DNA of 64,000 nt from Nitrospinaceae bacterium. Lineage in GTDB: Bacteria; Nitrospinota_A; UBA7883; JAJDBK01. Location of the stretch: contig JAJDBK010000045.1 of NCBI GenBank assembly GCA_029261405.1, positions 1 through 64,000 on the forward strand. Reading direction: 5' to 3'. Made by a program: the position numbers and the translations under genes. The number at the start of each line of letters is the position of its first letter. The stretch's first letter is position 1. The notes beneath the pieces are model-generated. The model was not told where the DNA came from. It searched no databases and saw only the letters and a list, made by a program, of their open reading frames with translations. Of this stretch, positions 1 to 64,000 are shown piece by piece.

Positions 1-240
1 CTTGATCCGATGACCGCCGAGAACAGGAGGGACCTGCTGGAGATAATGGAAGACCGGTATGGGCTTCGTTCAACCATCGTCACAAGTCAGTTGCCTGTAA
101 ACAAATGGCACGAATCGATAGGCGATCCAACCCTGGCCGACGCCATACTCGACCGACTCGTTCACAACGCCCACAAGATCACTATGAAAGGGGAATCGAT
201 GAGAAAAATGAGATCGAAGTTGACGAATCCGGCTGACTGA
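1..240 (+). CDS. istB: IstB-like ATP-binding protein of an IS21-family element, C-terminal fragment
   Basis: The frame is open from the first base of the window, so the start lies outside. The visible 79 residues match the C-terminus of IstB, the AAA+ helper of IS21-family transposases: the segment '[15 protein letters not shown]' is followed by a helix ending in '[13 protein letters not shown]' and a basic tail. The Walker motifs would be upstream. IstB assists the IstA transposase in target capture. The reading frame stops about 40 bases before the terminal repeat array at 279-373, the usual position of istB relative to the right end. Identification is secure; the integrity of the rest of the element cannot be judged. 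Confidence 0.9.
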
Positions 241-264
241 TAGAAGATTAAAACAAAAGCGTCG

Positions 265-1818
265 CTACGCTCCGATGGGGTGGCCGGTTTCCAGTGAAAC
301 GGGTGGCCGATTTGGAGTGAAATCACCGGCCAGTTTTAATTGGAATCGGTGGCCGTTTTCAGTGAAATGCGCAGCTTTGATTATATCCATACAATATGGC
401 AATCCCAACCCGGTTCCAACCTCACCTGAGGTTCCCAATGTTGTGGTTTTCACCTCGCTCTTAAAGAGGTCGGAGGAGAGTTCGTCCATTACTCCCACGC
501 CGGTATCTTTTACAACGATGACAAAGTCGGGGTCGGGCTTAATGAAAAGGGTGACGCTGTCCCCTTTGCGGGAGAATTTAATCGCGTTTGAAATCAGGTT
601 TTTTAATACCTGGCCGATAAGCGTATGATCCACGAAAAGGCGCATACCTTCAGGAATCTCGTTTGTAACCGTTATTCCTTTCTCCTTGGCCTGGTTTTCC
701 GATCCCCTGATCGCCGCTGACGCAACGACACCGGCGTCGCAGAATTTTCTCTTCAAACCGATTTTCCCTGTGCTAAACCGGCTCAGATCGAGAAGATCGC
801 TTATCATCATCGTCATCCGGTCGCCACTATCAAGAACCGAGCGGAGCAGATCGGATTGATTCTTGCTCAGGGACAACTCCTCATCTTCAGCAAAAAGCCG
901 TATCAATCCCAACATTGAGCAGAATGGGGATTTCAAGTCGTGGGCCACGAGGTTTACGAACTTGTCTTTCAGCAACGTGGCCTCTTCTGCGATAGCTTTG
1001 GCTTTGGTCTCTTCATCAAGCGCTTTGCCAAGATCCTCGACCAGGTTTTTCCGCTCTTCCTCCGCCCTTTTTCTCTCCGCTATATCCCGGATGACTACCA
1101 ATGATGATGGTTTATCGTCAAAAGTTACGAGGGCGCCCGTGACTTCCACGTCTATAGTGGTTCCGTTGGCCCTGAGAAGTTTTTGCTCCATGAAAGGAAT
1201 GCTGTATCCGGTGGAGTGGAGCCTGTTTATCCTTTTCGCCACCGGTTCCCGGAACCTCGGATGCACTATATCGAGAACCGGTTTGCCGATAAGCTCATCA
1301 CTTGTTTTGTAACCGAGAAGGTTGACTCCGGCTGTATTGATAAATTTTATGGTCCCTTCATTGTGGGCTAAAATGGTTTCCGGCGATAACTCCACAAGTT
1401 GTCGGTACCTCTCCTCGCTCTCTTTCAAGGCCTTTTGTGTCTTCTTCCGAACCAGAACGCTCTCCACGGTTGCCGTCAGGACCGACAGGTAGTTGCAACT
1501 GGGATCCTTAACAAGATAGTCGTAGGCTCCAAGCCGGACAGAATGGGCCGCAGTCTCTTCGTCGCCGCTACCGGTTATGATAACGAGAGGGGTTTCACCT
1601 GCGCTTTCAAGCAGATCAACCCCAAAACCGTCGCCAAGGTTGTAATCGGAGAGAATGATATCAAAAACGGATGTCTTTAACCTCTCAAGACCGTCATTGT
1701 ACGAATTGGCGAATGATATTTCGTATTTGACCGATTCTGAATCGAGCAGTTTTTTTATGGCTTTCCTGTCAACTACGTCGTCTTCGACGATGAGAATCCG
1801 GGTCGGTTTGTCTGACAT
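265..1818 (-). CDS. Hybrid REC-PAS-histidine kinase, C-terminus replaced by IS21 end
   Basis: A 517-residue cytoplasmic signalling protein. An N-terminal receiver (1-125) has the acidic pocket VEDD and phospho-acceptor Asp58. A PAS domain covers about 135-250, a short coiled linker follows, then HisKA with the H-box HDLKSP (His293) and an HATPase with N box (NLISNAIKFS), G1 (DTGVGV) and G2 (GTGLGL). After 'CMDIIKAA', near residue 481, the codons run into the IS21 terminal repeats, so the last ~35 residues are element-derived and the final beta strands of the ATPase are lost. Activity may be reduced or lost. It is third in a minus-strand set after the response regulator, 17 bases downstream. 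No membrane segment is visible. Confidence 0.88.
   Translation of the reverse strand: MSDKPTRILIVEDDVVDRKAIKKLLDSESVKYEISFANSYNDGLERLKTSVFDIILSDYNLGDGFGVDLLESAGETPLVIITGSGDEETAAHSVRLGAYDYLVKDPSCNYLSVLTATVESVLVRKKTQKALKESEERYRQLVELSPETILAHNEGTIKFINTAGVNLLGYKTSDELIGKPVLDIVHPRFREPVAKRINRLHSTGYSIPFMEQKLLRANGTTIDVEVTGALVTFDDKPSSLVVIRDIAERKRAEEERKNLVEDLGKALDEETKAKAIAEEATLLKDKFVNLVAHDLKSPFCSMLGLIRLFAEDEELSLSKNQSDLLRSVLDSGDRMTMMISDLLDLSRFSTGKIGLKRKFCDAGVVASAAIRGSENQAKEKGITVTNEIPEGMRLFVDHTLIGQVLKNLISNAIKFSRKGDSVTLFIKPDPDFVIVVKDTGVGVMDELSSDLFKSEVKTTTLGTSGEVGTGLGLPYCMDIIKAAHFTENGHRFQLKLAGDFTPNRPPVSLETGHPIGA
279..368. repeat. IS21-type multiple terminal repeats
   Basis: Three close copies of a roughly 22-base unit beginning GGTGGCCG and ending AGTGAAA(C/T) lie at 279-300, 302-323 and 348-368. 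A degenerate fourth copy lies at about 326-346. The spacing is 22-24 bases. IS21-family elements carry such multiple terminal repeats as IstA binding sites, so this is most simply the transposase-binding end. Confidence 0.8.
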
Positions 1819-1835
1819 TTTCCGGCCTGCTCAGG

Positions 1836-2252
1836 TCATACCTGGCTTAAGGTCCAGTAAAGATCTATGATCTTTATGGCGTCCTTGAAATTTTCGAAAT
1901 CGACAGGCTTGATTATATATCCGGCGACAGAGAAGTTGAAACTCTCCACCCGGTCAGACTCCTCCTTGGAGGTCGTCAATACTATAATCGGAATATTTTT
2001 GAATCTGTCGTCAGCCTTGACAACCTTCAGGAACTCGATACCGTTCATCACCGGCATATTCAGGTCGAGCAAAATAAGACCGGGTCTCGGCTCTACTCCC
2101 GATGTGGTCTTTTCCAGATACGCAAGCGCCTGTTCTCCGTCACCGGCCACATGAAGCGGGTTGGTGATCTTGTTTATCCTGAAAGCGCGCTGAACGGTTT
2201 TCACATCGACATAATCGTCCTCCACCAGCATGATATGCATATCTCGTCGCAT
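1836..2252 (-). CDS. Single-domain response regulator (Rcp1/CheY-like)
   Basis: A 138-residue stand-alone receiver with no output domain. The acidic pair is in VEDD near residue 10. The phospho-acceptor Asp is in LLDLNMP (about 63), the switch Thr in LTTS and the conserved Lys in IIKP (about 115). The insert before the acceptor (TTSGVEPRPG) is typical of Rcp1-like receivers that pair with phytochrome-type or hybrid kinases. The ATG overlaps the stop of the upstream kinase as TGATG, with GGGAG in a good position, indicating translational coupling. It probably relays phosphate between the flanking kinases; the target is unknown. Confidence 0.9.
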   Translation of the reverse strand: MRRDMHIMLVEDDYVDVKTVQRAFRINKITNPLHVAGDGEQALAYLEKTTSGVEPRPGLILLDLNMPVMNGIEFLKVVKADDRFKNIPIIVLTTSKEESDRVESFNFSVAGYIIKPVDFENFKDAIKIIDLYWTLSQV

Positions 2253-4213
2253 CAACCGACTCCCGATTCCTTTGATTTATTTTTCATGATTGTGAAAAGA
2301 AATTCACTCCCCGCGCCCGGTTCTGATTTTACACTAACCAGGCCACCGTTGTTATCTACAATTTTCTTTACCAGGGCAAGACCGATCCCCGTGCTTTCCT
2401 TTTCGTCACGAGATTTCAAACTCTGGAAGATTCTGAAGATTCTTTCGTGATGTTTTCTGTCGATTCCTGGTCCGTTATCTTTCACGGAAAACCGGTAAAA
2501 GCCAGACGCTTCTTCACAAGAGACCACTATTACAAGATCCGGGTTTCCACCATGAACAATTGCGTTACCAATGAGGTTCTGAAATATCATCACAAGTTGC
2601 GCTGTGTTGTACCAGATTTTCCTCGGAAGCTTATCGATCCTGATGGAAACGGTTTCGGGCGGATGTAGCAGGTCTATTACATCTTTAACGGTTTTCGAGC
2701 CATCGACATACCCTTTTGGCGCTTTGTCCCTCCCCACCCGGGAAAACTGAAGGATTCCTTCGATGAGGTTGTTCATCCTTCTGGTGCGTCCCATAAGAAG
2801 ATCGAGATTTTCGCGACCATCTTCTGTCAACAACTCCCTGTTGTCCTCGGCTATCCATCCGGCCAGGGAGTTTATCGCCCTTAATGGCGCCTTGAGATCG
2901 TGCGAGACTATGTAAGCAAAGTCTTTTAACTCCAAGTTTGCCTTGTCAAGTTCACCTATAACCTCTTCCCTTCTTAGTTCCGCCAGTTTTCTTTCGGCTA
3001 TATGAGCCGACAAGGGCTTGAACAGGAGGAAATAGAGAGCTGGCACAACCATGACCAGAAGAAAGAATATATCGAGAAACGCCACTATAGCTTTCGGTTG
3101 CGACTCGAAAAACGGCATTATCAACATCACAAGCGCTTCTGCGGTAACTAGAACAAGGGATATGATTATAAAAAGATTCACGGGCGAGATCGGGTCGGGA
3201 AGTTGCGAACCTGTATGACGAAAAGCGCGATCAATGAACCAGGACCCGATAGCCAATATCAGAGCAAGGGCGAGGCACAGAAATACCATCTTACCCAATA
3301 TGCCTTCCCCACCAGACGAAAGGTCCTCATGGCTGACATGGGAGACTACTTTCCAGAAATAATAATCATCGTTCAAGGGGTATACAGTTGAGAATGTAAA
3401 CAACCCGTCGATTGTGGTGAACTGACCCGATTTTTCTGACATTATCATGTGCCAAATACCCGGATACAGCGACTGAAATCTCTTCTCCGGCTTCCCTTTT
3501 AACTGAAACCCCCATTCGTTTTCCGGTTTGTCGCTTAAAAACCAATAACCGTCACGGTTGAGCAATGTTGCGTTTCCCTGACGTTTCCTGTTTATTTTTC
3601 TCAGATCGGAAAGAATCCTCTCCCCAAGATAGTTAAGCATGACTACGCCACGCTTTCCGCCGTTATTATCGAAAATTGCAATTCCGAACCGGATCACAGG
3701 TTTAAAGGGTATTTCAATCCTGTTATGTTCGACATTCAGATCGAAGGGCGAGACATATATCTCACCACGATCAAGGCCGATGCTTTCTGTAAAGTAGTAT
3801 CTATCGGCTTTTGACTGAAGGTTCTCGTCATTGACAACAACCGGATTACCATCCTCTAAATCGACACGAATAACCTCATCCCCTTTTTCGTCGATATAAC
3901 GAATCTGGTCGTAGATCTGTTTTTTCCGGGAGTAGAGTTTGAACAGGGATGTCAGGTTCCTGTATGCGTCTTCATCGCCTGCAAATATGTGATCGAAGTC
4001 TGGCTGACCTGCAAGTATCGCAAGGTCGATAAGCACATTGTCAAAGTTTAGTACAATGCTCTTGCTGGCAAGGTCCACCATTTCCGATTCGATAATTTCA
4101 CGAATTGCTTTTTTGGACGATATTTCCGACAGGTAAAAGACCGCCGCCAACCCGCAAAACAACATGGCAAGCGTAATTATTATCGCAACGTTGCGTATTC
4201 GAACGATTCTCAT
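2252..4213 (-). CDS. Membrane sensor histidine kinase with periplasmic Cache-like domain
   Basis: A 653-residue kinase. A first membrane helix (about 9-29) precedes a long extracytoplasmic region (30-300) that resembles a Cache sensor, including 'IRYIDEKGDEVIRVD'. Three further hydrophobic segments lie at about 306-326, 345-367 and 375-398. The transmitter has HisKA with SHDLKAPL (His438) and an HATPase with QNLIGNAIVHG, KDNGPGI and GIGLALV. All catalytic boxes are present. It begins a three-gene minus-strand unit (kinase, receiver, receiver-PAS-kinase) with a TGATG junction to the next gene. The ligand cannot be inferred. Confidence 0.88.
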   Translation of the reverse strand: MRIVRIRNVAIIITLAMLFCGLAAVFYLSEISSKKAIREIIESEMVDLASKSIVLNFDNVLIDLAILAGQPDFDHIFAGDEDAYRNLTSLFKLYSRKKQIYDQIRYIDEKGDEVIRVDLEDGNPVVVNDENLQSKADRYYFTESIGLDRGEIYVSPFDLNVEHNRIEIPFKPVIRFGIAIFDNNGGKRGVVMLNYLGERILSDLRKINRKRQGNATLLNRDGYWFLSDKPENEWGFQLKGKPEKRFQSLYPGIWHMIMSEKSGQFTTIDGLFTFSTVYPLNDDYYFWKVVSHVSHEDLSSGGEGILGKMVFLCLALALILAIGSWFIDRAFRHTGSQLPDPISPVNLFIIISLVLVTAEALVMLIMPFFESQPKAIVAFLDIFFLLVMVVPALYFLLFKPLSAHIAERKLAELRREEVIGELDKANLELKDFAYIVSHDLKAPLRAINSLAGWIAEDNRELLTEDGRENLDLLMGRTRRMNNLIEGILQFSRVGRDKAPKGYVDGSKTVKDVIDLLHPPETVSIRIDKLPRKIWYNTAQLVMIFQNLIGNAIVHGGNPDLVIVVSCEEASGFYRFSVKDNGPGIDRKHHERIFRIFQSLKSRDEKESTGIGLALVKKIVDNNGGLVSVKSEPGAGSEFLFTIMKNKSKESGVG

Positions 4214-4422
4214 CGGCCAACAGTGGGAAATTTATGATTTAACCCGATTATTCCCCGAATGACCGCTGGTTCCACGGTCCGGGCATGGAAGGGAATATGA
4301 TCAGTCTATGGAAAAAACTGATAATGTCAAACTTACCGAACCAGACATCGGGGTTTTATTAGTGAAAGTATCAGGGTTGAAACGAAAGGGAAATAATATA
4401 AGCCGACAATAATCGTGGCTCT

Positions 4423-5274
4423 CTATTCTTCGGAGTAATCGTCCGGCAAAGGTCTTTCATGAAATTTGGGACGCCCACGGAGCAGATCAAAAGCCGGTTC
4501 GGCTGATGCGAAAGAGAGGAAATGAGCGCCGATTTCATCTTCCGGTTTTACAACCGCATACGCCGTCATACCTTGATCGGAAAGCTCCCTGGCCAACATG
4601 GCGACAAGAGCGGAGCCGTATCCTTCCCGGCGAAATTCCCGCTTTATAACCGGGAAAACAGCCTTTTCAGTATCCTTTTCCCCAAAATCCGTTACCACGG
4701 CGGCGCCAATCTTGACCCTGCCGTTAAAGAGGCTGTACTCCCTGAAAATTTTCTTTTTGGAAAATATGAGAGGCTGGAAAATATCAAAATCGCTCTCTTC
4801 TGAAAGCCCGAACAGACCGGAGTTAGGTGTCTGGGTAAGTTTCAAATCCTCGGGATCAACCTTCTCCTGGCTTGCATCGATAAGTTTGTATACCTGAAAA
4901 ACATGATAATAATCGAGAGGGTAATGAACAAGGGTCCTTAACAGTTCGTTATCGTCGGAACGGACCAGAAGACTGTCCACTTTGAACGAACGGATAATAT
5001 TGGGAAGAAGTTTCTGCATGGTCGCGCTGTTTTTGTCTCTGGTTCCAATCTCGACTAAAACCCTGGACAGATCCGCGCTGTCACTCTTTTCCGATACCAC
5101 GCAGTAACCAAGCTTTTCACCACGATCACTCATGATAAAACTTGCGTCGCATTTACCTTGTAACAGCGGAGACAACTCAAGAACTATTGCCTTACCTGAA
5201 CCTTTTGAGACGTTTCGTAAGACAGTACGCCTGAATTGGGAAAGATCTTCATCACCGGCTGCGAGCAGATACAT
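4423..5274 (-). CDS. GNAT-family N-acetyltransferase
   Basis: A 283-residue protein. Its C-terminal ~110 residues show a GNAT fold: a strand 'VKIGAAVVTDFG', the acetyl-CoA loop 'REFRREGYGSALVAMLARE' (the R-x-x-G-x-G/A type signature), then 'AYAVVKPEDEIGAHFL'. The N-terminal half also looks acetyltransferase-like (for example 'GYCVVSEKSDS') but lacks a clear CoA motif, suggesting a degenerate tandem GNAT. The acceptor substrate is unknown. It is separated by about 200 bases from the kinase gene downstream on the same strand, so co-transcription is uncertain. Confidence 0.75.
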   Translation of the reverse strand: MYLLAAGDEDLSQFRRTVLRNVSKGSGKAIVLELSPLLQGKCDASFIMSDRGEKLGYCVVSEKSDSADLSRVLVEIGTRDKNSATMQKLLPNIIRSFKVDSLLVRSDDNELLRTLVHYPLDYYHVFQVYKLIDASQEKVDPEDLKLTQTPNSGLFGLSEESDFDIFQPLIFSKKKIFREYSLFNGRVKIGAAVVTDFGEKDTEKAVFPVIKREFRREGYGSALVAMLARELSDQGMTAYAVVKPEDEIGAHFLSFASAEPAFDLLRGRPKFHERPLPDDYSEE

Positions 5275-5452
5275 ACTATTTCACTTATTAATTCCAGATA
5301 TTTGCTACCCAATAAAGGGTAATTACGCTTCTGAAAGATATCACAGCCTGAAAAAAAGATAAAGTGTAATGAATTAAACTCCAGATCTCGATCAGGGCGT
5401 CACCGGATGTTCAGCGGAATCGTAAAAACGTATGGAGGCAAGAAAAATCAGG

Positions 5453-5677
5453 TTACGGTTTTTTTATCGATTCCATAAGTTTATCAACATCTTCCGGTGT
5501 CGCTTCACCCTTCATGATTTTTGCTATGGTATCATTCAGGTCACGGCCTTTCATATGATTCATGGTGGCCTCTGCGATGGCGAAAAACTGTTCTGGCGGG
5601 ATTCCTTTTTTCATGGCGGAGAGAAGTATGGATAGAAACTGGTTTTCTATTTCAGATTTAATATCTTCTGGCGCCAT
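5453..5677 (-). CDS. Small hypothetical protein
   Basis: A 74-residue, mostly helical, Met-rich protein with no signal peptide or membrane segment. It has the composition of a folded protein (for example 'PPEQFFAIAEATMNHMKG' and 'ATPEDVDKLMESI'). I do not recognise a family. It lies alone between the GNAT gene and the divergent M48 protease. No strong ribosome site is seen; a purine-rich GGACGGAG lies rather far upstream. Coding is likely from the amino-acid pattern, but unproven. Confidence 0.55.
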   Translation of the reverse strand: MAPEDIKSEIENQFLSILLSAMKKGIPPEQFFAIAEATMNHMKGRDLNDTIAKIMKGEATPEDVDKLMESIKKP

Positions 5678-5783
5678 TTGTTTTCACTTTCAGTATTTTC
5701 TCCGTCCAGTATCATTTATATAGAGAGAAAAGTCAATGCGCCATCAAAATATTTGCAACGTTTTGTAGCAGTTATTTCGATTG

Positions 5784-6611
5784 ATGAGATACGAAAACCC
5801 CGATATCCCCGAAGGAATAAATAGCGGTAAAGAGAGTCCACTAAAAGAACTTGCCTTGTTAGGTATAGTCCTGATTGGCGGATTTGTCGCCATTATATAC
5901 ACCTTGAGTCTGGTGGCTGAATCGGTGGCTGAGACAATTCCCTTCGAATATGAGCGGGACCTTATCGCTCATCTACCTGTTCCGGAGTCGAGCAATCCGG
6001 GGGTGGAGGAGTACCTTCAAGTACTGGCGGACGAACTTGCAAACGCGCAGGCGTTACCGAATGAAATGACTATAAAAGTCCATTATGTGGAGTCGGACGT
6101 TGTCAACGCATTTGCCACCTTTGGTGGACATATAGTCATATTCAGAGGGCTTTTGAATGAAATCCCAAACGAAAACGCGCTTGCCATGGTGTTGAGTCAC
6201 GAGATAGCTCATATAAAACTTCGTCACCCGATATTAAGCCTCGGCAGAGCCATGGTTATCAGCGTCGCTATGGCCGCTGTATCCGGCGTATCGGGGAACC
6301 AGCTAGCCGACTATATTTTCGGCAACGCAGGGCTATTGACCTCCCTTTCGTTCAGCCGAAACCAGGAGGAGGCCGCCGATGAAATTGCTATTATGGCTGT
6401 GGCCGCTATTTATGGTCATGTTTCCGGGGCGGAGGATTTATACACAATTTTTCTTGAGCGGGAGAATAAAGAGCCGCTACAAGCGCCAACATTTCTTTCC
6501 ACCCATCCCGACACTGCCGGGCGAATAGATCGAATAAACGAAATGGCAAAGTTATACGATTGGAGTCTGAACAAACCGACAAGACCGCTATCTGAAATTG
6601 CGTCTATGTAG
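5784..6611 (+). CDS. M48-family membrane metalloprotease
   Basis: A 275-residue zinc protease. One N-terminal membrane helix (about 23-45) is followed by a periplasmic domain. The zinc motif HEIAH is at about 139-143, and the third ligand Glu lies in 'NQEEAADE' near 195, the usual spacing for M48. The C-terminal 'STHPDTAGRID' is the conserved tail of the BepA/Oma1-like group. It may act in envelope protein quality control. An ATG directly follows an in-frame TTG; I take the ATG. The gene ends 8 bases inside the convergent kinase gene. Confidence 0.88.
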   Translation: MRYENPDIPEGINSGKESPLKELALLGIVLIGGFVAIIYTLSLVAESVAETIPFEYERDLIAHLPVPESSNPGVEEYLQVLADELANAQALPNEMTIKVHYVESDVVNAFATFGGHIVIFRGLLNEIPNENALAMVLSHEIAHIKLRHPILSLGRAMVISVAMAAVSGVSGNQLADYIFGNAGLLTSLSFSRNQEEAADEIAIMAVAAIYGHVSGAEDLYTIFLERENKEPLQAPTFLSTHPDTAGRIDRINEMAKLYDWSLNKPTRPLSEIASM

Positions 6612-8628
6612 ATCGTTTTTTTCTCTCGATCCGTGATATCAGGTCTTTTACCGATGAAATCATATACGGTTTTTGTAAAAAACCGGCAAGACCGACCCCT
6701 TCGAATCTTTCGGTCACCTCCTGTTCAAAGTATCCGCTTACTACTATTATCGGTATTTTATTATTGATGGTTTGCAGATTTCCAAAACACTCTTCACCAT
6801 CCATCACAGGCATGGTAAGGTCAAGAAATACAAGTTTAATGGTGTCTGCGTGTTCACGGAACTTTTTAATAGCGTCTTCGCCGTTTACAGCGGTTATGAC
6901 CGAAAACCCCATCTTCTCCAGCATCTTTCGCGCGGTTTTCAACACTATCTCCTCATCGTCAACCAGAAGCACAAGGCCCGTTTCAAAACTGTCGTCCAGG
7001 CTTTCTACCCGCCCTTCCGGTTTCATCACAATCGGTGTCTCCGGTACCGGGAATAGTAGTGTGAACGTTGCGCCTGACCCAGGTTTGCTATCGACCGTTA
7101 AAGTTCCCTTATGCCCTCGGACAATCCCCAATACAGCCGACATCCCTAATCCCCGCCCGGTCGATTTGGTGGTGAAAAAAGGATCGAAAAGTCTGTTGAG
7201 TCTCTCCTTATCCATACCGACTCCGGTATCGACAACCTCCAGGTATACATAATGGCCTTCCGGTAGTTCATCTACCAGATACGATTCCGAAAGGTATATC
7301 GAATCGAATCGCTTAACCCCGGTTGAAATGGTGATATGGACTCCACTCCCCCTGATCGCTTCGGAGGCGTTGATGACAAGATTCATTATTATCTGGCGAA
7401 TCCTGGTGGCGTCCCCTTTGATAAGGGGCGTATTCTCGCTCAACTTATATTCGATGGAGGCGTTCTTCGATATCGACGCAAAGAGGAGTTTATCCATTTT
7501 GAGTATAAGCTCGTTAAGGTCCACAGGTTCGAAACTTAATTTGCCACGACCAGAATACTCGAGCATCTGGCTACATAGATCGACAGCTTTTTTGGCCGCC
7601 ATTTCCATATCTGCGATTCTCTGTTTTACCGCGCTTCCGCCGGGTGGAATTTCGTCTTTTGCCAGTAGCGCGCTACCGAGGATTCCCATCATCAAGTTGT
7701 TAAAATCGTGGGCCATACTCCCGGCCAACAGACCGAGGCTGGTAAACTTTTCTGTCTGTTCCACCCTGTTTTTATATATGTTCCGCTCCACATCCGACTT
7801 TGAGTAGTGCGAGAGATCTTCGGCTACGGAGAGGACCACCTCTTCTCCACGATATTTGCATAGGGTAGCGGATATTTTCGCATCGAATATTTCGCCGTTT
7901 TTCCGTTCTATTTTCAGGTAAAAATTGCGGACGAACCCCTCTTCGTGTAGCCGTTGGAACAGTCTTTCCCTGGTTTGAGGATCGGTGTGGATATTTTTTG
8001 CGTCCAGGTTTAGTAGTTCTTCTTTTGTGTAACCGAGGTCTTTTATTACGGTATCGTTGAACAGGATCATCTTCCCTTTTCTGTTCGTTATGCCCATGGC
8101 TATCGGAGCGTTTTCAAAAATGAACCTGTACCGTTCTTCACTCTCCTTGATCGCCTGTCGTGCGAGTTTCTCCGATGTTATATCCCGGAATATTCCGAGT
8201 ACGACCTCACGTCCCTTCAGTTGGAAAACAGTACTCCGTATATCAACGGGGATACTACTGCCATCCTTGCAGGTCAACAGCAGATCTTCGCCAACCTCCT
8301 CGCCGGTTGCGATCTGGTTTATGAATTGCTCCTTGTATTCCTCTGTCAGCTCCTGCGGATGCAACTGCGACTGATGCATCTTTATAATTTCCTCCCTGCT
8401 ATAGCCTGTTATCTCTTCCGCTTTTTTGTTGCAGTCGATCAGGTAGCCCGTCGATACGTCGGCCAGGAATATCGCGTCCCCCTCAGATTCAACGAGGGAG
8501 CGGAACTTTATTTCGCTCTCCGCCAACGCCTGTTCGATGAGGAGGGCGTCCGCAATATGTCTGCGTCTCATGGTGTGGATATAGAAGAGGGCCGCCGCCA
8601 GCAAAACGATAAGTAGTGTCGTGATCAT
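6604..8628 (-). CDS. Hybrid sensor histidine kinase (TM-PAS-PAS-HisKA-HATPase-REC)
   Basis: A 674-residue kinase. A single N-terminal membrane helix (2-18) is followed by two PAS domains (about 38-155 and 163-275). HisKA has MAHDFNNLMMG (His307), the HATPase shows NLVINASEA, DTGVGM and GRGLGMSAV, and a C-terminal receiver has LLVDDEE and Asp603 in FLDLTMP. The HDFNN H-box is typical of NtrB-like kinases that transfer to an attached receiver. An in-frame TAA lies immediately upstream of the ATG, fixing the start. There is no adjacent regulator, so it probably signals by phosphorelay to a distant partner. Confidence 0.9.
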   Translation of the reverse strand: MITTLLIVLLAAALFYIHTMRRRHIADALLIEQALAESEIKFRSLVESEGDAIFLADVSTGYLIDCNKKAEEITGYSREEIIKMHQSQLHPQELTEEYKEQFINQIATGEEVGEDLLLTCKDGSSIPVDIRSTVFQLKGREVVLGIFRDITSEKLARQAIKESEERYRFIFENAPIAMGITNRKGKMILFNDTVIKDLGYTKEELLNLDAKNIHTDPQTRERLFQRLHEEGFVRNFYLKIERKNGEIFDAKISATLCKYRGEEVVLSVAEDLSHYSKSDVERNIYKNRVEQTEKFTSLGLLAGSMAHDFNNLMMGILGSALLAKDEIPPGGSAVKQRIADMEMAAKKAVDLCSQMLEYSGRGKLSFEPVDLNELILKMDKLLFASISKNASIEYKLSENTPLIKGDATRIRQIIMNLVINASEAIRGSGVHITISTGVKRFDSIYLSESYLVDELPEGHYVYLEVVDTGVGMDKERLNRLFDPFFTTKSTGRGLGMSAVLGIVRGHKGTLTVDSKPGSGATFTLLFPVPETPIVMKPEGRVESLDDSFETGLVLLVDDEEIVLKTARKMLEKMGFSVITAVNGEDAIKKFREHADTIKLVFLDLTMPVMDGEECFGNLQTINNKIPIIVVSGYFEQEVTERFEGVGLAGFLQKPYMISSVKDLISRIERKKRST

Positions 8629-8875
8629 GGCCCCAGTTTACCACTCGACGTGAGAACCGGGCAATCGCGGGAATGCCCTTGGCAAACCGGATCGCTGATG
8701 GTACTGTTGTGCGTATACCAAAAGTATAATGGGACGCGAAGATATGCCGGGCCATTCCATCACCGCCGAAACAGGCCTCTTTCATTTCTCGGATATCTGT
8801 CACCGGTTATATGCAAGCCTGAGTAAATAATAGCCGACTATAAAGTTCCAAGTCACACTGTCTTTGGAGGATGAC

Positions 8876-9800
8876 ATGATGGAATCAAAGAAACCTTTCT
8901 CACAGGAAGTTCTAAATGCGATATTCAAGGTTTCCTCAAGTGATCCAGAGCGAGTAATCTCAAGAGAGAGTAGTTCTCTTGAATTCAAAGAGTCTTTCGG
9001 GTGGGCAAGTCTTCCAAAATACATGAAAACAAGCGCGGCTTTTGCAAATGCTAAGGGCGGCTATATCGTCTTTGGCATCGCCAACAAACCACATACTCTT
9101 TCTGGTCTTTCTGGAACGAGCCTAAAACTGTTTGAAAGCTTCGACCCGGAAAAAATGTCCCAAAATTTTAATGATTATTTCGCACCTGAAATCGAGTGGG
9201 AAGTGCATATACATGAGCTTCAAGGAACAACATTAACTACCGGGTTCAATAAAAAACGTATTATCAAAACAAAAGGTATAAGAACCTCAGATATCGTTCT
9301 TGAAGCTTTAAACCAAGGGCGGGGGATAGAACCTATCGAATATATTAAGCAGGCGTGCCATGAAAGCGCTGCATTCCTGCCGATTTTCTATTTCATTAAA
9401 CAATCACAGATGACCCCCAAATCAAACTATCACGATGCTTGAAGGTCTATTGACCAGATCTAAAACTCGCACAAAGTTGATTGAACGTCTGAGAGGTCTG
9501 GGCGCCGTTAAACTAACTACCCCAAACGGAAGCACACCAGCAGCTACAAAAAAGCAGGAATATGTTAAATTTCTCCGAAGTAAGAAAGTAGATGAGATGC
9601 TCTCCGGGAGGGAACTCGAATACTGTCTCCAAGCCATTTGTTGCCTGACAGAAGACGAGGTCATGAAAAACTCAAGCTATCTCAGGAAGCTTCTAACGAC
9701 TTGGTTTAACAAGCACTACACCCCAGCCAAAGGTCCACTTGCTGATAAACTGCGCCGTGCGATTTGTTGGGTTGATGAAGCCCTGAACAAGGGAGCGTGA
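8876..9800 (+). pseudogene. AlbA_2-domain (Schlafen-like) ATP-binding protein, frameshifted and internally deleted
   Basis: The first part (8876-9442) has the AlbA_2 signature: 'LEFKESFGWAS' then 'SAAFANAKGGYIVFGI', found in putative DNA-binding regulators and some defence proteins. It carries GGAGG 5-8 bases before ATG codons at 8876 and 8879. After 'HIHELQGTT' the sequence jumps to a C-terminal stretch ('IRTSDIVLEALNQ', 'YIKQACHESAAFLPIFYFI'), apparently lacking the usual intervening ~100 residues. It then stops, while the next frame continues from about 9414 with the expected tail 'TRSKTRTKLIERLRG' to 9800. A single-base insertion in the CCCCCAAA run at 9414-9421 would explain the switch. 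It is probably inactive, though a sequencing error could explain the frameshift alone. Confidence 0.65.
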
Positions 9801-9867
9801 AGAAAAACTCTACTGACTGCTACCAATTCTTCTGTAAGCGTGTGGAAATAAAGTTATTACCAGTCGA

Positions 9868-11448
9868 TCAATGTTCGTTGAATATCTTGTCGCAGTTGGT
9901 TACGTCGAGGCCGACATTCTTGAATACCAGATCTTTTCTGCTGAATTGCGCTGGTGTTGTGAGTCCACTGGCGGCGGCGAGGTGAAAAAGGCCCGCTCTG
10001 ATGGTGATAATATAGTTCATCACACGGAATTTTTTCTCATCGATGTACAAGGCTCTCTCCAGAGTGGGGTCTGTCGTGGCCACGCCGACCGGGCATTCGT
10101 TGGTATGGCATTTTTGAGCCATGATACATCCGACCGAAATCATGAAACCACGCGCTATGTTCACAAGATCCGCCCCCAGACATAACGCCACCACGATATC
10201 TTCCGGCAGATGAAGTTTTCCGGACGCTATTAATTTTACCTTGTCGCGCAGACCAGCTTTTCTCAAGGCGTTATCGGCTATGACTATCCCCTGGGCCACA
10301 GGTAGTCCGATCAGGTCGGCCATCTCTTTATAAGTCGCCCCTGTGCCACCTTCGCCACCATCGACAGTTATAAAATCGGGGCCACGTCCGGTTTTATTCA
10401 TGACCTCACATAATCCGTCCAGAGACTCCCCATCACCTATAACGACCTTTATTCCAACCGGTAGACCGGTTTCATCCTGTATTTTGCTTACGAAATCGAC
10501 CAGTTCATCTTCATTGCCTATAAAAGGAAACCTTGATGGAGAGTCGATATTGTTCCAGGGCTGAACTCCACGAATGGCCGCTATTTCCAGGTTGACCTTC
10601 TTCCCTTCGACATGCCCTCCACGAATTTTCGCCCCTTGCGCCAGTTTCAGTTCAAAAGCCTTTACCTGGGGTATCTTGCTCTTTGCCCTTAATTTGTCCC
10701 AATCGACCTGGCCATCATCTTGCCGAACACCGAATAATCCGGGTCCGATCTGAAAAATAATGTCGCATTCTCCTGAAAGATGATAATCGGAGAGTCCACC
10801 CTCGCCGGTGTTCATCCACGATCCACCCGCCATGCCGATTCCTTTGCTCAAAGCTGTGATTGCGTTTTTACCCAACGCTCCGTAGCTCATGGCGCTCATG
10901 CCCACCATACCTTTTAACTTCCATGGAGACTCACGGTCGGGACCTACCGTCAGAATATGCTCATCGGTCAGGTACCAGGGGTTTACACGGTAACCCTGGG
11001 CGCTTTCGTATCGAAAAAAGAGAGTCTCTTTGTCGGTGGTATATTTCCGGGTCCTGATTTGTGGGGAGTTATCAACAGCGAGCTCCGATTCGAGCTTGGG
11101 AAACATGCTGTTTTTAAGATAAATACCGGGCAGACTAAAATCCCTTTTACTACCGAAACTGATGAGTGTTTTCAGATACTTGGCCGCCTTTACTATTGAA
11201 ACGAACTTTATTCTGCTTATAGGTTTACCATCGTTGTCGTCGTCCGTAATATAAAACCTGAATTCCGGGCCGACATTTTCGATCATATAACGCAAAATTC
11301 CAAGAAACCAGTATTTGCCCCGTAACAATGAATGCTGGGTCTGGGATCGGTTTTTTATGTAGAGCCAGAGAACAAAACAAAGTGGCGCCAAAAACATTAT
11401 CAGAACCACCAGGAGCGATAAAATCTGGGCTAAATCCAGTGCAAACAT
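9868..11448 (-). CDS. FMN-binding glutamate synthase family protein, membrane-anchored
   Basis: A 526-residue protein. An N-terminal membrane helix (about 9-31) precedes a glutamate-synthase central/FMN domain: 'MVGMSAMSYGALGKNAITAL', 'GGSWMNTGEGG', 'TVDGGEGGTGA' and 'LIASGKL'. Near the C-terminus 'CIMAQKCHTNECPVGV' resembles the cysteine cluster that binds the [3Fe-4S] centre in GltB. The glutaminase domain is absent, as in stand-alone members of this family, whose reaction is poorly defined. It is transcribed away from dnaA. The family is certain; the substrate is not. Confidence 0.88.
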   Translation of the reverse strand: MFALDLAQILSLLVVLIMFLAPLCFVLWLYIKNRSQTQHSLLRGKYWFLGILRYMIENVGPEFRFYITDDDNDGKPISRIKFVSIVKAAKYLKTLISFGSKRDFSLPGIYLKNSMFPKLESELAVDNSPQIRTRKYTTDKETLFFRYESAQGYRVNPWYLTDEHILTVGPDRESPWKLKGMVGMSAMSYGALGKNAITALSKGIGMAGGSWMNTGEGGLSDYHLSGECDIIFQIGPGLFGVRQDDGQVDWDKLRAKSKIPQVKAFELKLAQGAKIRGGHVEGKKVNLEIAAIRGVQPWNNIDSPSRFPFIGNEDELVDFVSKIQDETGLPVGIKVVIGDGESLDGLCEVMNKTGRGPDFITVDGGEGGTGATYKEMADLIGLPVAQGIVIADNALRKAGLRDKVKLIASGKLHLPEDIVVALCLGADLVNIARGFMISVGCIMAQKCHTNECPVGVATTDPTLERALYIDEKKFRVMNYIITIRAGLFHLAAASGLTTPAQFSRKDLVFKNVGLDVTNCDKIFNEH

Positions 11449-11530
11449 AAGCTTATAATCAATGAGTTGTTTTTGGTAAGTTGGATGATTATACGCTTTT
11501 TTTACTTGTAGTTATTCCAAAAACTGTCTA

Positions 11531-11559
11531 TTGACCCAAATGGCCCAAAAGACTAGAAT
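11531..11559 (+). promoter_or_regulatory. Probable sigma-70 promoter of dnaA
   Basis: TTGACC at 11531-11536 and TAGAAT at 11554-11559 are separated by exactly 17 bases, each matching the consensus at five of six positions. Transcription would begin near 11566, about 25 bases before the GTG start. A weaker TTGTTT/TATACG pair with the same spacing lies at 11467-11495. Confidence 0.6.
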
Positions 11560-11563
11560 TAAT

Positions 11564-11591
11564 CGTTTCACCATTGGTCTTTAGTGAAACG
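11564..11591 (+). promoter_or_regulatory. Inverted repeat over the dnaA transcription and translation start
   Basis: CGTTTCAC (11564-11571) and GTGAAACG (11584-11591) are perfect 8-base inverted arms with a 12-base spacer. The right arm ends on the first base of the GTG start codon and the left arm lies at the predicted transcription start. No Shine-Dalgarno sequence is visible. It could be an operator or an mRNA hairpin hiding the start. The arms equal parS half-sites, but the spacer makes it a non-canonical parS. Confidence 0.45.
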
Positions 11592-12931
11592 TGCCATCTA
11601 ATATTCAAATCTGGATTTCGTGCAAAGAGCGCCTTAAAGAAAAGCTTAATTCTCATAACTACGACTCCTGGATCGATCCGATGGAGTACGTCAGTTGCCG
11701 AGCCAGTAAACTTGTCCTCTCTGTACCTTCCAAGTTCTTTGTGGAGTGGATCGAAGAGCACTACAAGCAGACCATTATCGAAAGCGTGAAGGTAACTTCC
11801 GATACCGATGTCACCTTGGGACTGGTGATCGTAGCCCAGGAAAAAGCCCCCGCCAAAACCCAGAAAAAACCGGCCGAGCCAAAAAAAATCTCATCACAGC
11901 CGAACTTGTCCAAAGCTAAACTTAATGAAAAATATACGCTTAACAAATTTGTAGTCGGCAAAAGCAATGAATTTTGTTACGCCGCTTGTAAGGCTATCAC
12001 CAAAAATCTGGGTACCACATATAATCCCCTTTTTCTTTACGGCGGGGTCGGTCTTGGCAAGACTCATCTCATGCAGGCTATAGGTAACGACGCGCTTGAA
12101 AAGAACCCGGATATGCGAGTGCTCTACATTAGCTCCGAGGAATTTGTAAACGACCTGATCAGCTCTCTTCAGCGTGGTCACATGTCATCCTTTCGAAACA
12201 GGTACCGAAGCCTTGATCTACTTTTGGTCGATGATATCCAGTTTATCGCCGGAAAAGAAAGGACACAGGAGGAATTTTTCCATACTTTCAATACGCTCTT
12301 CCAGGAAAAGAAACAGATAGTGCTTTCATCGGATAAATTTCCCAAGGAAATTACCAATATGGAAGAGAGGTTAAGATCAAGATTCGCCTGGGGCCTCATT
12401 GCCGATATCCAGCCTCCGGAACTGGAGATAAAGATGGCAATCTTGCAAAAAATCGCCAAAGAGAACGGGTTTACCCTCGGAGAGGAAGTTTCGAGCTACC
12501 TGGGTAACAAGATTAAATCGAATATAAGGGAACTTGAAGGCTGTTTTTCCCGTGTCATGGCTTATTCCTCCCTTACGGGACGAAATATCGATCTTGAAAT
12601 GACAAAGGAGACTCTTAAGGGAATTTATGATGAAACTACAAGCGCAATCGATATCAAAGATATCCAGAAGGCGGTGGCTGATTTCTACAAGCTAAAAGTT
12701 CTCGACCTTAAATCGAAAGACAGGAAGAAAAACATCGCTCTGCCAAGGCATGTGGCGATCTACTTGTGCCGGGAATATACAAATAACTCGTTACCCGAAA
12801 TAGGTAGAGCGTTCGGGGGTCGTGATCACACCACAATTATGCACTCCGTACAGAAAGTTAAACAGGATGTTAACGATAACACCAAACTATACAATGAGAT
12901 AAAAGAGATTAAGCGAATAATGGATCTGTAG
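11591..12931 (+). CDS. dnaA: Chromosomal replication initiator DnaA
   Basis: A 446-residue initiator. Domain I (1-85) and a short Lys/Pro-rich linker (86-108) are followed by AAA+ domain III with Walker A 'GGVGLGKTHLM' (151-161) and Walker B 'LLLVDDIQF'. Domain IV carries the signature 'GRDHTTIMHSV', which reads DnaA boxes. An in-frame TGA at 11585-11587 makes the GTG at 11591 the first possible start. Opening the origin for replication is its established role. gyrB follows after 177 bases; dnaN and recF, often located here, are absent. Confidence 0.98.
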   Translation: MPSNIQIWISCKERLKEKLNSHNYDSWIDPMEYVSCRASKLVLSVPSKFFVEWIEEHYKQTIIESVKVTSDTDVTLGLVIVAQEKAPAKTQKKPAEPKKISSQPNLSKAKLNEKYTLNKFVVGKSNEFCYAACKAITKNLGTTYNPLFLYGGVGLGKTHLMQAIGNDALEKNPDMRVLYISSEEFVNDLISSLQRGHMSSFRNRYRSLDLLLVDDIQFIAGKERTQEEFFHTFNTLFQEKKQIVLSSDKFPKEITNMEERLRSRFAWGLIADIQPPELEIKMAILQKIAKENGFTLGEEVSSYLGNKIKSNIRELEGCFSRVMAYSSLTGRNIDLEMTKETLKGIYDETTSAIDIKDIQKAVADFYKLKVLDLKSKDRKKNIALPRHVAIYLCREYTNNSLPEIGRAFGGRDHTTIMHSVQKVKQDVNDNTKLYNEIKEIKRIMDL

Positions 12932-15496
<2,565 letters not shown>

Positions 15497-15519
15497 CTGA
15501 TTTTATTACTGTTAACCTG

Positions 15520-16230
15520 ATGAAAACGGTCCTGCTCTTTTTTACCCTGACCCTGTTTTGCCCGGTTCCATCTGTGTTATATGCGGAACCGCAATCCGGG
15601 AAAATTGAAGAGCAACCTGAAACAACACCGGTTGTTCGTGTATTCCTTGATCCAGGTCATGGTGGTGAGGAACTTGGCGCTCGAAGTCCGGAGATGATTC
15701 TTGAAAAGAACATTAATCTTAAAATTGTCGGGGCGGTCGCAAAACGTCTCTCGAAAAACATAATGATTGACGTTGTGCAATCGAGAAAGGACGATAAAAA
15801 CGTTAACGTTGAGACTCGTATTGAAATGGCAAACGCCACCGGTTCCGAATTGTTTGTCTCTGTTCATTCCGCTGGTGGTAGCAGACCCGTAACACGCAGT
15901 GGCGGGATTTATGTCATAAAACAGGTTGAAGAAAAGAAAAACGATACTTTATGGAAAAACCAGAACGCAAAATACATTAAGGAGTCTGATGAATTGGCCC
16001 GGATTATGTCGGAATATATGGAGGGGGTCACAGAGAAGAAATATGAGATATTTCGGAGCGGTAATCTCTTTCTGGGGGGTCTTATGATGCCAGGTATCAT
16101 TATTGAAGCTGTTGATTTGGCCAATCCGGAAGAAAAAAGCATGATTGACGATGAAAAATATATCAGAGAAATATCATCCGCCATAGCCAGCGCAATTCAA
16201 AGTTATTTAATAAAAAACAAAGGTTTGTAA
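15520..16230 (+). CDS. N-acetylmuramoyl-L-alanine amidase (Amidase_3)
   Basis: A 236-residue exported zinc amidase. A signal peptide covers about 1-22 and is cleaved near VLYA-EPQ. Zinc ligands are His in 'DPGHGG', Glu in 'LEKNINLK' and His in 'VSVHSAGG'. The catalytic Glu is in 'IIIEAVDLANPEE'. It cleaves the amide bond between MurNAc and the stem peptide during septation or remodelling. It overlaps the next gene by one base (TAATG) and begins an amidase-gerMN-murI-rph unit. Confidence 0.93.
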   Translation: MKTVLLFFTLTLFCPVPSVLYAEPQSGKIEEQPETTPVVRVFLDPGHGGEELGARSPEMILEKNINLKIVGAVAKRLSKNIMIDVVQSRKDDKNVNVETRIEMANATGSELFVSVHSAGGSRPVTRSGGIYVIKQVEEKKNDTLWKNQNAKYIKESDELARIMSEYMEGVTEKKYEIFRSGNLFLGGLMMPGIIIEAVDLANPEEKSMIDDEKYIREISSAIASAIQSYLIKNKGL

Positions 16231-16832
16231 TGGTGGGGGAGAAAAAGAAGAGATACGGTAACTGGTTTGTTTTATGGTTATTGTTGTTAACTACCATAGG
16301 GCTTGGGGTATGGCAGATACCTTTTCCGGGCGATGAATGGAGTGACGTGGATAACGATGCGGTTGCAGATAAAGAGACAAAAGCAAACGAATTCCTGAAC
16401 AGGCAAAAGTTCACCTTTTACTTGCCGAACGATAATTTCACCGCATTGATAGAAAGCGACAAAAAAGTTCCAGCCGGAAAAAGTGACGAAGAGAAAATAA
16501 GGGCGATTTTAGGTTCAATGTTCAGTAGTGGTTCATATCCCTTTTTTAGTGAGGCCACAATCGTAAGGGAAGTCTTTGCGTATAACGACACTGCGGTTGT
16601 CAGCATAGATTCAGCTTACCGGTCAAAATTCTTTGGTGGTTTGTTTGACGAGTTGTTAACTGTAGCGTCCATAACAAATTCAATAACCGCAAATTTTAAA
16701 AATATTAAAAAGGTTCAGTTTCTGGTGGACGACACGATTGCCGAAAAATTTGTGTTCCATATAGATATTTCAGAACCGGTTCTCCCCGATATATCTTTGA
16801 ATAAAAAAGAAAAACAGCTATCCGCAGGATGA
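16230..16832 (+). CDS. GerMN-domain protein
   Basis: A 200-residue protein with an N-terminal membrane helix (about 11-27) and an extracytoplasmic GerMN domain: 'FYLPNDNFTAL', 'SDEEKIRAILGSMFSSG', 'AVVSIDSAYRSKF'. GerMN domains occur in spore germination protein GerM and in non-sporulating bacteria beside cell-wall amidases, where they are thought to bind envelope components. The upstream amidase and downstream murI support an envelope role. It overlaps both neighbours (TAATG and ATGA), so all three are probably co-translated. Confidence 0.85.
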   Translation: MVGEKKKRYGNWFVLWLLLLTTIGLGVWQIPFPGDEWSDVDNDAVADKETKANEFLNRQKFTFYLPNDNFTALIESDKKVPAGKSDEEKIRAILGSMFSSGSYPFFSEATIVREVFAYNDTAVVSIDSAYRSKFFGGLFDELLTVASITNSITANFKNIKKVQFLVDDTIAEKFVFHIDISEPVLPDISLNKKEKQLSAG

Positions 16833-17644
16833 TTAACAACAGCCCCATCGGAATATTTGACTCCGGCCTGGGGGGGCTTACGGTTCTTCAAGAAATCAGA
16901 TCTTTTCTTCCTGAAGAGAACATAATCTACCTTGGAGATACCGCCAGGGTTCCTTACGGAACGAAATCCAAAGAGACGGTAGTACGATATTCACTGAATA
17001 ACCTCCGGTTTCTTGTAGATAATGGGGCAAAAATTATTGTTGTGGCGTGTAACACAGCTTCAGCTTACGCTCTTGACGAGATACGGGCTGAAGTTGATAT
17101 TCCTGTAATTGGTGTTGTTGAAGGGGGTGTGAGGGCGGCTTTAAGCTGTGAAGGCGCAAAAGGGGCTATCGGCATAATCGGAACTGAAGCTACCATAAAT
17201 TCAGGAGCTTACGAAAAAGGGATAAAAGAGCTAAAAAAAAATAAAAAGGTGATTTTGCAATCGTGTCCGCTATTCGTTTCTCTGGTGGAGGAGGGGTGGA
17301 CCGATAATGATGTCGCAAAGGCTGTGGCGAACCGTTATCTGGCCTCGATGCGAGGTAAGGTTGATTCGCTTGTTTTGGGATGCACACACTACCCGTTGTT
17401 GAAAAAAGTAATTGGTGAGGCGCTGGGAGGAGAAGTTACACTGATCGATTCAGCTTATGAAACCGCAAAAACTTTAACAGCGCTTATTCGGGAACGTGGG
17501 ATGGAAATTAAAAAACAAACAGGCGCCACCGGGGATATCCGGTTGGCGGTAACAGATTCCCCGGAGAGGAGTTTGCGTATTGCAAACGATCTTCTGAAGG
17601 GGAGCGTCGATATCAAAGGTGTTGAGCTTGTTGATATTCTCTAA
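16829..17644 (+). CDS. murI: Glutamate racemase
   Basis: A 271-residue cofactor-independent racemase making D-glutamate for peptidoglycan. 'IGIFDSGLGGLTVL' starts the protein. The two catalytic cysteines are Cys74 in 'VACNTASA' and Cys185 in 'LGCTHYPLL'. 'YLGDTARVPYG' is also conserved. The length is normal. Its ATG overlaps the preceding stop as ATGA, and rph follows after 18 bases. Confidence 0.97.
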   Translation: MINNSPIGIFDSGLGGLTVLQEIRSFLPEENIIYLGDTARVPYGTKSKETVVRYSLNNLRFLVDNGAKIIVVACNTASAYALDEIRAEVDIPVIGVVEGGVRAALSCEGAKGAIGIIGTEATINSGAYEKGIKELKKNKKVILQSCPLFVSLVEEGWTDNDVAKAVANRYLASMRGKVDSLVLGCTHYPLLKKVIGEALGGEVTLIDSAYETAKTLTALIRERGMEIKKQTGATGDIRLAVTDSPERSLRIANDLLKGSVDIKGVELVDIL

Positions 17645-17662
17645 AAGTGAGATAAGGAAAAC

Positions 17663-18373
17663 ATGGATAGAAATGATGGCCGTGGGCCTGAAACGTTAAG
17701 AGAACTTGTTATAGAAAAAGATATCAATATGCACGCTGAGGGTTCGGCCCTTATAAGTGTTGGTAACACAAAGGTTATCTGTACCGCCAGTGTGGAAGAG
17801 CGGGTTCCTCAGTTTTTGCGTAACAGCGGACGAGGCTGGGTTACCGCCGAGTATTCGATGCTTCCGAGAGCTACAGGATCAAGAGTCCGCCGAGAACGGA
17901 AAGGCGCCGGTGGCAGGACCATGGAGATCCAGAGACTTATCGGTCGATCATTACGCGCTGTGGTTGATTTTGACAGGTTAGGGGAGAGAACCGTAACCGT
18001 TGATTGTGATGTCATTCAGGCTGACGGTGGCACGAGATGCGCTTCTATAACTGGCGCATATGTCGCTATGTATGAGGCGATGAACAGACTTGCCGAGAGC
18101 GAAAGGATTGCCAGCAACCCTATTAAAGAACAGGTCGCCGCTATTTCGGTAGGAATCAGGGAAGGCAAGGCTATTCTCGATCTTGATTATGACGAAGATT
18201 CAAACGCCCAGGTCGATATGAATATCGTTATGACAGGTTCGGGAAAACTTGTTGAAGTTCAGGGGACTGCTGAAGAGGAGCCTTTCACAAAAGAAGAGAT
18301 GGACACCTTGATAAATCTGGCTGAGAAAGGTCTTGGCGATATATTTCTGATACAAAAAGAGATTACCGGTTAG
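17663..18373 (+). CDS. rph: Ribonuclease PH
   Basis: A 236-residue phosphorolytic 3'-exoribonuclease that trims tRNA 3' ends. Conserved features include '[12 protein letters not shown]', '[14 protein letters not shown]', '[12 protein letters not shown]' and '[13 protein letters not shown]'. AAGGA lies 6-7 bases before the ATG. It is last in the murI unit. Its final 4 bases overlap the convergent ankyrin gene. Confidence 0.97.
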
Positions 18374-18828
18374 CGATTTGATCTGATTTTACTCAGGAGC
18401 GCTACGACATGGAGATGCCCTTTGTAAGAGGCGATGGTCATGGCGCTCCGTTTGTTCTTCATGGTTGCGTTCGGATTGGCGCCCGATTCGATAAGTTTAC
18501 GGATAACAGATGTTTTTCCATTTTCAGCGGCAAGTATTAAGGCGGTGGCGCCCGAATTGAGTCTGGCGTTCACATCGGCCCCGTTTTCAATCAGGTAAGA
18601 GACTGTAGTGAGTTGGCCTTTTGCCGAGGCTGACATTAGAGCGGTGGCCCCGCTTCTTAACTTGCTGTTAATATCGACCCCTTTTATTATTAAAAACCGG
18701 ACGGTTTCAACATCTCCTTTTTCGCTGGCTTCAAAAAGGGCGAGTTTATAGATAGAGGAACTTTCGGCATAACTGTTACCGTGGAGGGCAATTGTTGTCA
18801 AAAGGGCGATTGCCAGTAAATATCTCAT
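18370..18828 (-). CDS. Exported ankyrin-repeat protein
   Basis: A 152-residue protein with a cleavable signal peptide (1-21, ...GNSYA-ESS) and about four ankyrin repeats: '[17 protein letters not shown]', '[14 protein letters not shown]', '[14 protein letters not shown]', '[17 protein letters not shown]'. It is likely a small periplasmic binding scaffold. It is the only minus-strand gene in the gyrB-parB block, ends 4 bases inside rph and starts 90 bases from mnmE, so its promoter region is shared and divergent with mnmE. Confidence 0.85.
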
Positions 18829-18918
18829 TAAATCCTCAATATTGCATGAAAAGCCATTTATATACTTATCGGAAGTTTTGAGAAAAACGATTAGAAAAAT
18901 CTAAAAGACCATTTAAAG

Positions 18919-20316
18919 ATGACTGATCTGAAAAAAATCGTCCAGGAGGAGGCTATAGCGGCCATTTCTACCGCCAAAGGGGAGGGTGGTATAGGGTTGG
19001 TAAGAATCTCCGGTGAGACGGCTCTCCTTATCGCACAGAGGGTCTTCACCGGCTTTAAAACCGGGAAGATTGAACCTCGAAAGGTCTATTATGGACATGT
19101 TGTTGATTCTGAAGGTGTTAAGGTAGATGAAGTTCTGCTGACACTTATGGCGGCTCCGAGATCGTATACTCGTGAAGATGTTATCGAAATAACCTGTCAT
19201 GGTGGTCCCGCAGTTGTTCAGAAGATTTTGGAACTTACCCTGAAAAATGGAGCGCGGATAGCGAGGCCGGGTGAGTTTTCAAAAAGGGCGTTTTTAAATG
19301 GGCGGATAGACCTTGTTCAGGCCGAGGCGATCATCGATCTGATAAAAGCCAGATCGGAGAAGGGGTGGAAGACCGCTTTTTCCCAGGTTGACGGAAAACT
19401 TTCCAAAAGGCTTTCTGATATCGAGAGCGATCTTCTTACTATAATAACCGGGATTGAATCTGATATAGATTTCCCGGAGGAGGATTTTGAACGTGATTCG
19501 ATCGGGGCGAAGATTCAGGAAGTTAAGAGGGTTAAGCAAAACGTCCTGGAGCTGATTAATAGTTATAGTGTCGGTCGGTTATATCGGGAAGGTGTTCATA
19601 TGGCGATCGCTGGCAGGCCGAATGTCGGCAAGTCGAGCCTGATGAATGCGTTGTTGGAGCGGGACAGGGTTATCGTCACACCTGAACCGGGCGCAACCCG
19701 TGATACAGTCGAAGAAACCCTTCATATAGATGGTATTGCGGTAAATATTGTCGATACAGCCGGAATTCGTGATACGGAAGATAACGTTGAGAGACTCGGG
19801 GTTGAACGAACGTTACGCGCTGTTGAAGAGGCCGATATTATCCTGCTGGTTCTGGATGGTTCATGCAAACTGACAGAAGAGGATACCCGGCTTATTGAAA
19901 AATCCATCATTAAGGATCGGCTAGATTCACTGGTTACAATAATAAACAAAACTGACCTGCCACCGGAAATTGACCTTGAAAAATATCCGCTCCTCTCGGA
20001 AAACCGAATTGATGTCTCCGCGAAAAGTGGGGAAGGCATAAAGCAATTAAAAAGAATGATCGCCGGAAAAATCGGTAATTCAGGGCAAATACTCGACGAT
20101 GGCCCCGTTTTGACGCGAGAAAGACATACCCATCAGTTACGTTTGATGGTCGATTCGTTGGAAAGGGGAGAGGCGGCGTTGAAAAATGGAATGAGTCTGG
20201 AGTTTGTCGTAGCCGATCTTGCCGATGCGAAATCGGCTTTGGAAGAGCTAACGGGTAAATCGGTCACCGATCAGGTAATAGATAAGATATTCGATGAATT
20301 CTGCATAGGTAAATGA
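18919..20316 (+). CDS. mnmE: tRNA modification GTPase MnmE
   Basis: A 465-residue GTPase which, with MnmG, installs carboxymethylaminomethyl or aminomethyl groups on U34 of certain tRNAs. The N-terminal domain starts with 'IAAISTAKGEGGIGLVRISG'. The G domain has G1 'GRPNVGKSSL', G3 'DTAGIRDT' and G4 'NKTD'. The C-terminus ends with the conserved CIGK motif. Its stop overlaps the mnmG start as ATGA, so partners are produced together. Confidence 0.98.
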   Translation: MTDLKKIVQEEAIAAISTAKGEGGIGLVRISGETALLIAQRVFTGFKTGKIEPRKVYYGHVVDSEGVKVDEVLLTLMAAPRSYTREDVIEITCHGGPAVVQKILELTLKNGARIARPGEFSKRAFLNGRIDLVQAEAIIDLIKARSEKGWKTAFSQVDGKLSKRLSDIESDLLTIITGIESDIDFPEEDFERDSIGAKIQEVKRVKQNVLELINSYSVGRLYREGVHMAIAGRPNVGKSSLMNALLERDRVIVTPEPGATRDTVEETLHIDGIAVNIVDTAGIRDTEDNVERLGVERTLRAVEEADIILLVLDGSCKLTEEDTRLIEKSIIKDRLDSLVTIINKTDLPPEIDLEKYPLLSENRIDVSAKSGEGIKQLKRMIAGKIGNSGQILDDGPVLTRERHTHQLRLMVDSLERGEAALKNGMSLEFVVADLADAKSALEELTGKSVTDQVIDKIFDEFCIGK

Positions 20317-22166
20317 CTATTAAATATGAAGTTATCGTTGCTGGAGGTGGTCACGCCGGAATCGAGGCGGCGCTGGCTTCGGCTCGAATTGGCGCGAAAA
20401 CCTTGTTGCTTACCGGAAATATTGACCAGATCGGCGCCATGAGTTGCAACCCGGCTGTAGGTGGGCTTGCCAAGGGACACCTCGTCCGGGAGGTTGACGC
20501 TCTAGGTGGGGAGATGGGTCTTGCCATTGATTCGGCCTGTATACAATTTCGTGTGCTTAACGCATCTAAAGGCCCAGCGGTACAGGCGTACAGGGCGCAG
20601 GCGGACAGACGTTTCTATCGTGAGCGGATGCGCCAAGCTGTGGAAAATCAAAGTGATATAACAGTTCGCCAAGGAATGGTATCAGCACTGCTGGTTTCCG
20701 GGGGGAAAATCATAGGTGTTAAAACTGATACGGGTGAGCAGTTTCACGCGAAGTCGGTAATCATCTGTTCGGGAACGTTTCTGAACGGTAAAATCCATAT
20801 AGGTCTGAACCAGTTTTCAGCGGGAAGAGCGTGGGAGCCAGCGTCAACAGGATTGACGGAGAACCTAAGGGAGCTTGGATTTGTAATAGGGCGGTTAAAA
20901 ACAGGAACATGTCCAAGATTAGATAGAAATACCATTAACTATGAGAAGGTCGAAGAACAGAAGGGGGATGCGGAAATAAAACCGTTTTCTTTCTGGCCGG
21001 AGGGGGAGAGGTTGCCTCAGACTTCGTGTCATATCACCTATAGTAACGAAGAGACCGCAAAAGTAATCGAAGATAACCTCGAGAGATCTCCACTATATAC
21101 CGGAGTAATAGAAGGGATCGGTCCACGATATTGCCCCAGCATAGAAGACAAGGTGAAAAGATTCCCCGACAAAAAACGACACCAGATTTTTCTGGAACCG
21201 GAAGGTCTCGATACGAACGAAGTTTATCCGAACGGTCTTAGCACATCTTTGCCGGTAGACGTTCAGGTCCGGTTTTTGCGTACAATTCCCGGTCTTGAAA
21301 AGGTCGAAGTGATGCGACCCGGCTACGCCATAGAATACGATTTTTCTCCGCCAACACAACTTGGACCAACCCTTCAGACCAAAATTGTGGAAGGGCTCTT
21401 CTTTGCGGGACAGATAAACGGAACATCGGGATACGAAGAGGCGGCGGCGCAAGGTCTCGTGGCCGGTATCAACGCTGTGCGATATTGCCGAAGTGAAGAG
21501 CCGGTTATTTTCACACGGCAAAATTCCTATATCGGGGTACTGATAGATGATCTTGTGACAAAAGGGACAGAAGAGCCGTATCGTATGTTCACTTCGCGAG
21601 CGGAGTTCAGGCTTCTGCTTCGTCAGGATAACGCCGATACACGCCTCTGCGACACAGGTTACAAAGCTGGTCTCTTACCAGAATTCAAATATAGAAGGTT
21701 CTGCGAAAAACGGGAAAGAATCGAACAGGGAAAAACGAACCTGAAAAAATGTCGTCTCACCCGTGCGGAGAAGGCGCCGACAGGGGGTGTCATTCCAGAT
21801 GACGGAATTCTGTTATACGACTATCTCAAACGACCTGAGGTGAAGATAACCGATCTGTCGAGTTATGGTGTTGCGGATGGTTTGACAGACGATGAGGGGA
21901 ACTGTGTCGAAATAGATGTTAAATTTGAGGGTTACATTAAACGACAGGAGAAACTTCTCTACAGAACAATGGAATCTGAGCGAAAGTCTATTCCTGTCGA
22001 TTTCGATTATTCCTCCGCCAACGGACTCTCCTTTGAAGTGATTGAAAAACTAACCAAAATAAAGCCTCTAAACCTGGGACAGGCTTCCCGAATATCGGGA
22101 GTGACCCCGGCGGCGCTGGCTATTTTGCATATCCATTTAGAGAAGATGAGTCGGAACAAGGTTTAA
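20313..22166 (+). CDS. mnmG: tRNA uridine 5-carboxymethylaminomethyl modification enzyme MnmG (GidA)
   Basis: A 617-residue FAD enzyme, partner of MnmE. The dinucleotide-binding motif is 'VAGGGHAGIEAALA' at the N-terminus. 'MSCNPAVGGLAKGHLVREVDALGG', split here as 'MSCNPAVGG' and 'GHLVREVDALGG', and 'FAGQINGTSGYEEAAAQG' are diagnostic. The C-terminal helical domain is present and the length is normal. Overlaps: ATGA with mnmE and TAATG with rsmG. Confidence 0.98.
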   Translation: MTIKYEVIVAGGGHAGIEAALASARIGAKTLLLTGNIDQIGAMSCNPAVGGLAKGHLVREVDALGGEMGLAIDSACIQFRVLNASKGPAVQAYRAQADRRFYRERMRQAVENQSDITVRQGMVSALLVSGGKIIGVKTDTGEQFHAKSVIICSGTFLNGKIHIGLNQFSAGRAWEPASTGLTENLRELGFVIGRLKTGTCPRLDRNTINYEKVEEQKGDAEIKPFSFWPEGERLPQTSCHITYSNEETAKVIEDNLERSPLYTGVIEGIGPRYCPSIEDKVKRFPDKKRHQIFLEPEGLDTNEVYPNGLSTSLPVDVQVRFLRTIPGLEKVEVMRPGYAIEYDFSPPTQLGPTLQTKIVEGLFFAGQINGTSGYEEAAAQGLVAGINAVRYCRSEEPVIFTRQNSYIGVLIDDLVTKGTEEPYRMFTSRAEFRLLLRQDNADTRLCDTGYKAGLLPEFKYRRFCEKRERIEQGKTNLKKCRLTRAEKAPTGGVIPDDGILLYDYLKRPEVKITDLSSYGVADGLTDDEGNCVEIDVKFEGYIKRQEKLLYRTMESERKSIPVDFDYSSANGLSFEVIEKLTKIKPLNLGQASRISGVTPAALAILHIHLEKMSRNKV

Positions 22167-22768
22167 TGAAGCGGGCGTTATACGATCAGTTATCGGAACT
22201 TCAACGAACGGGGCTTGAAAAGTACGAGTCGGAGCTAAAAATCTGGAACCGGCGGTTTTCATTAACCTCCATTCCGGACGAAGAAATATTCATCCGGCTG
22301 ATCGCCCCCTCCGTCTGGTTGGCTCTTCAGCTTTCACAACACCCCCCCGGTCTGATCGCAGATTTCGGTAGTGGCCCCGGCATTCCCGGCATGCCGATGG
22401 CTCTGATCGACAAGTCGCAAAAATTTCTTCTGATCGAATCGAACGGTAAACGGGCAGGATTCATGCGTCACGCGAAAACCTTGCTCGGCCTTTCTAGTGT
22501 GAATCTATTTCACGGCAGGCTGACTAATAAAGACCAGTTGCAAGGTGTAGATCTCGTTGTAAGCCGTGCCGCTGGAGAAATAGTGGATGTGATGGGAATT
22601 CTGCCTGGTGTAAGTCACGGCATATTTTTCAAGGGGAGTGATTCGGGTGAAGAGATAAGCAATGCGCGGGAAGCGTATGAAAACGTGTCGATTAATATTC
22701 TTAAAACCCCCGATTGGTTCGGTAATTTGAAAGTAATCGAAGTTAAATTGTTTCACGTGAAACATTAA
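22166..22768 (+). CDS. rsmG: 16S rRNA (guanine-527-N7)-methyltransferase RsmG
   Basis: A 200-residue SAM-dependent methyltransferase, shorter than many homologues. 'WNRRFSLTSI' and the SAM loop 'IADFGSGPGIPGMPMAL' identify the family. Later motifs ('VVSRAAGEI') are present but the C-terminal segment is brief. A perfect parS site covers its last codons, so the protein ends in the parS-encoded 'FHVKH'. It overlaps mnmG by one base. Confidence 0.93.
   Translation: MKRALYDQLSELQRTGLEKYESELKIWNRRFSLTSIPDEEIFIRLIAPSVWLALQLSQHPPGLIADFGSGPGIPGMPMALIDKSQKFLLIESNGKRAGFMRHAKTLLGLSSVNLFHGRLTNKDQLQGVDLVVSRAAGEIVDVMGILPGVSHGIFFKGSDSGEEISNAREAYENVSINILKTPDWFGNLKVIEVKLFHVKH
22749..22764. promoter_or_regulatory. 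parS: parS site 1 (ParB binding)
   Basis: A perfect 16-base palindrome TGTTTCACGTGAAACA, identical to the consensus bacterial parS. It lies within the 3' end of rsmG, overlapping its penultimate codons. ParB, encoded about 1 kb downstream, nucleates here for chromosome segregation. Confidence 0.95.
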
Positions 22769-22829
22769 TATTTCATGAAAATTAATTTATTCGTTGTAAA
22801 GGCATAAAAATCAGGGGGAAACGGGGCTT

Positions 22830-22845
22830 TGTTTCACGTGAAACA
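22830..22845. promoter_or_regulatory. parS: parS site 2 (ParB binding)
   Basis: A second perfect TGTTTCACGTGAAACA, 81 bases from the first, start to start. It lies in the rsmG-parA gap about 108 bases before parA. The interval between the two sites is AT-rich. A pair next to parAB is typical and may also allow ParB feedback on the par promoter. Confidence 0.95.
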
Positions 22846-22952
22846 TTGAGGCTGGGGCGTTTTTAAGTGGTTTGGCGGATCGATTTCGTTGTGGTAAATG
22901 ATTTTGACTGATATACTGGCGACTCTTCACCCATACAGAAAGCCCCAAATAG

Positions 22953-23747
22953 ATGAAAAAAGTGATCTGTGTCGCTAATCAAAAAGGCGGCGTTGGTAAA
23001 ACTACCACTGCGGTAAATCTCGGCGCATCGCTGGCCCTGGCCGATCAGGATATTCTTATTATCGATATCGACCCACAAGGCAACGCTACCACAGGGCTGG
23101 GTATCCAGAAACAGGAACTCGATAAATCTATCTACGACGCTCTGATAGATGACCATTTTGATCCTTCCATAATCCAGGATTCCGAGGTCGATAAACTTAA
23201 AATTATCCCATCTACCACTGATCTTTACGGGGCGGAAATTGAACTCGTAACGTTTGAAAACAGGGAACAAAGGCTGGCACAGCTTATTGAAAAAATAGAG
23301 GATGATTTCGATTTTGTGATCCTCGATTGTCCACCATCGCTTGGCATGTTGACCCTGAATGCGCTTACAGCCGCGGATTCGGTACTCATTCCGATCCAGA
23401 CCGAGTATTACGCTCTGGAAGGGTTAAGTCAGCTCGATAAAACAATCAAGCAGGTCAGGGATATCTTTAATCCAGACCTCCATATAGAAGGTATTCTCTT
23501 CACGATGGTCGATGGAAGGACAACCCTCTCACATCAGGTTATGGATGAAGTGAAAGAGTATTTTGGCGAAAAGGTTTTTAAAACTATCATTCCGAGGAAT
23601 GTCAGGTTGTCCGAAGCGCCTTCCCACGGAAAACCGATAATCCTCTACGATGTGCGATCCAAAGGCGCTGACGCTTATATTGATCTTGCCAACGAAATGA
23701 TCGCCAAATATCTGGACAAAGAAGCCGTAACCGCAGGAGCTATATAA
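22953..23747 (+). CDS. parA: Chromosome partitioning ATPase ParA (Soj)
   Basis: A 264-residue deviant-Walker ATPase. Walker A 'KGGVGKTTTAVNLG' begins near residue 10. Switch I/A' is 'IDIDPQGNATTGLG', and Walker B is 'FVILDCPPSLGMLTLNAL'. It binds DNA as an ATP dimer and moves ParB-parS complexes. No N-terminal HTH is present, so it is the short chromosomal (Soj) type. parB follows after 3 bases. Confidence 0.98.
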   Translation: MKKVICVANQKGGVGKTTTAVNLGASLALADQDILIIDIDPQGNATTGLGIQKQELDKSIYDALIDDHFDPSIIQDSEVDKLKIIPSTTDLYGAEIELVTFENREQRLAQLIEKIEDDFDFVILDCPPSLGMLTLNALTAADSVLIPIQTEYYALEGLSQLDKTIKQVRDIFNPDLHIEGILFTMVDGRTTLSHQVMDEVKEYFGEKVFKTIIPRNVRLSEAPSHGKPIILYDVRSKGADAYIDLANEMIAKYLDKEAVTAGAI

Positions 23748-23750
23748 AGG

Positions 23751-24590
23751 ATGTCAAGACAAGCTCTCGGAAAAGGGTTGGGCGCCCTGATCCCGGTAAA
23801 ACCGCAGGAAGAATCGAAAGACTTCGTCAGTGAGATCGATGTCGATGCAATCGTTCCATCGAGGTTCCAGCCGCGAATTGTTTTCAAAGAAGAGTCTCTT
23901 GAAGAACTGGCAAAATCGATTAAGGAACAAGGGGTAATACAGCCGATTATCGTTACCAAAAAGCGTAACGGGTATGAATTAATAGCGGGTGAAAGACGAT
24001 GGAGAGCGGTAAAATCTCTCGGCTTGAAAAAGATACCCGCTATCGTGAAACTGGTGCGGGATTCGGACGCGCTCGAAATGGCGATCATAGAAAATATCCA
24101 GCGTGAAAACCTTAACCCGATAGAAGAGGCGTTGGCTTACGAGCGGTTGATGAACGAATTCGCGTTCACACAGGAGAATCTCGCCACAAAAGTCGGGAAA
24201 AGCCGTCCGGCAGTCGCCAACAGCCTTAGACTCTTAAAGTTGCCGGAGAAGATCAGGGACGATCTGTCAGACGGGAAAATCACCACAGGCCACGCAAGAG
24301 CCATACTTGCTCTTCCTTCTGAAACTGAACAACTTAAACTTTTAGACGAAATCCTGCGCGCTGGTCTCAACGTCCGGGCGGTGGAATCGAAAATAAAAAA
24401 TGGTGGGGGGAAAACCGGTTTTAAAGGAAACGGCCATAAAGATCCGGTGTTAGAGCAGACCGCTATCAATCTCGAACGAAGACTCGGCGCAAAGGTAGAT
24501 ATAAAGAAAAGCGCAAAAGGTGGGCAGATAACGATCCGCTACAGCAACGACGATGAATTAAACCGAATCATTGACCTCGTTGGAGCTTGA
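23751..24590 (+). CDS. parB: Chromosome partitioning protein ParB (Spo0J)
   Basis: A 279-residue CTP-dependent clamp. The N-terminus carries the ParA-stimulating peptide 'RQALGKGLGALIPV'. The CTP/arginine motif is 'LIAGERRWRAVKSLG' and 'ENIQRENLNPIEEA' follows. The central HTH ('QENLATKVGKSRPAVANSLRLL') reads parS, and there is a C-terminal dimerisation region. The two parS sites lie 0.9-1.0 kb upstream. Confidence 0.98.
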   Translation: MSRQALGKGLGALIPVKPQEESKDFVSEIDVDAIVPSRFQPRIVFKEESLEELAKSIKEQGVIQPIIVTKKRNGYELIAGERRWRAVKSLGLKKIPAIVKLVRDSDALEMAIIENIQRENLNPIEEALAYERLMNEFAFTQENLATKVGKSRPAVANSLRLLKLPEKIRDDLSDGKITTGHARAILALPSETEQLKLLDEILRAGLNVRAVESKIKNGGGKTGFKGNGHKDPVLEQTAINLERRLGAKVDIKKSAKGGQITIRYSNDDELNRIIDLVGA

Positions 24591-24695
24591 AAAAAGTCAA
24601 TATCTCCCTGTACGCCCGAGTATAGACGTGTTAACATAATGGCCTTCCTTTTGGGATACCAGTGGTTATCATAATTTTCAGCAGGAGTTTTGCAG

Positions 24696-25106
24696 ATGGT
24701 TCGTGACGCTATCGAAAAAGACGTGATAAAGGCGTTTTTAGGTGATGATACAGAGTTTAAAGGACTCCTTTCATTCGACGGCACCGTGCGAATAGATGGC
24801 TCTTTCCAGGGAGAAATCCAGACCAAAGATAACCTCATCATCGGAGAAAACGCCAACGTCCAGGCGGAAGTGAATGTCGGCGCCATCATGGTGCAAGGCA
24901 GGATGGAAGGCAATATCAACGCATCGATCAAAATCCATATCACATCCAAAGGACGCGTTATCGGGAACGTTACCACTCCTGCGCTACATATAGAAGATGG
25001 CGCAGTACTCGAAGGCGCAGTAGCCATGATTAAAAAAGACGAACCCAAAATAATAAATATGAAAAAACCGAAACCGGAAGAAAAAGCCATAGAAGAAGCG
25101 GTATAA
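24696..25106 (+). CDS. Bactofilin
   Basis: A 136-residue polymer-forming bactofilin (DUF583). A central beta-helix built from short Gly/Val-rich turns ('LLSFDGTVRIDGSFQGEI', 'LIIGENANVQAEVNVGAI', 'VQGRMEGNI') is flanked by a short N-terminus and a charged Lys/Glu tail. An AGGAG at 24683-24687 sits 8 bases before the ATG at 24696; an in-frame TTG at 24690 is too close to it. Bactofilins scaffold cell-shape or ParABS factors, which fits the position after parAB. Confidence 0.93.
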   Translation: MVRDAIEKDVIKAFLGDDTEFKGLLSFDGTVRIDGSFQGEIQTKDNLIIGENANVQAEVNVGAIMVQGRMEGNINASIKIHITSKGRVIGNVTTPALHIEDGAVLEGAVAMIKKDEPKIINMKKPKPEEKAIEEAV

Positions 25107-25144
25107 AAACACCTCCTCACCAAGCCTTCCCAACACAAAACAAC
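25107..25144. other. Short spacer between bactofilin and tRNA-Arg
   Basis: Thirty-eight bases without a recognisable terminator or promoter. It marks the left edge of the region where bactofilin and the ATP synthase operon, adjacent in Geobacter-like genomes, are separated here. Confidence 0.4.
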
Positions 25145-25221
25145 GCGCCCGTAGCTCAACCGGATAGAGTACCTGACTTCGAATCAGTAGGTTGCAGGTT
25201 CGAGTCCTGCCGGGCGCACCA
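25145..25221 (+). tRNA. tRNA-Arg (anticodon TCG)
   Basis: A full cloverleaf: acceptor GCGCCCG pairs with CGGGCGC, discriminator A and an encoded CCA. The anticodon loop CTTCGAA gives TCG, which reads CGA-type arginine codons. The T arm is GCAGG-TTCGAGT-CCTGC. It lies 38 bases after bactofilin. Confidence 0.95.
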
Positions 25222-25249
25222 AAAACACCCAATCCCCGCCAATACCAAC

Positions 25250-25308
25250 GGAGAAGAGGAATATCTACTTTTCTTTTAGAGGAAAAAGAAAAGTAGCAAA
25301 AGAAAACC
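25250..25308 (+). repeat. Left arm of a large inverted repeat, itself a hairpin
   Basis: This arm pairs with 25530-25585: a stretch beginning GGAGAAGAGGAATATCTAC is the reverse complement of the right arm with few differences. Inside it, CTACTTTTCTTTT and AAAAAGAAAAGTAG form their own stem. The pair brackets about 220 bases between tRNA-Arg and tRNA-Lys. It could be a degenerate mobile element or a processing/termination structure. Confidence 0.75.
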
Positions 25309-25313
25309 TGACT

Positions 25314-25350
25314 GTTTTTGGATATGACCCCTTGGGCCATATCCAAAAAC
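25314..25350 (+). terminator. Strong hairpin, terminator-like
   Basis: GTTTTTGGATATG and CATATCCAAAAAC form a perfect 13-base stem around an 11-base loop. The A-tract and T-tract arms could act as a bidirectional intrinsic terminator, but no separate U-run follows outside the stem. It lies about 90 bases after tRNA-Arg and may end that transcript. Confidence 0.45.
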
Positions 25351-25529
25351 AACGAGTTATCGTGCGCTTCTTCCGCTTTCTCTACAAAGACAAGAGATAA
25401 TCTTTTCCCCGATAACACTGGCATGGATTGCCTGAATCGTTAAGCAGTGACAAATAACCCTTCCGTATTCGTCGTTGTTCTCCACGATTATACTAAACCC
25501 CACCCCCCTTGTCGGCGCTGTCGGAAAAA

Positions 25530-25585
25530 GGTTTTTTTTTGCTACTTTTCTTTTTTCTAAAAGAAAAGTAGATATTCTCTTCTCC
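25530..25585 (-). repeat. Right arm of the large inverted repeat
   Basis: The reverse complement of 25250-25308, with the same internal CTACTTTTC...GAAAAGTAG hairpin. It is followed by a further short hairpin (ACCCC...GGGGT) near 25589-25613, just before tRNA-Lys. The ~220 bases between arms hold no convincing gene. Confidence 0.75.
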
Positions 25586-25627
25586 CACAACCCCGGCAAG
25601 GGGTGGGGTTGTGTATAATGTGCGGAT

Positions 25628-25703
25628 GGGCCGTTAGCTCAGCTGGTAGAGCAGCTGACTCTTAATCAGCTTGTCCGGGGTTCGATCCCCCGACGGCTCA
25701 CCA
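25628..25703 (+). tRNA. tRNA-Lys (anticodon CTT)
   Basis: Acceptor GGGCCGT pairs with ACGGCTC (one G-T), discriminator A and an encoded CCA. The anticodon stem GCTGA/TCAGC encloses loop CTCTTAA, giving anticodon CTT for the AAG codon. The palindromic element at 25708 begins 5 bases after the CCA. Confidence 0.95.
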
Positions 25704-25707
25704 TATT

Positions 25708-25875
25708 CCAGGAGTCTGTCGGACTTGGGGGTTCGTTAGCGAAAAAGCCTGGTTTTGAGTCAGATTTATTGCGCTTTTGAGGTGAATAGTGGACCTATTC
25801 GCCGAAAAAGGGCGGAAAATCTGGCCGAAACCGGGCTTTTGTAGCAGAATCATCCTAAGTCCGACAGACTCCTGG
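25708..25875. mobile_element. 168-bp palindromic MITE-like element
   Basis: Terminal inverted repeats CCAGGAGTCTGTCGGACTT and AAGTCCGACAGACTCCTGG are perfect over 19 bases. With a one-base gap the symmetry extends outward into ATATT/AATAT. The interior is also self-complementary: a tract near 25740 pairs with one near 25820, and GGTGAATAG pairs with CTATTCGCC at the centre. The whole element could fold into one long imperfect hairpin. No transposase is encoded. A related end occurs at 55214. Interpretation as a non-autonomous IS derivative is an inference. Confidence 0.75.
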
Positions 25876-25920
25876 GAATATCTTTTTCAAAAGTCATGGT
25901 TTTGATAAGAGGGGTTAAGA

Positions 25921-28683
25921 ATGTCGTCCGACATAATTTTTGAATTCAGATCATCGGCTTTCGATGATGATACATTCTCGGTTCTTGATTTCACCGGTTT
26001 TGAGTCGATATCGAGGTTGTACCAGTTTGAGATAAACCTGGTCTCCGAATCGGGTGAGATCGACATTGAAAAAGTAGCCAACCACGACGCTACATTCGTT
26101 ATGGGTGGCGCAAAATTCCACGGTATCATCCAAAGTATCAAATACTTGAACATGATTCGGGGTATATATTATTACGAAGCGGTATTAGTTCCCCGGTTAT
26201 GGTTATTGACGTTACAGGAGCGCAACGAGATCCATACCGGTGAGACAAAAGACAACGTAACGGTTCGTCATTTGCTGGAGCAATCTTTCAAGCAGAAGGA
26301 TATTTTTTCTGGTGGGCTCTCATCGGAGTCGGATTACAGGTTGCCTTCTTATAGCGACAGCCTCGATTTTGAATGGAGCATGATCTGTCAGTACCAGGAA
26401 TCGACATTCGATCTGATATCACGATGGATGGAGCGTCTTGGTGTTTATTACTATTTTGACCAGGACGAAACCAGTGGCAAAGAGCGGCTAATTGTATCGA
26501 GCCGTTTTAATGAGCAGAAAGATATTGATATTCCGATACCGTTTCGTCAGATGGATCAGTTATCGACAAAAGGTCAGAATGAGTCGATTCGGGCGTTCAT
26601 ATGTGACAGGAAACGACTACCTCGAAAGGTTATTCTCACCGACTACAACTACATGGACGCTGGAAAACCGATCAGGGTCGAGTCGGAGGTTTCGGAAACC
26701 GGTATTGGTGAGAAACAGTTTTACGGTGAGAACCTCGTTGACGCCAGAGCAGGCTCCGGTTTGGAGCAGGCTCAGCAAATGGCCAATATCCGCGCTGAGG
26801 AGATTTCGTGTCGCGGAACTCTGTTTCATGGTGAAAGTTCCTCATCCCAAATACGTTCCGGATTTTATTTCAAACTATCGAATCATTACCATGACGAATT
26901 CAACGATAAACGGTATCTGGTGACCCAAATCAAACATGAGGGGTCGCAGAAGGATTCGGTATTATCGACCGCACACAGGGAACATGATGAACATGTCAGG
27001 TCTCCCTTTTATATCAATACGTTCGAGGCCATTTCCGAAGGTGTGCAATTTCGACCTGAGCGGTTCACGGAGAAACCCCGGATAACAGGTTCGATGAGCG
27101 CAACGATCTTCGGTGAAGAGGAGGCGGAACACGCCGAGCCGGACGAGTTTGGACGGTACAGGGTTTTGCTACCTTTTTGGAACGATGAGAAGGAGGGGAA
27201 GAAGACATGCCGGATAAGGTTGCTTACTCCTTCTTCGGGTAGTAACGGACAGGGGGTCGCATTTCCCTTGCGTAAGGGTACCGATGTTATCCTAAGTTTT
27301 ATAGATGGTGATCCGGACAGGCCGATAATAACAGGCGCTGTTCCAAACTCGATCAATGAAGCTGTTGTTACAGACAAGAACGCCACCGTGAGCAGGATTT
27401 CAACCGAGGGCGGCAATGAGATCAAGCTTGAAGATAAAGATGAAGGTCAGTTTGTAAGCGTCTCCGCCCCGGAGGAACAGAGTTATCTCAACCTTGGAAA
27501 ACCTCACACGGAGTGCACGACAATCTCCGGGAGACTTGAGAGGGCGGAAAAGGCGGAGACGAAAGCTGTCGAAGCCAGGAAGAACTCCGAAGCGAACCTG
27601 GCAACAAAACAGAAGGAGCTTAAAAACGCGGAAATTAGGTGGAGTAGAGCAGACGTAGCATGGTCAAACGCCATAAGAGAGGATGGTGATAAGGGGCCGT
27701 ATGGAATGCTCGGACGTGATAAAGAATGGAAAGAATATAAAGCGGCAAAAGAAGCGAAGAAACTGGCACAGAGAGCTTTGGATAACGCGAATGCCGATCT
27801 CGGCGCCAAAACCGCCGCTGAAACCGCCGCGAAAGATAAACTTGAAAAAGTAAAAGCGGATGAGGCCAATGCAAAACCTCGCGCTCATGTGGATATGAGA
27901 TCCAGCGCAGAGGTAGAGCTTGGAACGGATGGTAATAATCGTGTTCGAGTCCGGGAGGGTGGTTTAAGGATTGATGTCGGACCGGAAGCTGACAAGGAGG
28001 GGAAAGAGGTCATCATCAGCAAGGAGGGAATGAAGATCAACGTGGAGGAGAACCTCTGGATCGAGGTCTCGGACATGGACACCACCGCCAAGGAGAAGGT
28101 CGAGTTTAACGTTACGGGCGACGAGGGAGAGTTTGTAGTCTCATCAAAAGGTGAGATAAAGATGGACGCGGACAAAGAGATAAAAATTAACTGCAAAGAG
28201 GATATGATTTTCAAGACCCCAAAAAAGATCGAGCTGGAATCGGAAGAGGGGTGTCATGTCAACTGGGGACATCACGCTCACCATATCTACACAGGCACAT
28301 TAATCGAAGAGACTTATGGCAACATCCTTGAAATGAAAGGGGCTTCGGTGGAGGATTTCCATTTTGGAGAGTCGTTTGAATTATTTGCCGGCGCGTCCCA
28401 GAGTATTGACCTGATTGAAAAACTTGATATCTGCGTAGGGTTTAAACAGGAAATCGACATAGCTGGAATCCTTGAGATCTTCGTAGGACTAAAACTGGAG
28501 CTGGCGCTGGCTGGAAAAATAGAGGCGGTATTTGGAAACGTGGTCGAATTGCACGCCGCCGGGAAGTGGCATTTCTCACCATTGGCCGATGGTGAGGTTG
28601 TTCCTTTTAAACAGAAGGTTAAAGGTCTTGGCGCCGCATTGATGGGACTAAAGGTCGAGAATTCGGGTTTTCATTCACAGTAG
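25921..28683 (+). CDS. vgrG: T6SS spike protein VgrG with coiled-coil insertion
   Basis: A 920-residue VgrG. The gp27-like part spans about 1-370. The OB-fold follows (about 395-480; 'DEFGRYRVLLPFW', 'LLTPSSGSNGQG', 'DGDPDRPIITGAVPNS'). Residues ~533-653 are an Ala/Lys/Glu-rich helical insertion, predicted coiled coil, placed before the needle. From ~655 the beta-prism (DUF2345-like) repeats 'VRVREGGLRIDVG' and 'KGEIKMDADKEIKINC'. The last ~120 residues are mildly hydrophobic and unrecognised. A GAGGGG site lies before the ATG. It begins the tip module; no T6SS sheath or baseplate genes are in the window. Confidence 0.9.
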   Translation: MSSDIIFEFRSSAFDDDTFSVLDFTGFESISRLYQFEINLVSESGEIDIEKVANHDATFVMGGAKFHGIIQSIKYLNMIRGIYYYEAVLVPRLWLLTLQERNEIHTGETKDNVTVRHLLEQSFKQKDIFSGGLSSESDYRLPSYSDSLDFEWSMICQYQESTFDLISRWMERLGVYYYFDQDETSGKERLIVSSRFNEQKDIDIPIPFRQMDQLSTKGQNESIRAFICDRKRLPRKVILTDYNYMDAGKPIRVESEVSETGIGEKQFYGENLVDARAGSGLEQAQQMANIRAEEISCRGTLFHGESSSSQIRSGFYFKLSNHYHDEFNDKRYLVTQIKHEGSQKDSVLSTAHREHDEHVRSPFYINTFEAISEGVQFRPERFTEKPRITGSMSATIFGEEEAEHAEPDEFGRYRVLLPFWNDEKEGKKTCRIRLLTPSSGSNGQGVAFPLRKGTDVILSFIDGDPDRPIITGAVPNSINEAVVTDKNATVSRISTEGGNEIKLEDKDEGQFVSVSAPEEQSYLNLGKPHTECTTISGRLERAEKAETKAVEARKNSEANLATKQKELKNAEIRWSRADVAWSNAIREDGDKGPYGMLGRDKEWKEYKAAKEAKKLAQRALDNANADLGAKTAAETAAKDKLEKVKADEANAKPRAHVDMRSSAEVELGTDGNNRVRVREGGLRIDVGPEADKEGKEVIISKEGMKINVEENLWIEVSDMDTTAKEKVEFNVTGDEGEFVVSSKGEIKMDADKEIKINCKEDMIFKTPKKIELESEEGCHVNWGHHAHHIYTGTLIEETYGNILEMKGASVEDFHFGESFELFAGASQSIDLIEKLDICVGFKQEIDIAGILEIFVGLKLELALAGKIEAVFGNVVELHAAGKWHFSPLADGEVVPFKQKVKGLGAALMGLKVENSGFHSQ

Positions 28684-28698
28684 GTTATAGGCACAATA

Positions 28699-31500
28699 AT
28701 GCGGATAATAAAACCGAAACAGCTAAGCCTGCTCTACAAGGTGTATGAAGAAGGTTCCGAATGCAGACTGATGGTGGCTGTAATGGGAATGTTCTCCTTC
28801 GACAGACCCTCCACGATCCTCCCTGAGGGTGATTTATGGGCCATGGTTGGGGAGACCATAGGTAAAGAATCACCTATAGATATGATAATGCCAAAACCTG
28901 TGGGGGAGATTGTTGTAGCGGGCAAATGTTTTGCCCCGGGCGGTAAACCTGTTGAATCTATGGATGTTAGCGTTAACATGGGTCCGATTCATAAAACGAT
29001 TAGGGTGACAGGTGACAGGTTCTGGAGAAAAAGTTCTCTGGGGGGATTTGACATGACTAACGCCAAAGCGTTTACTGAAATGCCGATCACCTGGCAAAAC
29101 GCTTTCGGCGGCGATAAACATGAAAGCAACCTTCAGGGTAAGGGTTTTCCAACAGATAAAATGAAAGCGGGCAAAGTTCCGTGGCCTCTGCCCAATATCG
29201 AAAACCGGAACCACCTTATACAAAAACCGGAAGATAATCCGCCACCTGCATGCCTTCTCCCGCTCGACATAATGTCCCCGAAACGAATGTCGAAACTCGG
29301 AACTTACGATAACAAATGGAAAAAAGAGAAGTTCCCCGGATTTCCAGAGGATATGGATTGGACCTATTTTAATATTTCCCCCGAAGATCAGTGGTGGGAA
29401 GGCTTCTTTAAAGGAACCGAAAAGTTCGAGATAAGCGGGATGCACCCTGAAAAACCGATGGTATCCTCCAACCTCCCCGGTATCGGCGCGCGCTGTTTTA
29501 TGACAAGGGAACGGGAACCGAAAAAGCTCGAAGAGCTTGAAACCCGACTCGATACAGTTTTTATCTTCCCGGAAACAGAAGCCGCAATAGCCCTTTTTCG
29601 GGCGGACGTAATAATAGATAGTGACGACGCCACCGACATCCCGGAGTTCATGGCGGGGTTTGAGAAACTCGACCAGCCAAAATCCAGTGAACATTACGAA
29701 GATACCTTTGCGAGATGGACGCACCCGGAACACGCATCTGTATACCAGCTAAAAGAAGAGGATCTTCTACCCCAGGGAGAACCTGTCACTTCGTCTGATA
29801 TCCAGAAACAGATAGAAGAAGTCACAGATATTCAAGGTATTGCCTCAGAGAAAATGAAAGCGAATGCGGAAAAGAAACTGGGTGAAGCCAAGGATAAGAT
29901 AAAAGAGAGGTTCGATAAATTAAAGTCGTTGGGAGTCGATATTCCTCTCCCGGGTATGCCCGAAATACCTGACACAACTATACCTGAGACCAAAAAGATG
30001 AGTACGGATGATTTTATCAATTTCGCCACTCAGGACCGTGAAGATCTGCTAAGCAAATATAAAGAACTTGCCAAAATAAAACTGGCCGAAGCGGAAGAGA
30101 AGAAGAAGGAAGTTTTTGACAAGCTAAAGAAAATGTCGGAAAAGCATGGTCTTGACTATGAAGAAATGCTTAAAAAAGCTGAGGCTGGAAAGAAAAAGGG
30201 CGCGCCACTCTTTAAAGCCGATGATGTCATGGAGAAGTTCAAGAAGTTTGAAAAACTAAACCCGGCTTCCAAAAAGGCTTTGGAAAACGCGGGTGTGAAC
30301 ATTGAGGAGCAGTTCGGTTCGCTTAAGGACGCGGTGGGAAAAGGGAATCTTGCGGAGAAACTGAAAATGGCGGAGAAGAATTCCGCCGATATGTACAGGA
30401 AATTCGCTCACAAATACCCACCATCAGAGCCGCTCGACCCTTATACCCTTGAACAACTCAAGAAACAGCTACTTGAAGGAAAAGAGGAGGGTAAGAGTTT
30501 TTACGGATGGGATTTGACCGGGGTTGATCTGGCGGGGCTGGACCTCTCCGGGATTGACCTTAACAACACATTTCTTGAGGGCGCCAATCTTGCCGGATGC
30601 AACTTTACAGGCGCCAACCTGGCCCGCACAGTCCTCACCAGAGCAAATCTTTCAGGATGCGACTTTACCGGCGCAAAACTGATGGAGGCGAATATCGGGG
30701 AGGCGAACCTTTACGGCGCAAAACTCTCTCCAGCAGGGTTAACTGGCGTAGTGATTGAAAAATCAGACTGTACAGGGGCCGATTTTTCAGGGGGCGATCT
30801 TGGCGGAATAGATGTGAATGACCTTTCCACCAGTTCCCCGGTGGAGTTAGCACAGGTCTCTTTTAACTATACAAAGCTGACCGGGGCCAATTTCAGTAAA
30901 ATTTCAGCCAAAAGCGCATTCTTCCTTGAGGCTGATCTTGAAGGCGCCAATTTCAGTGGAGCCTCTCTTACAAAAGCGACTTTCATAAAATCAAATCTTA
31001 ATAACGCAGATTTTTCTGAAACTTCCATGAGCGGTTCTACAGTCATTGAATCAGAAGCTGACGGTATCAGTTTCTCCGGCGCACATCTGGAGGGTGTTGC
31101 GTTGGTGAAAGGAACTTCGATGCAGGGCGCCAATTTCAGCAATGCGAAAATAAACCGCTCAAACTTGCGAGAAGCGAACCTTGAAAAAGCGAACTTTACG
31201 AAATCGCTACTGGATGAGTCAGATTTTAGCGAAAGCGACATGAAAGGCGCCGACCTGAGCTTCTCGTCAGCCACACGGACCCGTTTTCAGAAAACGGACC
31301 TCACAGGCGCGGTGGTAGCGCATGCAAACCTGACAGAAGCGTTGATGATGAAAACGATTCTGCACGATACCGACCTGACCGGATCGAACCTGTTCGGCGC
31401 CGAGCTGATAAAAGCGAAAATAAACGATAAGACCAATTTCAGAAACGCCAACCTCAAGCGGACCAAAATCGAAGAGTCAGAGGAGCCGGAGAAACAATGA
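28699..31500 (+). CDS. DUF2169-helical-pentapeptide repeat fusion, T6SS accessory
   Basis: A 933-residue protein. Residues 1-~340 match DUF2169 (for example 'ITWQNAFGGDKHESN' and 'GARCFMTREREPKKLEELE'), a domain found beside VgrG and PAAR-type genes and thought to help load cargo. Residues ~370-600 are charged helices rich in Lys/Glu. Residues ~600-925 are a pentapeptide-repeat beta-helix of A(D/N)(L/F)xx units ('GANLAGCNFTGANL'). It starts 15 bases after vgrG and overlaps the next gene by ATGA. The pentapeptide segment could be an adaptor surface or delivered cargo. Confidence 0.85.
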   Translation: MRIIKPKQLSLLYKVYEEGSECRLMVAVMGMFSFDRPSTILPEGDLWAMVGETIGKESPIDMIMPKPVGEIVVAGKCFAPGGKPVESMDVSVNMGPIHKTIRVTGDRFWRKSSLGGFDMTNAKAFTEMPITWQNAFGGDKHESNLQGKGFPTDKMKAGKVPWPLPNIENRNHLIQKPEDNPPPACLLPLDIMSPKRMSKLGTYDNKWKKEKFPGFPEDMDWTYFNISPEDQWWEGFFKGTEKFEISGMHPEKPMVSSNLPGIGARCFMTREREPKKLEELETRLDTVFIFPETEAAIALFRADVIIDSDDATDIPEFMAGFEKLDQPKSSEHYEDTFARWTHPEHASVYQLKEEDLLPQGEPVTSSDIQKQIEEVTDIQGIASEKMKANAEKKLGEAKDKIKERFDKLKSLGVDIPLPGMPEIPDTTIPETKKMSTDDFINFATQDREDLLSKYKELAKIKLAEAEEKKKEVFDKLKKMSEKHGLDYEEMLKKAEAGKKKGAPLFKADDVMEKFKKFEKLNPASKKALENAGVNIEEQFGSLKDAVGKGNLAEKLKMAEKNSADMYRKFAHKYPPSEPLDPYTLEQLKKQLLEGKEEGKSFYGWDLTGVDLAGLDLSGIDLNNTFLEGANLAGCNFTGANLARTVLTRANLSGCDFTGAKLMEANIGEANLYGAKLSPAGLTGVVIEKSDCTGADFSGGDLGGIDVNDLSTSSPVELAQVSFNYTKLTGANFSKISAKSAFFLEADLEGANFSGASLTKATFIKSNLNNADFSETSMSGSTVIESEADGISFSGAHLEGVALVKGTSMQGANFSNAKINRSNLREANLEKANFTKSLLDESDFSESDMKGADLSFSSATRTRFQKTDLTGAVVAHANLTEALMMKTILHDTDLTGSNLFGAELIKAKINDKTNFRNANLKRTKIEESEEPEKQ

Positions 31501-32546
31501 CAAGAGATGAACTGCTCCGTATGAACCAGTCGGGTGAACCTGTCCCGGACGCTGATCTTACCGGTGTGGACCTTTCAAACGCCGACCTCTCCGGTGGGAT
31601 TTTTGAAAATAGTTGTTTCGTAAACGCCAACTTAAGCGGCGCCAACTTTGTGGAATCAATTTTCACCAATTGCAGTTTTGAAGGGGCTAACCTTTCGGAT
31701 CTGAACATGCGCATCTGCACCATGACAAAACCTAACCTGAAGAGAGCGTTGTTTAAAAACGCCGCTATTCGTGGATCGACCATGCTTGGGGCTGACCTTA
31801 CGGAAGCGAATATGGAGGGAGTAACCCTCTTTTGTAGCAACATAATAAATTCAAACCTTACAAAAACAGATTTCAGCGGAGCGGACCTGACCAGGGCTAA
31901 CCTCGCGGAATCTACAATGGATAACACCATATTCGAGAAGGCTGACCTGACCAAGGCGACTCTCTATAAAATTGATATAAGTAGCGCCAGGGTACGGTCG
32001 GCAAAGTTTCATTTCACAACACTTGTGAAGGCGAAAATAGGGGCTATCGATTTTTCCGGGATGAGTTTGAACCACGTCCAGTTTGGTGAGGCGGACCTTA
32101 CGGGGGCGGATTTTACAGGGGCCGACATAACCCAGGCCGGATTCGTAAAGGCGAACCTTGCAGGCGCAAAACTTCTGAACACCAAGGCGACAGGCGCAAT
32201 GTTCGTTGGCGCCAACGTCAAGGATGTCGATTTTAGCGGCTCCCTGCTCCAGCAATCTGTATTTATGGACGCCAGAGCGACCGGGACAAAATTTAACCGG
32301 TGCAACCTTCAGCAAGCGCAGTTCGGCAAGGCTGATTGCGCCGAAGCCGATTTCTCACAATCTGACCTGACCTACGCCGATTTTTCCCACGCAAACCTGA
32401 CCTCAGCCGATATGAGGGGAACAACTCTGTTCAGAACAAATCTGCACAAGATAAGGGAAGAGAAGAGTGAGTGGGATAATGCTGACCGCGTACTGGCCCT
32501 CGGTGAAGACCCGGACAGAACTGAATCTGAAAACTGGCTATCATAG
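31497..32546 (+). CDS. Pentapeptide repeat protein
   Basis: A 349-residue protein made almost wholly of pentapeptide repeats ('DADLTGVDLSNADLSGG', 'GADLTEANMEG', 'EADLTGADFTGADITQ'), with short non-repeat caps at both ends. It is a right-handed quadrilateral beta-helix by family. It is translationally coupled to the DUF2169 gene (ATGA). The C-terminal half of that protein is the same repeat type, suggesting duplication. No signal peptide is present. Function is unknown; a T6SS role comes only from context. Confidence 0.85.
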   Translation: MTRDELLRMNQSGEPVPDADLTGVDLSNADLSGGIFENSCFVNANLSGANFVESIFTNCSFEGANLSDLNMRICTMTKPNLKRALFKNAAIRGSTMLGADLTEANMEGVTLFCSNIINSNLTKTDFSGADLTRANLAESTMDNTIFEKADLTKATLYKIDISSARVRSAKFHFTTLVKAKIGAIDFSGMSLNHVQFGEADLTGADFTGADITQAGFVKANLAGAKLLNTKATGAMFVGANVKDVDFSGSLLQQSVFMDARATGTKFNRCNLQQAQFGKADCAEADFSQSDLTYADFSHANLTSADMRGTTLFRTNLHKIREEKSEWDNADRVLALGEDPDRTESENWLS

Positions 32547-32561
32547 ATGGAGGATAACGGA

Positions 32562-33200
32562 ATGAGTCAACATGCAAATATAACCACAGCCCTGGAGGAG
32601 GGGGCGGTATTGACCTGCGAAGGTAATATAATTCTGGTGCAAGCTGAATCGGGGGTTTATACGGCAAAACGTTCAGCGAGTTGTCTGCTGAATCCGGCTC
32701 CGGGTGACAAAGCGTTGTTATATACCGGAGGAGAGAAGGGCGCTTTTGTTCTTTCGGTGCTGGAGAGGAGTACAGGGGTTCCGAACTCTATCAGAATAGA
32801 GGGGGATACCGATCTATGTGTGATTGATGGTGAGTTAACGATATCCGCCAGGGATGGTGTCGATATTGGCTCCCCGGAGAAGATTTCGATCAGTTCGGAC
32901 CGGTTTGATCTGGGGGCGAGGGAAGGAAGCGTAATGATCGATAATATGTCTTTCGTCGGAAGTCTCCTCTCAGCCCATGTAGGCATGGTGAAACTGGTCG
33001 CAAAAACATTCGATTCAGTTCTGGACCGGCTCTCCCAACGCCTGAAACGATACTACAGAACCGTCGAAGAGATAGAATCGCTCAAAGCGGACATGATCCA
33101 CTACACTGCAGAGAGAGCGTTGGTGGCCAATGGTGAAAATACGATAATCACCGCCAAAAAGAACATCAAAATCAACGGCGATCTCATACAGATAGGATAA
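32562..33200 (+). CDS. DUF3540 family protein, T6SS accessory
   Basis: A 212-residue protein recognised as DUF3540, which co-occurs with DUF2169 and DUF4150. The N-terminal half is a beta-rich 'QAESGVYTAKRSASCLLNPAPGD'-type domain. A middle 'ISARDGVDIGSPEKISISSD' resembles the VgrG needle repeat, and the C-terminus has a helix followed by another spike-like strand. Two starts are possible. GGAGG at 32549-32553 sits 8 bases before the ATG at 32562, so I prefer it to the ATG at 32547. Confidence 0.8.
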   Translation: MSQHANITTALEEGAVLTCEGNIILVQAESGVYTAKRSASCLLNPAPGDKALLYTGGEKGAFVLSVLERSTGVPNSIRIEGDTDLCVIDGELTISARDGVDIGSPEKISISSDRFDLGAREGSVMIDNMSFVGSLLSAHVGMVKLVAKTFDSVLDRLSQRLKRYYRTVEEIESLKADMIHYTAERALVANGENTIITAKKNIKINGDLIQIG

Positions 33201-33204
33201 ACAA

Positions 33205-33603
33205 ATGTTTGCCAATACCCAGTTAGGCGCCATGAACTTCGGATTTCCCGATGTATGCAACACTCCTGTTCCGCCAGTGGTTGTCCCGATTCCATATCCG
33301 AATCTTTCCACCAGCATGATGGGTGTGCCGGCTGTATATAACTGTTTTATCGGGTTTACCCCCGCCCAGAATCTTTTAACCACCGTTCCGATGAGTAATG
33401 GCGACAACGCAGGTCTGGCCCTCGGTGTTGCGTCCGCACTTGTGATGGGTCCCACAAGACATGTGCTTGGAAGTTTTACCTGCCTGATCGGGTGTATGCC
33501 CGCGACAAAGTTGACTTCCATTTCAGGTCACAACGGCATGAGCATGAATGTACCCGGACTGAGCGTATTTCCTAGTCAGTTCCAAACGGTGATATTGACA
33601 TAA
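33205..33603 (+). CDS. DUF4150 / PAAR-like spike tip protein
   Basis: A 132-residue protein with the DUF4150 pattern: 'FPDVCNTPVPPVVVPIPYPN', 'NCFIGFTPAQNL' and 'CLIGCMPATKLTS'. This is a PAAR-like tip expected to cap the VgrG needle. Many DUF4150 proteins carry C-terminal toxins, but this one ends right after the domain. It is last in the module and no toxin or immunity gene follows on the strand. Confidence 0.88.
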   Translation: MFANTQLGAMNFGFPDVCNTPVPPVVVPIPYPNLSTSMMGVPAVYNCFIGFTPAQNLLTTVPMSNGDNAGLALGVASALVMGPTRHVLGSFTCLIGCMPATKLTSISGHNGMSMNVPGLSVFPSQFQTVILT

Positions 33604-33607
33604 GAGT

Positions 33608-35899
33608 CTACACTGCGCATACCGATCTCACCTGCGAGATATCGGTATCGCCTTTAAGACATTTCCAGATGCCGTCTTGCTTCAAGGTTCTCATACCGTT
33701 TCTTACAGCCGAAGAACGGATTTTTTCGACCGGCGCTCGTGACTGAATCAGCTCTTTGGTTTCCGGGTTCATAATCAGGATTTCGTGAATACCGGTTCGC
33801 CCCCGGTACCCGGTGTTATTACACTTCGGACAGCCGACAGCTCTACTCATCAAGTTGGCTGTAACGGTCCCGGCTAGTTCGGGCCACCATTTTTCCCCAT
33901 ACTCTTTTGCAAGGAGAGCAAGTTCGGTTTCTGTAGGGACATGAGGTTTTTTGCAGTCGGGGCATAAGGTTCTCACAAGACGTTGAGCCAAAACTCCCAC
34001 AAGCGCATCGGCGAAGTTAAATGGGTCAATTCCGAAATCGATAAGCCGGGTGACAGTTTCAGGGGCGGAGTTTGTGTGCATGGTGGAGAAGACCATGTGA
34101 CCAGTAAGTGACGCTTCAACACTTATACCCGCAGTCTCGCTATCCCTGATTTCACCTATCATTATCACGTCAGGATCAGCTCTCAGAAATGAACGCATCG
34201 CTGTTGCAAAGGTCAGGTTGATATCGGGACGCATCTGCATCTGGCGCAAACCCTCCTGCGTTATTTCAACAGGGTCCTCGGCGGTCCATATCTTTCGTTC
34301 AGACGTATTGATATGCCCCAAGGCGGAATGAAGCGTGGTTGTTTTACCCGACCCTGTGGGACCTACAACAAGAAAAATACCGTAAGGTTTTTTTACCGCT
34401 CGTGTAAAACTTTTCTGGTTACCCGGATTGAGGTTCAGTTTGTCGAGCGGCAACGGTTTTGAGGCGGCGAGGATACGCAAGACCGCGTCTTCGTTACCAC
34501 CGTATGTCGGGAGAGTGGCAACCCGCAGTTCAAGTTTCTGGTTACGGCTATTGAACTGGATTTTTCCATCTTGTGGCAGTCTGTGTTCCGCAATATTCAG
34601 GTTGGCCATGATTTTTATTCTGGCGATAATAGCCCGTTTCAGCCGTGGCGAGATCTTCGCTTTATCGATACAGACACCATCCTGCCGAAACCGGATTACA
34701 GTTTTATGATTACCGGGATAAGTCTCCACATGTATATCGGACGTATCGGTCTCGTAAGCGTCGATAATGATATCGTTGACTAGTTTGATAACGCCCTTGT
34801 CATCCTCCTGTTTCTCTTCCGGCAGGTAGGGAGTGGGCTGAATTTCGGAGGATTGGTCCTCATCCGGGGAGATCGTGAGGGTCTCTTCCATTTTCAGGTC
34901 GATTTTCGGCTTTTCACCCGAAAGCCTTGAGATAATCAAATGGATATCAACTGCACTCCCGTAGAAGAGTTTGAATTTTTTATCATTAACCACCTGCCGA
35001 ATATCCTCGACCTTTTGTCGATCGGAAGGATTTTCGCAAAGAATATGAAGAACGCCTCCCTCTTCCCGAAACGGCGCCCACCGGTTATGCTCCATAAACC
35101 TGAACGGATGTTTCATCTTCAGATGGTTGAGCAGTGTCGTGGGGGGATCGAAGCTGTTATCACACGAAAAATATTGCACACCGTGAAAGGCGGAGATCGA
35201 ATGTCCGATGTCTGAGAGCCTCACACCGAAATCGTTAACCAGAACATTTTCGACGCTCTCTTTTCGTTTCCACGCGATCTCTTTAGCCTGTTCAAAAAGT
35301 TCGGTCGAAATAATTTTCCGAAGTATCAGGTAGTCAAACTTTCCACGGTATTTCTGGTTTCTATCGCAAATGTTCTGTAGAGCGGCGCCAAATGCGCCCC
35401 CGATTTTGTGAATGGTTTTCCTGTCGGATGAGGTAAACGACTGACCGACCCTTTTGTTTATTACCTGAATAACGCCTGTTAGTTTTCCTTTCTGGATTAT
35501 TGGAGCGGCCAGAATCTGGCGGGTATGATATCCGGAGAGCCTGTCCCAGGAGCAGTCGAATTTCAGATCGGGATAGATCGCCATAAGTTCAATATCGTTG
35601 TAAGCGTCCATGATGGAAATTATGCCGCCTGTAGTGGCGACATATCCGACAACAGAATTCTTGTCCATCGGCAACCTTATCTGTTTGATGTCATCCCCAA
35701 CTTTGAATCTGGAATTAATGGTTTTTTTGCCCTGATCGAGGGTATACAGGGTAATGCGATCCCCCTGAACCAGGGAGAGAACCGGCTCGTGAGCGTCTTC
35801 AAAAAGTTCATCGATATTTTGCGCCAGGTTCATCTTGTGAATTATTTGATTGATCTGGTCAGCCTGAAACTGATCCGTGATGTTGAGTTGGGACACCAT
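33608..35899 (-). CDS. GAF-domain GspE/PilB-type secretion ATPase
   Basis: A 763-residue protein. A GAF domain (about 20-175) precedes an MshEN/T2SSE_N-like region (about 190-330). The GspE/PilB ATPase follows, with Walker A 'GPTGSGKTTTL' near 512-522, Asp box and Walker B ('DPDVIMIGEIRDSETA'), His box ('GHMVFSTMHTN') and two zinc-binding CxxC pairs ('CPDCKKP' and 'CPKCNNTGYRGR'). It would power type II secretion or type IV pilus assembly, with the GAF fusion suggesting ligand-controlled activity. No other gsp/pil genes are in the window. It is convergent with the T6SS module, 4 bases away. Confidence 0.88.
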   Translation of the reverse strand: MVSQLNITDQFQADQINQIIHKMNLAQNIDELFEDAHEPVLSLVQGDRITLYTLDQGKKTINSRFKVGDDIKQIRLPMDKNSVVGYVATTGGIISIMDAYNDIELMAIYPDLKFDCSWDRLSGYHTRQILAAPIIQKGKLTGVIQVINKRVGQSFTSSDRKTIHKIGGAFGAALQNICDRNQKYRGKFDYLILRKIISTELFEQAKEIAWKRKESVENVLVNDFGVRLSDIGHSISAFHGVQYFSCDNSFDPPTTLLNHLKMKHPFRFMEHNRWAPFREEGGVLHILCENPSDRQKVEDIRQVVNDKKFKLFYGSAVDIHLIISRLSGEKPKIDLKMEETLTISPDEDQSSEIQPTPYLPEEKQEDDKGVIKLVNDIIIDAYETDTSDIHVETYPGNHKTVIRFRQDGVCIDKAKISPRLKRAIIARIKIMANLNIAEHRLPQDGKIQFNSRNQKLELRVATLPTYGGNEDAVLRILAASKPLPLDKLNLNPGNQKSFTRAVKKPYGIFLVVGPTGSGKTTTLHSALGHINTSERKIWTAEDPVEITQEGLRQMQMRPDINLTFATAMRSFLRADPDVIMIGEIRDSETAGISVEASLTGHMVFSTMHTNSAPETVTRLIDFGIDPFNFADALVGVLAQRLVRTLCPDCKKPHVPTETELALLAKEYGEKWWPELAGTVTANLMSRAVGCPKCNNTGYRGRTGIHEILIMNPETKELIQSRAPVEKIRSSAVRNGMRTLKQDGIWKCLKGDTDISQVRSVCAV

Positions 35900-36169
35900 T
35901 GTCTTGCCTTACCGAAAATATGTTTATCCAATGTTTATCCAATTTATGCATAAATTGAACCCAAAGATACTACCTGTGTTTTCAACATGTTAAATGGTAG
36001 CCATTGCTCGGCTGTCTGCTTTACACACGGATGATAAGAAAATTTGTTCAAATTCCACGGACATTTGGCGTTTTTGAACCCGCGAGTCGTTGTAGCTGTT
36101 TTGAAATTAAAGTTAATATTTGTTATAGTTCGACTTTACGAGGGGTGTAAATCTGAATTAGGGGCCACT
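35900..36169. other. Intergenic region with the 36170 promoter
   Basis: This 270-base gap separates divergent genes. It contains a tandem 11-base repeat (TGTTTATCCAA twice, about 35922-35943) next to the GspE start and a convincing promoter at 36101-36129. Nothing else is recognised. Confidence 0.6.
36101..36129 (+). promoter_or_regulatory. Sigma-70 promoter upstream of the solute-binding lipoprotein
   Basis: TTGAAA (36101-36106) and TATAGT (36124-36129) are separated by 17 bases. Transcription would start about 30 bases before the ATG at 36170, which supports that start over upstream in-frame codons. Confidence 0.6.
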
Positions 36170-37168
36170 ATGACTGCATTTCGGATTGTCTGTCTGTTAA
36201 CTCGCCGATGGAGTTTTGTGTCGCATTTCGCCATCTACCTCTCCAGCGCAATTCTACTTACCGGTTGCACCGAGATCCCAAACGAACCTCTTAAAGTCGG
36301 GACGAATGTCTGGCCCGGATATGAATGTCTCTACCTCGCAAGAGATCTCGGATATTACGATGGTAGCGCCATAAGACTGGTCGAATACACCTCCGCCTCG
36401 GAGGTTATCAGGGCATACAAAAACAAAATCATCGACGTAGCCGCCTTGACCATGGACGAGGTTTTTTTATTGGCTCGGGGTGATGAATCACCACGAATTA
36501 CACTTGTAATGGACTATTCGAATGGTGGTGACGCGCTCATCGCAACGCCGGAAATAAAAACCCTCGGCGACCTGAAAGGGAAACGGATAGGGGTGGAGAC
36601 AACAGCTCTCGGAGCATATTTTCTAACTCGCGCTCTTGAGAAAGGGGGTCTTACGGAGAGGGATATCACGATAGTTCCACTGGAGGTCAACGAGCATAAA
36701 GCGGCTTTTCTCGAAAAGAGGATAGACGCCGCTGTTACCTTCGACCCGGTTCGTACAGAACTACTGAACAGCGGAGGGAAAATATTGTTCGACAGTTCAA
36801 AAATTTCTGGAGAGATCGTTGATGTTCTTGTGGTGAGGGACGAGGTTCTAAACCGGCGACGGGAAGATTTACATTCATTGCTTGCCGGTTGGTTCAAGGC
36901 TCTTGACTATTACCGAAAGAAACCTTTGGAAGCGGCAGGTCGTATGGCGCCCCGCGAAGGATTGACCGGGGAGGAGTTTACAGAGTCGATGAAAGGTCTC
37001 TTCATTCCGGACGTGAATGAAAACAGAGCGATTCTTGATGAAACCGATCCAAAATTGATTGATGGTATGAACCGGCTCGCCCGATTCATGGTAGAAACGA
37101 ACCTGCTTCAGAATCAGATTAACCTGGAAAAGATCTTGGCCCCGGGTCCTGTCAAAGATTTGAAATGA
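36170..37168 (+). CDS. NMT1/SsuA-like solute-binding lipoprotein
   Basis: A 332-residue periplasmic binding protein. A long signal peptide ends in the lipobox 'LLTGC', so it is a lipoprotein. The binding domain has 'TNVWPGYECLYLARDLGYY', 'IKTLGDLKGKRIGVETTALGAYFL' and 'AAVTFDPVRTELL', typical of NMT1-like (nitrate/sulfonate/taurine or thiamine-precursor) proteins. I chose the ATG at 36170 because the signal peptide and promoter fit it. No ABC permease or ATPase is nearby. It overlaps the histidine kinase gene by ATGA, suggesting a sensory rather than transport role. Confidence 0.88.
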   Translation: MTAFRIVCLLTRRWSFVSHFAIYLSSAILLTGCTEIPNEPLKVGTNVWPGYECLYLARDLGYYDGSAIRLVEYTSASEVIRAYKNKIIDVAALTMDEVFLLARGDESPRITLVMDYSNGGDALIATPEIKTLGDLKGKRIGVETTALGAYFLTRALEKGGLTERDITIVPLEVNEHKAAFLEKRIDAAVTFDPVRTELLNSGGKILFDSSKISGEIVDVLVVRDEVLNRRREDLHSLLAGWFKALDYYRKKPLEAAGRMAPREGLTGEEFTESMKGLFIPDVNENRAILDETDPKLIDGMNRLARFMVETNLLQNQINLEKILAPGPVKDLK

Positions 37169-38718
37169 TTTATACAGTACCCCTGCCACTCAGGTATAAA
37201 GTTCCCCTCTCCCTGTTCTTGCTGTTGATTCCGTTCGCTCTTTTCAGCCTTAAAAGTGAAATTGATAACACCGATAAAGTTATCGAAATGCAGATATCAT
37301 TCCGTGGAAACTCCGAGGGCATAGAGCTTGTGAACGTCCTGGAGCATTTTCTGTTTAAAGGGGACCTTGAAGGGGCCAGAAGAGCATTTGTCTGGAGGGG
37401 TGGGGATGCGGATCTGAACCTTGCGTTGCTCGTGGATGAAAACGCTCTGATACGGATGTCAACCCGGTTTGATCTTATCGGCGCAACCACCGAAAACCGA
37501 AAACTGAAAGTTGACACAAGGTTGCTGGACGCAGTGGGTAAAATCGGTGTTGGAAAACAGATGTTTTCCGGGGACAGAATGACGTGGCGCGGTTACTTTC
37601 CGGTGGCGTTGAAAGCTCATGAGGGTGAACTACGTTCCTCCAGGAATGGCGTTCTTTATATGGAATTCGACCTCACGAGAGAAAAGAGCGTCGGCAGAAG
37701 AGAAGCGTATACGCGATTTTTTGTATTCGCCGCTCTTCTGACGGTGGTCTGTCTGGGGTTCCTGGTCTATTTTACGATTGAGGTGTCTGACAGGATTGCA
37801 ACACTTGACACCTTGAGCAAAAAAGTGGCGGAAGGTGATTACGATGTAAAACCACTACTCTCAGGGAATGACGAGTTGACCAACCTCGAAAAATCGTTTC
37901 TTGAAATGGCCAAAAAACGAGAAGCGGTGGAGCGAGAGCTTGAAAGTTACCAATCGGAACTGGAGGAGAAGGTAACGAAGAGGACTTCAGAGCTTCTTGG
38001 CGCCAACAAGGAGCTGGAGGCTTTTACATACTCCGTTTCCCACGACCTCCGCGCCCCTTTAAGGAGCATTACCAGTTTAAGCGGTATTGTTATCGACGAG
38101 TATGGAGACCAGGTGAAGGGGGAGGCGGGGGAATTCCTCTCCAATATTCGGGAAATATCGGTTGAGATGACAGGCCTTGTAGACTCTTTGAGGCGGTTAT
38201 CCATAGTTTCTCGCAAGGATCTGAAGATAGTTAAGGTGGACCTGTCGGAGCTTGCCTGGGACGTTACGGAAAAAGTTTTAAATGCGACCAAAGGACGGGA
38301 TATAGACATCAGGATCGGGCAGGAAATGAGGGCAATGTGCGACAAAAGCCTTATGAGCGCCGTTTTGACAAACCTCCTTGGCAACGCCGTCAAGTATACG
38401 GCAATGTGCGACAAGGCCGAAATCAGGTTCGACATGATGAACGATAAAGATGGGAGACGAATTTTTTTCGTGAAAGATAACGGCGCCGGGTTCAATATGA
38501 AATATGTCGAAAAACTCTTCATCCCGTTTCAGCGACTTCACAGGGCGGCGGATTTTAAAGGTGACGGTATTGGGTTGTCGACGGTGCAACGCATCATCCA
38601 CAGACTCGACGGTAACGTATGGGGGGAAGGCGAAGAGGGGAAGGGGGCTACGATCTATTTTTCACTGGAAGTGGGCAGGACGAGGGATGACTCCGGTAGC
38701 ATCCCCGAACCGGCCTGA
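37165..38718 (+). CDS. HAMP sensor histidine kinase coupled to a solute-binding protein
   Basis: A 517-residue kinase. TM1 is at about 12-30, a periplasmic domain at about 31-188 and TM2 at about 190-212. HAMP, a short coiled coil, HisKA with SHDLRAPLRS (His293), and an HATPase with NLLGNAVKYT, KDNGAGF and GDGIGLSTV follow. It resembles phytochrome-type cytoplasmic kinase cores. The ATGA overlap with the lipoprotein gene implies the two form a sensing pair. No cognate regulator is adjacent. Confidence 0.88.
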   Translation: MIYTVPLPLRYKVPLSLFLLLIPFALFSLKSEIDNTDKVIEMQISFRGNSEGIELVNVLEHFLFKGDLEGARRAFVWRGGDADLNLALLVDENALIRMSTRFDLIGATTENRKLKVDTRLLDAVGKIGVGKQMFSGDRMTWRGYFPVALKAHEGELRSSRNGVLYMEFDLTREKSVGRREAYTRFFVFAALLTVVCLGFLVYFTIEVSDRIATLDTLSKKVAEGDYDVKPLLSGNDELTNLEKSFLEMAKKREAVERELESYQSELEEKVTKRTSELLGANKELEAFTYSVSHDLRAPLRSITSLSGIVIDEYGDQVKGEAGEFLSNIREISVEMTGLVDSLRRLSIVSRKDLKIVKVDLSELAWDVTEKVLNATKGRDIDIRIGQEMRAMCDKSLMSAVLTNLLGNAVKYTAMCDKAEIRFDMMNDKDGRRIFFVKDNGAGFNMKYVEKLFIPFQRLHRAADFKGDGIGLSTVQRIIHRLDGNVWGEGEEGKGATIYFSLEVGRTRDDSGSIPEPA

Positions 38719-38816
38719 CAAAAGAATCGGATCCATGATGGTTATTCCAGTCTGTTGGCCCTGGTCACACCATAAAGCATGACCAGAGCCCTGACACAGA
38801 CGGGAACCTGTAATAT

Positions 38817-39758
38817 TCAGTTGTTCAGTGCGCCCTCCGCAATCCATCGCCGGATCAACTGGTAGTCCGCACTCGACTGGTTCCAGAAACTCCCCCCGGC
38901 GTGGATTCCGCCAACGGTCGTTTTCAGAAGAATCAGGCTTTGATCCGGTTCAGACACATTGACGATATCGGGTATCCCCCGTGATGACTTTGCATCTTTC
39001 TCGTATGCCGAAAGATCGAGTCCTGCGCCATAGTCATACTTCTCATCACCGTAGCTTGTGATTGTACTGATCGAACCTGGTTTATGGCAGGCCATGCAGT
39101 TTTTCAGAACAGGCAGTACATGTGTGTAAAAACTGATCCCGGAAGATGGGTATGACGATAACACGGCGAAATCGCCAGTGGTAAGGGAGCCTCTGCTTCC
39201 TTGCCAGCCGTGATGCATGTTACAACTCATACGGGCCGTCGTCGAGGAACTGCCCCCCACCCCGGCAAGGGTAACCATGTGACGAGTGAAATCGCCATAT
39301 TTCACCCACGCCTTGTAGCGCCAGTTTCTGGAACTCTCCAGATCCGATCCGTAGGCGGGGTCTCCAGCTATGGGAGCGTAGGTGAAAAAGTTGCCGACAG
39401 AGTTGCTGGTCATACTGATAATGTTTCCTTCCGCGTCCTGAAGTATGATCTCCGCATCTGAAAGGGGCATTGTACCCGCCTTGTCCTTGTAGACGGTTCC
39501 GGCCATGCTGAAGACATAACTTCCAGCCTTGCCGTCCGGTTTATGACAGATGCCGCAATCATTACCAGCCATATGAGTGGCGTTTCCCTGGGAAGCTCCG
39601 GTATCAGTACCGTTATCTTTCCCTACGGTATGCCCGGATGGCGCCTGCTCCAGCAACATGCCGGAGGGGGTGAAAGTAGCGGCTGTAATGGTTCCGGCCA
39701 TGGTCGCTTCCATTATCAGGGCGATCGACATGACCATAAAGAACTCTCTTGTTCTCAT
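38817..39758 (-). CDS. Exported c-type cytochrome-like protein
   Basis: A 313-residue protein with a signal peptide (about 1-27). Haem motifs are CGICH (near residue 73) and CMACH (near 224). A third candidate, 'SCNMHHGW', is CxxHH, the second Cys being replaced by His, so this site may not attach haem covalently. A Carboxypeptidase-regulatory-like segment ('AEIILQDAEGNIISMTSNSVGNFF') lies between. It is probably a periplasmic or surface electron carrier, or a haem-binding structural protein. It is in the same orientation as three further exported proteins. Confidence 0.75.
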   Translation of the reverse strand: MRTREFFMVMSIALIMEATMAGTITAATFTPSGMLLEQAPSGHTVGKDNGTDTGASQGNATHMAGNDCGICHKPDGKAGSYVFSMAGTVYKDKAGTMPLSDAEIILQDAEGNIISMTSNSVGNFFTYAPIAGDPAYGSDLESSRNWRYKAWVKYGDFTRHMVTLAGVGGSSSTTARMSCNMHHGWQGSRGSLTTGDFAVLSSYPSSGISFYTHVLPVLKNCMACHKPGSISTITSYGDEKYDYGAGLDLSAYEKDAKSSRGIPDIVNVSEPDQSLILLKTTVGGIHAGGSFWNQSSADYQLIRRWIAEGALNN

Positions 39759-39815
39759 TGATTATTATTCCTCAAGTAGTCAGTTAATTGTTAAGTTCAA
39801 ACGGTCAGCGCAACA

Positions 39816-41201
39816 TTACCAGGGCAGTTGCGTGTAACCGCCTGTTCTGGCGTTGAACACAAAGGCGCTTCCTCTTCTCCCGTCAGAAAACGGGGCGCCG
39901 ACGAATATCTCCCCCCTTTCATTGGCGGAGAGTGATGAACCAAATTCCCCACCGTTATCTCCGGCCGAAAATGTTCGTTGAGCGGTGGTGGCCGATCCCT
40001 CTTCACCATGGAGGCTGGCGAGGTTCTCGGAATTGAAAAGGTATATTTTTCCGGCGGCCATGGTTGCGCCATCGAAGCCTCCCGTAGCCCAGATAGCTGA
40101 TACCAGAAGTTCAGGCTTGCCGTCACCTGTAATATCTGGAAGCGCGGCTACTTTTGAGCCGAACTTGTCCGCAATCCCTTCGCCCACGATTTTAGTTATT
40201 CTCGTCGACTCGTCTTCGGAATTGATCTCTGATGGCAGGTTCGGTCCACCTTGAAAAAGGTAGACGGTACCGACGTTATCGTAAGTGTATGGATCGGTTC
40301 GCCGCGGGTTGGCCACCAGAAATTCTCCGTAACCATCTCCATTGATATCGCCGAGGTATCCGGTGGTCCAACCGAAACCGGAGCCGGTATGTCCACCGCC
40401 ACCCCCTGTACCGATAACAGTCACATCAGGTGTCTGACTGCTATTCAATTTTCCCGCAAAATCTTTGGAACCGTAATAGATGAACGCTTTATTCCCGGTA
40501 CCCACGATCAGATCGTCGATACCATCGCCGTTGATATCTCCGGCGGAGAGGCTTTTGCCGACGCTGGAAGACCCCGACTCTCCTGCGATGTGAACCGAAG
40601 GGGTGGTGGCAAGATTGGCCCCTCCGAAATAGACGTAGACAACGCCTGACTGGAATTTGACACCGTAGGCGTAGAGGGCGGAAACGATTACATCGCTATA
40701 CCCGTCTCCATTCAGATCACCCCCGGCTACCGCATAGCCATATTTGTCGAGCGGATCGCCCCCCGACAGCCGGGCCAGCTCCAAAGGCGAACCTTGCCCG
40801 CCACCATAAACGGATACAGCGCCACTCAATGATGACGCCCCATCCGCGTTAAGCGCCCCGGTGGCGAAATCACTTATGCCGTCACCGTTTACATCACCGA
40901 CATCGCTGAAGGAAAAGCCGGTGAAACCGGTCCAGGAATCACCATCCTTTGACCACGATGGTGAAGTGGCGTCAGACCCGGTGAAGGCCACCAGACACCC
41001 CATGGATGGATTCGAAAAGTCACCATCCCCCGGCGCGCTTGTTACAATCGAGTTTGAACCGCTACCGTCAAGGTTTACGAAACCTCCGGCAAAACCGAAC
41101 TGGCTGTTGGAGGAGCCGGTCGTCTGACCATCTCCACCGTTTGAACACGCCCCGATAGAAACCAGAGCGGTAAAAAATAAGCAAAAAGATGCAAATCGCA
41201 T
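39816..41201 (-). CDS. FG-GAP/integrin-alpha repeat lipoprotein
   Basis: A 461-residue secreted protein with lipobox 'SIGAC' and at least five FG-GAP repeats carrying calcium-binding loops: 'DVNGDGISDF', 'DLNGDGYSDV', 'DINGDGIDDL', 'DINGDGYGEF', 'DITGDGKPEL'. The repeats should form a beta-propeller. Such proteins often sit at the cell surface in adhesion or cell contact. It is 57 bases from the cytochrome gene and probably in one transcript with it. Confidence 0.85.
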   Translation of the reverse strand: MRFASFCLFFTALVSIGACSNGGDGQTTGSSNSQFGFAGGFVNLDGSGSNSIVTSAPGDGDFSNPSMGCLVAFTGSDATSPSWSKDGDSWTGFTGFSFSDVGDVNGDGISDFATGALNADGASSLSGAVSVYGGGQGSPLELARLSGGDPLDKYGYAVAGGDLNGDGYSDVIVSALYAYGVKFQSGVVYVYFGGANLATTPSVHIAGESGSSSVGKSLSAGDINGDGIDDLIVGTGNKAFIYYGSKDFAGKLNSSQTPDVTVIGTGGGGGHTGSGFGWTTGYLGDINGDGYGEFLVANPRRTDPYTYDNVGTVYLFQGGPNLPSEINSEDESTRITKIVGEGIADKFGSKVAALPDITGDGKPELLVSAIWATGGFDGATMAAGKIYLFNSENLASLHGEEGSATTAQRTFSAGDNGGEFGSSLSANERGEIFVGAPFSDGRRGSAFVFNARTGGYTQLPW

Positions 41202-41246
41202 TGATGCAATCTCCAGAAATTGTTTGATAATTGTGCCTGCAAAAAA

Positions 41247-41660
41247 CTAGTGGCAATCCTCGGCCCAGAGAACCGTCTCCTCCGATGGCTCGCTCTCCAC
41301 TGAATCTGCAATAGATGAAACCAGATAGTAGTAGGTGACTCCGCTGGTAAAACCTACATGTTCACAAGGGGGGCCGGGGCAGTAGAAACCGGTTCCGGTC
41401 TCCGGGGTAATTCCGGCGTTCCTTCCCCAGTAAACTGTGTACAATTCGGCGCCGGGCACCGGATCAAAGGAGAGGAATATACGCCCTCCTTCGGCGAAGG
41501 CTGTCACAGTTCCGGGTGAATTGCTAATTGGGCCATCCGAAGTTCCGTCGGCGGACGATACATCTCCACCAGAGCCGACTGAACCTCCACATCCTGAAAG
41601 AAGAAACAGAGTGAGCAGAAAAATCTGCGAAAATAAAAAGGCTGTACGGTACATTTGCAC
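41247..41660 (-). CDS. Fibronectin-III-like lipoprotein
   Basis: A 137-residue lipoprotein with lipobox 'LLSGC' and a low-complexity Gly/Ser linker. A single FN3-like beta domain follows ('VTAFAEGGRIFLSFDPVPGAELYTVYWG' pattern; 'VTYYYLVSSI'). AGGAGG lies about 5 bases before a GTG start; an in-frame ATG two codons later is also possible. It is 45 bases upstream of the FG-GAP gene on the same strand. Role unknown; context suggests surface display. Confidence 0.75.
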   Translation of the reverse strand: MQMYRTAFLFSQIFLLTLFLLSGCGGSVGSGGDVSSADGTSDGPISNSPGTVTAFAEGGRIFLSFDPVPGAELYTVYWGRNAGITPETGTGFYCPGPPCEHVGFTSGVTYYYLVSSIADSVESEPSEETVLWAEDCH

Positions 41661-41802
41661 AAAACCCTCCTGTCCCGCTCACCACAGTCGATGGACCAGA
41701 CACAGCAGTTGCGCCTGATTGGAAACCGGGTGAGCTTGTTTGGTAAATAGTGAAGGCGGCCCGACGAAGTTGCAGGACGCGCCTTATTAACCCTGAGAAG
41801 AG

Positions 41803-42384
41803 TTAGAGCGAAGGGGGACGGGGGTCGAGTTGAAAGTAACCGGTCAGAGCCGATATCCGGCCGTTGGGGATATTTTTATAATCGAACCTTGTGTACGCCT
41901 CAGTTGCAAAAGGTGTGATGGCCAGGAAAAAACCTTCGTTTCCATTCACCGTAGCCAGCGGTTCAGAATTTTTGAGACAACAGCAGTTCCAGGACATTGC
42001 CTCCATGTCGCAAGGAATATGAAGTCCGGCGGATCCGACAGCCGGTTTCCGTAACGGGCAAGGTTTCACGGCTGTATTGGAAGAGTTGTCATGCCGAAAA
42101 AAAACGGCGATTTCAGAAACAGGAACCGAAGGTTTTAAAACTGGTTCCGGTTGAGGGGTTGGTGGTAGTGTGGCTCTAGGGGTCGGTTCCGCTTCTTCGC
42201 CAGTTTCATGAAACCCGCAGATTACTTCAGCCAGCGGTTTTGATTCGCTACTATCGACGCTTGCGAAACCAGCCTGCGCGGAGAAGGCCAGGAGGCTACA
42301 AGCGAAAATCAAAACCAGCCTGAAAAAACTACTCATCAGGAACAGTGCGCCTACAAAAGCGGAACACAACCAGCGATACTGCAT
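41803..42384 (-). CDS. Hypothetical exported protein
   Basis: A 193-residue frame with a hydrophobic N-terminus. A signal peptide is clearest if translation starts at the second Met (42336), ending ...SAQA-GFA. A Pro/Thr-rich linker ('PTPRATLPPTPQPEP') leads to a short domain with clustered cysteines ('WNCCCLK'). I recognise no family. The start is uncertain and coding is supported mainly by the signal peptide and position in a run of exported genes. Confidence 0.5.
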   Translation of the reverse strand: MQYRWLCSAFVGALFLMSSFFRLVLIFACSLLAFSAQAGFASVDSSESKPLAEVICGFHETGEEAEPTPRATLPPTPQPEPVLKPSVPVSEIAVFFRHDNSSNTAVKPCPLRKPAVGSAGLHIPCDMEAMSWNCCCLKNSEPLATVNGNEGFFLAITPFATEAYTRFDYKNIPNGRISALTGYFQLDPRPPSL

Positions 42385-42671
42385 GTTCCATCAGAAAAAT
42401 CAATAATAACGAGGCAGTCTACCGGTACTTACGCTTGTATACAACAGATTTTTGGAATGCTGGTTTATTTTTCTTTGGAAGAAGGTGAGAAATTATAACC
42501 TGACATGGGACATGTTGAGGCTTAGGAGGTAGTTCCTCTTTAAAGACTTTCGGAACGATAAGGATATCGAAAAAGTTACCTGCAAGGCCGTTTCGGGGGT
42601 ATTCCCCGCTTTCTTTTTGGAGGAGTTATTCCACCTCCTTCCTCATCTAATAAAGATATCGGGAGTGATTA
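42385..42671. other. Intergenic region before RloB
   Basis: This 287-base gap holds GGGAG before the RloB ATG and small GGAGG/CCTCC hairpins. An open stretch without an ATG (about 42531-42700, another frame) reads 'LFKDFRNDKDIEKVTC'; I could not assign it. It may be a relic of a lost upstream gene. Confidence 0.35.
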
Positions 42672-43262
42672 ATGGCAAAGGGAAGGAGACAATTTACACG
42701 ACCTCTCGATTTTCGTACCTCTCGCAAACTCTTCATTATCGTGGCTGAAGGTAAAAAAACAGAACCTCAATATTTCGGTTTATTAAACAATCGGAGATCT
42801 ACTACCCGTGTAACGTGCCTGGAAAGCGGCAACTCACCAGCTCAATTGTTGGAAAGGATTAGGGAATACCTCAAAGATGAAGGCCTAAAAGATTCCGATG
42901 AGGCGTGGATAGCGCTGGATAAGGATCATTGGCCCGACAAACTGCTGGAGCAACTCCATGAATGGTCAGTAGTCGCAGACAATTACGGTTTGGCTCTATC
43001 CAACCCGATGTTTGAATTTTGGCTGTTGCTTCATTTTGAAGAGGGAGACGGTGTTTCAACCCGGCGTAAATGTATGGAGCGTCTAAAGGTATACATCCCC
43101 AACTACAACAAAGAGGTCAAAAAGAATAAATTCCCATTGGATAAGATCAAAGAAGCAGTCCATCGGGCGAAGAAACTCGATAATCCACTTTGTCCAGACT
43201 GGCCCCGACAGGCAGGAACCACAGTCTATCGGCTGGTGGAAAACATCCTGAAGCGTGACTAA
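42672..43262 (+). CDS. RloB-like protein
   Basis: A 196-residue protein of the RloB family. 'FIIVAEGKKTEPQYFGLL' and 'WIALDKDHWPD' are the family hallmarks, and the C-terminal 'ALSNPMFEFWLLLHFE' is conserved. RloB proteins are TOPRIM-like predicted nucleases normally encoded with an AAA ATPase (RloA) in restriction-linked or abortive-infection loci, including AbiL. No ATPase partner is present here. The gene has a good GGGAG ribosome site and is convergent with fabI. It is probably an orphan remnant of a defence pair. Confidence 0.82.
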   Translation: MAKGRRQFTRPLDFRTSRKLFIIVAEGKKTEPQYFGLLNNRRSTTRVTCLESGNSPAQLLERIREYLKDEGLKDSDEAWIALDKDHWPDKLLEQLHEWSVVADNYGLALSNPMFEFWLLLHFEEGDGVSTRRKCMERLKVYIPNYNKEVKKNKFPLDKIKEAVHRAKKLDNPLCPDWPRQAGTTVYRLVENILKRD

Positions 43263-43268
43263 CTAGCG

Positions 43269-44036
43269 TTACACACCGGTCGCCTGATAGCCCGCGTCTA
43301 CATACAGAATCTCGCCCGTGGTGGCGGTTGAAAGGTCGGAGAGGAGGTATAGCCCTGCGTTGCCCACTTCGTCGATGGTGACGTTTCTTCCGAGGGGCGC
43401 ACGGTTGAGGCCCTGTTTGAGCATCTCCTTGAAATCGGAGATACCGGCGGCGGCGAGGGTTTTGATTGGTCCGGCGGAGATGGCGTTGACCCTGATGTTT
43501 TTAGGCCCTAAATCCACAGCCAAATATCGGACGGAAGCTTCCAGCGCCGCCTTGGCCACACCCATGACGTTATAGTTGGTGATGACTTTCTGTGACCCGT
43601 AGAACGTGAGGGTAAGCATGGAGCCCCCTTCGTTCATTATCGGAAGGGCGCGTTTTGCCATAGCGGCGAAGGAGTAGACCGAGATATCCATTGTCTGGAG
43701 GAAATTGGCTCTCGATGTATCGTAAAACGGGCCTTTAAGTTCGTTTTTGTCGGAAAACGCTACGGCGTGAACCATGAAATCGATTTTCCCCATTTTCTCT
43801 TCGATTACCTTGAAGGAATTATCCATTTCTTCATCGGAGGAGACATCGCATTTTATAACCAGGTCGGACCCGGCTTTTGCGGCAAGCGGTCTGACTCTTT
43901 TTTCGAGCTGATCTATGGCGTAGGTAAAACCGATTTGAGCGCCTTCTTTAGCCAGAGCGTTTGCAATGCCCCAGGCAATGCTCCGTTCATTGGCGACACC
44001 GGCGATGATCCCTTTTTTCCCATCCATTATACCCAT
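43269..44036 (-). CDS. fabI: Enoyl-[acyl-carrier-protein] reductase (NADH)
   Basis: A 255-residue short-chain dehydrogenase of fatty-acid elongation. 'GIIAGVANERSIAWGIA' is the FabI-type nucleotide loop. The catalytic segment 'LTFYGSQKVITNYNVMGVAKAALE' has the Tyr-x6-Lys pair; the usual YYGAEK is FYGSQK. An AAGGAG lies about 11 bases before the ATG. It overlaps the upstream gene by 10 bases, so the two are co-expressed. Confidence 0.95.
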   Translation of the reverse strand: MGIMDGKKGIIAGVANERSIAWGIANALAKEGAQIGFTYAIDQLEKRVRPLAAKAGSDLVIKCDVSSDEEMDNSFKVIEEKMGKIDFMVHAVAFSDKNELKGPFYDTSRANFLQTMDISVYSFAAMAKRALPIMNEGGSMLTLTFYGSQKVITNYNVMGVAKAALEASVRYLAVDLGPKNIRVNAISAGPIKTLAAAGISDFKEMLKQGLNRAPLGRNVTIDEVGNAGLYLLSDLSTATTGEILYVDAGYQATGV

Positions 44037-44641
44037 TTGCGACTATTCTCCTTGTTTGCGTCAGTCGTTTTATCGACCGGCGCTAAAGCGCTTTTTATTT
44101 TATCAATCTCTTCCCGGCTTGCGATACCGTGGTACACCACATAATCCTCCAACCGGTAGATGTTCTGCTCTTCGAGCGCATTGTTCAGTTTTACCTTATC
44201 CAGAATTCCTTTTGCCAATAACCAGTCACCCAGACGAAGGGTGTTGACCCTGTTGCTAAGGTGTTTGGTGAAGCTGGCTTTAGTCATGATGCCAAGCCGT
44301 TCCATAACTGATACGACACTTCTTTTCGACGCGTCATCGGCCAGGACTTTTTCCAACTGGTCTTTGCTCATGAAACCCGATTCGGCAAGCTCTTCGCAAA
44401 AGTTAAGGTAGAGCGCATTGTTCTGCTCAAAAAAACTCTCCACATGCTCCCGATCAACGTAACCTCTGGTAACCAGTATATCCCCCAGATAAGGTTTGCC
44501 GTCTTTATCTGATCTTTTTCGCATTCCGATAAAATCATCGAACGTAGCTCTATTCAGCTTTCCACCTTCGTACAGAACATTGGCAAGGTCTTTCTCCAAC
44601 TGTTCCAGAAGATCGGTGTCAAGCAAAGGAGTGATGGACAT
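44027..44641 (-). CDS. Hypothetical protein with MshEN-like repeats
   Basis: A 204-residue soluble protein. Two or more segments ('YLGDILVTRGYVDREHV', 'RLGDWLLAKGILDKVKL') resemble the ~50-residue modules of GspE/MshE N-terminal (MshEN) domains, some of which bind cyclic di-GMP. The ATPase is absent. A regulatory role is possible. It runs into fabI with a 10-base overlap. No other family was recognised. Confidence 0.6.
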   Translation of the reverse strand: MSITPLLDTDLLEQLEKDLANVLYEGGKLNRATFDDFIGMRKRSDKDGKPYLGDILVTRGYVDREHVESFFEQNNALYLNFCEELAESGFMSKDQLEKVLADDASKRSVVSVMERLGIMTKASFTKHLSNRVNTLRLGDWLLAKGILDKVKLNNALEEQNIYRLEDYVVYHGIASREEIDKIKSALAPVDKTTDANKENSRKWV

Positions 44642-44773
44642 TTACAGAAGAACCATAGCTAAATTGGTCAATTATCGGATATTCTATGTTTTTCATTCTT
44701 TTTCGGCAAGTAGTTTTACTGATGCGCCGGTTGTTATCTTTTGGAACATGTAGCTGGGGAGACTCTCCTTTAA

Positions 44774-45280
44774 ATGGACAACAAGGATCGTTTACGGAAG
44801 ATGGGGGCGACGATATCGCTGGTAATTTGTGATGTGGACGGCGTACTGACCGACGGGAAAATAATCGTTAACTCAGACGGTGTTGAAACGAAACATTTCA
44901 ATGTCCGGGATGGTTACGGAATCGTAATGGCCAAAAAGGCGGGGATCAAGGTCGCCATCGTTTCCGGGCGATATTCAAAGGTCACACAACTTCGGGCGGC
45001 GGAGCTTGGTATCGAACATGTCTACCAGGGCGGATCACCGAAAGATGTGGAAGTGAGACGAATTGCGGATAAGCTTGGTATCAACCTTGACCAGATCGCC
45101 TTCATTGGCGACGATCTGAACGATATACCCGCGCTGAATATTGTTGGTTTTCCAGTGGCGGTAAGTGACGCCTGCGATGAGACTCTAAAAGCGGCCAGTC
45201 TGGTTACGAATAGAGTTGGAGGCGCTGGCGCGGTCCGTGAGCTGATAGATTTCCTGTTACACAGCAGGAAGCCGTCATAG
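44774..45280 (+). CDS. kdsC: 3-deoxy-D-manno-octulosonate 8-phosphate phosphatase (KdsC)
   Basis: A 168-residue HAD phosphatase without a cap domain. 'VICDVDGVLTDGKI' holds the nucleophile Asp and acid/base Asp. 'AIVSGRYSK' is motif II, 'GGSPKD' supplies the Lys, and 'FIGDDLNDIPAL' is motif IV. It removes phosphate from KDO-8-P in lipopolysaccharide synthesis, so the cell makes LPS. Other kds genes are not in the window. Confidence 0.92.
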   Translation: MDNKDRLRKMGATISLVICDVDGVLTDGKIIVNSDGVETKHFNVRDGYGIVMAKKAGIKVAIVSGRYSKVTQLRAAELGIEHVYQGGSPKDVEVRRIADKLGINLDQIAFIGDDLNDIPALNIVGFPVAVSDACDETLKAASLVTNRVGGAGAVRELIDFLLHSRKPS

Positions 45281-45409
45281 TATAATGTTTTATAAAACTG
45301 TATCATTACTTGTCAGTATTGTGATATTCTCTAACCATTAGCCAATAAGTAACCTAACAATTAGTTGATCAAGAGTTGTCTCCCATAAGGTTGTTCCGCA
45401 ATTTAATCG

Positions 45410-46276
45410 ATGAATGCAGAGAAAACAATCCGGTTTGAGCAGGTAATAAACAACCTCAAAGACCTGCCTACCTTACCCGTATCCATTCTGAAAATAATTG
45501 AAGAGGTCGAGAACCCCGACTCCACCGCCCAAAGCCTGACCAGCGCCATCTCCATGGACCAGTCGATAAGCTCCACGATATTGCGCCTGGTCAATTCCGC
45601 ATACTACGGGCACAGGAGGGAAGTCGCTTCCATACCTCAGGCGGTTGTCATTTTAGGCTATCAGATGGTGAAAAATATGGCTCTGGGGGTATCGATGTTT
45701 CAGACTCAACCAGTTGACGGACAGAAGTCGATCGACCGTGGAAGTCTCTGGTCACACAGCGTTGCGGTGGCGACTTGCGCAGGCGGGATCGCTTCGGACA
45801 AGAAGGTATCAGCGAAAATAAACAGGGACGAAGCGTTTCTTGCAGGATTGTTGCACGATATAGGCAAGGTGGTTTTCGATACCTGTTTTCCAGACGAGTA
45901 TCGTCAGGTTCTGAAGATGGTGTCGGATAAAGGGGGATGGATCGGCGATGCGGAGAGGCATGTAATGGGCCTGGATCACGCCCGCGCAGGATTCCATCTG
46001 GCGTCGAAATGGAATTTCCCGGAGCCGGTATGCGAAGCGATCAGGTGTCATCACGATTTTAACAAATTATCAATTGGTGAAAACCACATTTCGGCCATTA
46101 TTCATGTAGGCGATTATTGCGCAAGACAGATTAAACTGGGATCTGGTGGGGATATGTCACAAGCTCCATTCGACAAAAGCGCCCTCACCATGCTTGGCAT
46201 AACAGAAGAAGGGTTTGTCGATCTGCTTATGGAGCTTGATGAAAAACGTAGCGGTATGATGGCGTTATTTCATTAG
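45410..46276 (+). CDS. HDOD-domain signalling protein
   Basis: A 288-residue single-domain HDOD protein. 'LKDLPTLPVSILKIIEEVENPDSTA' (split by a short loop), 'ILRLVNSAYYGHRREVASIPQAVVILG', 'LLHDIGKVVF' and 'AIRCHHDFNK' are diagnostic. HDOD proteins lack HD-GYP catalysis in most cases and act in signalling or stress regulation. It precedes an NtrC-type regulator by 27 bases. Confidence 0.88.
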   Translation: MNAEKTIRFEQVINNLKDLPTLPVSILKIIEEVENPDSTAQSLTSAISMDQSISSTILRLVNSAYYGHRREVASIPQAVVILGYQMVKNMALGVSMFQTQPVDGQKSIDRGSLWSHSVAVATCAGGIASDKKVSAKINRDEAFLAGLLHDIGKVVFDTCFPDEYRQVLKMVSDKGGWIGDAERHVMGLDHARAGFHLASKWNFPEPVCEAIRCHHDFNKLSIGENHISAIIHVGDYCARQIKLGSGGDMSQAPFDKSALTMLGITEEGFVDLLMELDEKRSGMMALFH

Positions 46277-46303
46277 TAGAAATATTCAGGAGAGATTTTC
46301 GGG

Positions 46304-47665
46304 ATGGATTCGGTAAAGAAAAATATCAGGCTTCTGGTTGTTGACGACGACGACGCCTTCCGTGAGTTATTGCTTCGCAGGTTTTCGGCTGGGGAGTTTA
46401 ACGTAACAGCGTGCGCTTCGGGGGAGGAGGGGCTGGACCATTGCGTAAAAGAGGAGTTTGATGTCGGCATTTTCGATATCATGATGCCGGGTCTATCCGG
46501 TTTCGATCTGTTACGGGAGATAAAAAGGATCCAGCCGCAGTTCGAGGCGATCATGCTTACCGGTCAGGCGTCGCTCGATTCGGCTGTGGAAGCCATGAAA
46601 CTTGGCGCTTACGATTACCTCTCGAAACCGTGCAAGCTGTTCGAACTCGACATTACCTTGCGCAAGGCGTACGAGAAGAAACTTCTATCCGAGCAGAACG
46701 TCAATCTTAAAGCTGAACTTCAACGCCGCTCCGCCAGCAGGCCGCTGATTGGCGAATCAAAAGCGATACTCGGTTTAAAAGAGCAGATCGGGAAAGTCGC
46801 CCCGATGCCGGAACCGGCCCTGATTGTAGGAGAGATGGGGGCTGGCAAGGAGGTGACGGCAATGGCCATCCACGATGCGTCTGACCGGAAGGAACAACCG
46901 TTCGTCACCGTCAACTGCGGTGTGCTTACGGAAGCAATGCTCGAATCACACCTGTTCGGACACGAGGCGGACGCCTTTGTCGGGGCGGGAAGAAGAAACC
47001 GTGGCCTGATCGAACTTGCCGACAAAGGTTCCCTCTACCTGGACGAAACCGAACAATTAACACCATCGATGCAGGTGAAGCTCCTTCATTATCTCGACAC
47101 CGGAGAATTTCGGAGAGTGGGTGGAATTCGGGATATTCCGGTCGATACCAGGCTCTTTTTCGCCACGACCGAAAATATGCTCTCCCACTCAAAGCGGGGG
47201 AAATTTCGTGAGGATCTATATTACAAGATATCGACTTTCACCATTAACGTGCCCCCACTAAAAGAGCGAAAAGAAGACATCCCGGAACTTGCCACCCATA
47301 TATTCAGCGCCAACAACATGGCAATCGGTCATAAGAAGAAGTTGGCCCGAAAGGCGCTCGAAGCCTTGATGGAGTACAACTGGCCGGGGAACGTAAGGGA
47401 ACTCAATAACGTCCTTGAGCGGGCTGTCAGTCTTTCGACCAGGAATGTCATTCAGTTAAAGGATCTGCCCCTGTCGTTCGAGAAGAAATCAAAAACGAAC
47501 AAAAACAGGCATCTTTTGAGTCTGCACGAGATTGAGAGGGAGCATATCCTGTTTGTACTCGACGCTGTTAACGGGAACATCTCCAAGGCGGCGAAGATAC
47601 TGGGGATATCGAGGCCCAAACTCTACCGGAAAATTGAGAGGTACAGGTCTGGCCCGGGAGTATGA
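46304..47665 (+). CDS. NtrC-family response regulator with altered GAFTGA loop
   Basis: A 453-residue protein with receiver (Asp58 in FDIMMP), AAA+ and Fis-type HTH domains. Walker A is 'GEMGAGKE' (usual GESGTGKE). The sigma-54 contact loop, normally GAFTGA, reads DAFVGA at about 223-228, with 'HEADAFVGAGRRN' around it. Walker B 'GSLYLDETEQL' and the arginine-finger region are present. The HTH ends 'NISKAAKILGISRPKLYRKIERY'. The loop change suggests it may not activate sigma-54 polymerase in the classical way, while still binding ATP and DNA. It follows the HDOD gene. Confidence 0.88.
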   Translation: MDSVKKNIRLLVVDDDDAFRELLLRRFSAGEFNVTACASGEEGLDHCVKEEFDVGIFDIMMPGLSGFDLLREIKRIQPQFEAIMLTGQASLDSAVEAMKLGAYDYLSKPCKLFELDITLRKAYEKKLLSEQNVNLKAELQRRSASRPLIGESKAILGLKEQIGKVAPMPEPALIVGEMGAGKEVTAMAIHDASDRKEQPFVTVNCGVLTEAMLESHLFGHEADAFVGAGRRNRGLIELADKGSLYLDETEQLTPSMQVKLLHYLDTGEFRRVGGIRDIPVDTRLFFATTENMLSHSKRGKFREDLYYKISTFTINVPPLKERKEDIPELATHIFSANNMAIGHKKKLARKALEALMEYNWPGNVRELNNVLERAVSLSTRNVIQLKDLPLSFEKKSKTNKNRHLLSLHEIEREHILFVLDAVNGNISKAAKILGISRPKLYRKIERYRSGPGV

Positions 47666-47682
47666 GCGGGATGCGAGACCAA

Positions 47683-48114
47683 TTACGGTTTCCTGTCGCC
47701 GGTAGAACCGAACCCGCCTTCTCCTCGTACAGAGTCTGAAAGCTCGTCGGCGACTTCAATCTCCCACTTAACCACCTTGACCGGTATCATCTGGGCGATT
47801 TTTATTCCTTGCTCAACAACAAAGTCTACTTTGGATCGGTTGTTGAGTATGATTACGATTTCACCCCGGTATCCGTTGTCTATGACACCGGCGGCTACGG
47901 TCAACCCCTTGAGAGCTATGGATGAGCGGTCCTTGATAATGCCGCCGTATCCTTCGGGGAACTGAACCGCGATTCCGGTGTCTATTTTTCCGATACCGCC
48001 TGAAGGTATTGTCACCGTTTCAGCGGAGAAGAGATCGTAGCCCAGATCACCCGCGCAGGCCCGCTCCGGGGGATGGGCGGATTCGGTCAGTTTTTTTACA
48101 TGAAGTTTTTTCAC
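47683..48114 (-). CDS. dut: dUTP diphosphatase
   Basis: A 143-residue trimeric dUTPase. Motif 1 is 'AGDLGYDLFSAE', motif 2 'DRSSIALKG', motif 3 'GVIDNGYRGEI', motif 4 'GIKIAQMIPV' and motif 5 'RGEGGFGSTG'. It hydrolyses dUTP to dUMP. The start is GTG; a TATAAT at 48127-48132 lies about 12 bases upstream, so the message may be almost leaderless. It is divergent from the Bax-inhibitor gene. Confidence 0.95.
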   Translation of the reverse strand: MKKLHVKKLTESAHPPERACAGDLGYDLFSAETVTIPSGGIGKIDTGIAVQFPEGYGGIIKDRSSIALKGLTVAAGVIDNGYRGEIVIILNNRSKVDFVVEQGIKIAQMIPVKVVKWEIEVADELSDSVRGEGGFGSTGDRKP

Positions 48115-48171
48115 ACCCGCAATGGTATTATAGTCGCAGGTTTTATAAAAGATATCTTCACGGAGGATTTG

Positions 48172-48921
48172 ATGAATAATCGATTTGCTGGCTTTTCGAG
48201 AACTAACTTAAACGCTGGAGGCGCCACCCAACATCACGGGATGAGCGCAGAGGCTGTCGCCGCCGAACAGGCCCGTTTCATGATGCGTGTCTACAACTGG
48301 ATGGCGTCTGGCCTTACCTTGACGGCGGTTGTCGCTTATACAATTTCAAACGACCCGGCGTTGCTCCAGATGATATTTGGAAATACGATCGTTCTGATCG
48401 GTCTGGTGGTGGCGCAACTTGGCCTCGTGGTATGGCTTTCAGGCTGGGTGATGAAAATGAGCCAGATGACAGCCATGATGGTCTTCATGGGTTATTCCGC
48501 CCTTACGGGTGTAACGTTGTCGTCAATTTTTGTGGTCTATACATCGGCTTCCATAACCACCGCATTCGCAACAACCGCCCTTACTTTCGGCGCGATGAGT
48601 TTCTACGGATACACCACAAAGAAGGATCTGACCTCCATGGGTTCATTCCTTATGATGGGGCTGTTCGGCATTATTATCGCTTCCGTACTCAACATCTGGT
48701 TGCAGAACCCGGCGATCTACTGGGCAATCACCTATATAGGTGTATTTATCTTCGTTGGACTGACCGCATACGACACCCAGAAGATAAAAGAGATGAATAT
48801 TCTCGGAAACGAAGGGACCGAAGAGGATACCAAAGAGGCCATTCTTGGCGCCCTTACTCTTTACCTCGACTTCATTAATCTTTTTATTATGATGCTAAGG
48901 CTTATGGGGGACCGCGAATAA
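48172..48921 (+). CDS. Bax inhibitor-1/YccA family membrane protein
   Basis: A 249-residue integral membrane protein with about seven hydrophobic segments and the family signature near the C-terminus ('GLTAYDTQKIKEM'). Related YbhL/YccA proteins affect membrane protease or calcium leak activity; the exact role is unknown. GGAGG lies about 7 bases before the ATG at 48172, so upstream in-frame codons are unlikely starts. It is followed by tRNA-His. Confidence 0.9.
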   Translation: MNNRFAGFSRTNLNAGGATQHHGMSAEAVAAEQARFMMRVYNWMASGLTLTAVVAYTISNDPALLQMIFGNTIVLIGLVVAQLGLVVWLSGWVMKMSQMTAMMVFMGYSALTGVTLSSIFVVYTSASITTAFATTALTFGAMSFYGYTTKKDLTSMGSFLMMGLFGIIIASVLNIWLQNPAIYWAITYIGVFIFVGLTAYDTQKIKEMNILGNEGTEEDTKEAILGALTLYLDFINLFIMMLRLMGDRE

Positions 48922-48973
48922 CGGTTGATTATTACGTTCGGTTGTTGTTTAATTCCCTCTTGCTGATAACCGT

Positions 48974-49050
48974 GGTGGGTGTAGCTCAGTTGGTAGAGCG
49001 CTGGATTGTGGTTCCAGTTGTCGTGGGTTCAATCCCCATCACTCACCCCA
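48974..49050 (+). tRNA. tRNA-His (anticodon GTG)
   Basis: Acceptor GTGGGTG pairs with CACTCAC, with an extra 5' G at 48974 opposite discriminator C, the hallmark of tRNA-His, and an encoded CCA. The anticodon stem CTGGA/TCCAG encloses TTGTGGT, giving GTG. It lies just before the ATP synthase operon. Confidence 0.95.
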
Positions 49051-49077
49051 AAAGGTGGCGCTACGGTTATCTTTGTC

Positions 49078-49104
49078 TTGAACATCTTTGTAAAAAAGTA
49101 TAAA
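49078..49104 (+). promoter_or_regulatory. Possible promoter of the ATP synthase operon
   Basis: TTGAAC at 49078-49083 is followed after 15 bases by TATAAA at 49099-49104. The short spacer is not ideal, but these are the best elements in the 136-base gap between tRNA-His and atpF'. Read-through from upstream is also possible. Confidence 0.35.
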
Positions 49105-49186
49105 CTCCTGCGTTTTGGCTCCCAAGGTTTTCAGGCTGAAGGTGTGGGCTGATTTTTAAAAGAACAACTGTAAGGAAAAACTGTGC

Positions 49187-49612
49187 ATGATCGATCTTGA
49201 TTTTACCCTCTGGATACAAGCGGTCAATTTCCTGATAATCCTTTTTTTTCTCAATATATATATATTCAAACCGGTGCTTGCGATAGCCGAGAAACGCAAT
49301 AAAGATAATGCGGAGCTAGAACGCCACGCAAAAGAGAATACGTTTAAAACCGAAAAAGCGATGGCCGAATACGAACAACGATTGACCGAAATGCGACGCG
49401 AATCGGCGGAAGCCATAGCCACCGCCCGGAAAGAAGCCTCTGCGGCCACTGCCGTGATTCTGGAAAAGGCTCAGGATGAGTTTCGGGGAAAACTGAAAGA
49501 ATCGAGAGACGAACTCGACAAACAGGTCGAAGTGGTTTCCGCCGCTCTTCAAAAAGATGTCAAAGGATATGCGGATACCCTGGCCTCACGAATTCTGGGC
49601 GAAGGAGCCTGA
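49187..49612 (+). CDS. atpX: ATP synthase subunit b' (AtpX/AtpF')
   Basis: A 141-residue peripheral-stalk subunit: one N-terminal membrane helix ('LWIQAVNFLIILFFLNIYIF') followed by a long charged coiled coil. Having two different b-type subunits (b' and b) is typical of deltaproteobacteria and phototrophs. AAGGA lies about 11 bases upstream of the ATG. It begins the F1 and stalk operon. Confidence 0.92.
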   Translation: MIDLDFTLWIQAVNFLIILFFLNIYIFKPVLAIAEKRNKDNAELERHAKENTFKTEKAMAEYEQRLTEMRRESAEAIATARKEASAATAVILEKAQDEFRGKLKESRDELDKQVEVVSAALQKDVKGYADTLASRILGEGA

Positions 49613-49616
49613 CACG

Positions 49617-50182
49617 ATGAAATCGAAAATCATCCTTCTCTTTACCGGCCTCATAACCCTTGCCGCCGCTACCGCCCACGCCTCGGGACTTCCGATGGCG
49701 GAGAGTTGGTCGTGGGCCAGGGACGGAGGCAGGATAATAAATTCAGTTGTAGTCCTCAGCGCTGTGGTCTGGCTGATAAAAAAGTATGGCGCCCCGATCC
49801 TCCGAAACCGCGCCAAATCCATCGCCGAAGAGATAGCTTCCCTCGAAAAGAGCAGGGCTGATACCGAAAAATCACTTAAAGAGAGCGCCGAACGACTTGA
49901 GAAGATAGAGACGGAAGCCAGACGAATCCAGAACGAATCGAAAGCCGATGGCGAGCTTATAAAAAAACAGATTATCGAACAAGCGGAAGAATCGGCGAAA
50001 AAAATAGTCGAAAAAGCGGCTGGTCAGATCGCTCTAGAAACCGATCAGGCAAAGGAAAAAATCTTCCGGGAAACCATGGTCGCCGCCATTGAGCTTGCCG
50101 AAAAGACAATCAGGCAGAAACTGGGGCCGGACGACCAGAAGCGAATCGTCAAGGATTTCTTTGACAAAATGGAGAACGCCAA

Positions 50183-50186
<4 letters not shown>
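49617..50186 (+). CDS. atpF: ATP synthase subunit b (AtpF)
   Basis: A 189-residue stalk subunit. A signal-like hydrophobic N-terminus ('IILLFTGLITLAAATAHASG') precedes the real membrane helix ('IINSVVVLSAVVWLI') and a long coiled coil. The ATG at 49617 lies 4 bases after the atpX stop; an upstream in-frame start inside atpX is unlikely. It overlaps atpH by four bases (TTGA). Confidence 0.92.
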
Positions 50187-52253
<2,067 letters not shown>

Positions 52254-52270
52254 GACGGACTGATTAAGAT

Positions 52271-53131
52271 ATGGCTAATCTAAAAGATATCAAGCGCAGG
52301 ATCGGCTCGGTCAAGAACACCCAGCAGATCACCAAGGCGATGAAACTCGTGGCGGCGGCCAAACTCCGCAAGGCGCAAGAGGCGGTTACAGCCGCCCGGC
52401 CCTATTCGGAGAAAATGGCCCTTGTCATGGAGTCGCTTGCAAAACGTTCAGGCGACGCAACTCATCCGCTTTTGCAGAAGCGCGACAAGAAAAATGTGCT
52501 TATTGTAATGATGAGTGGCGACAAGGGGCTTTGCGGCCCTTTTAACACCAACATCATAAAGACATCCCAGAAGCTGATCGCAGAGAACGAAGGTTGCGAT
52601 ATCTCGATAATCTCGGTAGGGAAGAAGGGGGTCGATTTCTTCTCGAAACGCCCTCACCCGATTGTGGAAAAGTATCTCGACTACGGCAAGAACATAAGCG
52701 CCGACTACGCGAAAAATATGGCCCGGACCATCACCAAATATTTCACCGATGAAAAGGTGGATCAGGTTTACCTCGTCTACAACAAGTTCAAGAACGTTGT
52801 TGTCCAGGAACCACAGTCCATACCGCTGTTGCCGGTAGCCCTTGAAGGGGGGAATAATGATCCTGATCTGGTCGATTACGAATACGAACCTTCCGCCAAT
52901 GAAGTTTTGGGAGGAATCCTTACTCTCTATGTGGAGAACCGGATCTATCAGGGTCTTCTCGAATCGGCCGCATCGGAAAACGGCGCCAGGATGACCGCCA
53001 TGGACGCGGCCACCAAAAACGCCAAAGAGATGATAGAAGAGCTGACACTGCAATACAACTCCGCCCGTCAGGCGGCCATCACCACTGAGCTTATTGAGGT
53101 GGTTACCGGCGCAGATGCGTTGGCCGGATAG
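52271..53131 (+). CDS. atpG: ATP synthase subunit gamma
   Basis: A 286-residue rotor shaft. 'LKDIKRRIGSVKNTQQITKAMKLVAAAKL' (N-terminal helix) and 'ARMTAMDAATKNAKEMIEELTLQYNSARQAAITTEL' (C-terminal helix), quoted here in parts, are diagnostic; for example 'GSVKNTQQITKAM'. Length is normal. It lies between atpA and atpD. Confidence 0.98.
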   Translation: MANLKDIKRRIGSVKNTQQITKAMKLVAAAKLRKAQEAVTAARPYSEKMALVMESLAKRSGDATHPLLQKRDKKNVLIVMMSGDKGLCGPFNTNIIKTSQKLIAENEGCDISIISVGKKGVDFFSKRPHPIVEKYLDYGKNISADYAKNMARTITKYFTDEKVDQVYLVYNKFKNVVVQEPQSIPLLPVALEGGNNDPDLVDYEYEPSANEVLGGILTLYVENRIYQGLLESAASENGARMTAMDAATKNAKEMIEELTLQYNSARQAAITTELIEVVTGADALAG

Positions 53132-53197
53132 ACCGGGGCCACGCGAGGGTGTTGAGTTACACATACTATAAAAAAATATGAACCGGAGGTTTTTTAA

Positions 53198-54625
<1,428 letters not shown>

Positions 54626-54628
54626 GGG

Positions 54629-55057
54629 ATGTCGGACACTTTTACGCTACAGATCGTCACCCCGAACGAAGAGGTGGAGGATACTACAGCGTCAATGGTG
54701 ACTCTTTCGGGAGTGGAAGGCGATTTCGGTGTGCTGGCGGGCCACGCGCCTCTGCTTACATACCTTCGACCGGGAACCATTATTTACGATACCGGCGGAA
54801 TGCCCCGTTCATTTTTCGTAACCGGCGGTTTCGTGGAAGTGACGGAAGATCGGGTTGTGGTTCTGGCGGAAAAATGTGAATCGAAAGAATCGATAGACCC
54901 TGTGGCGGCGAACGAAGCTGTGCGTCAGGCGGAATCGAATCTTGCGCAGGTGGCGGACGACGACGAATCACGCCCCGCCCTTCAACTCGCTCTCGATACC
55001 GCAACCGTAAGGGTCCAGTACATCAACGACGAACTGGAAACCTACGCCGGGCATTAG
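54629..55057 (+). CDS. atpC: ATP synthase subunit epsilon
   Basis: A 142-residue subunit with the N-terminal beta-sandwich ('LQIVTPNEEVED', 'GDFGVLAGHAPLLTYLRPG') and a C-terminal helical hairpin. It regulates ATP hydrolysis and ends the operon. It begins 3 bases after atpD and is followed by an intrinsic terminator. atpB/atpE, as in Geobacter-like genomes, are not in this operon. Confidence 0.96.
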   Translation: MSDTFTLQIVTPNEEVEDTTASMVTLSGVEGDFGVLAGHAPLLTYLRPGTIIYDTGGMPRSFFVTGGFVEVTEDRVVVLAEKCESKESIDPVAANEAVRQAESNLAQVADDDESRPALQLALDTATVRVQYINDELETYAGH

Positions 55058-55078
55058 ACTTTATAGATTCATAAAATC

Positions 55079-55107
55079 CGGGTGGCCGCTTGGTCGCCCG
55101 TTTTTTT
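55079..55107 (+). terminator. Intrinsic terminator of the atp operon
   Basis: CGGGTGGCC and GGTCGCCCG form a GC-rich stem (with G-T pairs) around a short loop, followed directly by seven Ts. It lies 22 bases after the atpC stop. Confidence 0.9.
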
Positions 55108-55338
55108 GTTTAAGAGCTATATTATTTAACTTGTCCACGAACAAAATCATTAACTATTTGCTCGTAAATCCCATGTGGAAATCCATCGAACTCGAACAGC
55201 GTAAAAAGCGGCTCTAGGAGTCTGTCGGACTTGGGATGATTCTGCCAAGGATTTCATTAAGCGGTGTAGTTAACAGAATCAAATTTCTTCTGTCTATTCA
55301 ATCAACATGGAAGGTGTTAAAATGTCGCTCCTCATTGC
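55108..55338. other. Intergenic stretch with an IS-like relic
   Basis: An open stretch without a start reads 'LLVNPMWKSIELEQRKKRL' and ends in a TAG that overlaps the repeat end at 55214. This arrangement resembles the 3' end of a transposase gene running into its inverted repeat, but the fragment is too short to assign. Downstream, GATTCTG and CAGAATC form a small hairpin. Nothing else is recognised before tRNA-Arg. Confidence 0.4.
55214..55244 (+). repeat. Isolated terminal repeat matching the 25.7-kb element
   Basis: CTAGGAGTCTGTCGGACTT followed by GGGATGATTCTG matches, in reverse complement, the right end of the palindromic element at 25708-25875 (AGGATGATTCTG there). No opposite end is found nearby, so it is a truncated copy or the end of a former IS. 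Confidence 0.75.
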
Positions 55339-55415
55339 GGCCCCGTAGCTCATCTGGATAGAGCGACAGATTCCTAATCTGTAGGTAGCAGGTTCGAGTC
55401 CTGCCGGGGTCACCA
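55339..55415 (+). tRNA. tRNA-Arg (anticodon CCT)
   Basis: Acceptor GGCCCCG pairs with CGGGGTC (one G-T), discriminator A and an encoded CCA. The anticodon loop TTCCTAA gives CCT for AGG codons. The T arm is GCAGG-TTCGAGT-CCTGC. Confidence 0.95.
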
Positions 55416-55560
55416 CTTTTCAACGGAAATGCCGCAGTGGCAAGCGCCTACAACGTTGTAATAGAATACTCATGAATTATCCGGGTTAGGCCATCTCCAA
55501 TTCAGTTACCCCACTCACACCTGTTCAGGACCAACATCAGATATCCTGACCTGCGGGTCA

Positions 55561-56268
55561 TCATTTCGCCTCGAACCGGACCTCTACAGCCGCTTGTTTT
55601 AGTTGAGCCATGATTTTTTCGGCCCGGTCTCTCTCCATGTTTTTTGCCAGTGTCACCGGGAGTTTCGATAGCTTGGCGTCGATTTTTTCCGGGCTGGTTT
55701 TTGACAACTTCGCGAGGTATTGGCACACCTTTTTCCTTGTAGCCTCTGGTACATGTGTAATCACCAGACTACCGGTGGTGGAGACCGTTTTGCGGTCGAT
55801 ACGCTCTTTTATGTCACGCTCTTCTCCCCGTACAATGGCGGCGCCGTAGGCCAGAACCTCCACCGACCCTATGGAGGAGCCTTGACCTTTCGATATCGAT
55901 GAGGTCTCAATTTTCACGTTGAATATCATGGTGGCGCCTTTATCGCCCGCCTCCTGTTTCATTCGGAGAACAGCCTCTCTTCGACCCCGGTCGAGAAGGG
56001 TTTCAAAAGAAATCATTCTGCCGCCAATGATACTTCGAAGGGTAGCGAGGAACCTTTTGAAATAATCTACTGAAACTACTACGGAGCCTGTTACCAGGAA
56101 TGTTTCCCTGATTACTAAATCGGCGGGAAGCGTTTTTGCGGCAACCAGAATAATCTTGCCGAATTCTTCTTCCCGTTTCCTGATGGAGTTGTAGCTCATG
56201 GTCTCCGCAAAACGCCCGAAACCGTAGCCGAGAATTAGCAGGACGAGAAATACGACCAGCTCAGACAT
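55561..56268 (-). CDS. Membrane-anchored YbjQ-family protein
   Basis: A 235-residue protein. An N-terminal membrane helix (2-20) is followed by a YbjQ (DUF74) domain: 'FLVTGSVVVSVDYFKRFLATLRSIIGG', quoted in part, with 'RREAVLRMKQEAGDKGATMIFNVK' (conserved Gly-Ala region) and 'VEVLAYGAAI'. The C-terminal 65 residues ('DRAEKIMAQLKQAAVEVRF') look like an L7/L12-C-terminal-type alpha/beta fold. YbjQ proteins form pentamers of unknown function. It is 3 bases downstream of a second YbjQ gene. Confidence 0.8.
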   Translation of the reverse strand: MSELVVFLVLLILGYGFGRFAETMSYNSIRKREEEFGKIILVAAKTLPADLVIRETFLVTGSVVVSVDYFKRFLATLRSIIGGRMISFETLLDRGRREAVLRMKQEAGDKGATMIFNVKIETSSISKGQGSSIGSVEVLAYGAAIVRGEERDIKERIDRKTVSTTGSLVITHVPEATRKKVCQYLAKLSKTSPEKIDAKLSKLPVTLAKNMERDRAEKIMAQLKQAAVEVRFEAK

Positions 56269-56271
56269 CGA

Positions 56272-56586
56272 TTACCGCAGTTCTACAGCGGTCCCGTATG
56301 CGAAGATCTCCGCCGCCCCCTGGGTGACAGAGGATGTGGAGTAACGGATATTGAGAACGGCGTTGGCGCCCACCGCCTCGGCTTGCCGGACCATCCGTTC
56401 GGTAGCCTCCTTGCGCGACTCCTGTAAAAGCTCTGTATAACCTTTAAGCTCGCCGCCGAAGACATTCTTGAGTCCGGCCATGATATCCCGGCCCACATGT
56501 TTGGCTCGCACCGTGCTCCCCTGCACCAGCCCAAGATGCCTGACAATCTCTTTTCCGGGAATAGTTTCGATATTGGTCAGAATCAT
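56272..56586 (-). CDS. YbjQ-family protein
   Basis: A 104-residue single-domain YbjQ (DUF74) protein: 'GLVQGSTVRAKHVGRDI', 'ESRKEATERMVRQAEAVGANAVLNIRY' and 'AEIFAYGTAVEL'. AGGAGG lies 7 bases before the ATG. It precedes the larger YbjQ protein by 3 bases, suggesting they form mixed or paired oligomers. Function unknown. Confidence 0.9.
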   Translation of the reverse strand: MILTNIETIPGKEIVRHLGLVQGSTVRAKHVGRDIMAGLKNVFGGELKGYTELLQESRKEATERMVRQAEAVGANAVLNIRYSTSSVTQGAAEIFAYGTAVELR

Positions 56587-56618
56587 CTCAATCCTCCTGG
56601 AGAAAGCCTACAGCCGGA

Positions 56619-57935
56619 TCAGAACCTGTAACCGATCTGGCCGTATAGTGTCGTTGTGCTAAAATTGTCGGCGTATCGGGTTGTATAGATCGAACTCACG
56701 TCGAGATACTCTTCCTGTGAATAAGAGAATGAAACCGTCCCGTATATATACCTGCTGAACCACCAGGTGGCGTAGAGGTCGTATACCCACTGTTGCATCT
56801 CATTCTCAAGCCCATCCTGGGAGTTGGTCAACCGTGTCACGGCGGCTTCGATGTCTATCTTGTCATAACTCCAGCCTACAGATCCGTAGAGCGACTTGAC
56901 ATTCGCCGTGAACCAGCCAAGATCGGAGTAGCGAAGGTTCCAGCGGGTATTGTAGATGAAATTGTAATTTCTTATGCCGAGATAATATTGGCTGGCGCTT
57001 TTGCTATCTATCTTCCGCTCCCTGCTATCGCCACCTATGTATAACCCGTAGTTCTTTATCGGCCTCACCTCTGCGCTTATTCGCGCGATGGAGTAGTTCT
57101 CCTCGACAAACGAATCTTCACCAACCAGCGGCTCGAACGATTTTTCCCGGTTGATCGCCCGGAAAAGGTTATATGTAAAACTGAACAGAAACATCTTGTT
57201 CGGTCGCCAGTTTCCATGGAGAAGAAGGTTTGTGATTTCCCATCCTTCTGATTCACCTTCCTCATGTTCATATGTATCAACATCGTTATCAAGATCAATC
57301 GACGACTGAAACTGAAACCGCTGTGTGGCGGGCATAAAATAGAAAACGCCGTTCGCCCTCTCCCGGTCGACTTCACCTTTGTAGGTGTCAAGAGCGTAAC
57401 CGCCGGAGGCTCCGAACAGGTCGGAGTGTACAAAAGCGTATCCGCCCCAGGTGAGAAAATCGGTATTGATATTGTCCTCGAAAGGATCAGGTCGGGCGCC
57501 ACCGAAAACACCAACACCATTCTTTTTGTTGAACCAGTATTTTAGATCGAAGCCATCGACGTTCTGGGAGACAAACTCCTCAATGAACGACCTGCCGATG
57601 GTAAGATCCAGGCCGCCAAACATTTTCTTTATCTGCACGTTAGCCTGCAAAAGTCGGTTTTCAGGAATTTCGTTGTTGTAATCGCTGGAGGAAGCTCTTG
57701 CCCGACCATCTATGTTAAGGGAAATGTTGTCGTTGGGTCCCAGTTTTTTCGCCATGTAGCGGTAATAGAGATGAGTTACGTTGACATCTCCGGCGCTGGA
57801 GGAGTCGTCCACCATGTAGTGTCCGAGGGCGAATCTGCCCCGTTCATCCCGATCCTCAATCCGCTGGGCGGCGAAGAGGCTCCCGGCCAGCGTAAAACAG
57901 AGCAGTCCGCTTATAAGTGAAATCCGGTTTATCAT
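56619..57935 (-). CDS. Outer-membrane beta-barrel protein linked to the multihaem cytochrome
   Basis: About 438 residues. A signal peptide ('LISGLLCFTLAGSLFA-AQ') is followed by alternating amphipathic strands rich in aromatic residues and a C-terminal 'LYGQIGYRF' ending in Phe, the outer-membrane assembly signal. The ATG at 57935 (or 57947) fits the signal peptide and a GGATGGG site; the longer frame upstream overlaps the cytochrome. It begins within 20 bases of the cytochrome stop, so the pair is co-expressed and could form a porin-cytochrome conduit (PioAB/MtrAB-like in principle). No close family is recognised. Confidence 0.8.
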   Translation of the reverse strand: MINRISLISGLLCFTLAGSLFAAQRIEDRDERGRFALGHYMVDDSSSAGDVNVTHLYYRYMAKKLGPNDNISLNIDGRARASSSDYNNEIPENRLLQANVQIKKMFGGLDLTIGRSFIEEFVSQNVDGFDLKYWFNKKNGVGVFGGARPDPFEDNINTDFLTWGGYAFVHSDLFGASGGYALDTYKGEVDRERANGVFYFMPATQRFQFQSSIDLDNDVDTYEHEEGESEGWEITNLLLHGNWRPNKMFLFSFTYNLFRAINREKSFEPLVGEDSFVEENYSIARISAEVRPIKNYGLYIGGDSRERKIDSKSASQYYLGIRNYNFIYNTRWNLRYSDLGWFTANVKSLYGSVGWSYDKIDIEAAVTRLTNSQDGLENEMQQWVYDLYATWWFSRYIYGTVSFSYSQEEYLDVSSIYTTRYADNFSTTTLYGQIGYRF

Positions 57936-57952
57936 TTTAATACCCATCCCGA

Positions 57953-60691
57953 TCACTGACACGGCACCGCCAGACTGGCGCCCTGGAACGAAGTCGTGTT
58001 GTGGCAGAGGGAACATGTTTGCGGGCAGGTGACATGCCTGCTCGAATAGTTTTCCTGATGGCACAAGTAACAGTCCGCCTCGTAAGTGGCTCCGGGCCAT
58101 TTCAGCGTACCTCCTCCGCTCGGATGGCAGGTGGCGCAATCACCTCTGATCGCAGAATGAGCCCCGGTGAAGGTCATAGTTGTGTGGGTGTACCGCTTTG
58201 CCGGAGCGAAAACGTAGAGGTTGTGGCAGTCGAGACAGTTGGTGTTGCTCGGACTGTGGAAAAGCGCGTTCCGGTAAAAATCCTCCTGGTGACAATTAAA
58301 ACAGTCGTTTGGCAAGGTTCGGTAGATCCGGTGTTTGTGGCACTGCTGGCAATCGGCGAACCTGTGGCCCCCCTCCAGCCTGAACCCCGTCTGGGAATGT
58401 TTGAACTTGAGTGGCTCCCAGTTGGTCATGTTGTGGCAATCCCCGCAAAGCCGACCGAACTGGTTCTGGTGTGGTGACGTGTGGCACTGCTGGCAGTCGG
58501 GCGAGAGACCGGTATACTCCCCCGCTCCTTTGGTATGGCAGTCGGAGCAGACCAATTGGGCGTGGGTCTGGGTCAGTGGGAACCCGGTCACTTCGTGGGC
58601 TATACTCTTTGGGTCCCACGATGCGGTGTGGTGACACTCGTCACACCCTTTGCCCAAGGCGCCTTTATGTTTGTCCTCTTTGGCGTGACAGTCGTTACAG
58701 CCGATAGATACCGGTTTCCAGACCTTTTTACCCTCAATGAGATGACACTTGTCACACTTGGTTGTGTAGTGTTTTCCGATCAGTGGAAACTTCGTATCGA
58801 GCGTGTGGTCGAATTTATTCGACAGGTCGGTCCAGCCGGTTACCACATGGCACTCGTCGCATTTTTTCGGCCTGAAAACGCCTTTGTGCGGATCGACGTT
58901 GTGGCAACCTGAATTGCTACACAACGTTGTGTTGAACGGTTTGTACCGATTTACCGGAAAACTCTTCCCTTTGTATGCGACCGTCTTCGTGGTCGCTTGG
59001 TGACACTTCTCGCACTTGACCTTGGAGTGTTTCCCCTCGAGTTTGTATTCGGCGGTTTCATGCTTGAAGGTGGTAGGTTTAAAACCATCAACGGTATGGC
59101 ATTCGGCGCAGTCTTTCCCTTTAAACTGACCATTGTGGATGTCGCCCCGTTGCGGAGAGTCGTGGCAACCTGATCCGTTACAGGTAGTACTCACTATAGG
59201 TTTGTATACAACCTCGCCATTACGCTTTTTGATATGGCACTTCTCGCACGCCACATCCTTATGTTTGCCGCTTAGTTTGTAACCTGTGTACGACGGGTTT
59301 GAGTGTTTGAAAACAGATGGTTTCCACCCGGTCTCGTTGTGGCATTCGTCACATTTCCTGCCGACGAACTGGGCGCCGTGGGCCTGGCTACCCCGTTTCT
59401 TCACATCGTGACACCCTTTGGTGGAGCAGGAGGAGGTGTCGATCGGCCTGTAGAGCACAACCCACATGTTTCTTTTGTATTTGGCCGTCTCGGAAGTGGC
59501 GCTATGGCAGTCCTCGCACTTGACCTTAGCGTGTTTCCCTTTCAGTTTAAACCCGGTATACGTCCGGTTTTCATGGCTGAAGATGACCGGCTTCCACCCT
59601 CTCTCAGAGTGGCAGTCGTCACACTTCCTGCCCGCAAACTGAATGCCGTGGATCTGCCCCCGCTCCGATATGTCGTGACATCCGCCCGCAGAGCAAGTGT
59701 CATACTTCTCGACCTTGTAAAGCCCCTTCTTCGCGTCGGGGTGACAAGATGCGCAATCCACCTTCATATGTTTGTACCGGAGCGCGTACCTTGTCTTGCT
59801 GTGGTCGAATTTCGGAACCTTCTTCCAGTCGGAGGTCAGGTGGCAATCCTCACACTTGTCGGAAAGAGCGCCTTTGTGCACATCCTGGGCCTTGTGGCAG
59901 GTGATGCAACTCTCGAACTTTGCAACCCTGAATATCGCTCGCTGTTTGGTGGCGCCTGTGTGGCACTTGGAGCAAGCGACTTTATTGTGTTTCCCATCAA
60001 GCCGATATTTGGTCTGTTTTGTATGGTCGAATTTTACGTCTTGTCCTTTGAAGGAACGGGCGTTGACGTGGCAGTTTTCGCAGGTCTGCTTGAGAGTTTT
60101 TTCGTGGATGTCTTTATGGCAGGAGATACAAGTGGTCTCAAGGCCGAGATATGTAACGGCGCCCGACTCGGTCTTCTTGTTATGACACGCCTCGCACTTG
60201 GCCGTTTTATGTTTGTCTTCAAGGGGATAGTTGGCCTGATTATGGTTAAACTTTGACTGTTTCCCGTCAGGCCAGGCGATCATTTTGAACTTGCGACCCT
60301 TATGGTCAGCATGACACTTTTTACAGTCTTTGGATGTTACCTTCCGGTGGGCGTGATATCCCTTCTTCTCCTGGATTCTGAGTTTGATATCCTTGTGGCA
60401 GTCGAGGCACTTCTCTTCGTTGACCCCACCTCGCAGATCGTGGCAGTCGATACATTTGAGGATGCTATCCCACGGTTTATGCTGTTCGGCCAGATCGCCG
60501 GGAGAAATAAGACGTCCAAACCCGAGACCGATAGACTGGGCGTCTGCGGAAGAGACGAAAAGTGTGGACGTAAAAATCCCGGCAATGAGAACCATGAACA
60601 GGGCTTTGCGCAGAAAACCCGACGTTCCGTTTTTCAACTTTGTATCGATCCCTCCAACTTTCGATGATATTATCTGAAATGGCTCATTCAT
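57953..60691 (-). CDS. Giant multihaem c-type cytochrome (33 haem motifs)
   Basis: About 912 residues with a signal peptide (...'FVSSADA-QS'). I count 33 haem-attachment motifs: 29 CxxCH and 4 of the CX4CH type (CSAGGCH, CSTKGCH, CNGSGCH, CSNSGCH). In the middle, a CxxCH-CX4CH-CxxCH triplet with 'GKHxxVxCxxCH' and 'GWKPxxFxH' spacers repeats four times. Many extra His residues can serve as distal ligands. It is probably periplasmic or outer-membrane-associated, moving electrons over long distance with the barrel encoded just downstream. An upstream TTG would add 7 residues; ATG at 60691 is chosen. Confidence 0.93.
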   Translation of the reverse strand: MNEPFQIISSKVGGIDTKLKNGTSGFLRKALFMVLIAGIFTSTLFVSSADAQSIGLGFGRLISPGDLAEQHKPWDSILKCIDCHDLRGGVNEEKCLDCHKDIKLRIQEKKGYHAHRKVTSKDCKKCHADHKGRKFKMIAWPDGKQSKFNHNQANYPLEDKHKTAKCEACHNKKTESGAVTYLGLETTCISCHKDIHEKTLKQTCENCHVNARSFKGQDVKFDHTKQTKYRLDGKHNKVACSKCHTGATKQRAIFRVAKFESCITCHKAQDVHKGALSDKCEDCHLTSDWKKVPKFDHSKTRYALRYKHMKVDCASCHPDAKKGLYKVEKYDTCSAGGCHDISERGQIHGIQFAGRKCDDCHSERGWKPVIFSHENRTYTGFKLKGKHAKVKCEDCHSATSETAKYKRNMWVVLYRPIDTSSCSTKGCHDVKKRGSQAHGAQFVGRKCDECHNETGWKPSVFKHSNPSYTGYKLSGKHKDVACEKCHIKKRNGEVVYKPIVSTTCNGSGCHDSPQRGDIHNGQFKGKDCAECHTVDGFKPTTFKHETAEYKLEGKHSKVKCEKCHQATTKTVAYKGKSFPVNRYKPFNTTLCSNSGCHNVDPHKGVFRPKKCDECHVVTGWTDLSNKFDHTLDTKFPLIGKHYTTKCDKCHLIEGKKVWKPVSIGCNDCHAKEDKHKGALGKGCDECHHTASWDPKSIAHEVTGFPLTQTHAQLVCSDCHTKGAGEYTGLSPDCQQCHTSPHQNQFGRLCGDCHNMTNWEPLKFKHSQTGFRLEGGHRFADCQQCHKHRIYRTLPNDCFNCHQEDFYRNALFHSPSNTNCLDCHNLYVFAPAKRYTHTTMTFTGAHSAIRGDCATCHPSGGGTLKWPGATYEADCYLCHQENYSSRHVTCPQTCSLCHNTTSFQGASLAVPCQ

Positions 60692-60799
60692 TGTCAAACT
60701 GTCTCTACTCAAATGATGATTTTACCTCCACCTTGCCGGGGGTCGATACCGGCTACTATGATACTCTTCGACGCATACTAATCTTGCATTGCGGGGTAA

Positions 60800-61825
60800 A
60801 TGGTTTCACGCACAGACTGGCTTGACGATATCTCGGCTGAGATGGCCGCCGGACAGCTTTTTATTTTCGGGTTCGACGGGGATAGGTATAACCGTCGTAT
60901 AGGTTCCTTTTTCGAAAAGGTGAAACTTGGCGGGGTGATTCTATTCTCCCGGAATATCTCTTCCGCCGAACAGACAAAACGGCTGATCTCTGATTTAAAG
61001 AAACTTGGGGAGGATACCACCGGTCTGCCGCTTTTTGTCTGTATCGATCAGGAGGGGGGGCGTGTGGCCCGGCTGTCTTCCGACCTGCCAACATTCCCGA
61101 CGGCCCGTTCGCTAGGCGAGGATGGTAGTTCAGGCCAAGTTGGGGAGGTTTACGAGAGGATCGGGTCGGAACTTAAAAACCTCGGTTTTAATGTCGATTT
61201 CGCCCCTTGTCTCGATCTTGATACCAACGATGCGAACCCGGTGATCGGCGATCGATCTTTCTCGCGTGACCCTCAGGAGGTATCCCGGCTCGGATTAGCG
61301 GCTATCGAAGGTCTCAGGCGCCAGAAGATCCTTACCTGCGCCAAACATTTCCCCGGTCATGGCGACACGTCTCTCGACTCTCATTTCGATCTACCGGTGG
61401 ACGAACGCTCCAAGAGCCGTTTCGACGAGGCGGAGCTTGAACCGTTCCGCATGTCGATCGCGCAGAAAGTCGATTTTATCATGACAGCGCATGTGATCTA
61501 CCCGGCGTTTGACAAGGTTTATCCGGCGACGTTGTCGAAGAGAATCGTAACCGACCTTTTGCGGGAGAAGATGGGTTATGACGGAATTATCATCGGCGAC
61601 GATTTTGATATGAAAGCTGTTTCAGACCGGTGGGACGAGAAGGGCGCCGCCATCGCTTTTGAGGCGGGGATTGATATGGGCATGGTATGCCACGAGACAC
61701 CGCGCCGCGAAAATCTTTATGAAAGCGTCCGTAAATCGATAATAGAAGGTAGAATAAGCGAGACCTCCGTTAAGGAACGTTTGCACAGAATTATTTCAGC
61801 CAAAGAAAGATTGGAAGAAGTGTAA
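60800..61825 (+). CDS. nagZ: Beta-N-acetylhexosaminidase (NagZ)
   Basis: A 341-residue family 3 glycoside hydrolase of peptidoglycan recycling. 'IDQEGGRVARL', 'NPVIGDRSFS', 'CAKHFPGHGDTSLDSH' (His/Asp dyad loop) and 'IIGDDFDMKAV' (nucleophile Asp near 267) are diagnostic. No signal peptide, as expected for a cytoplasmic NagZ. It overlaps the globin sensor gene by one base (TAATG). Confidence 0.95.
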   Translation: MVSRTDWLDDISAEMAAGQLFIFGFDGDRYNRRIGSFFEKVKLGGVILFSRNISSAEQTKRLISDLKKLGEDTTGLPLFVCIDQEGGRVARLSSDLPTFPTARSLGEDGSSGQVGEVYERIGSELKNLGFNVDFAPCLDLDTNDANPVIGDRSFSRDPQEVSRLGLAAIEGLRRQKILTCAKHFPGHGDTSLDSHFDLPVDERSKSRFDEAELEPFRMSIAQKVDFIMTAHVIYPAFDKVYPATLSKRIVTDLLREKMGYDGIIIGDDFDMKAVSDRWDEKGAAIAFEAGIDMGMVCHETPRRENLYESVRKSIIEGRISETSVKERLHRIISAKERLEEV

Positions 61826-62724
61826 TGCCTGAGATAACAGAACTTTTGCACGAATACGGTATAGACCGGTTCGACCTGGACAATATCAAGATCGCCGCCC
61901 CGAAACTTCTTGCGCGAAAAGAGGAGTTGGCGGACTTCCACTACGCCGCTCTTATGGGTAAGAGTGGTACCGCCCATTTTTTCCCCAACGAAAAAATCAT
62001 GGTGAAAGCGCGACACGCCTTTATCAACTGGGTGGAGCTACTTCTGAAAGCTGAATACAACCACGCATATTACCTCACCGTCAACCGGGCCGGCACCATG
62101 CATGTGAGGATTTCCCTGCCGAATTCCCATGTCAACATCGCCATGCAGAGGGTACGCCGGTACCTGAATGACGCGATATCTGAAGATTTCGCCGACTCCC
62201 CCGAGACGGCTCTACGGATAGGGAGATCACTTAACAAGGTACTCGATCTTAACCTCGACATTCTTACCCGCTCGTATCGGGAAGAGGAGATGAAGATCAG
62301 CTTCTTGAGCTACAAGGTGGACAGCATGGCCCTTTACCTTGCGAAACGGGTTGTGAGCGGATTTAACATGGCGCTGGTCCTCGGCCTGATAGTAATCGGT
62401 GTGATGGTGGTGGGGCTATGCCTGCACGATTTTTCCCGCCTGTTCGACGCTGGCGGTCTGGAACATGGTGTTTTGGGGGCTTTGGGGTCGCTGTTGATTT
62501 TGTGGGTCATTATCGAGCTTCTCGACACCCAGATAAAACATATGAAAGGGAGCGAGTTTGCGATCAAGGTTTTTGTATCGGTGGCGTTGGTAACAGAACT
62601 TCGGCACGTCCTGATTATTTCGATTGAAGGCGCCACCTGGATACAGGAAGCTGTGCTGGCCGGTACAGTTCTGGTACTCGGAATTATCTACTGGCTAGTC
62701 TCACGGGTGGACCACTCTTCCTGA
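61825..62724 (+). CDS. Globin-coupled membrane sensor (GsGCS-like)
   Basis: A 299-residue protein. The N-terminal ~170 residues form a protoglobin/sensor-globin domain: 'EELADFHYAALMGKSGTAHFF', 'YYLTVNRAGTMHVRISLP' and 'VLDLNLDILTRSYREEEM' (quoted separately). His93 in 'MHVRI' corresponds to the proximal haem ligand; His64 is a candidate distal ligand. The C-terminal 120 residues hold four membrane helices of PsiE-like type. Length and architecture match the Geobacter sulfurreducens GsGCS. It should bind haem and a gas or redox signal and pass it to a membrane partner that is unknown. Confidence 0.85.
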   Translation: MPEITELLHEYGIDRFDLDNIKIAAPKLLARKEELADFHYAALMGKSGTAHFFPNEKIMVKARHAFINWVELLLKAEYNHAYYLTVNRAGTMHVRISLPNSHVNIAMQRVRRYLNDAISEDFADSPETALRIGRSLNKVLDLNLDILTRSYREEEMKISFLSYKVDSMALYLAKRVVSGFNMALVLGLIVIGVMVVGLCLHDFSRLFDAGGLEHGVLGALGSLLILWVIIELLDTQIKHMKGSEFAIKVFVSVALVTELRHVLIISIEGATWIQEAVLAGTVLVLGIIYWLVSRVDHSS

Positions 62725-62744
62725 TCTTTTGATACGGGAGCCTG

Positions 62745-63829
62745 TTATTTGTTGCTGTCGAGGTAGTCTTCAAGTCGCTTGATATGCGCTTCCATTCCTC
62801 TCGCATTTTGTTGCGGCCCGTTTTTCGCATAAAAAACTCTTGCCCGAGTAGCCGCCTCAATCGCCTCCCGAACCTTTCCAACGTCAGAAATGGCTTTACC
62901 TAAATTGGCCAAAGTAAGGCTTAAGTGGTCCTGGGTCTCCGCCCAATCTAATGGCATAGCGTCACTGGTACGAACTTCAAGAGCGGACCGGTACGCTGTT
63001 ACCGCCTCTTCAAGACGGGCGGTCTCCTCTTCCCGTCCTCCAAGAGTACTCAAGACGTTTCCCAGATTGTTCTGGGTTTCGGGTAAGAATCCTTTGGTCG
63101 CTCTGAAAGATTAGTTTTTCCCAACTCAATCGCTGTCAGCAGTGACTCCCTCTCCCCATGCCTCTCCCCATGTCTGAAAAGTGCATTAGCACGCCTGTCG
63201 CGCATATAAAAACGGAAACCCTCCTCATCCGCTAGGGCTCGAGTCAAAGCCCTGTCAAAATGGTCCGCCGCAACTTTGTAAGCCAGTCGTGTTATCGCGG
63301 ACTCCCCCTGCTCCACAGCAAGCCGAGCGGCGGCCATAGCTCGTTTCCCTGCGGCTTGCTTTGCATCTTCTGCAAGTTTCATCGCCTGTTCAGCGGCCAG
63401 GGCTTCTTTCTCTTCCGCTTCCTTGAGTAACCGCTCGCCATTTTTGGTGTCGCCATCCTCTAACGCTTTTCGCGCTTTCTCGATCAATACCCCGATTTCA
63501 GGATCGTCGGATTCAAGGGTAGAGAGACGGTCCATCTGTTCGACATACCGTTTGGCGATATCGATCATTGTCTCCACAAGTTTCTCCGGCGGAACCTTTT
63601 CAATTCTGATGGTTGCAAAAAAAGCGGTCAGAGCGGCATCGGTGATAGTGTGTTTTTCAGTCAGTTCGAGGAACTGCTCCCGCTTTTCCAGAAGTTTCAG
63701 GAGGGCTTCTTCCGAAAGTCCGTTCTGGATGCTGATAGGTGAATCGGTGATGTTTTTTGCCGTTACCCCACCAGAGGCCCCGGTGATCGTGGTCACGGTG
63801 GATGGTGGCTCTTTGCCTGATCTTGACAA
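62745..63829 (-). pseudogene. TPR-repeat protein, frameshifted
   Basis: Two frames make one TPR-family protein. The 5' part (63050-63829) has a hydrophobic stretch just upstream of its TTG start, a long helical region and then TPR-like sequence ending '...KDSYPKPRTIWETS'. In the next frame the same DNA reads 'LPETQNNLGNVLSTLGGR', continuing to 62745 as typical TPR repeats ('RLEEAVTAYRSALEVRT', 'AETQDHLSLTLANLG'). No ATG suits the N-terminus: the membrane segment 'VIVCFAILVYFL' precedes the TTG and is cut by a TAA. It is therefore a degraded gene, or a sequencing error plus a rare start. A CHAT/TIR or other effector partner is not visible in the window. Confidence 0.6.
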
Positions 63830-63865
63830 GAAATAGACTAATATTGCGAAGCAAACAATGACAGT

Positions 63866-64000
63866 TTAATAAATAGGATCGAGACTGTAAAAGTATGCGA
63901 TAACCTCTTTGAAAGCTTCCGCCAAGGCATCGTCAACTTCTTCAAGAAATTTGTCCACTGGAATATCCCCAAAGCAAAGACGGCATTATACACCAAGTAT
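63866..64000 (-). other. Window edge with short unassigned coding-like stretch
   Basis: On the minus strand a frame ending at 63866 reads 'DIPVDKFLEEVDDALAEAFKEV' and ends 'YSLDPIY', a helical pattern typical of a real protein. A stop lies about 35 codons upstream and no ATG is in frame, so it is a fragment or small protein with an unusual start. I do not recognise it. Confidence 0.3.

Follow-up and report, generated by a model that had tools for sequence, protein, structure and literature searches.

Two adjacent genes of the window (the whole 64,000-nucleotide stretch of DNA analysed here) encode a multihaem c-type cytochrome and an outer-membrane beta-barrel, and together they probably form a two-gene trans-outer-membrane porin-cytochrome conduit for extracellular electron transfer that is related to PCC3. 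This reading draws on the sequences of the two proteins, their conserved pairing, and their resemblance to gene clusters with the PCC3 anatomy.

The cytochrome (912 aa) is encoded on the minus strand at positions 57953–60691, with its ATG at 60691 and its stop at 57953. An exact recount gave 33 haem motifs (29 CX2CH and 4 CX4CH, the latter being CSAGGCH, CSTKGCH, CNGSGCH, and CSNSGCH), i.e., one per 27.6 residues or, excluding the signal peptide, one per 26.1, in agreement with the 33 motifs at about one per 28 residues given in a preliminary description of this DNA. Shuffled versions of the mature protein contained on average 0.43 CX2CH and 0.41 CX4CH motifs, with a maximum of 3 of either kind in 2000 shuffles. 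The description also placed 33 haems among the higher counts for a single chain, which is correct in general, but the number is ordinary for a protein of this kind: PCC3 cytochromes have haem medians of 34 and 21, the former being that of the outer cytochromes, which reach up to 85 (PMC5566968). From a reading of the sequence, residues 1–51 (positions 60539–60691, minus strand) are a predicted Sec signal peptide with its cleavage site between FVSSADA and QS, and no lipobox or surface anchor was seen in the protein. The haem-less AlphaFold2 model of the cytochrome (pLDDT 45, pTM 0.23) was unusable.

The cytochrome matches Pfam Cytochrome_C7 in 5 stretches (1.5e-30) and is built of 11 tri-haem modules that take up its whole length. 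Spare histidines, usually in FxH, GKH, or DxHxG contexts, number 3–4 per module (36 in total versus 33 haems), such that each module holds the three CXnCH motifs and three distal histidines of a c7-like module. Judged by these residues, the module make-up (three CXnCH motifs with at least three spare histidines) is that of bis-histidine cytochrome-c7-like tri-haem units. The four CxxCH-CX4CH-CxxCH triplets previously pointed out as a repeat unit are real, but by their motif positions they are just modules 4–7 (positions 58847–59839, minus strand), in which the CX4CH motif is the middle haem site. Haem counts of the full-length relatives (30, 33, 36, 39, and 42) are nearly all multiples of three, with a single count of 32, and the unit of gain and loss therefore appears to be the tri-haem module. 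Whole-module insertions are visible in the alignment of the class cytochromes, some of which carry long C-terminal extensions, and the cytochrome of genome G002 is shorter (18 motifs). Among solved structures, the class cytochrome profile matched only GSU1996 (3ov0; 5.5e-6) and chain A of 6r2q, which we take to be MtrA of the MtrCAB complex; the latter match falls in the C-terminal part of the cytochrome, is weak, and is partly driven by the haem motifs. Membership in the DmsE/MtrA or HmcA families was rejected, with scores far under the curated cut-offs.

The barrel gene follows on the same strand at 56619–57947 (or 57938, depending on the start) and encodes about 440 aa with a signal peptide, 22 predicted strands, and the C-terminus GYRF, an aromatic ending that is usual for outer-membrane barrels. 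The gap from the cytochrome stop is 5 bases (start at 57947) or 14 bases (start at 57938), within the 20 bases stated earlier. In relatives, the earliest start codon possible for the barrel either overlaps with the cytochrome stop or is at most 3 bases away from it, which suggests, without proving, translational coupling. The AlphaFold2 model, made from 18 class members, has 22 strands (mean pLDDT 82, pTM 0.72), and all complete class barrels have a signal-peptide-like start and an aromatic last residue. In Foldseek comparisons, the best matches of the model were outer-membrane barrels of other sizes, with a best TM-score of about 0.5 to the wide FimD pore. No Pfam family was found for the barrel, PDB sequence searches gave no relative, and membership in MtrB_PioB (PF11854) was rejected, with no match in the barrel or elsewhere in the window's genome.

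Across the class, the barrel occurs in 20 of 23 genomes, always as a single copy (G022 shows two pieces, but these are the halves of one gene split between contigs). In all 19 loci with readable upstream DNA, the gene directly before the barrel encodes a cytochrome like that of the window, and the pair is kept across four families, between which the genes beyond it vary. The head domain of the cytochrome, described below, was found in 18 of the 20 barrel genomes; the remaining two have a cytochrome gene cut short by the contig end. Barrel and head domain are both absent from G005, G006, G010, and the outlying G023. A survey of the co-occurrence of cytochrome and barrel, proposed in the preliminary description, thus shows that the two are present together and missing together. 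Outside the phylum, the class barrel profile retrieved diverged barrels in 17 genomes (E-values 1e-6 to 1e-31); here a multihaem gene lies within the few fetched kilobases at 19 of 20 places, mostly adjacent to the barrel, and the single exception sits near a contig end. Barrel homologues without cytochromes, the finding that had been named as counting against a conduit, were encountered at none of the class loci with readable upstream DNA and at only that one distant place, and we count the barrel gene as always standing beside a multihaem cytochrome gene, as expected of a conduit. A scan of genome contigs using a barrel alignment of three rows returned only one relative, which was already known.

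The distant loci link the pair to PCC3. As named by He et al. 2017 (PMC5566968), PCC3 comprises an inner-membrane b-haem protein, two cytochromes, the first with about 20 haems, and a porin; it has also been described in Gallionellaceae (PMC10734462), and its function is described as unverified (PMC12442390). Four distant clusters (L075, L076, L081, and L089) show this full order, with an inner-membrane protein containing two HX13H motifs and SGXXG, a cytochrome of about 20 haems, a second cytochrome, and a porin. The class barrel profile matches the barrels of these PCC3-anatomy clusters with E-values of 1e-8 to 1e-22, i.e., the window pair includes a porin of the PCC3 kind. It also matches (6.6e-18) the porin of a named example from Emticicia oligotrophica, a PCC3-like cluster on plasmid pEMTOL02 whose cytochromes have 23 and 40 haems. 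A very distant barrel relative (L085) has the gene order barrel, 8-haem, 9-haem, which is like that of the Pcc systems compared below. With no published PCC3 sequence among those compared, PCC3 was recognised from gene order, motifs, and the homology of the clusters to one another.

Comparison of the cytochromes suggests how one chain corresponds to the two of these clusters. The window cytochrome has a conserved head domain (FGRLISPGDL...H...C..CH; positions 60206–60520, minus strand) in common with the first cytochromes of PCC3-like clusters; with the CXXCH letters masked, it matches only first cytochromes or the single ones of L080 and L082 (iE 1e-12 to 1e-20). In module-by-module masked scoring, modules 1–8 (24 haems; positions 58631–60538, minus strand) scored higher on average against the first-cytochrome set (8 of 8 modules), whereas modules 9–10 scored higher against the second, barrel-side cytochromes; module 11, the last of the three C-terminal modules (9 haems; positions 57956–58630, minus strand), was not assignable. 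All ten modules that could be assigned fit this pattern; most single-module score differences amount to a few bits, and the junction near residue 687 is therefore approximate. Consequently, the window cytochrome looks like a merger of what in PCC3-like clusters are two separate cytochromes, as far as these masked comparisons go. The head domain with modules 1–8 corresponds to the periplasmic multihaem cytochrome of about 20 haems in PCC3, and in place of a separate extracellular cytochrome gene there is one cytochrome gene with second-type modules at its C-terminus. In the barrel tree, the class barrels group with those of the single-cytochrome loci L080 and L082, apart from the split PCC3-like barrels (support 0.99). 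L074 also falls on the class side; its cytochrome is truncated and was not typed as fused or split.

The component that differs most within the class is the inner-membrane partner. A PCC3-type inner-membrane protein was identified in 15 class genomes and its Fe-S/flavin-like neighbour in 14; most class genomes have both the inner-membrane protein and this neighbour, an Fe-S/NAD(P)-binding protein encoded next to it, and in four genomes the two lie within some kilobases of the pair (the inner-membrane protein at loci L026, L027, L028, and L031). Identities were 28–34% in the alignment (mostly 33–39% by local BLAST) for the inner-membrane protein and 47–51% to the Emticicia counterpart for the Fe-S/NAD(P)-binding neighbour. 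Close homologues of either protein were not found in the window's genome (G000) or its three nearest barrel-carrying relatives (G001–G003), and no inner-membrane protein of the PCC3 kind (five transmembrane segments, SGXXG, and two HX13H) stands beside the window pair. G000 has only weak paralogues of it (best 1.1e-17, versus 4e-92 or better in 14 relatives), two of which adjoin other multihaem genes, one of them about 11 kb past the window on the same contig. In terms of gene content, the window system is a cytochrome-barrel pair without the usual inner-membrane module, and this missing module is the main gap in the mechanism proposed here.

In that mechanism, modules 1–8 would form an elongated chain of 24 haems through the periplasm, and the C-terminal modules with their 9 haems would sit within the barrel, as MtrA does in MtrB. 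Electrons would then pass across the outer membrane, between the cell and the outside, via these C-terminal modules. A bolder version, which we consider possible yet rather doubtful, is that the haems of the single polypeptide line up without a break, starting where the periplasm meets the inner membrane and passing through the barrel as far as the cell surface; bacteria would tune the length of this chain by whole tri-haem modules and would use no separate periplasmic carrier.

Alternatively, the cytochrome could store or carry electrons as a soluble protein of the periplasm, with no tie to the barrel other than a common operon, and the barrel could serve as a porin for solutes or of a general kind. 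The ordinary signal peptide and the lack of a lipobox or surface anchor would suit a soluble protein, as would the fact that the closest solved relative by profile is the c7-type polymer GSU1996 (3ov0). Such c7-type polymers are periplasmic proteins. We nevertheless regard this explanation as unlikely, given that the class barrel is never without the cytochrome and that the diverged barrels of other phyla again adjoin multihaem genes, whereas an ordinary porin should also turn up in other settings; moreover, the likeness of the C-terminal modules is to the cytochrome on the barrel side in PCC3-like clusters. Decay of the system in the window's lineage, with the electron route lost together with the inner-membrane protein and the two genes drifting, would account for the absence of that protein and its Fe-S/flavin-like neighbour from G000–G003 and for the shorter cytochrome of G002. 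This is very improbable for a pair that persists over four families and in which the 33 haem sites, the spare histidines (at least three per module), and both reading frames are all intact; moreover, G000 does encode inner-membrane proteins, if only weakly related ones, next to multihaem genes. Equally hard to credit is a role of the barrel as an export channel through which the cytochrome passes to build an extracellular filament or surface layer. The best TM-score of the barrel is indeed to the FimD usher pore, and cytochrome length changes in steps of whole modules, some relatives having long extensions at the C-terminus, but the 440-aa barrel showed no sign of a plug, of filament motifs, or of periplasmic usher domains, and characterised porin-cytochrome complexes move electrons as membrane complexes (PMC4245776).

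Compared to known systems, the proposed conduit resembles MtrAB, MtoAB, and PioAB in the principle of a cytochrome held in a barrel and differs from them in the lack of any MtrB_PioB match. The MtrB barrel is made of 26 strands, and MtrA carries 10 haems, a number to which the 9 C-terminal haems of the window cytochrome are close. Cytochrome c7 polymers share the chain of tri-haem modules, whereas GSU1996 has 12 haems in four domains and is not known to be paired with a barrel. The Pcc systems comprise OmbB-OmaB-OmcB in Geobacter and two-gene forms in Anaeromyxobacter and Kuenenia (PMC4245776). They are similar in combining a porin with a periplasmic multihaem cytochrome, but they have 8–14 haems in the periplasmic protein and no fusion; compared by haem composition alone, the window pair does not match the 8-haem plus 12-haem Geobacter Pcc. 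In Burkholderiales, the S13 porin is preceded by 24- and 49-haem cytochromes that were proposed to be molecular wires (PMC7399161). These too are large, module-variable cytochromes directly before a porin, although there are two of them and the S13 porin was found with an OmbB-based model (PMC7399161). The closest likeness is to PCC3-anatomy clusters, with homology in the porin, the first-cytochrome head domain, and the second-cytochrome-like C-terminal modules, a very high haem number, a repeat build, and, in most of the class, a homologous inner-membrane protein. The window pair differs in its single, fused cytochrome where those clusters have two, in its smaller porin (22 strands are predicted, whereas up to 42 have been reported), in the absence of the inner-membrane protein from the cluster and of a close homologue from the genome, and in the placement of barrels of its type on a separate branch.

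The suggestion that the two genes could be a new porin-cytochrome type of conduit is therefore borne out only in part. The pairing holds, and the one-chain cytochrome and missing inner-membrane protein set the window pair apart, but "new type" is too strong because PCC3-type clusters contain homologues of the barrel, of the cytochrome domains, and also of the inner-membrane partner that most of the class possesses. Published work already includes large cytochromes that precede a porin and are proposed to act as wires (PMC5566968, PMC7399161, PMC10734462), whereas neither a form with a single fused cytochrome nor such a system in Nitrospinota-labelled genomes turned up in literature searches covering text outside supplements and subscription papers. 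If the proposed reading is true, the pair would be a minimal two-gene electron conduit in which one cytochrome chain may cross both the periplasm and the outer membrane. Questions about PCC3, such as which cytochrome fills the pore and whether it spans the periplasm, would be easier to test with only two genes. For the organism itself, the pair would then point to extracellular electron transfer in a lineage labelled Nitrospinota.

Two YbjQ-family proteins are encoded side by side (55561-56586, minus strand) immediately 3' of the barrel gene of the cytochrome-barrel pair, and no YbjQ-family genes were seen beside this pair in the loci of relatives. Elsewhere in the window, a single protein (61825-62724, plus strand) has a protoglobin domain at its N-terminus fused to a PsiE-like membrane domain at its C-terminus. 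A gene set on the plus strand (25921-33200), comprising a VgrG/GPD-like protein, a DUF2169 protein that carries pentapeptide repeats, another pentapeptide-repeat protein, and a DUF3540 protein, resembles a spike and cargo module of a type VI secretion system.

Past the window end on the same contig (72.4-76.0 kb of G000:C45; L134:2400-6026), we found an 11-motif cytochrome, a protein with a probable cyclic-nucleotide-binding function, and a weak relative of the inner-membrane protein of PCC3 that carries two HX13H motifs. A similar set, in which the cytochrome has eight haems, occurs on another contig of this genome (G000:C73). A complete PCC3-like cluster is present at 78-90 kb of plasmid pEMTOL02 of Emticicia oligotrophica (L132), a Bacteroidota species, and comprises ccsA, the inner-membrane protein, an Fe-S/NAD(P) protein, two cytochromes of 23 and 40 haems, and a porin. 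An open frame at another examined locus (L093:6905-12001) contains no fewer than 69 haem motifs over 1699 aa and is cut off where the examined sequence ends.

MtrB/PioB-family barrels are present in several class or phylum members (G006, G007, G008, G009, G011, G018, G019, and G023), where they constitute a second conduit type, unrelated to the first.
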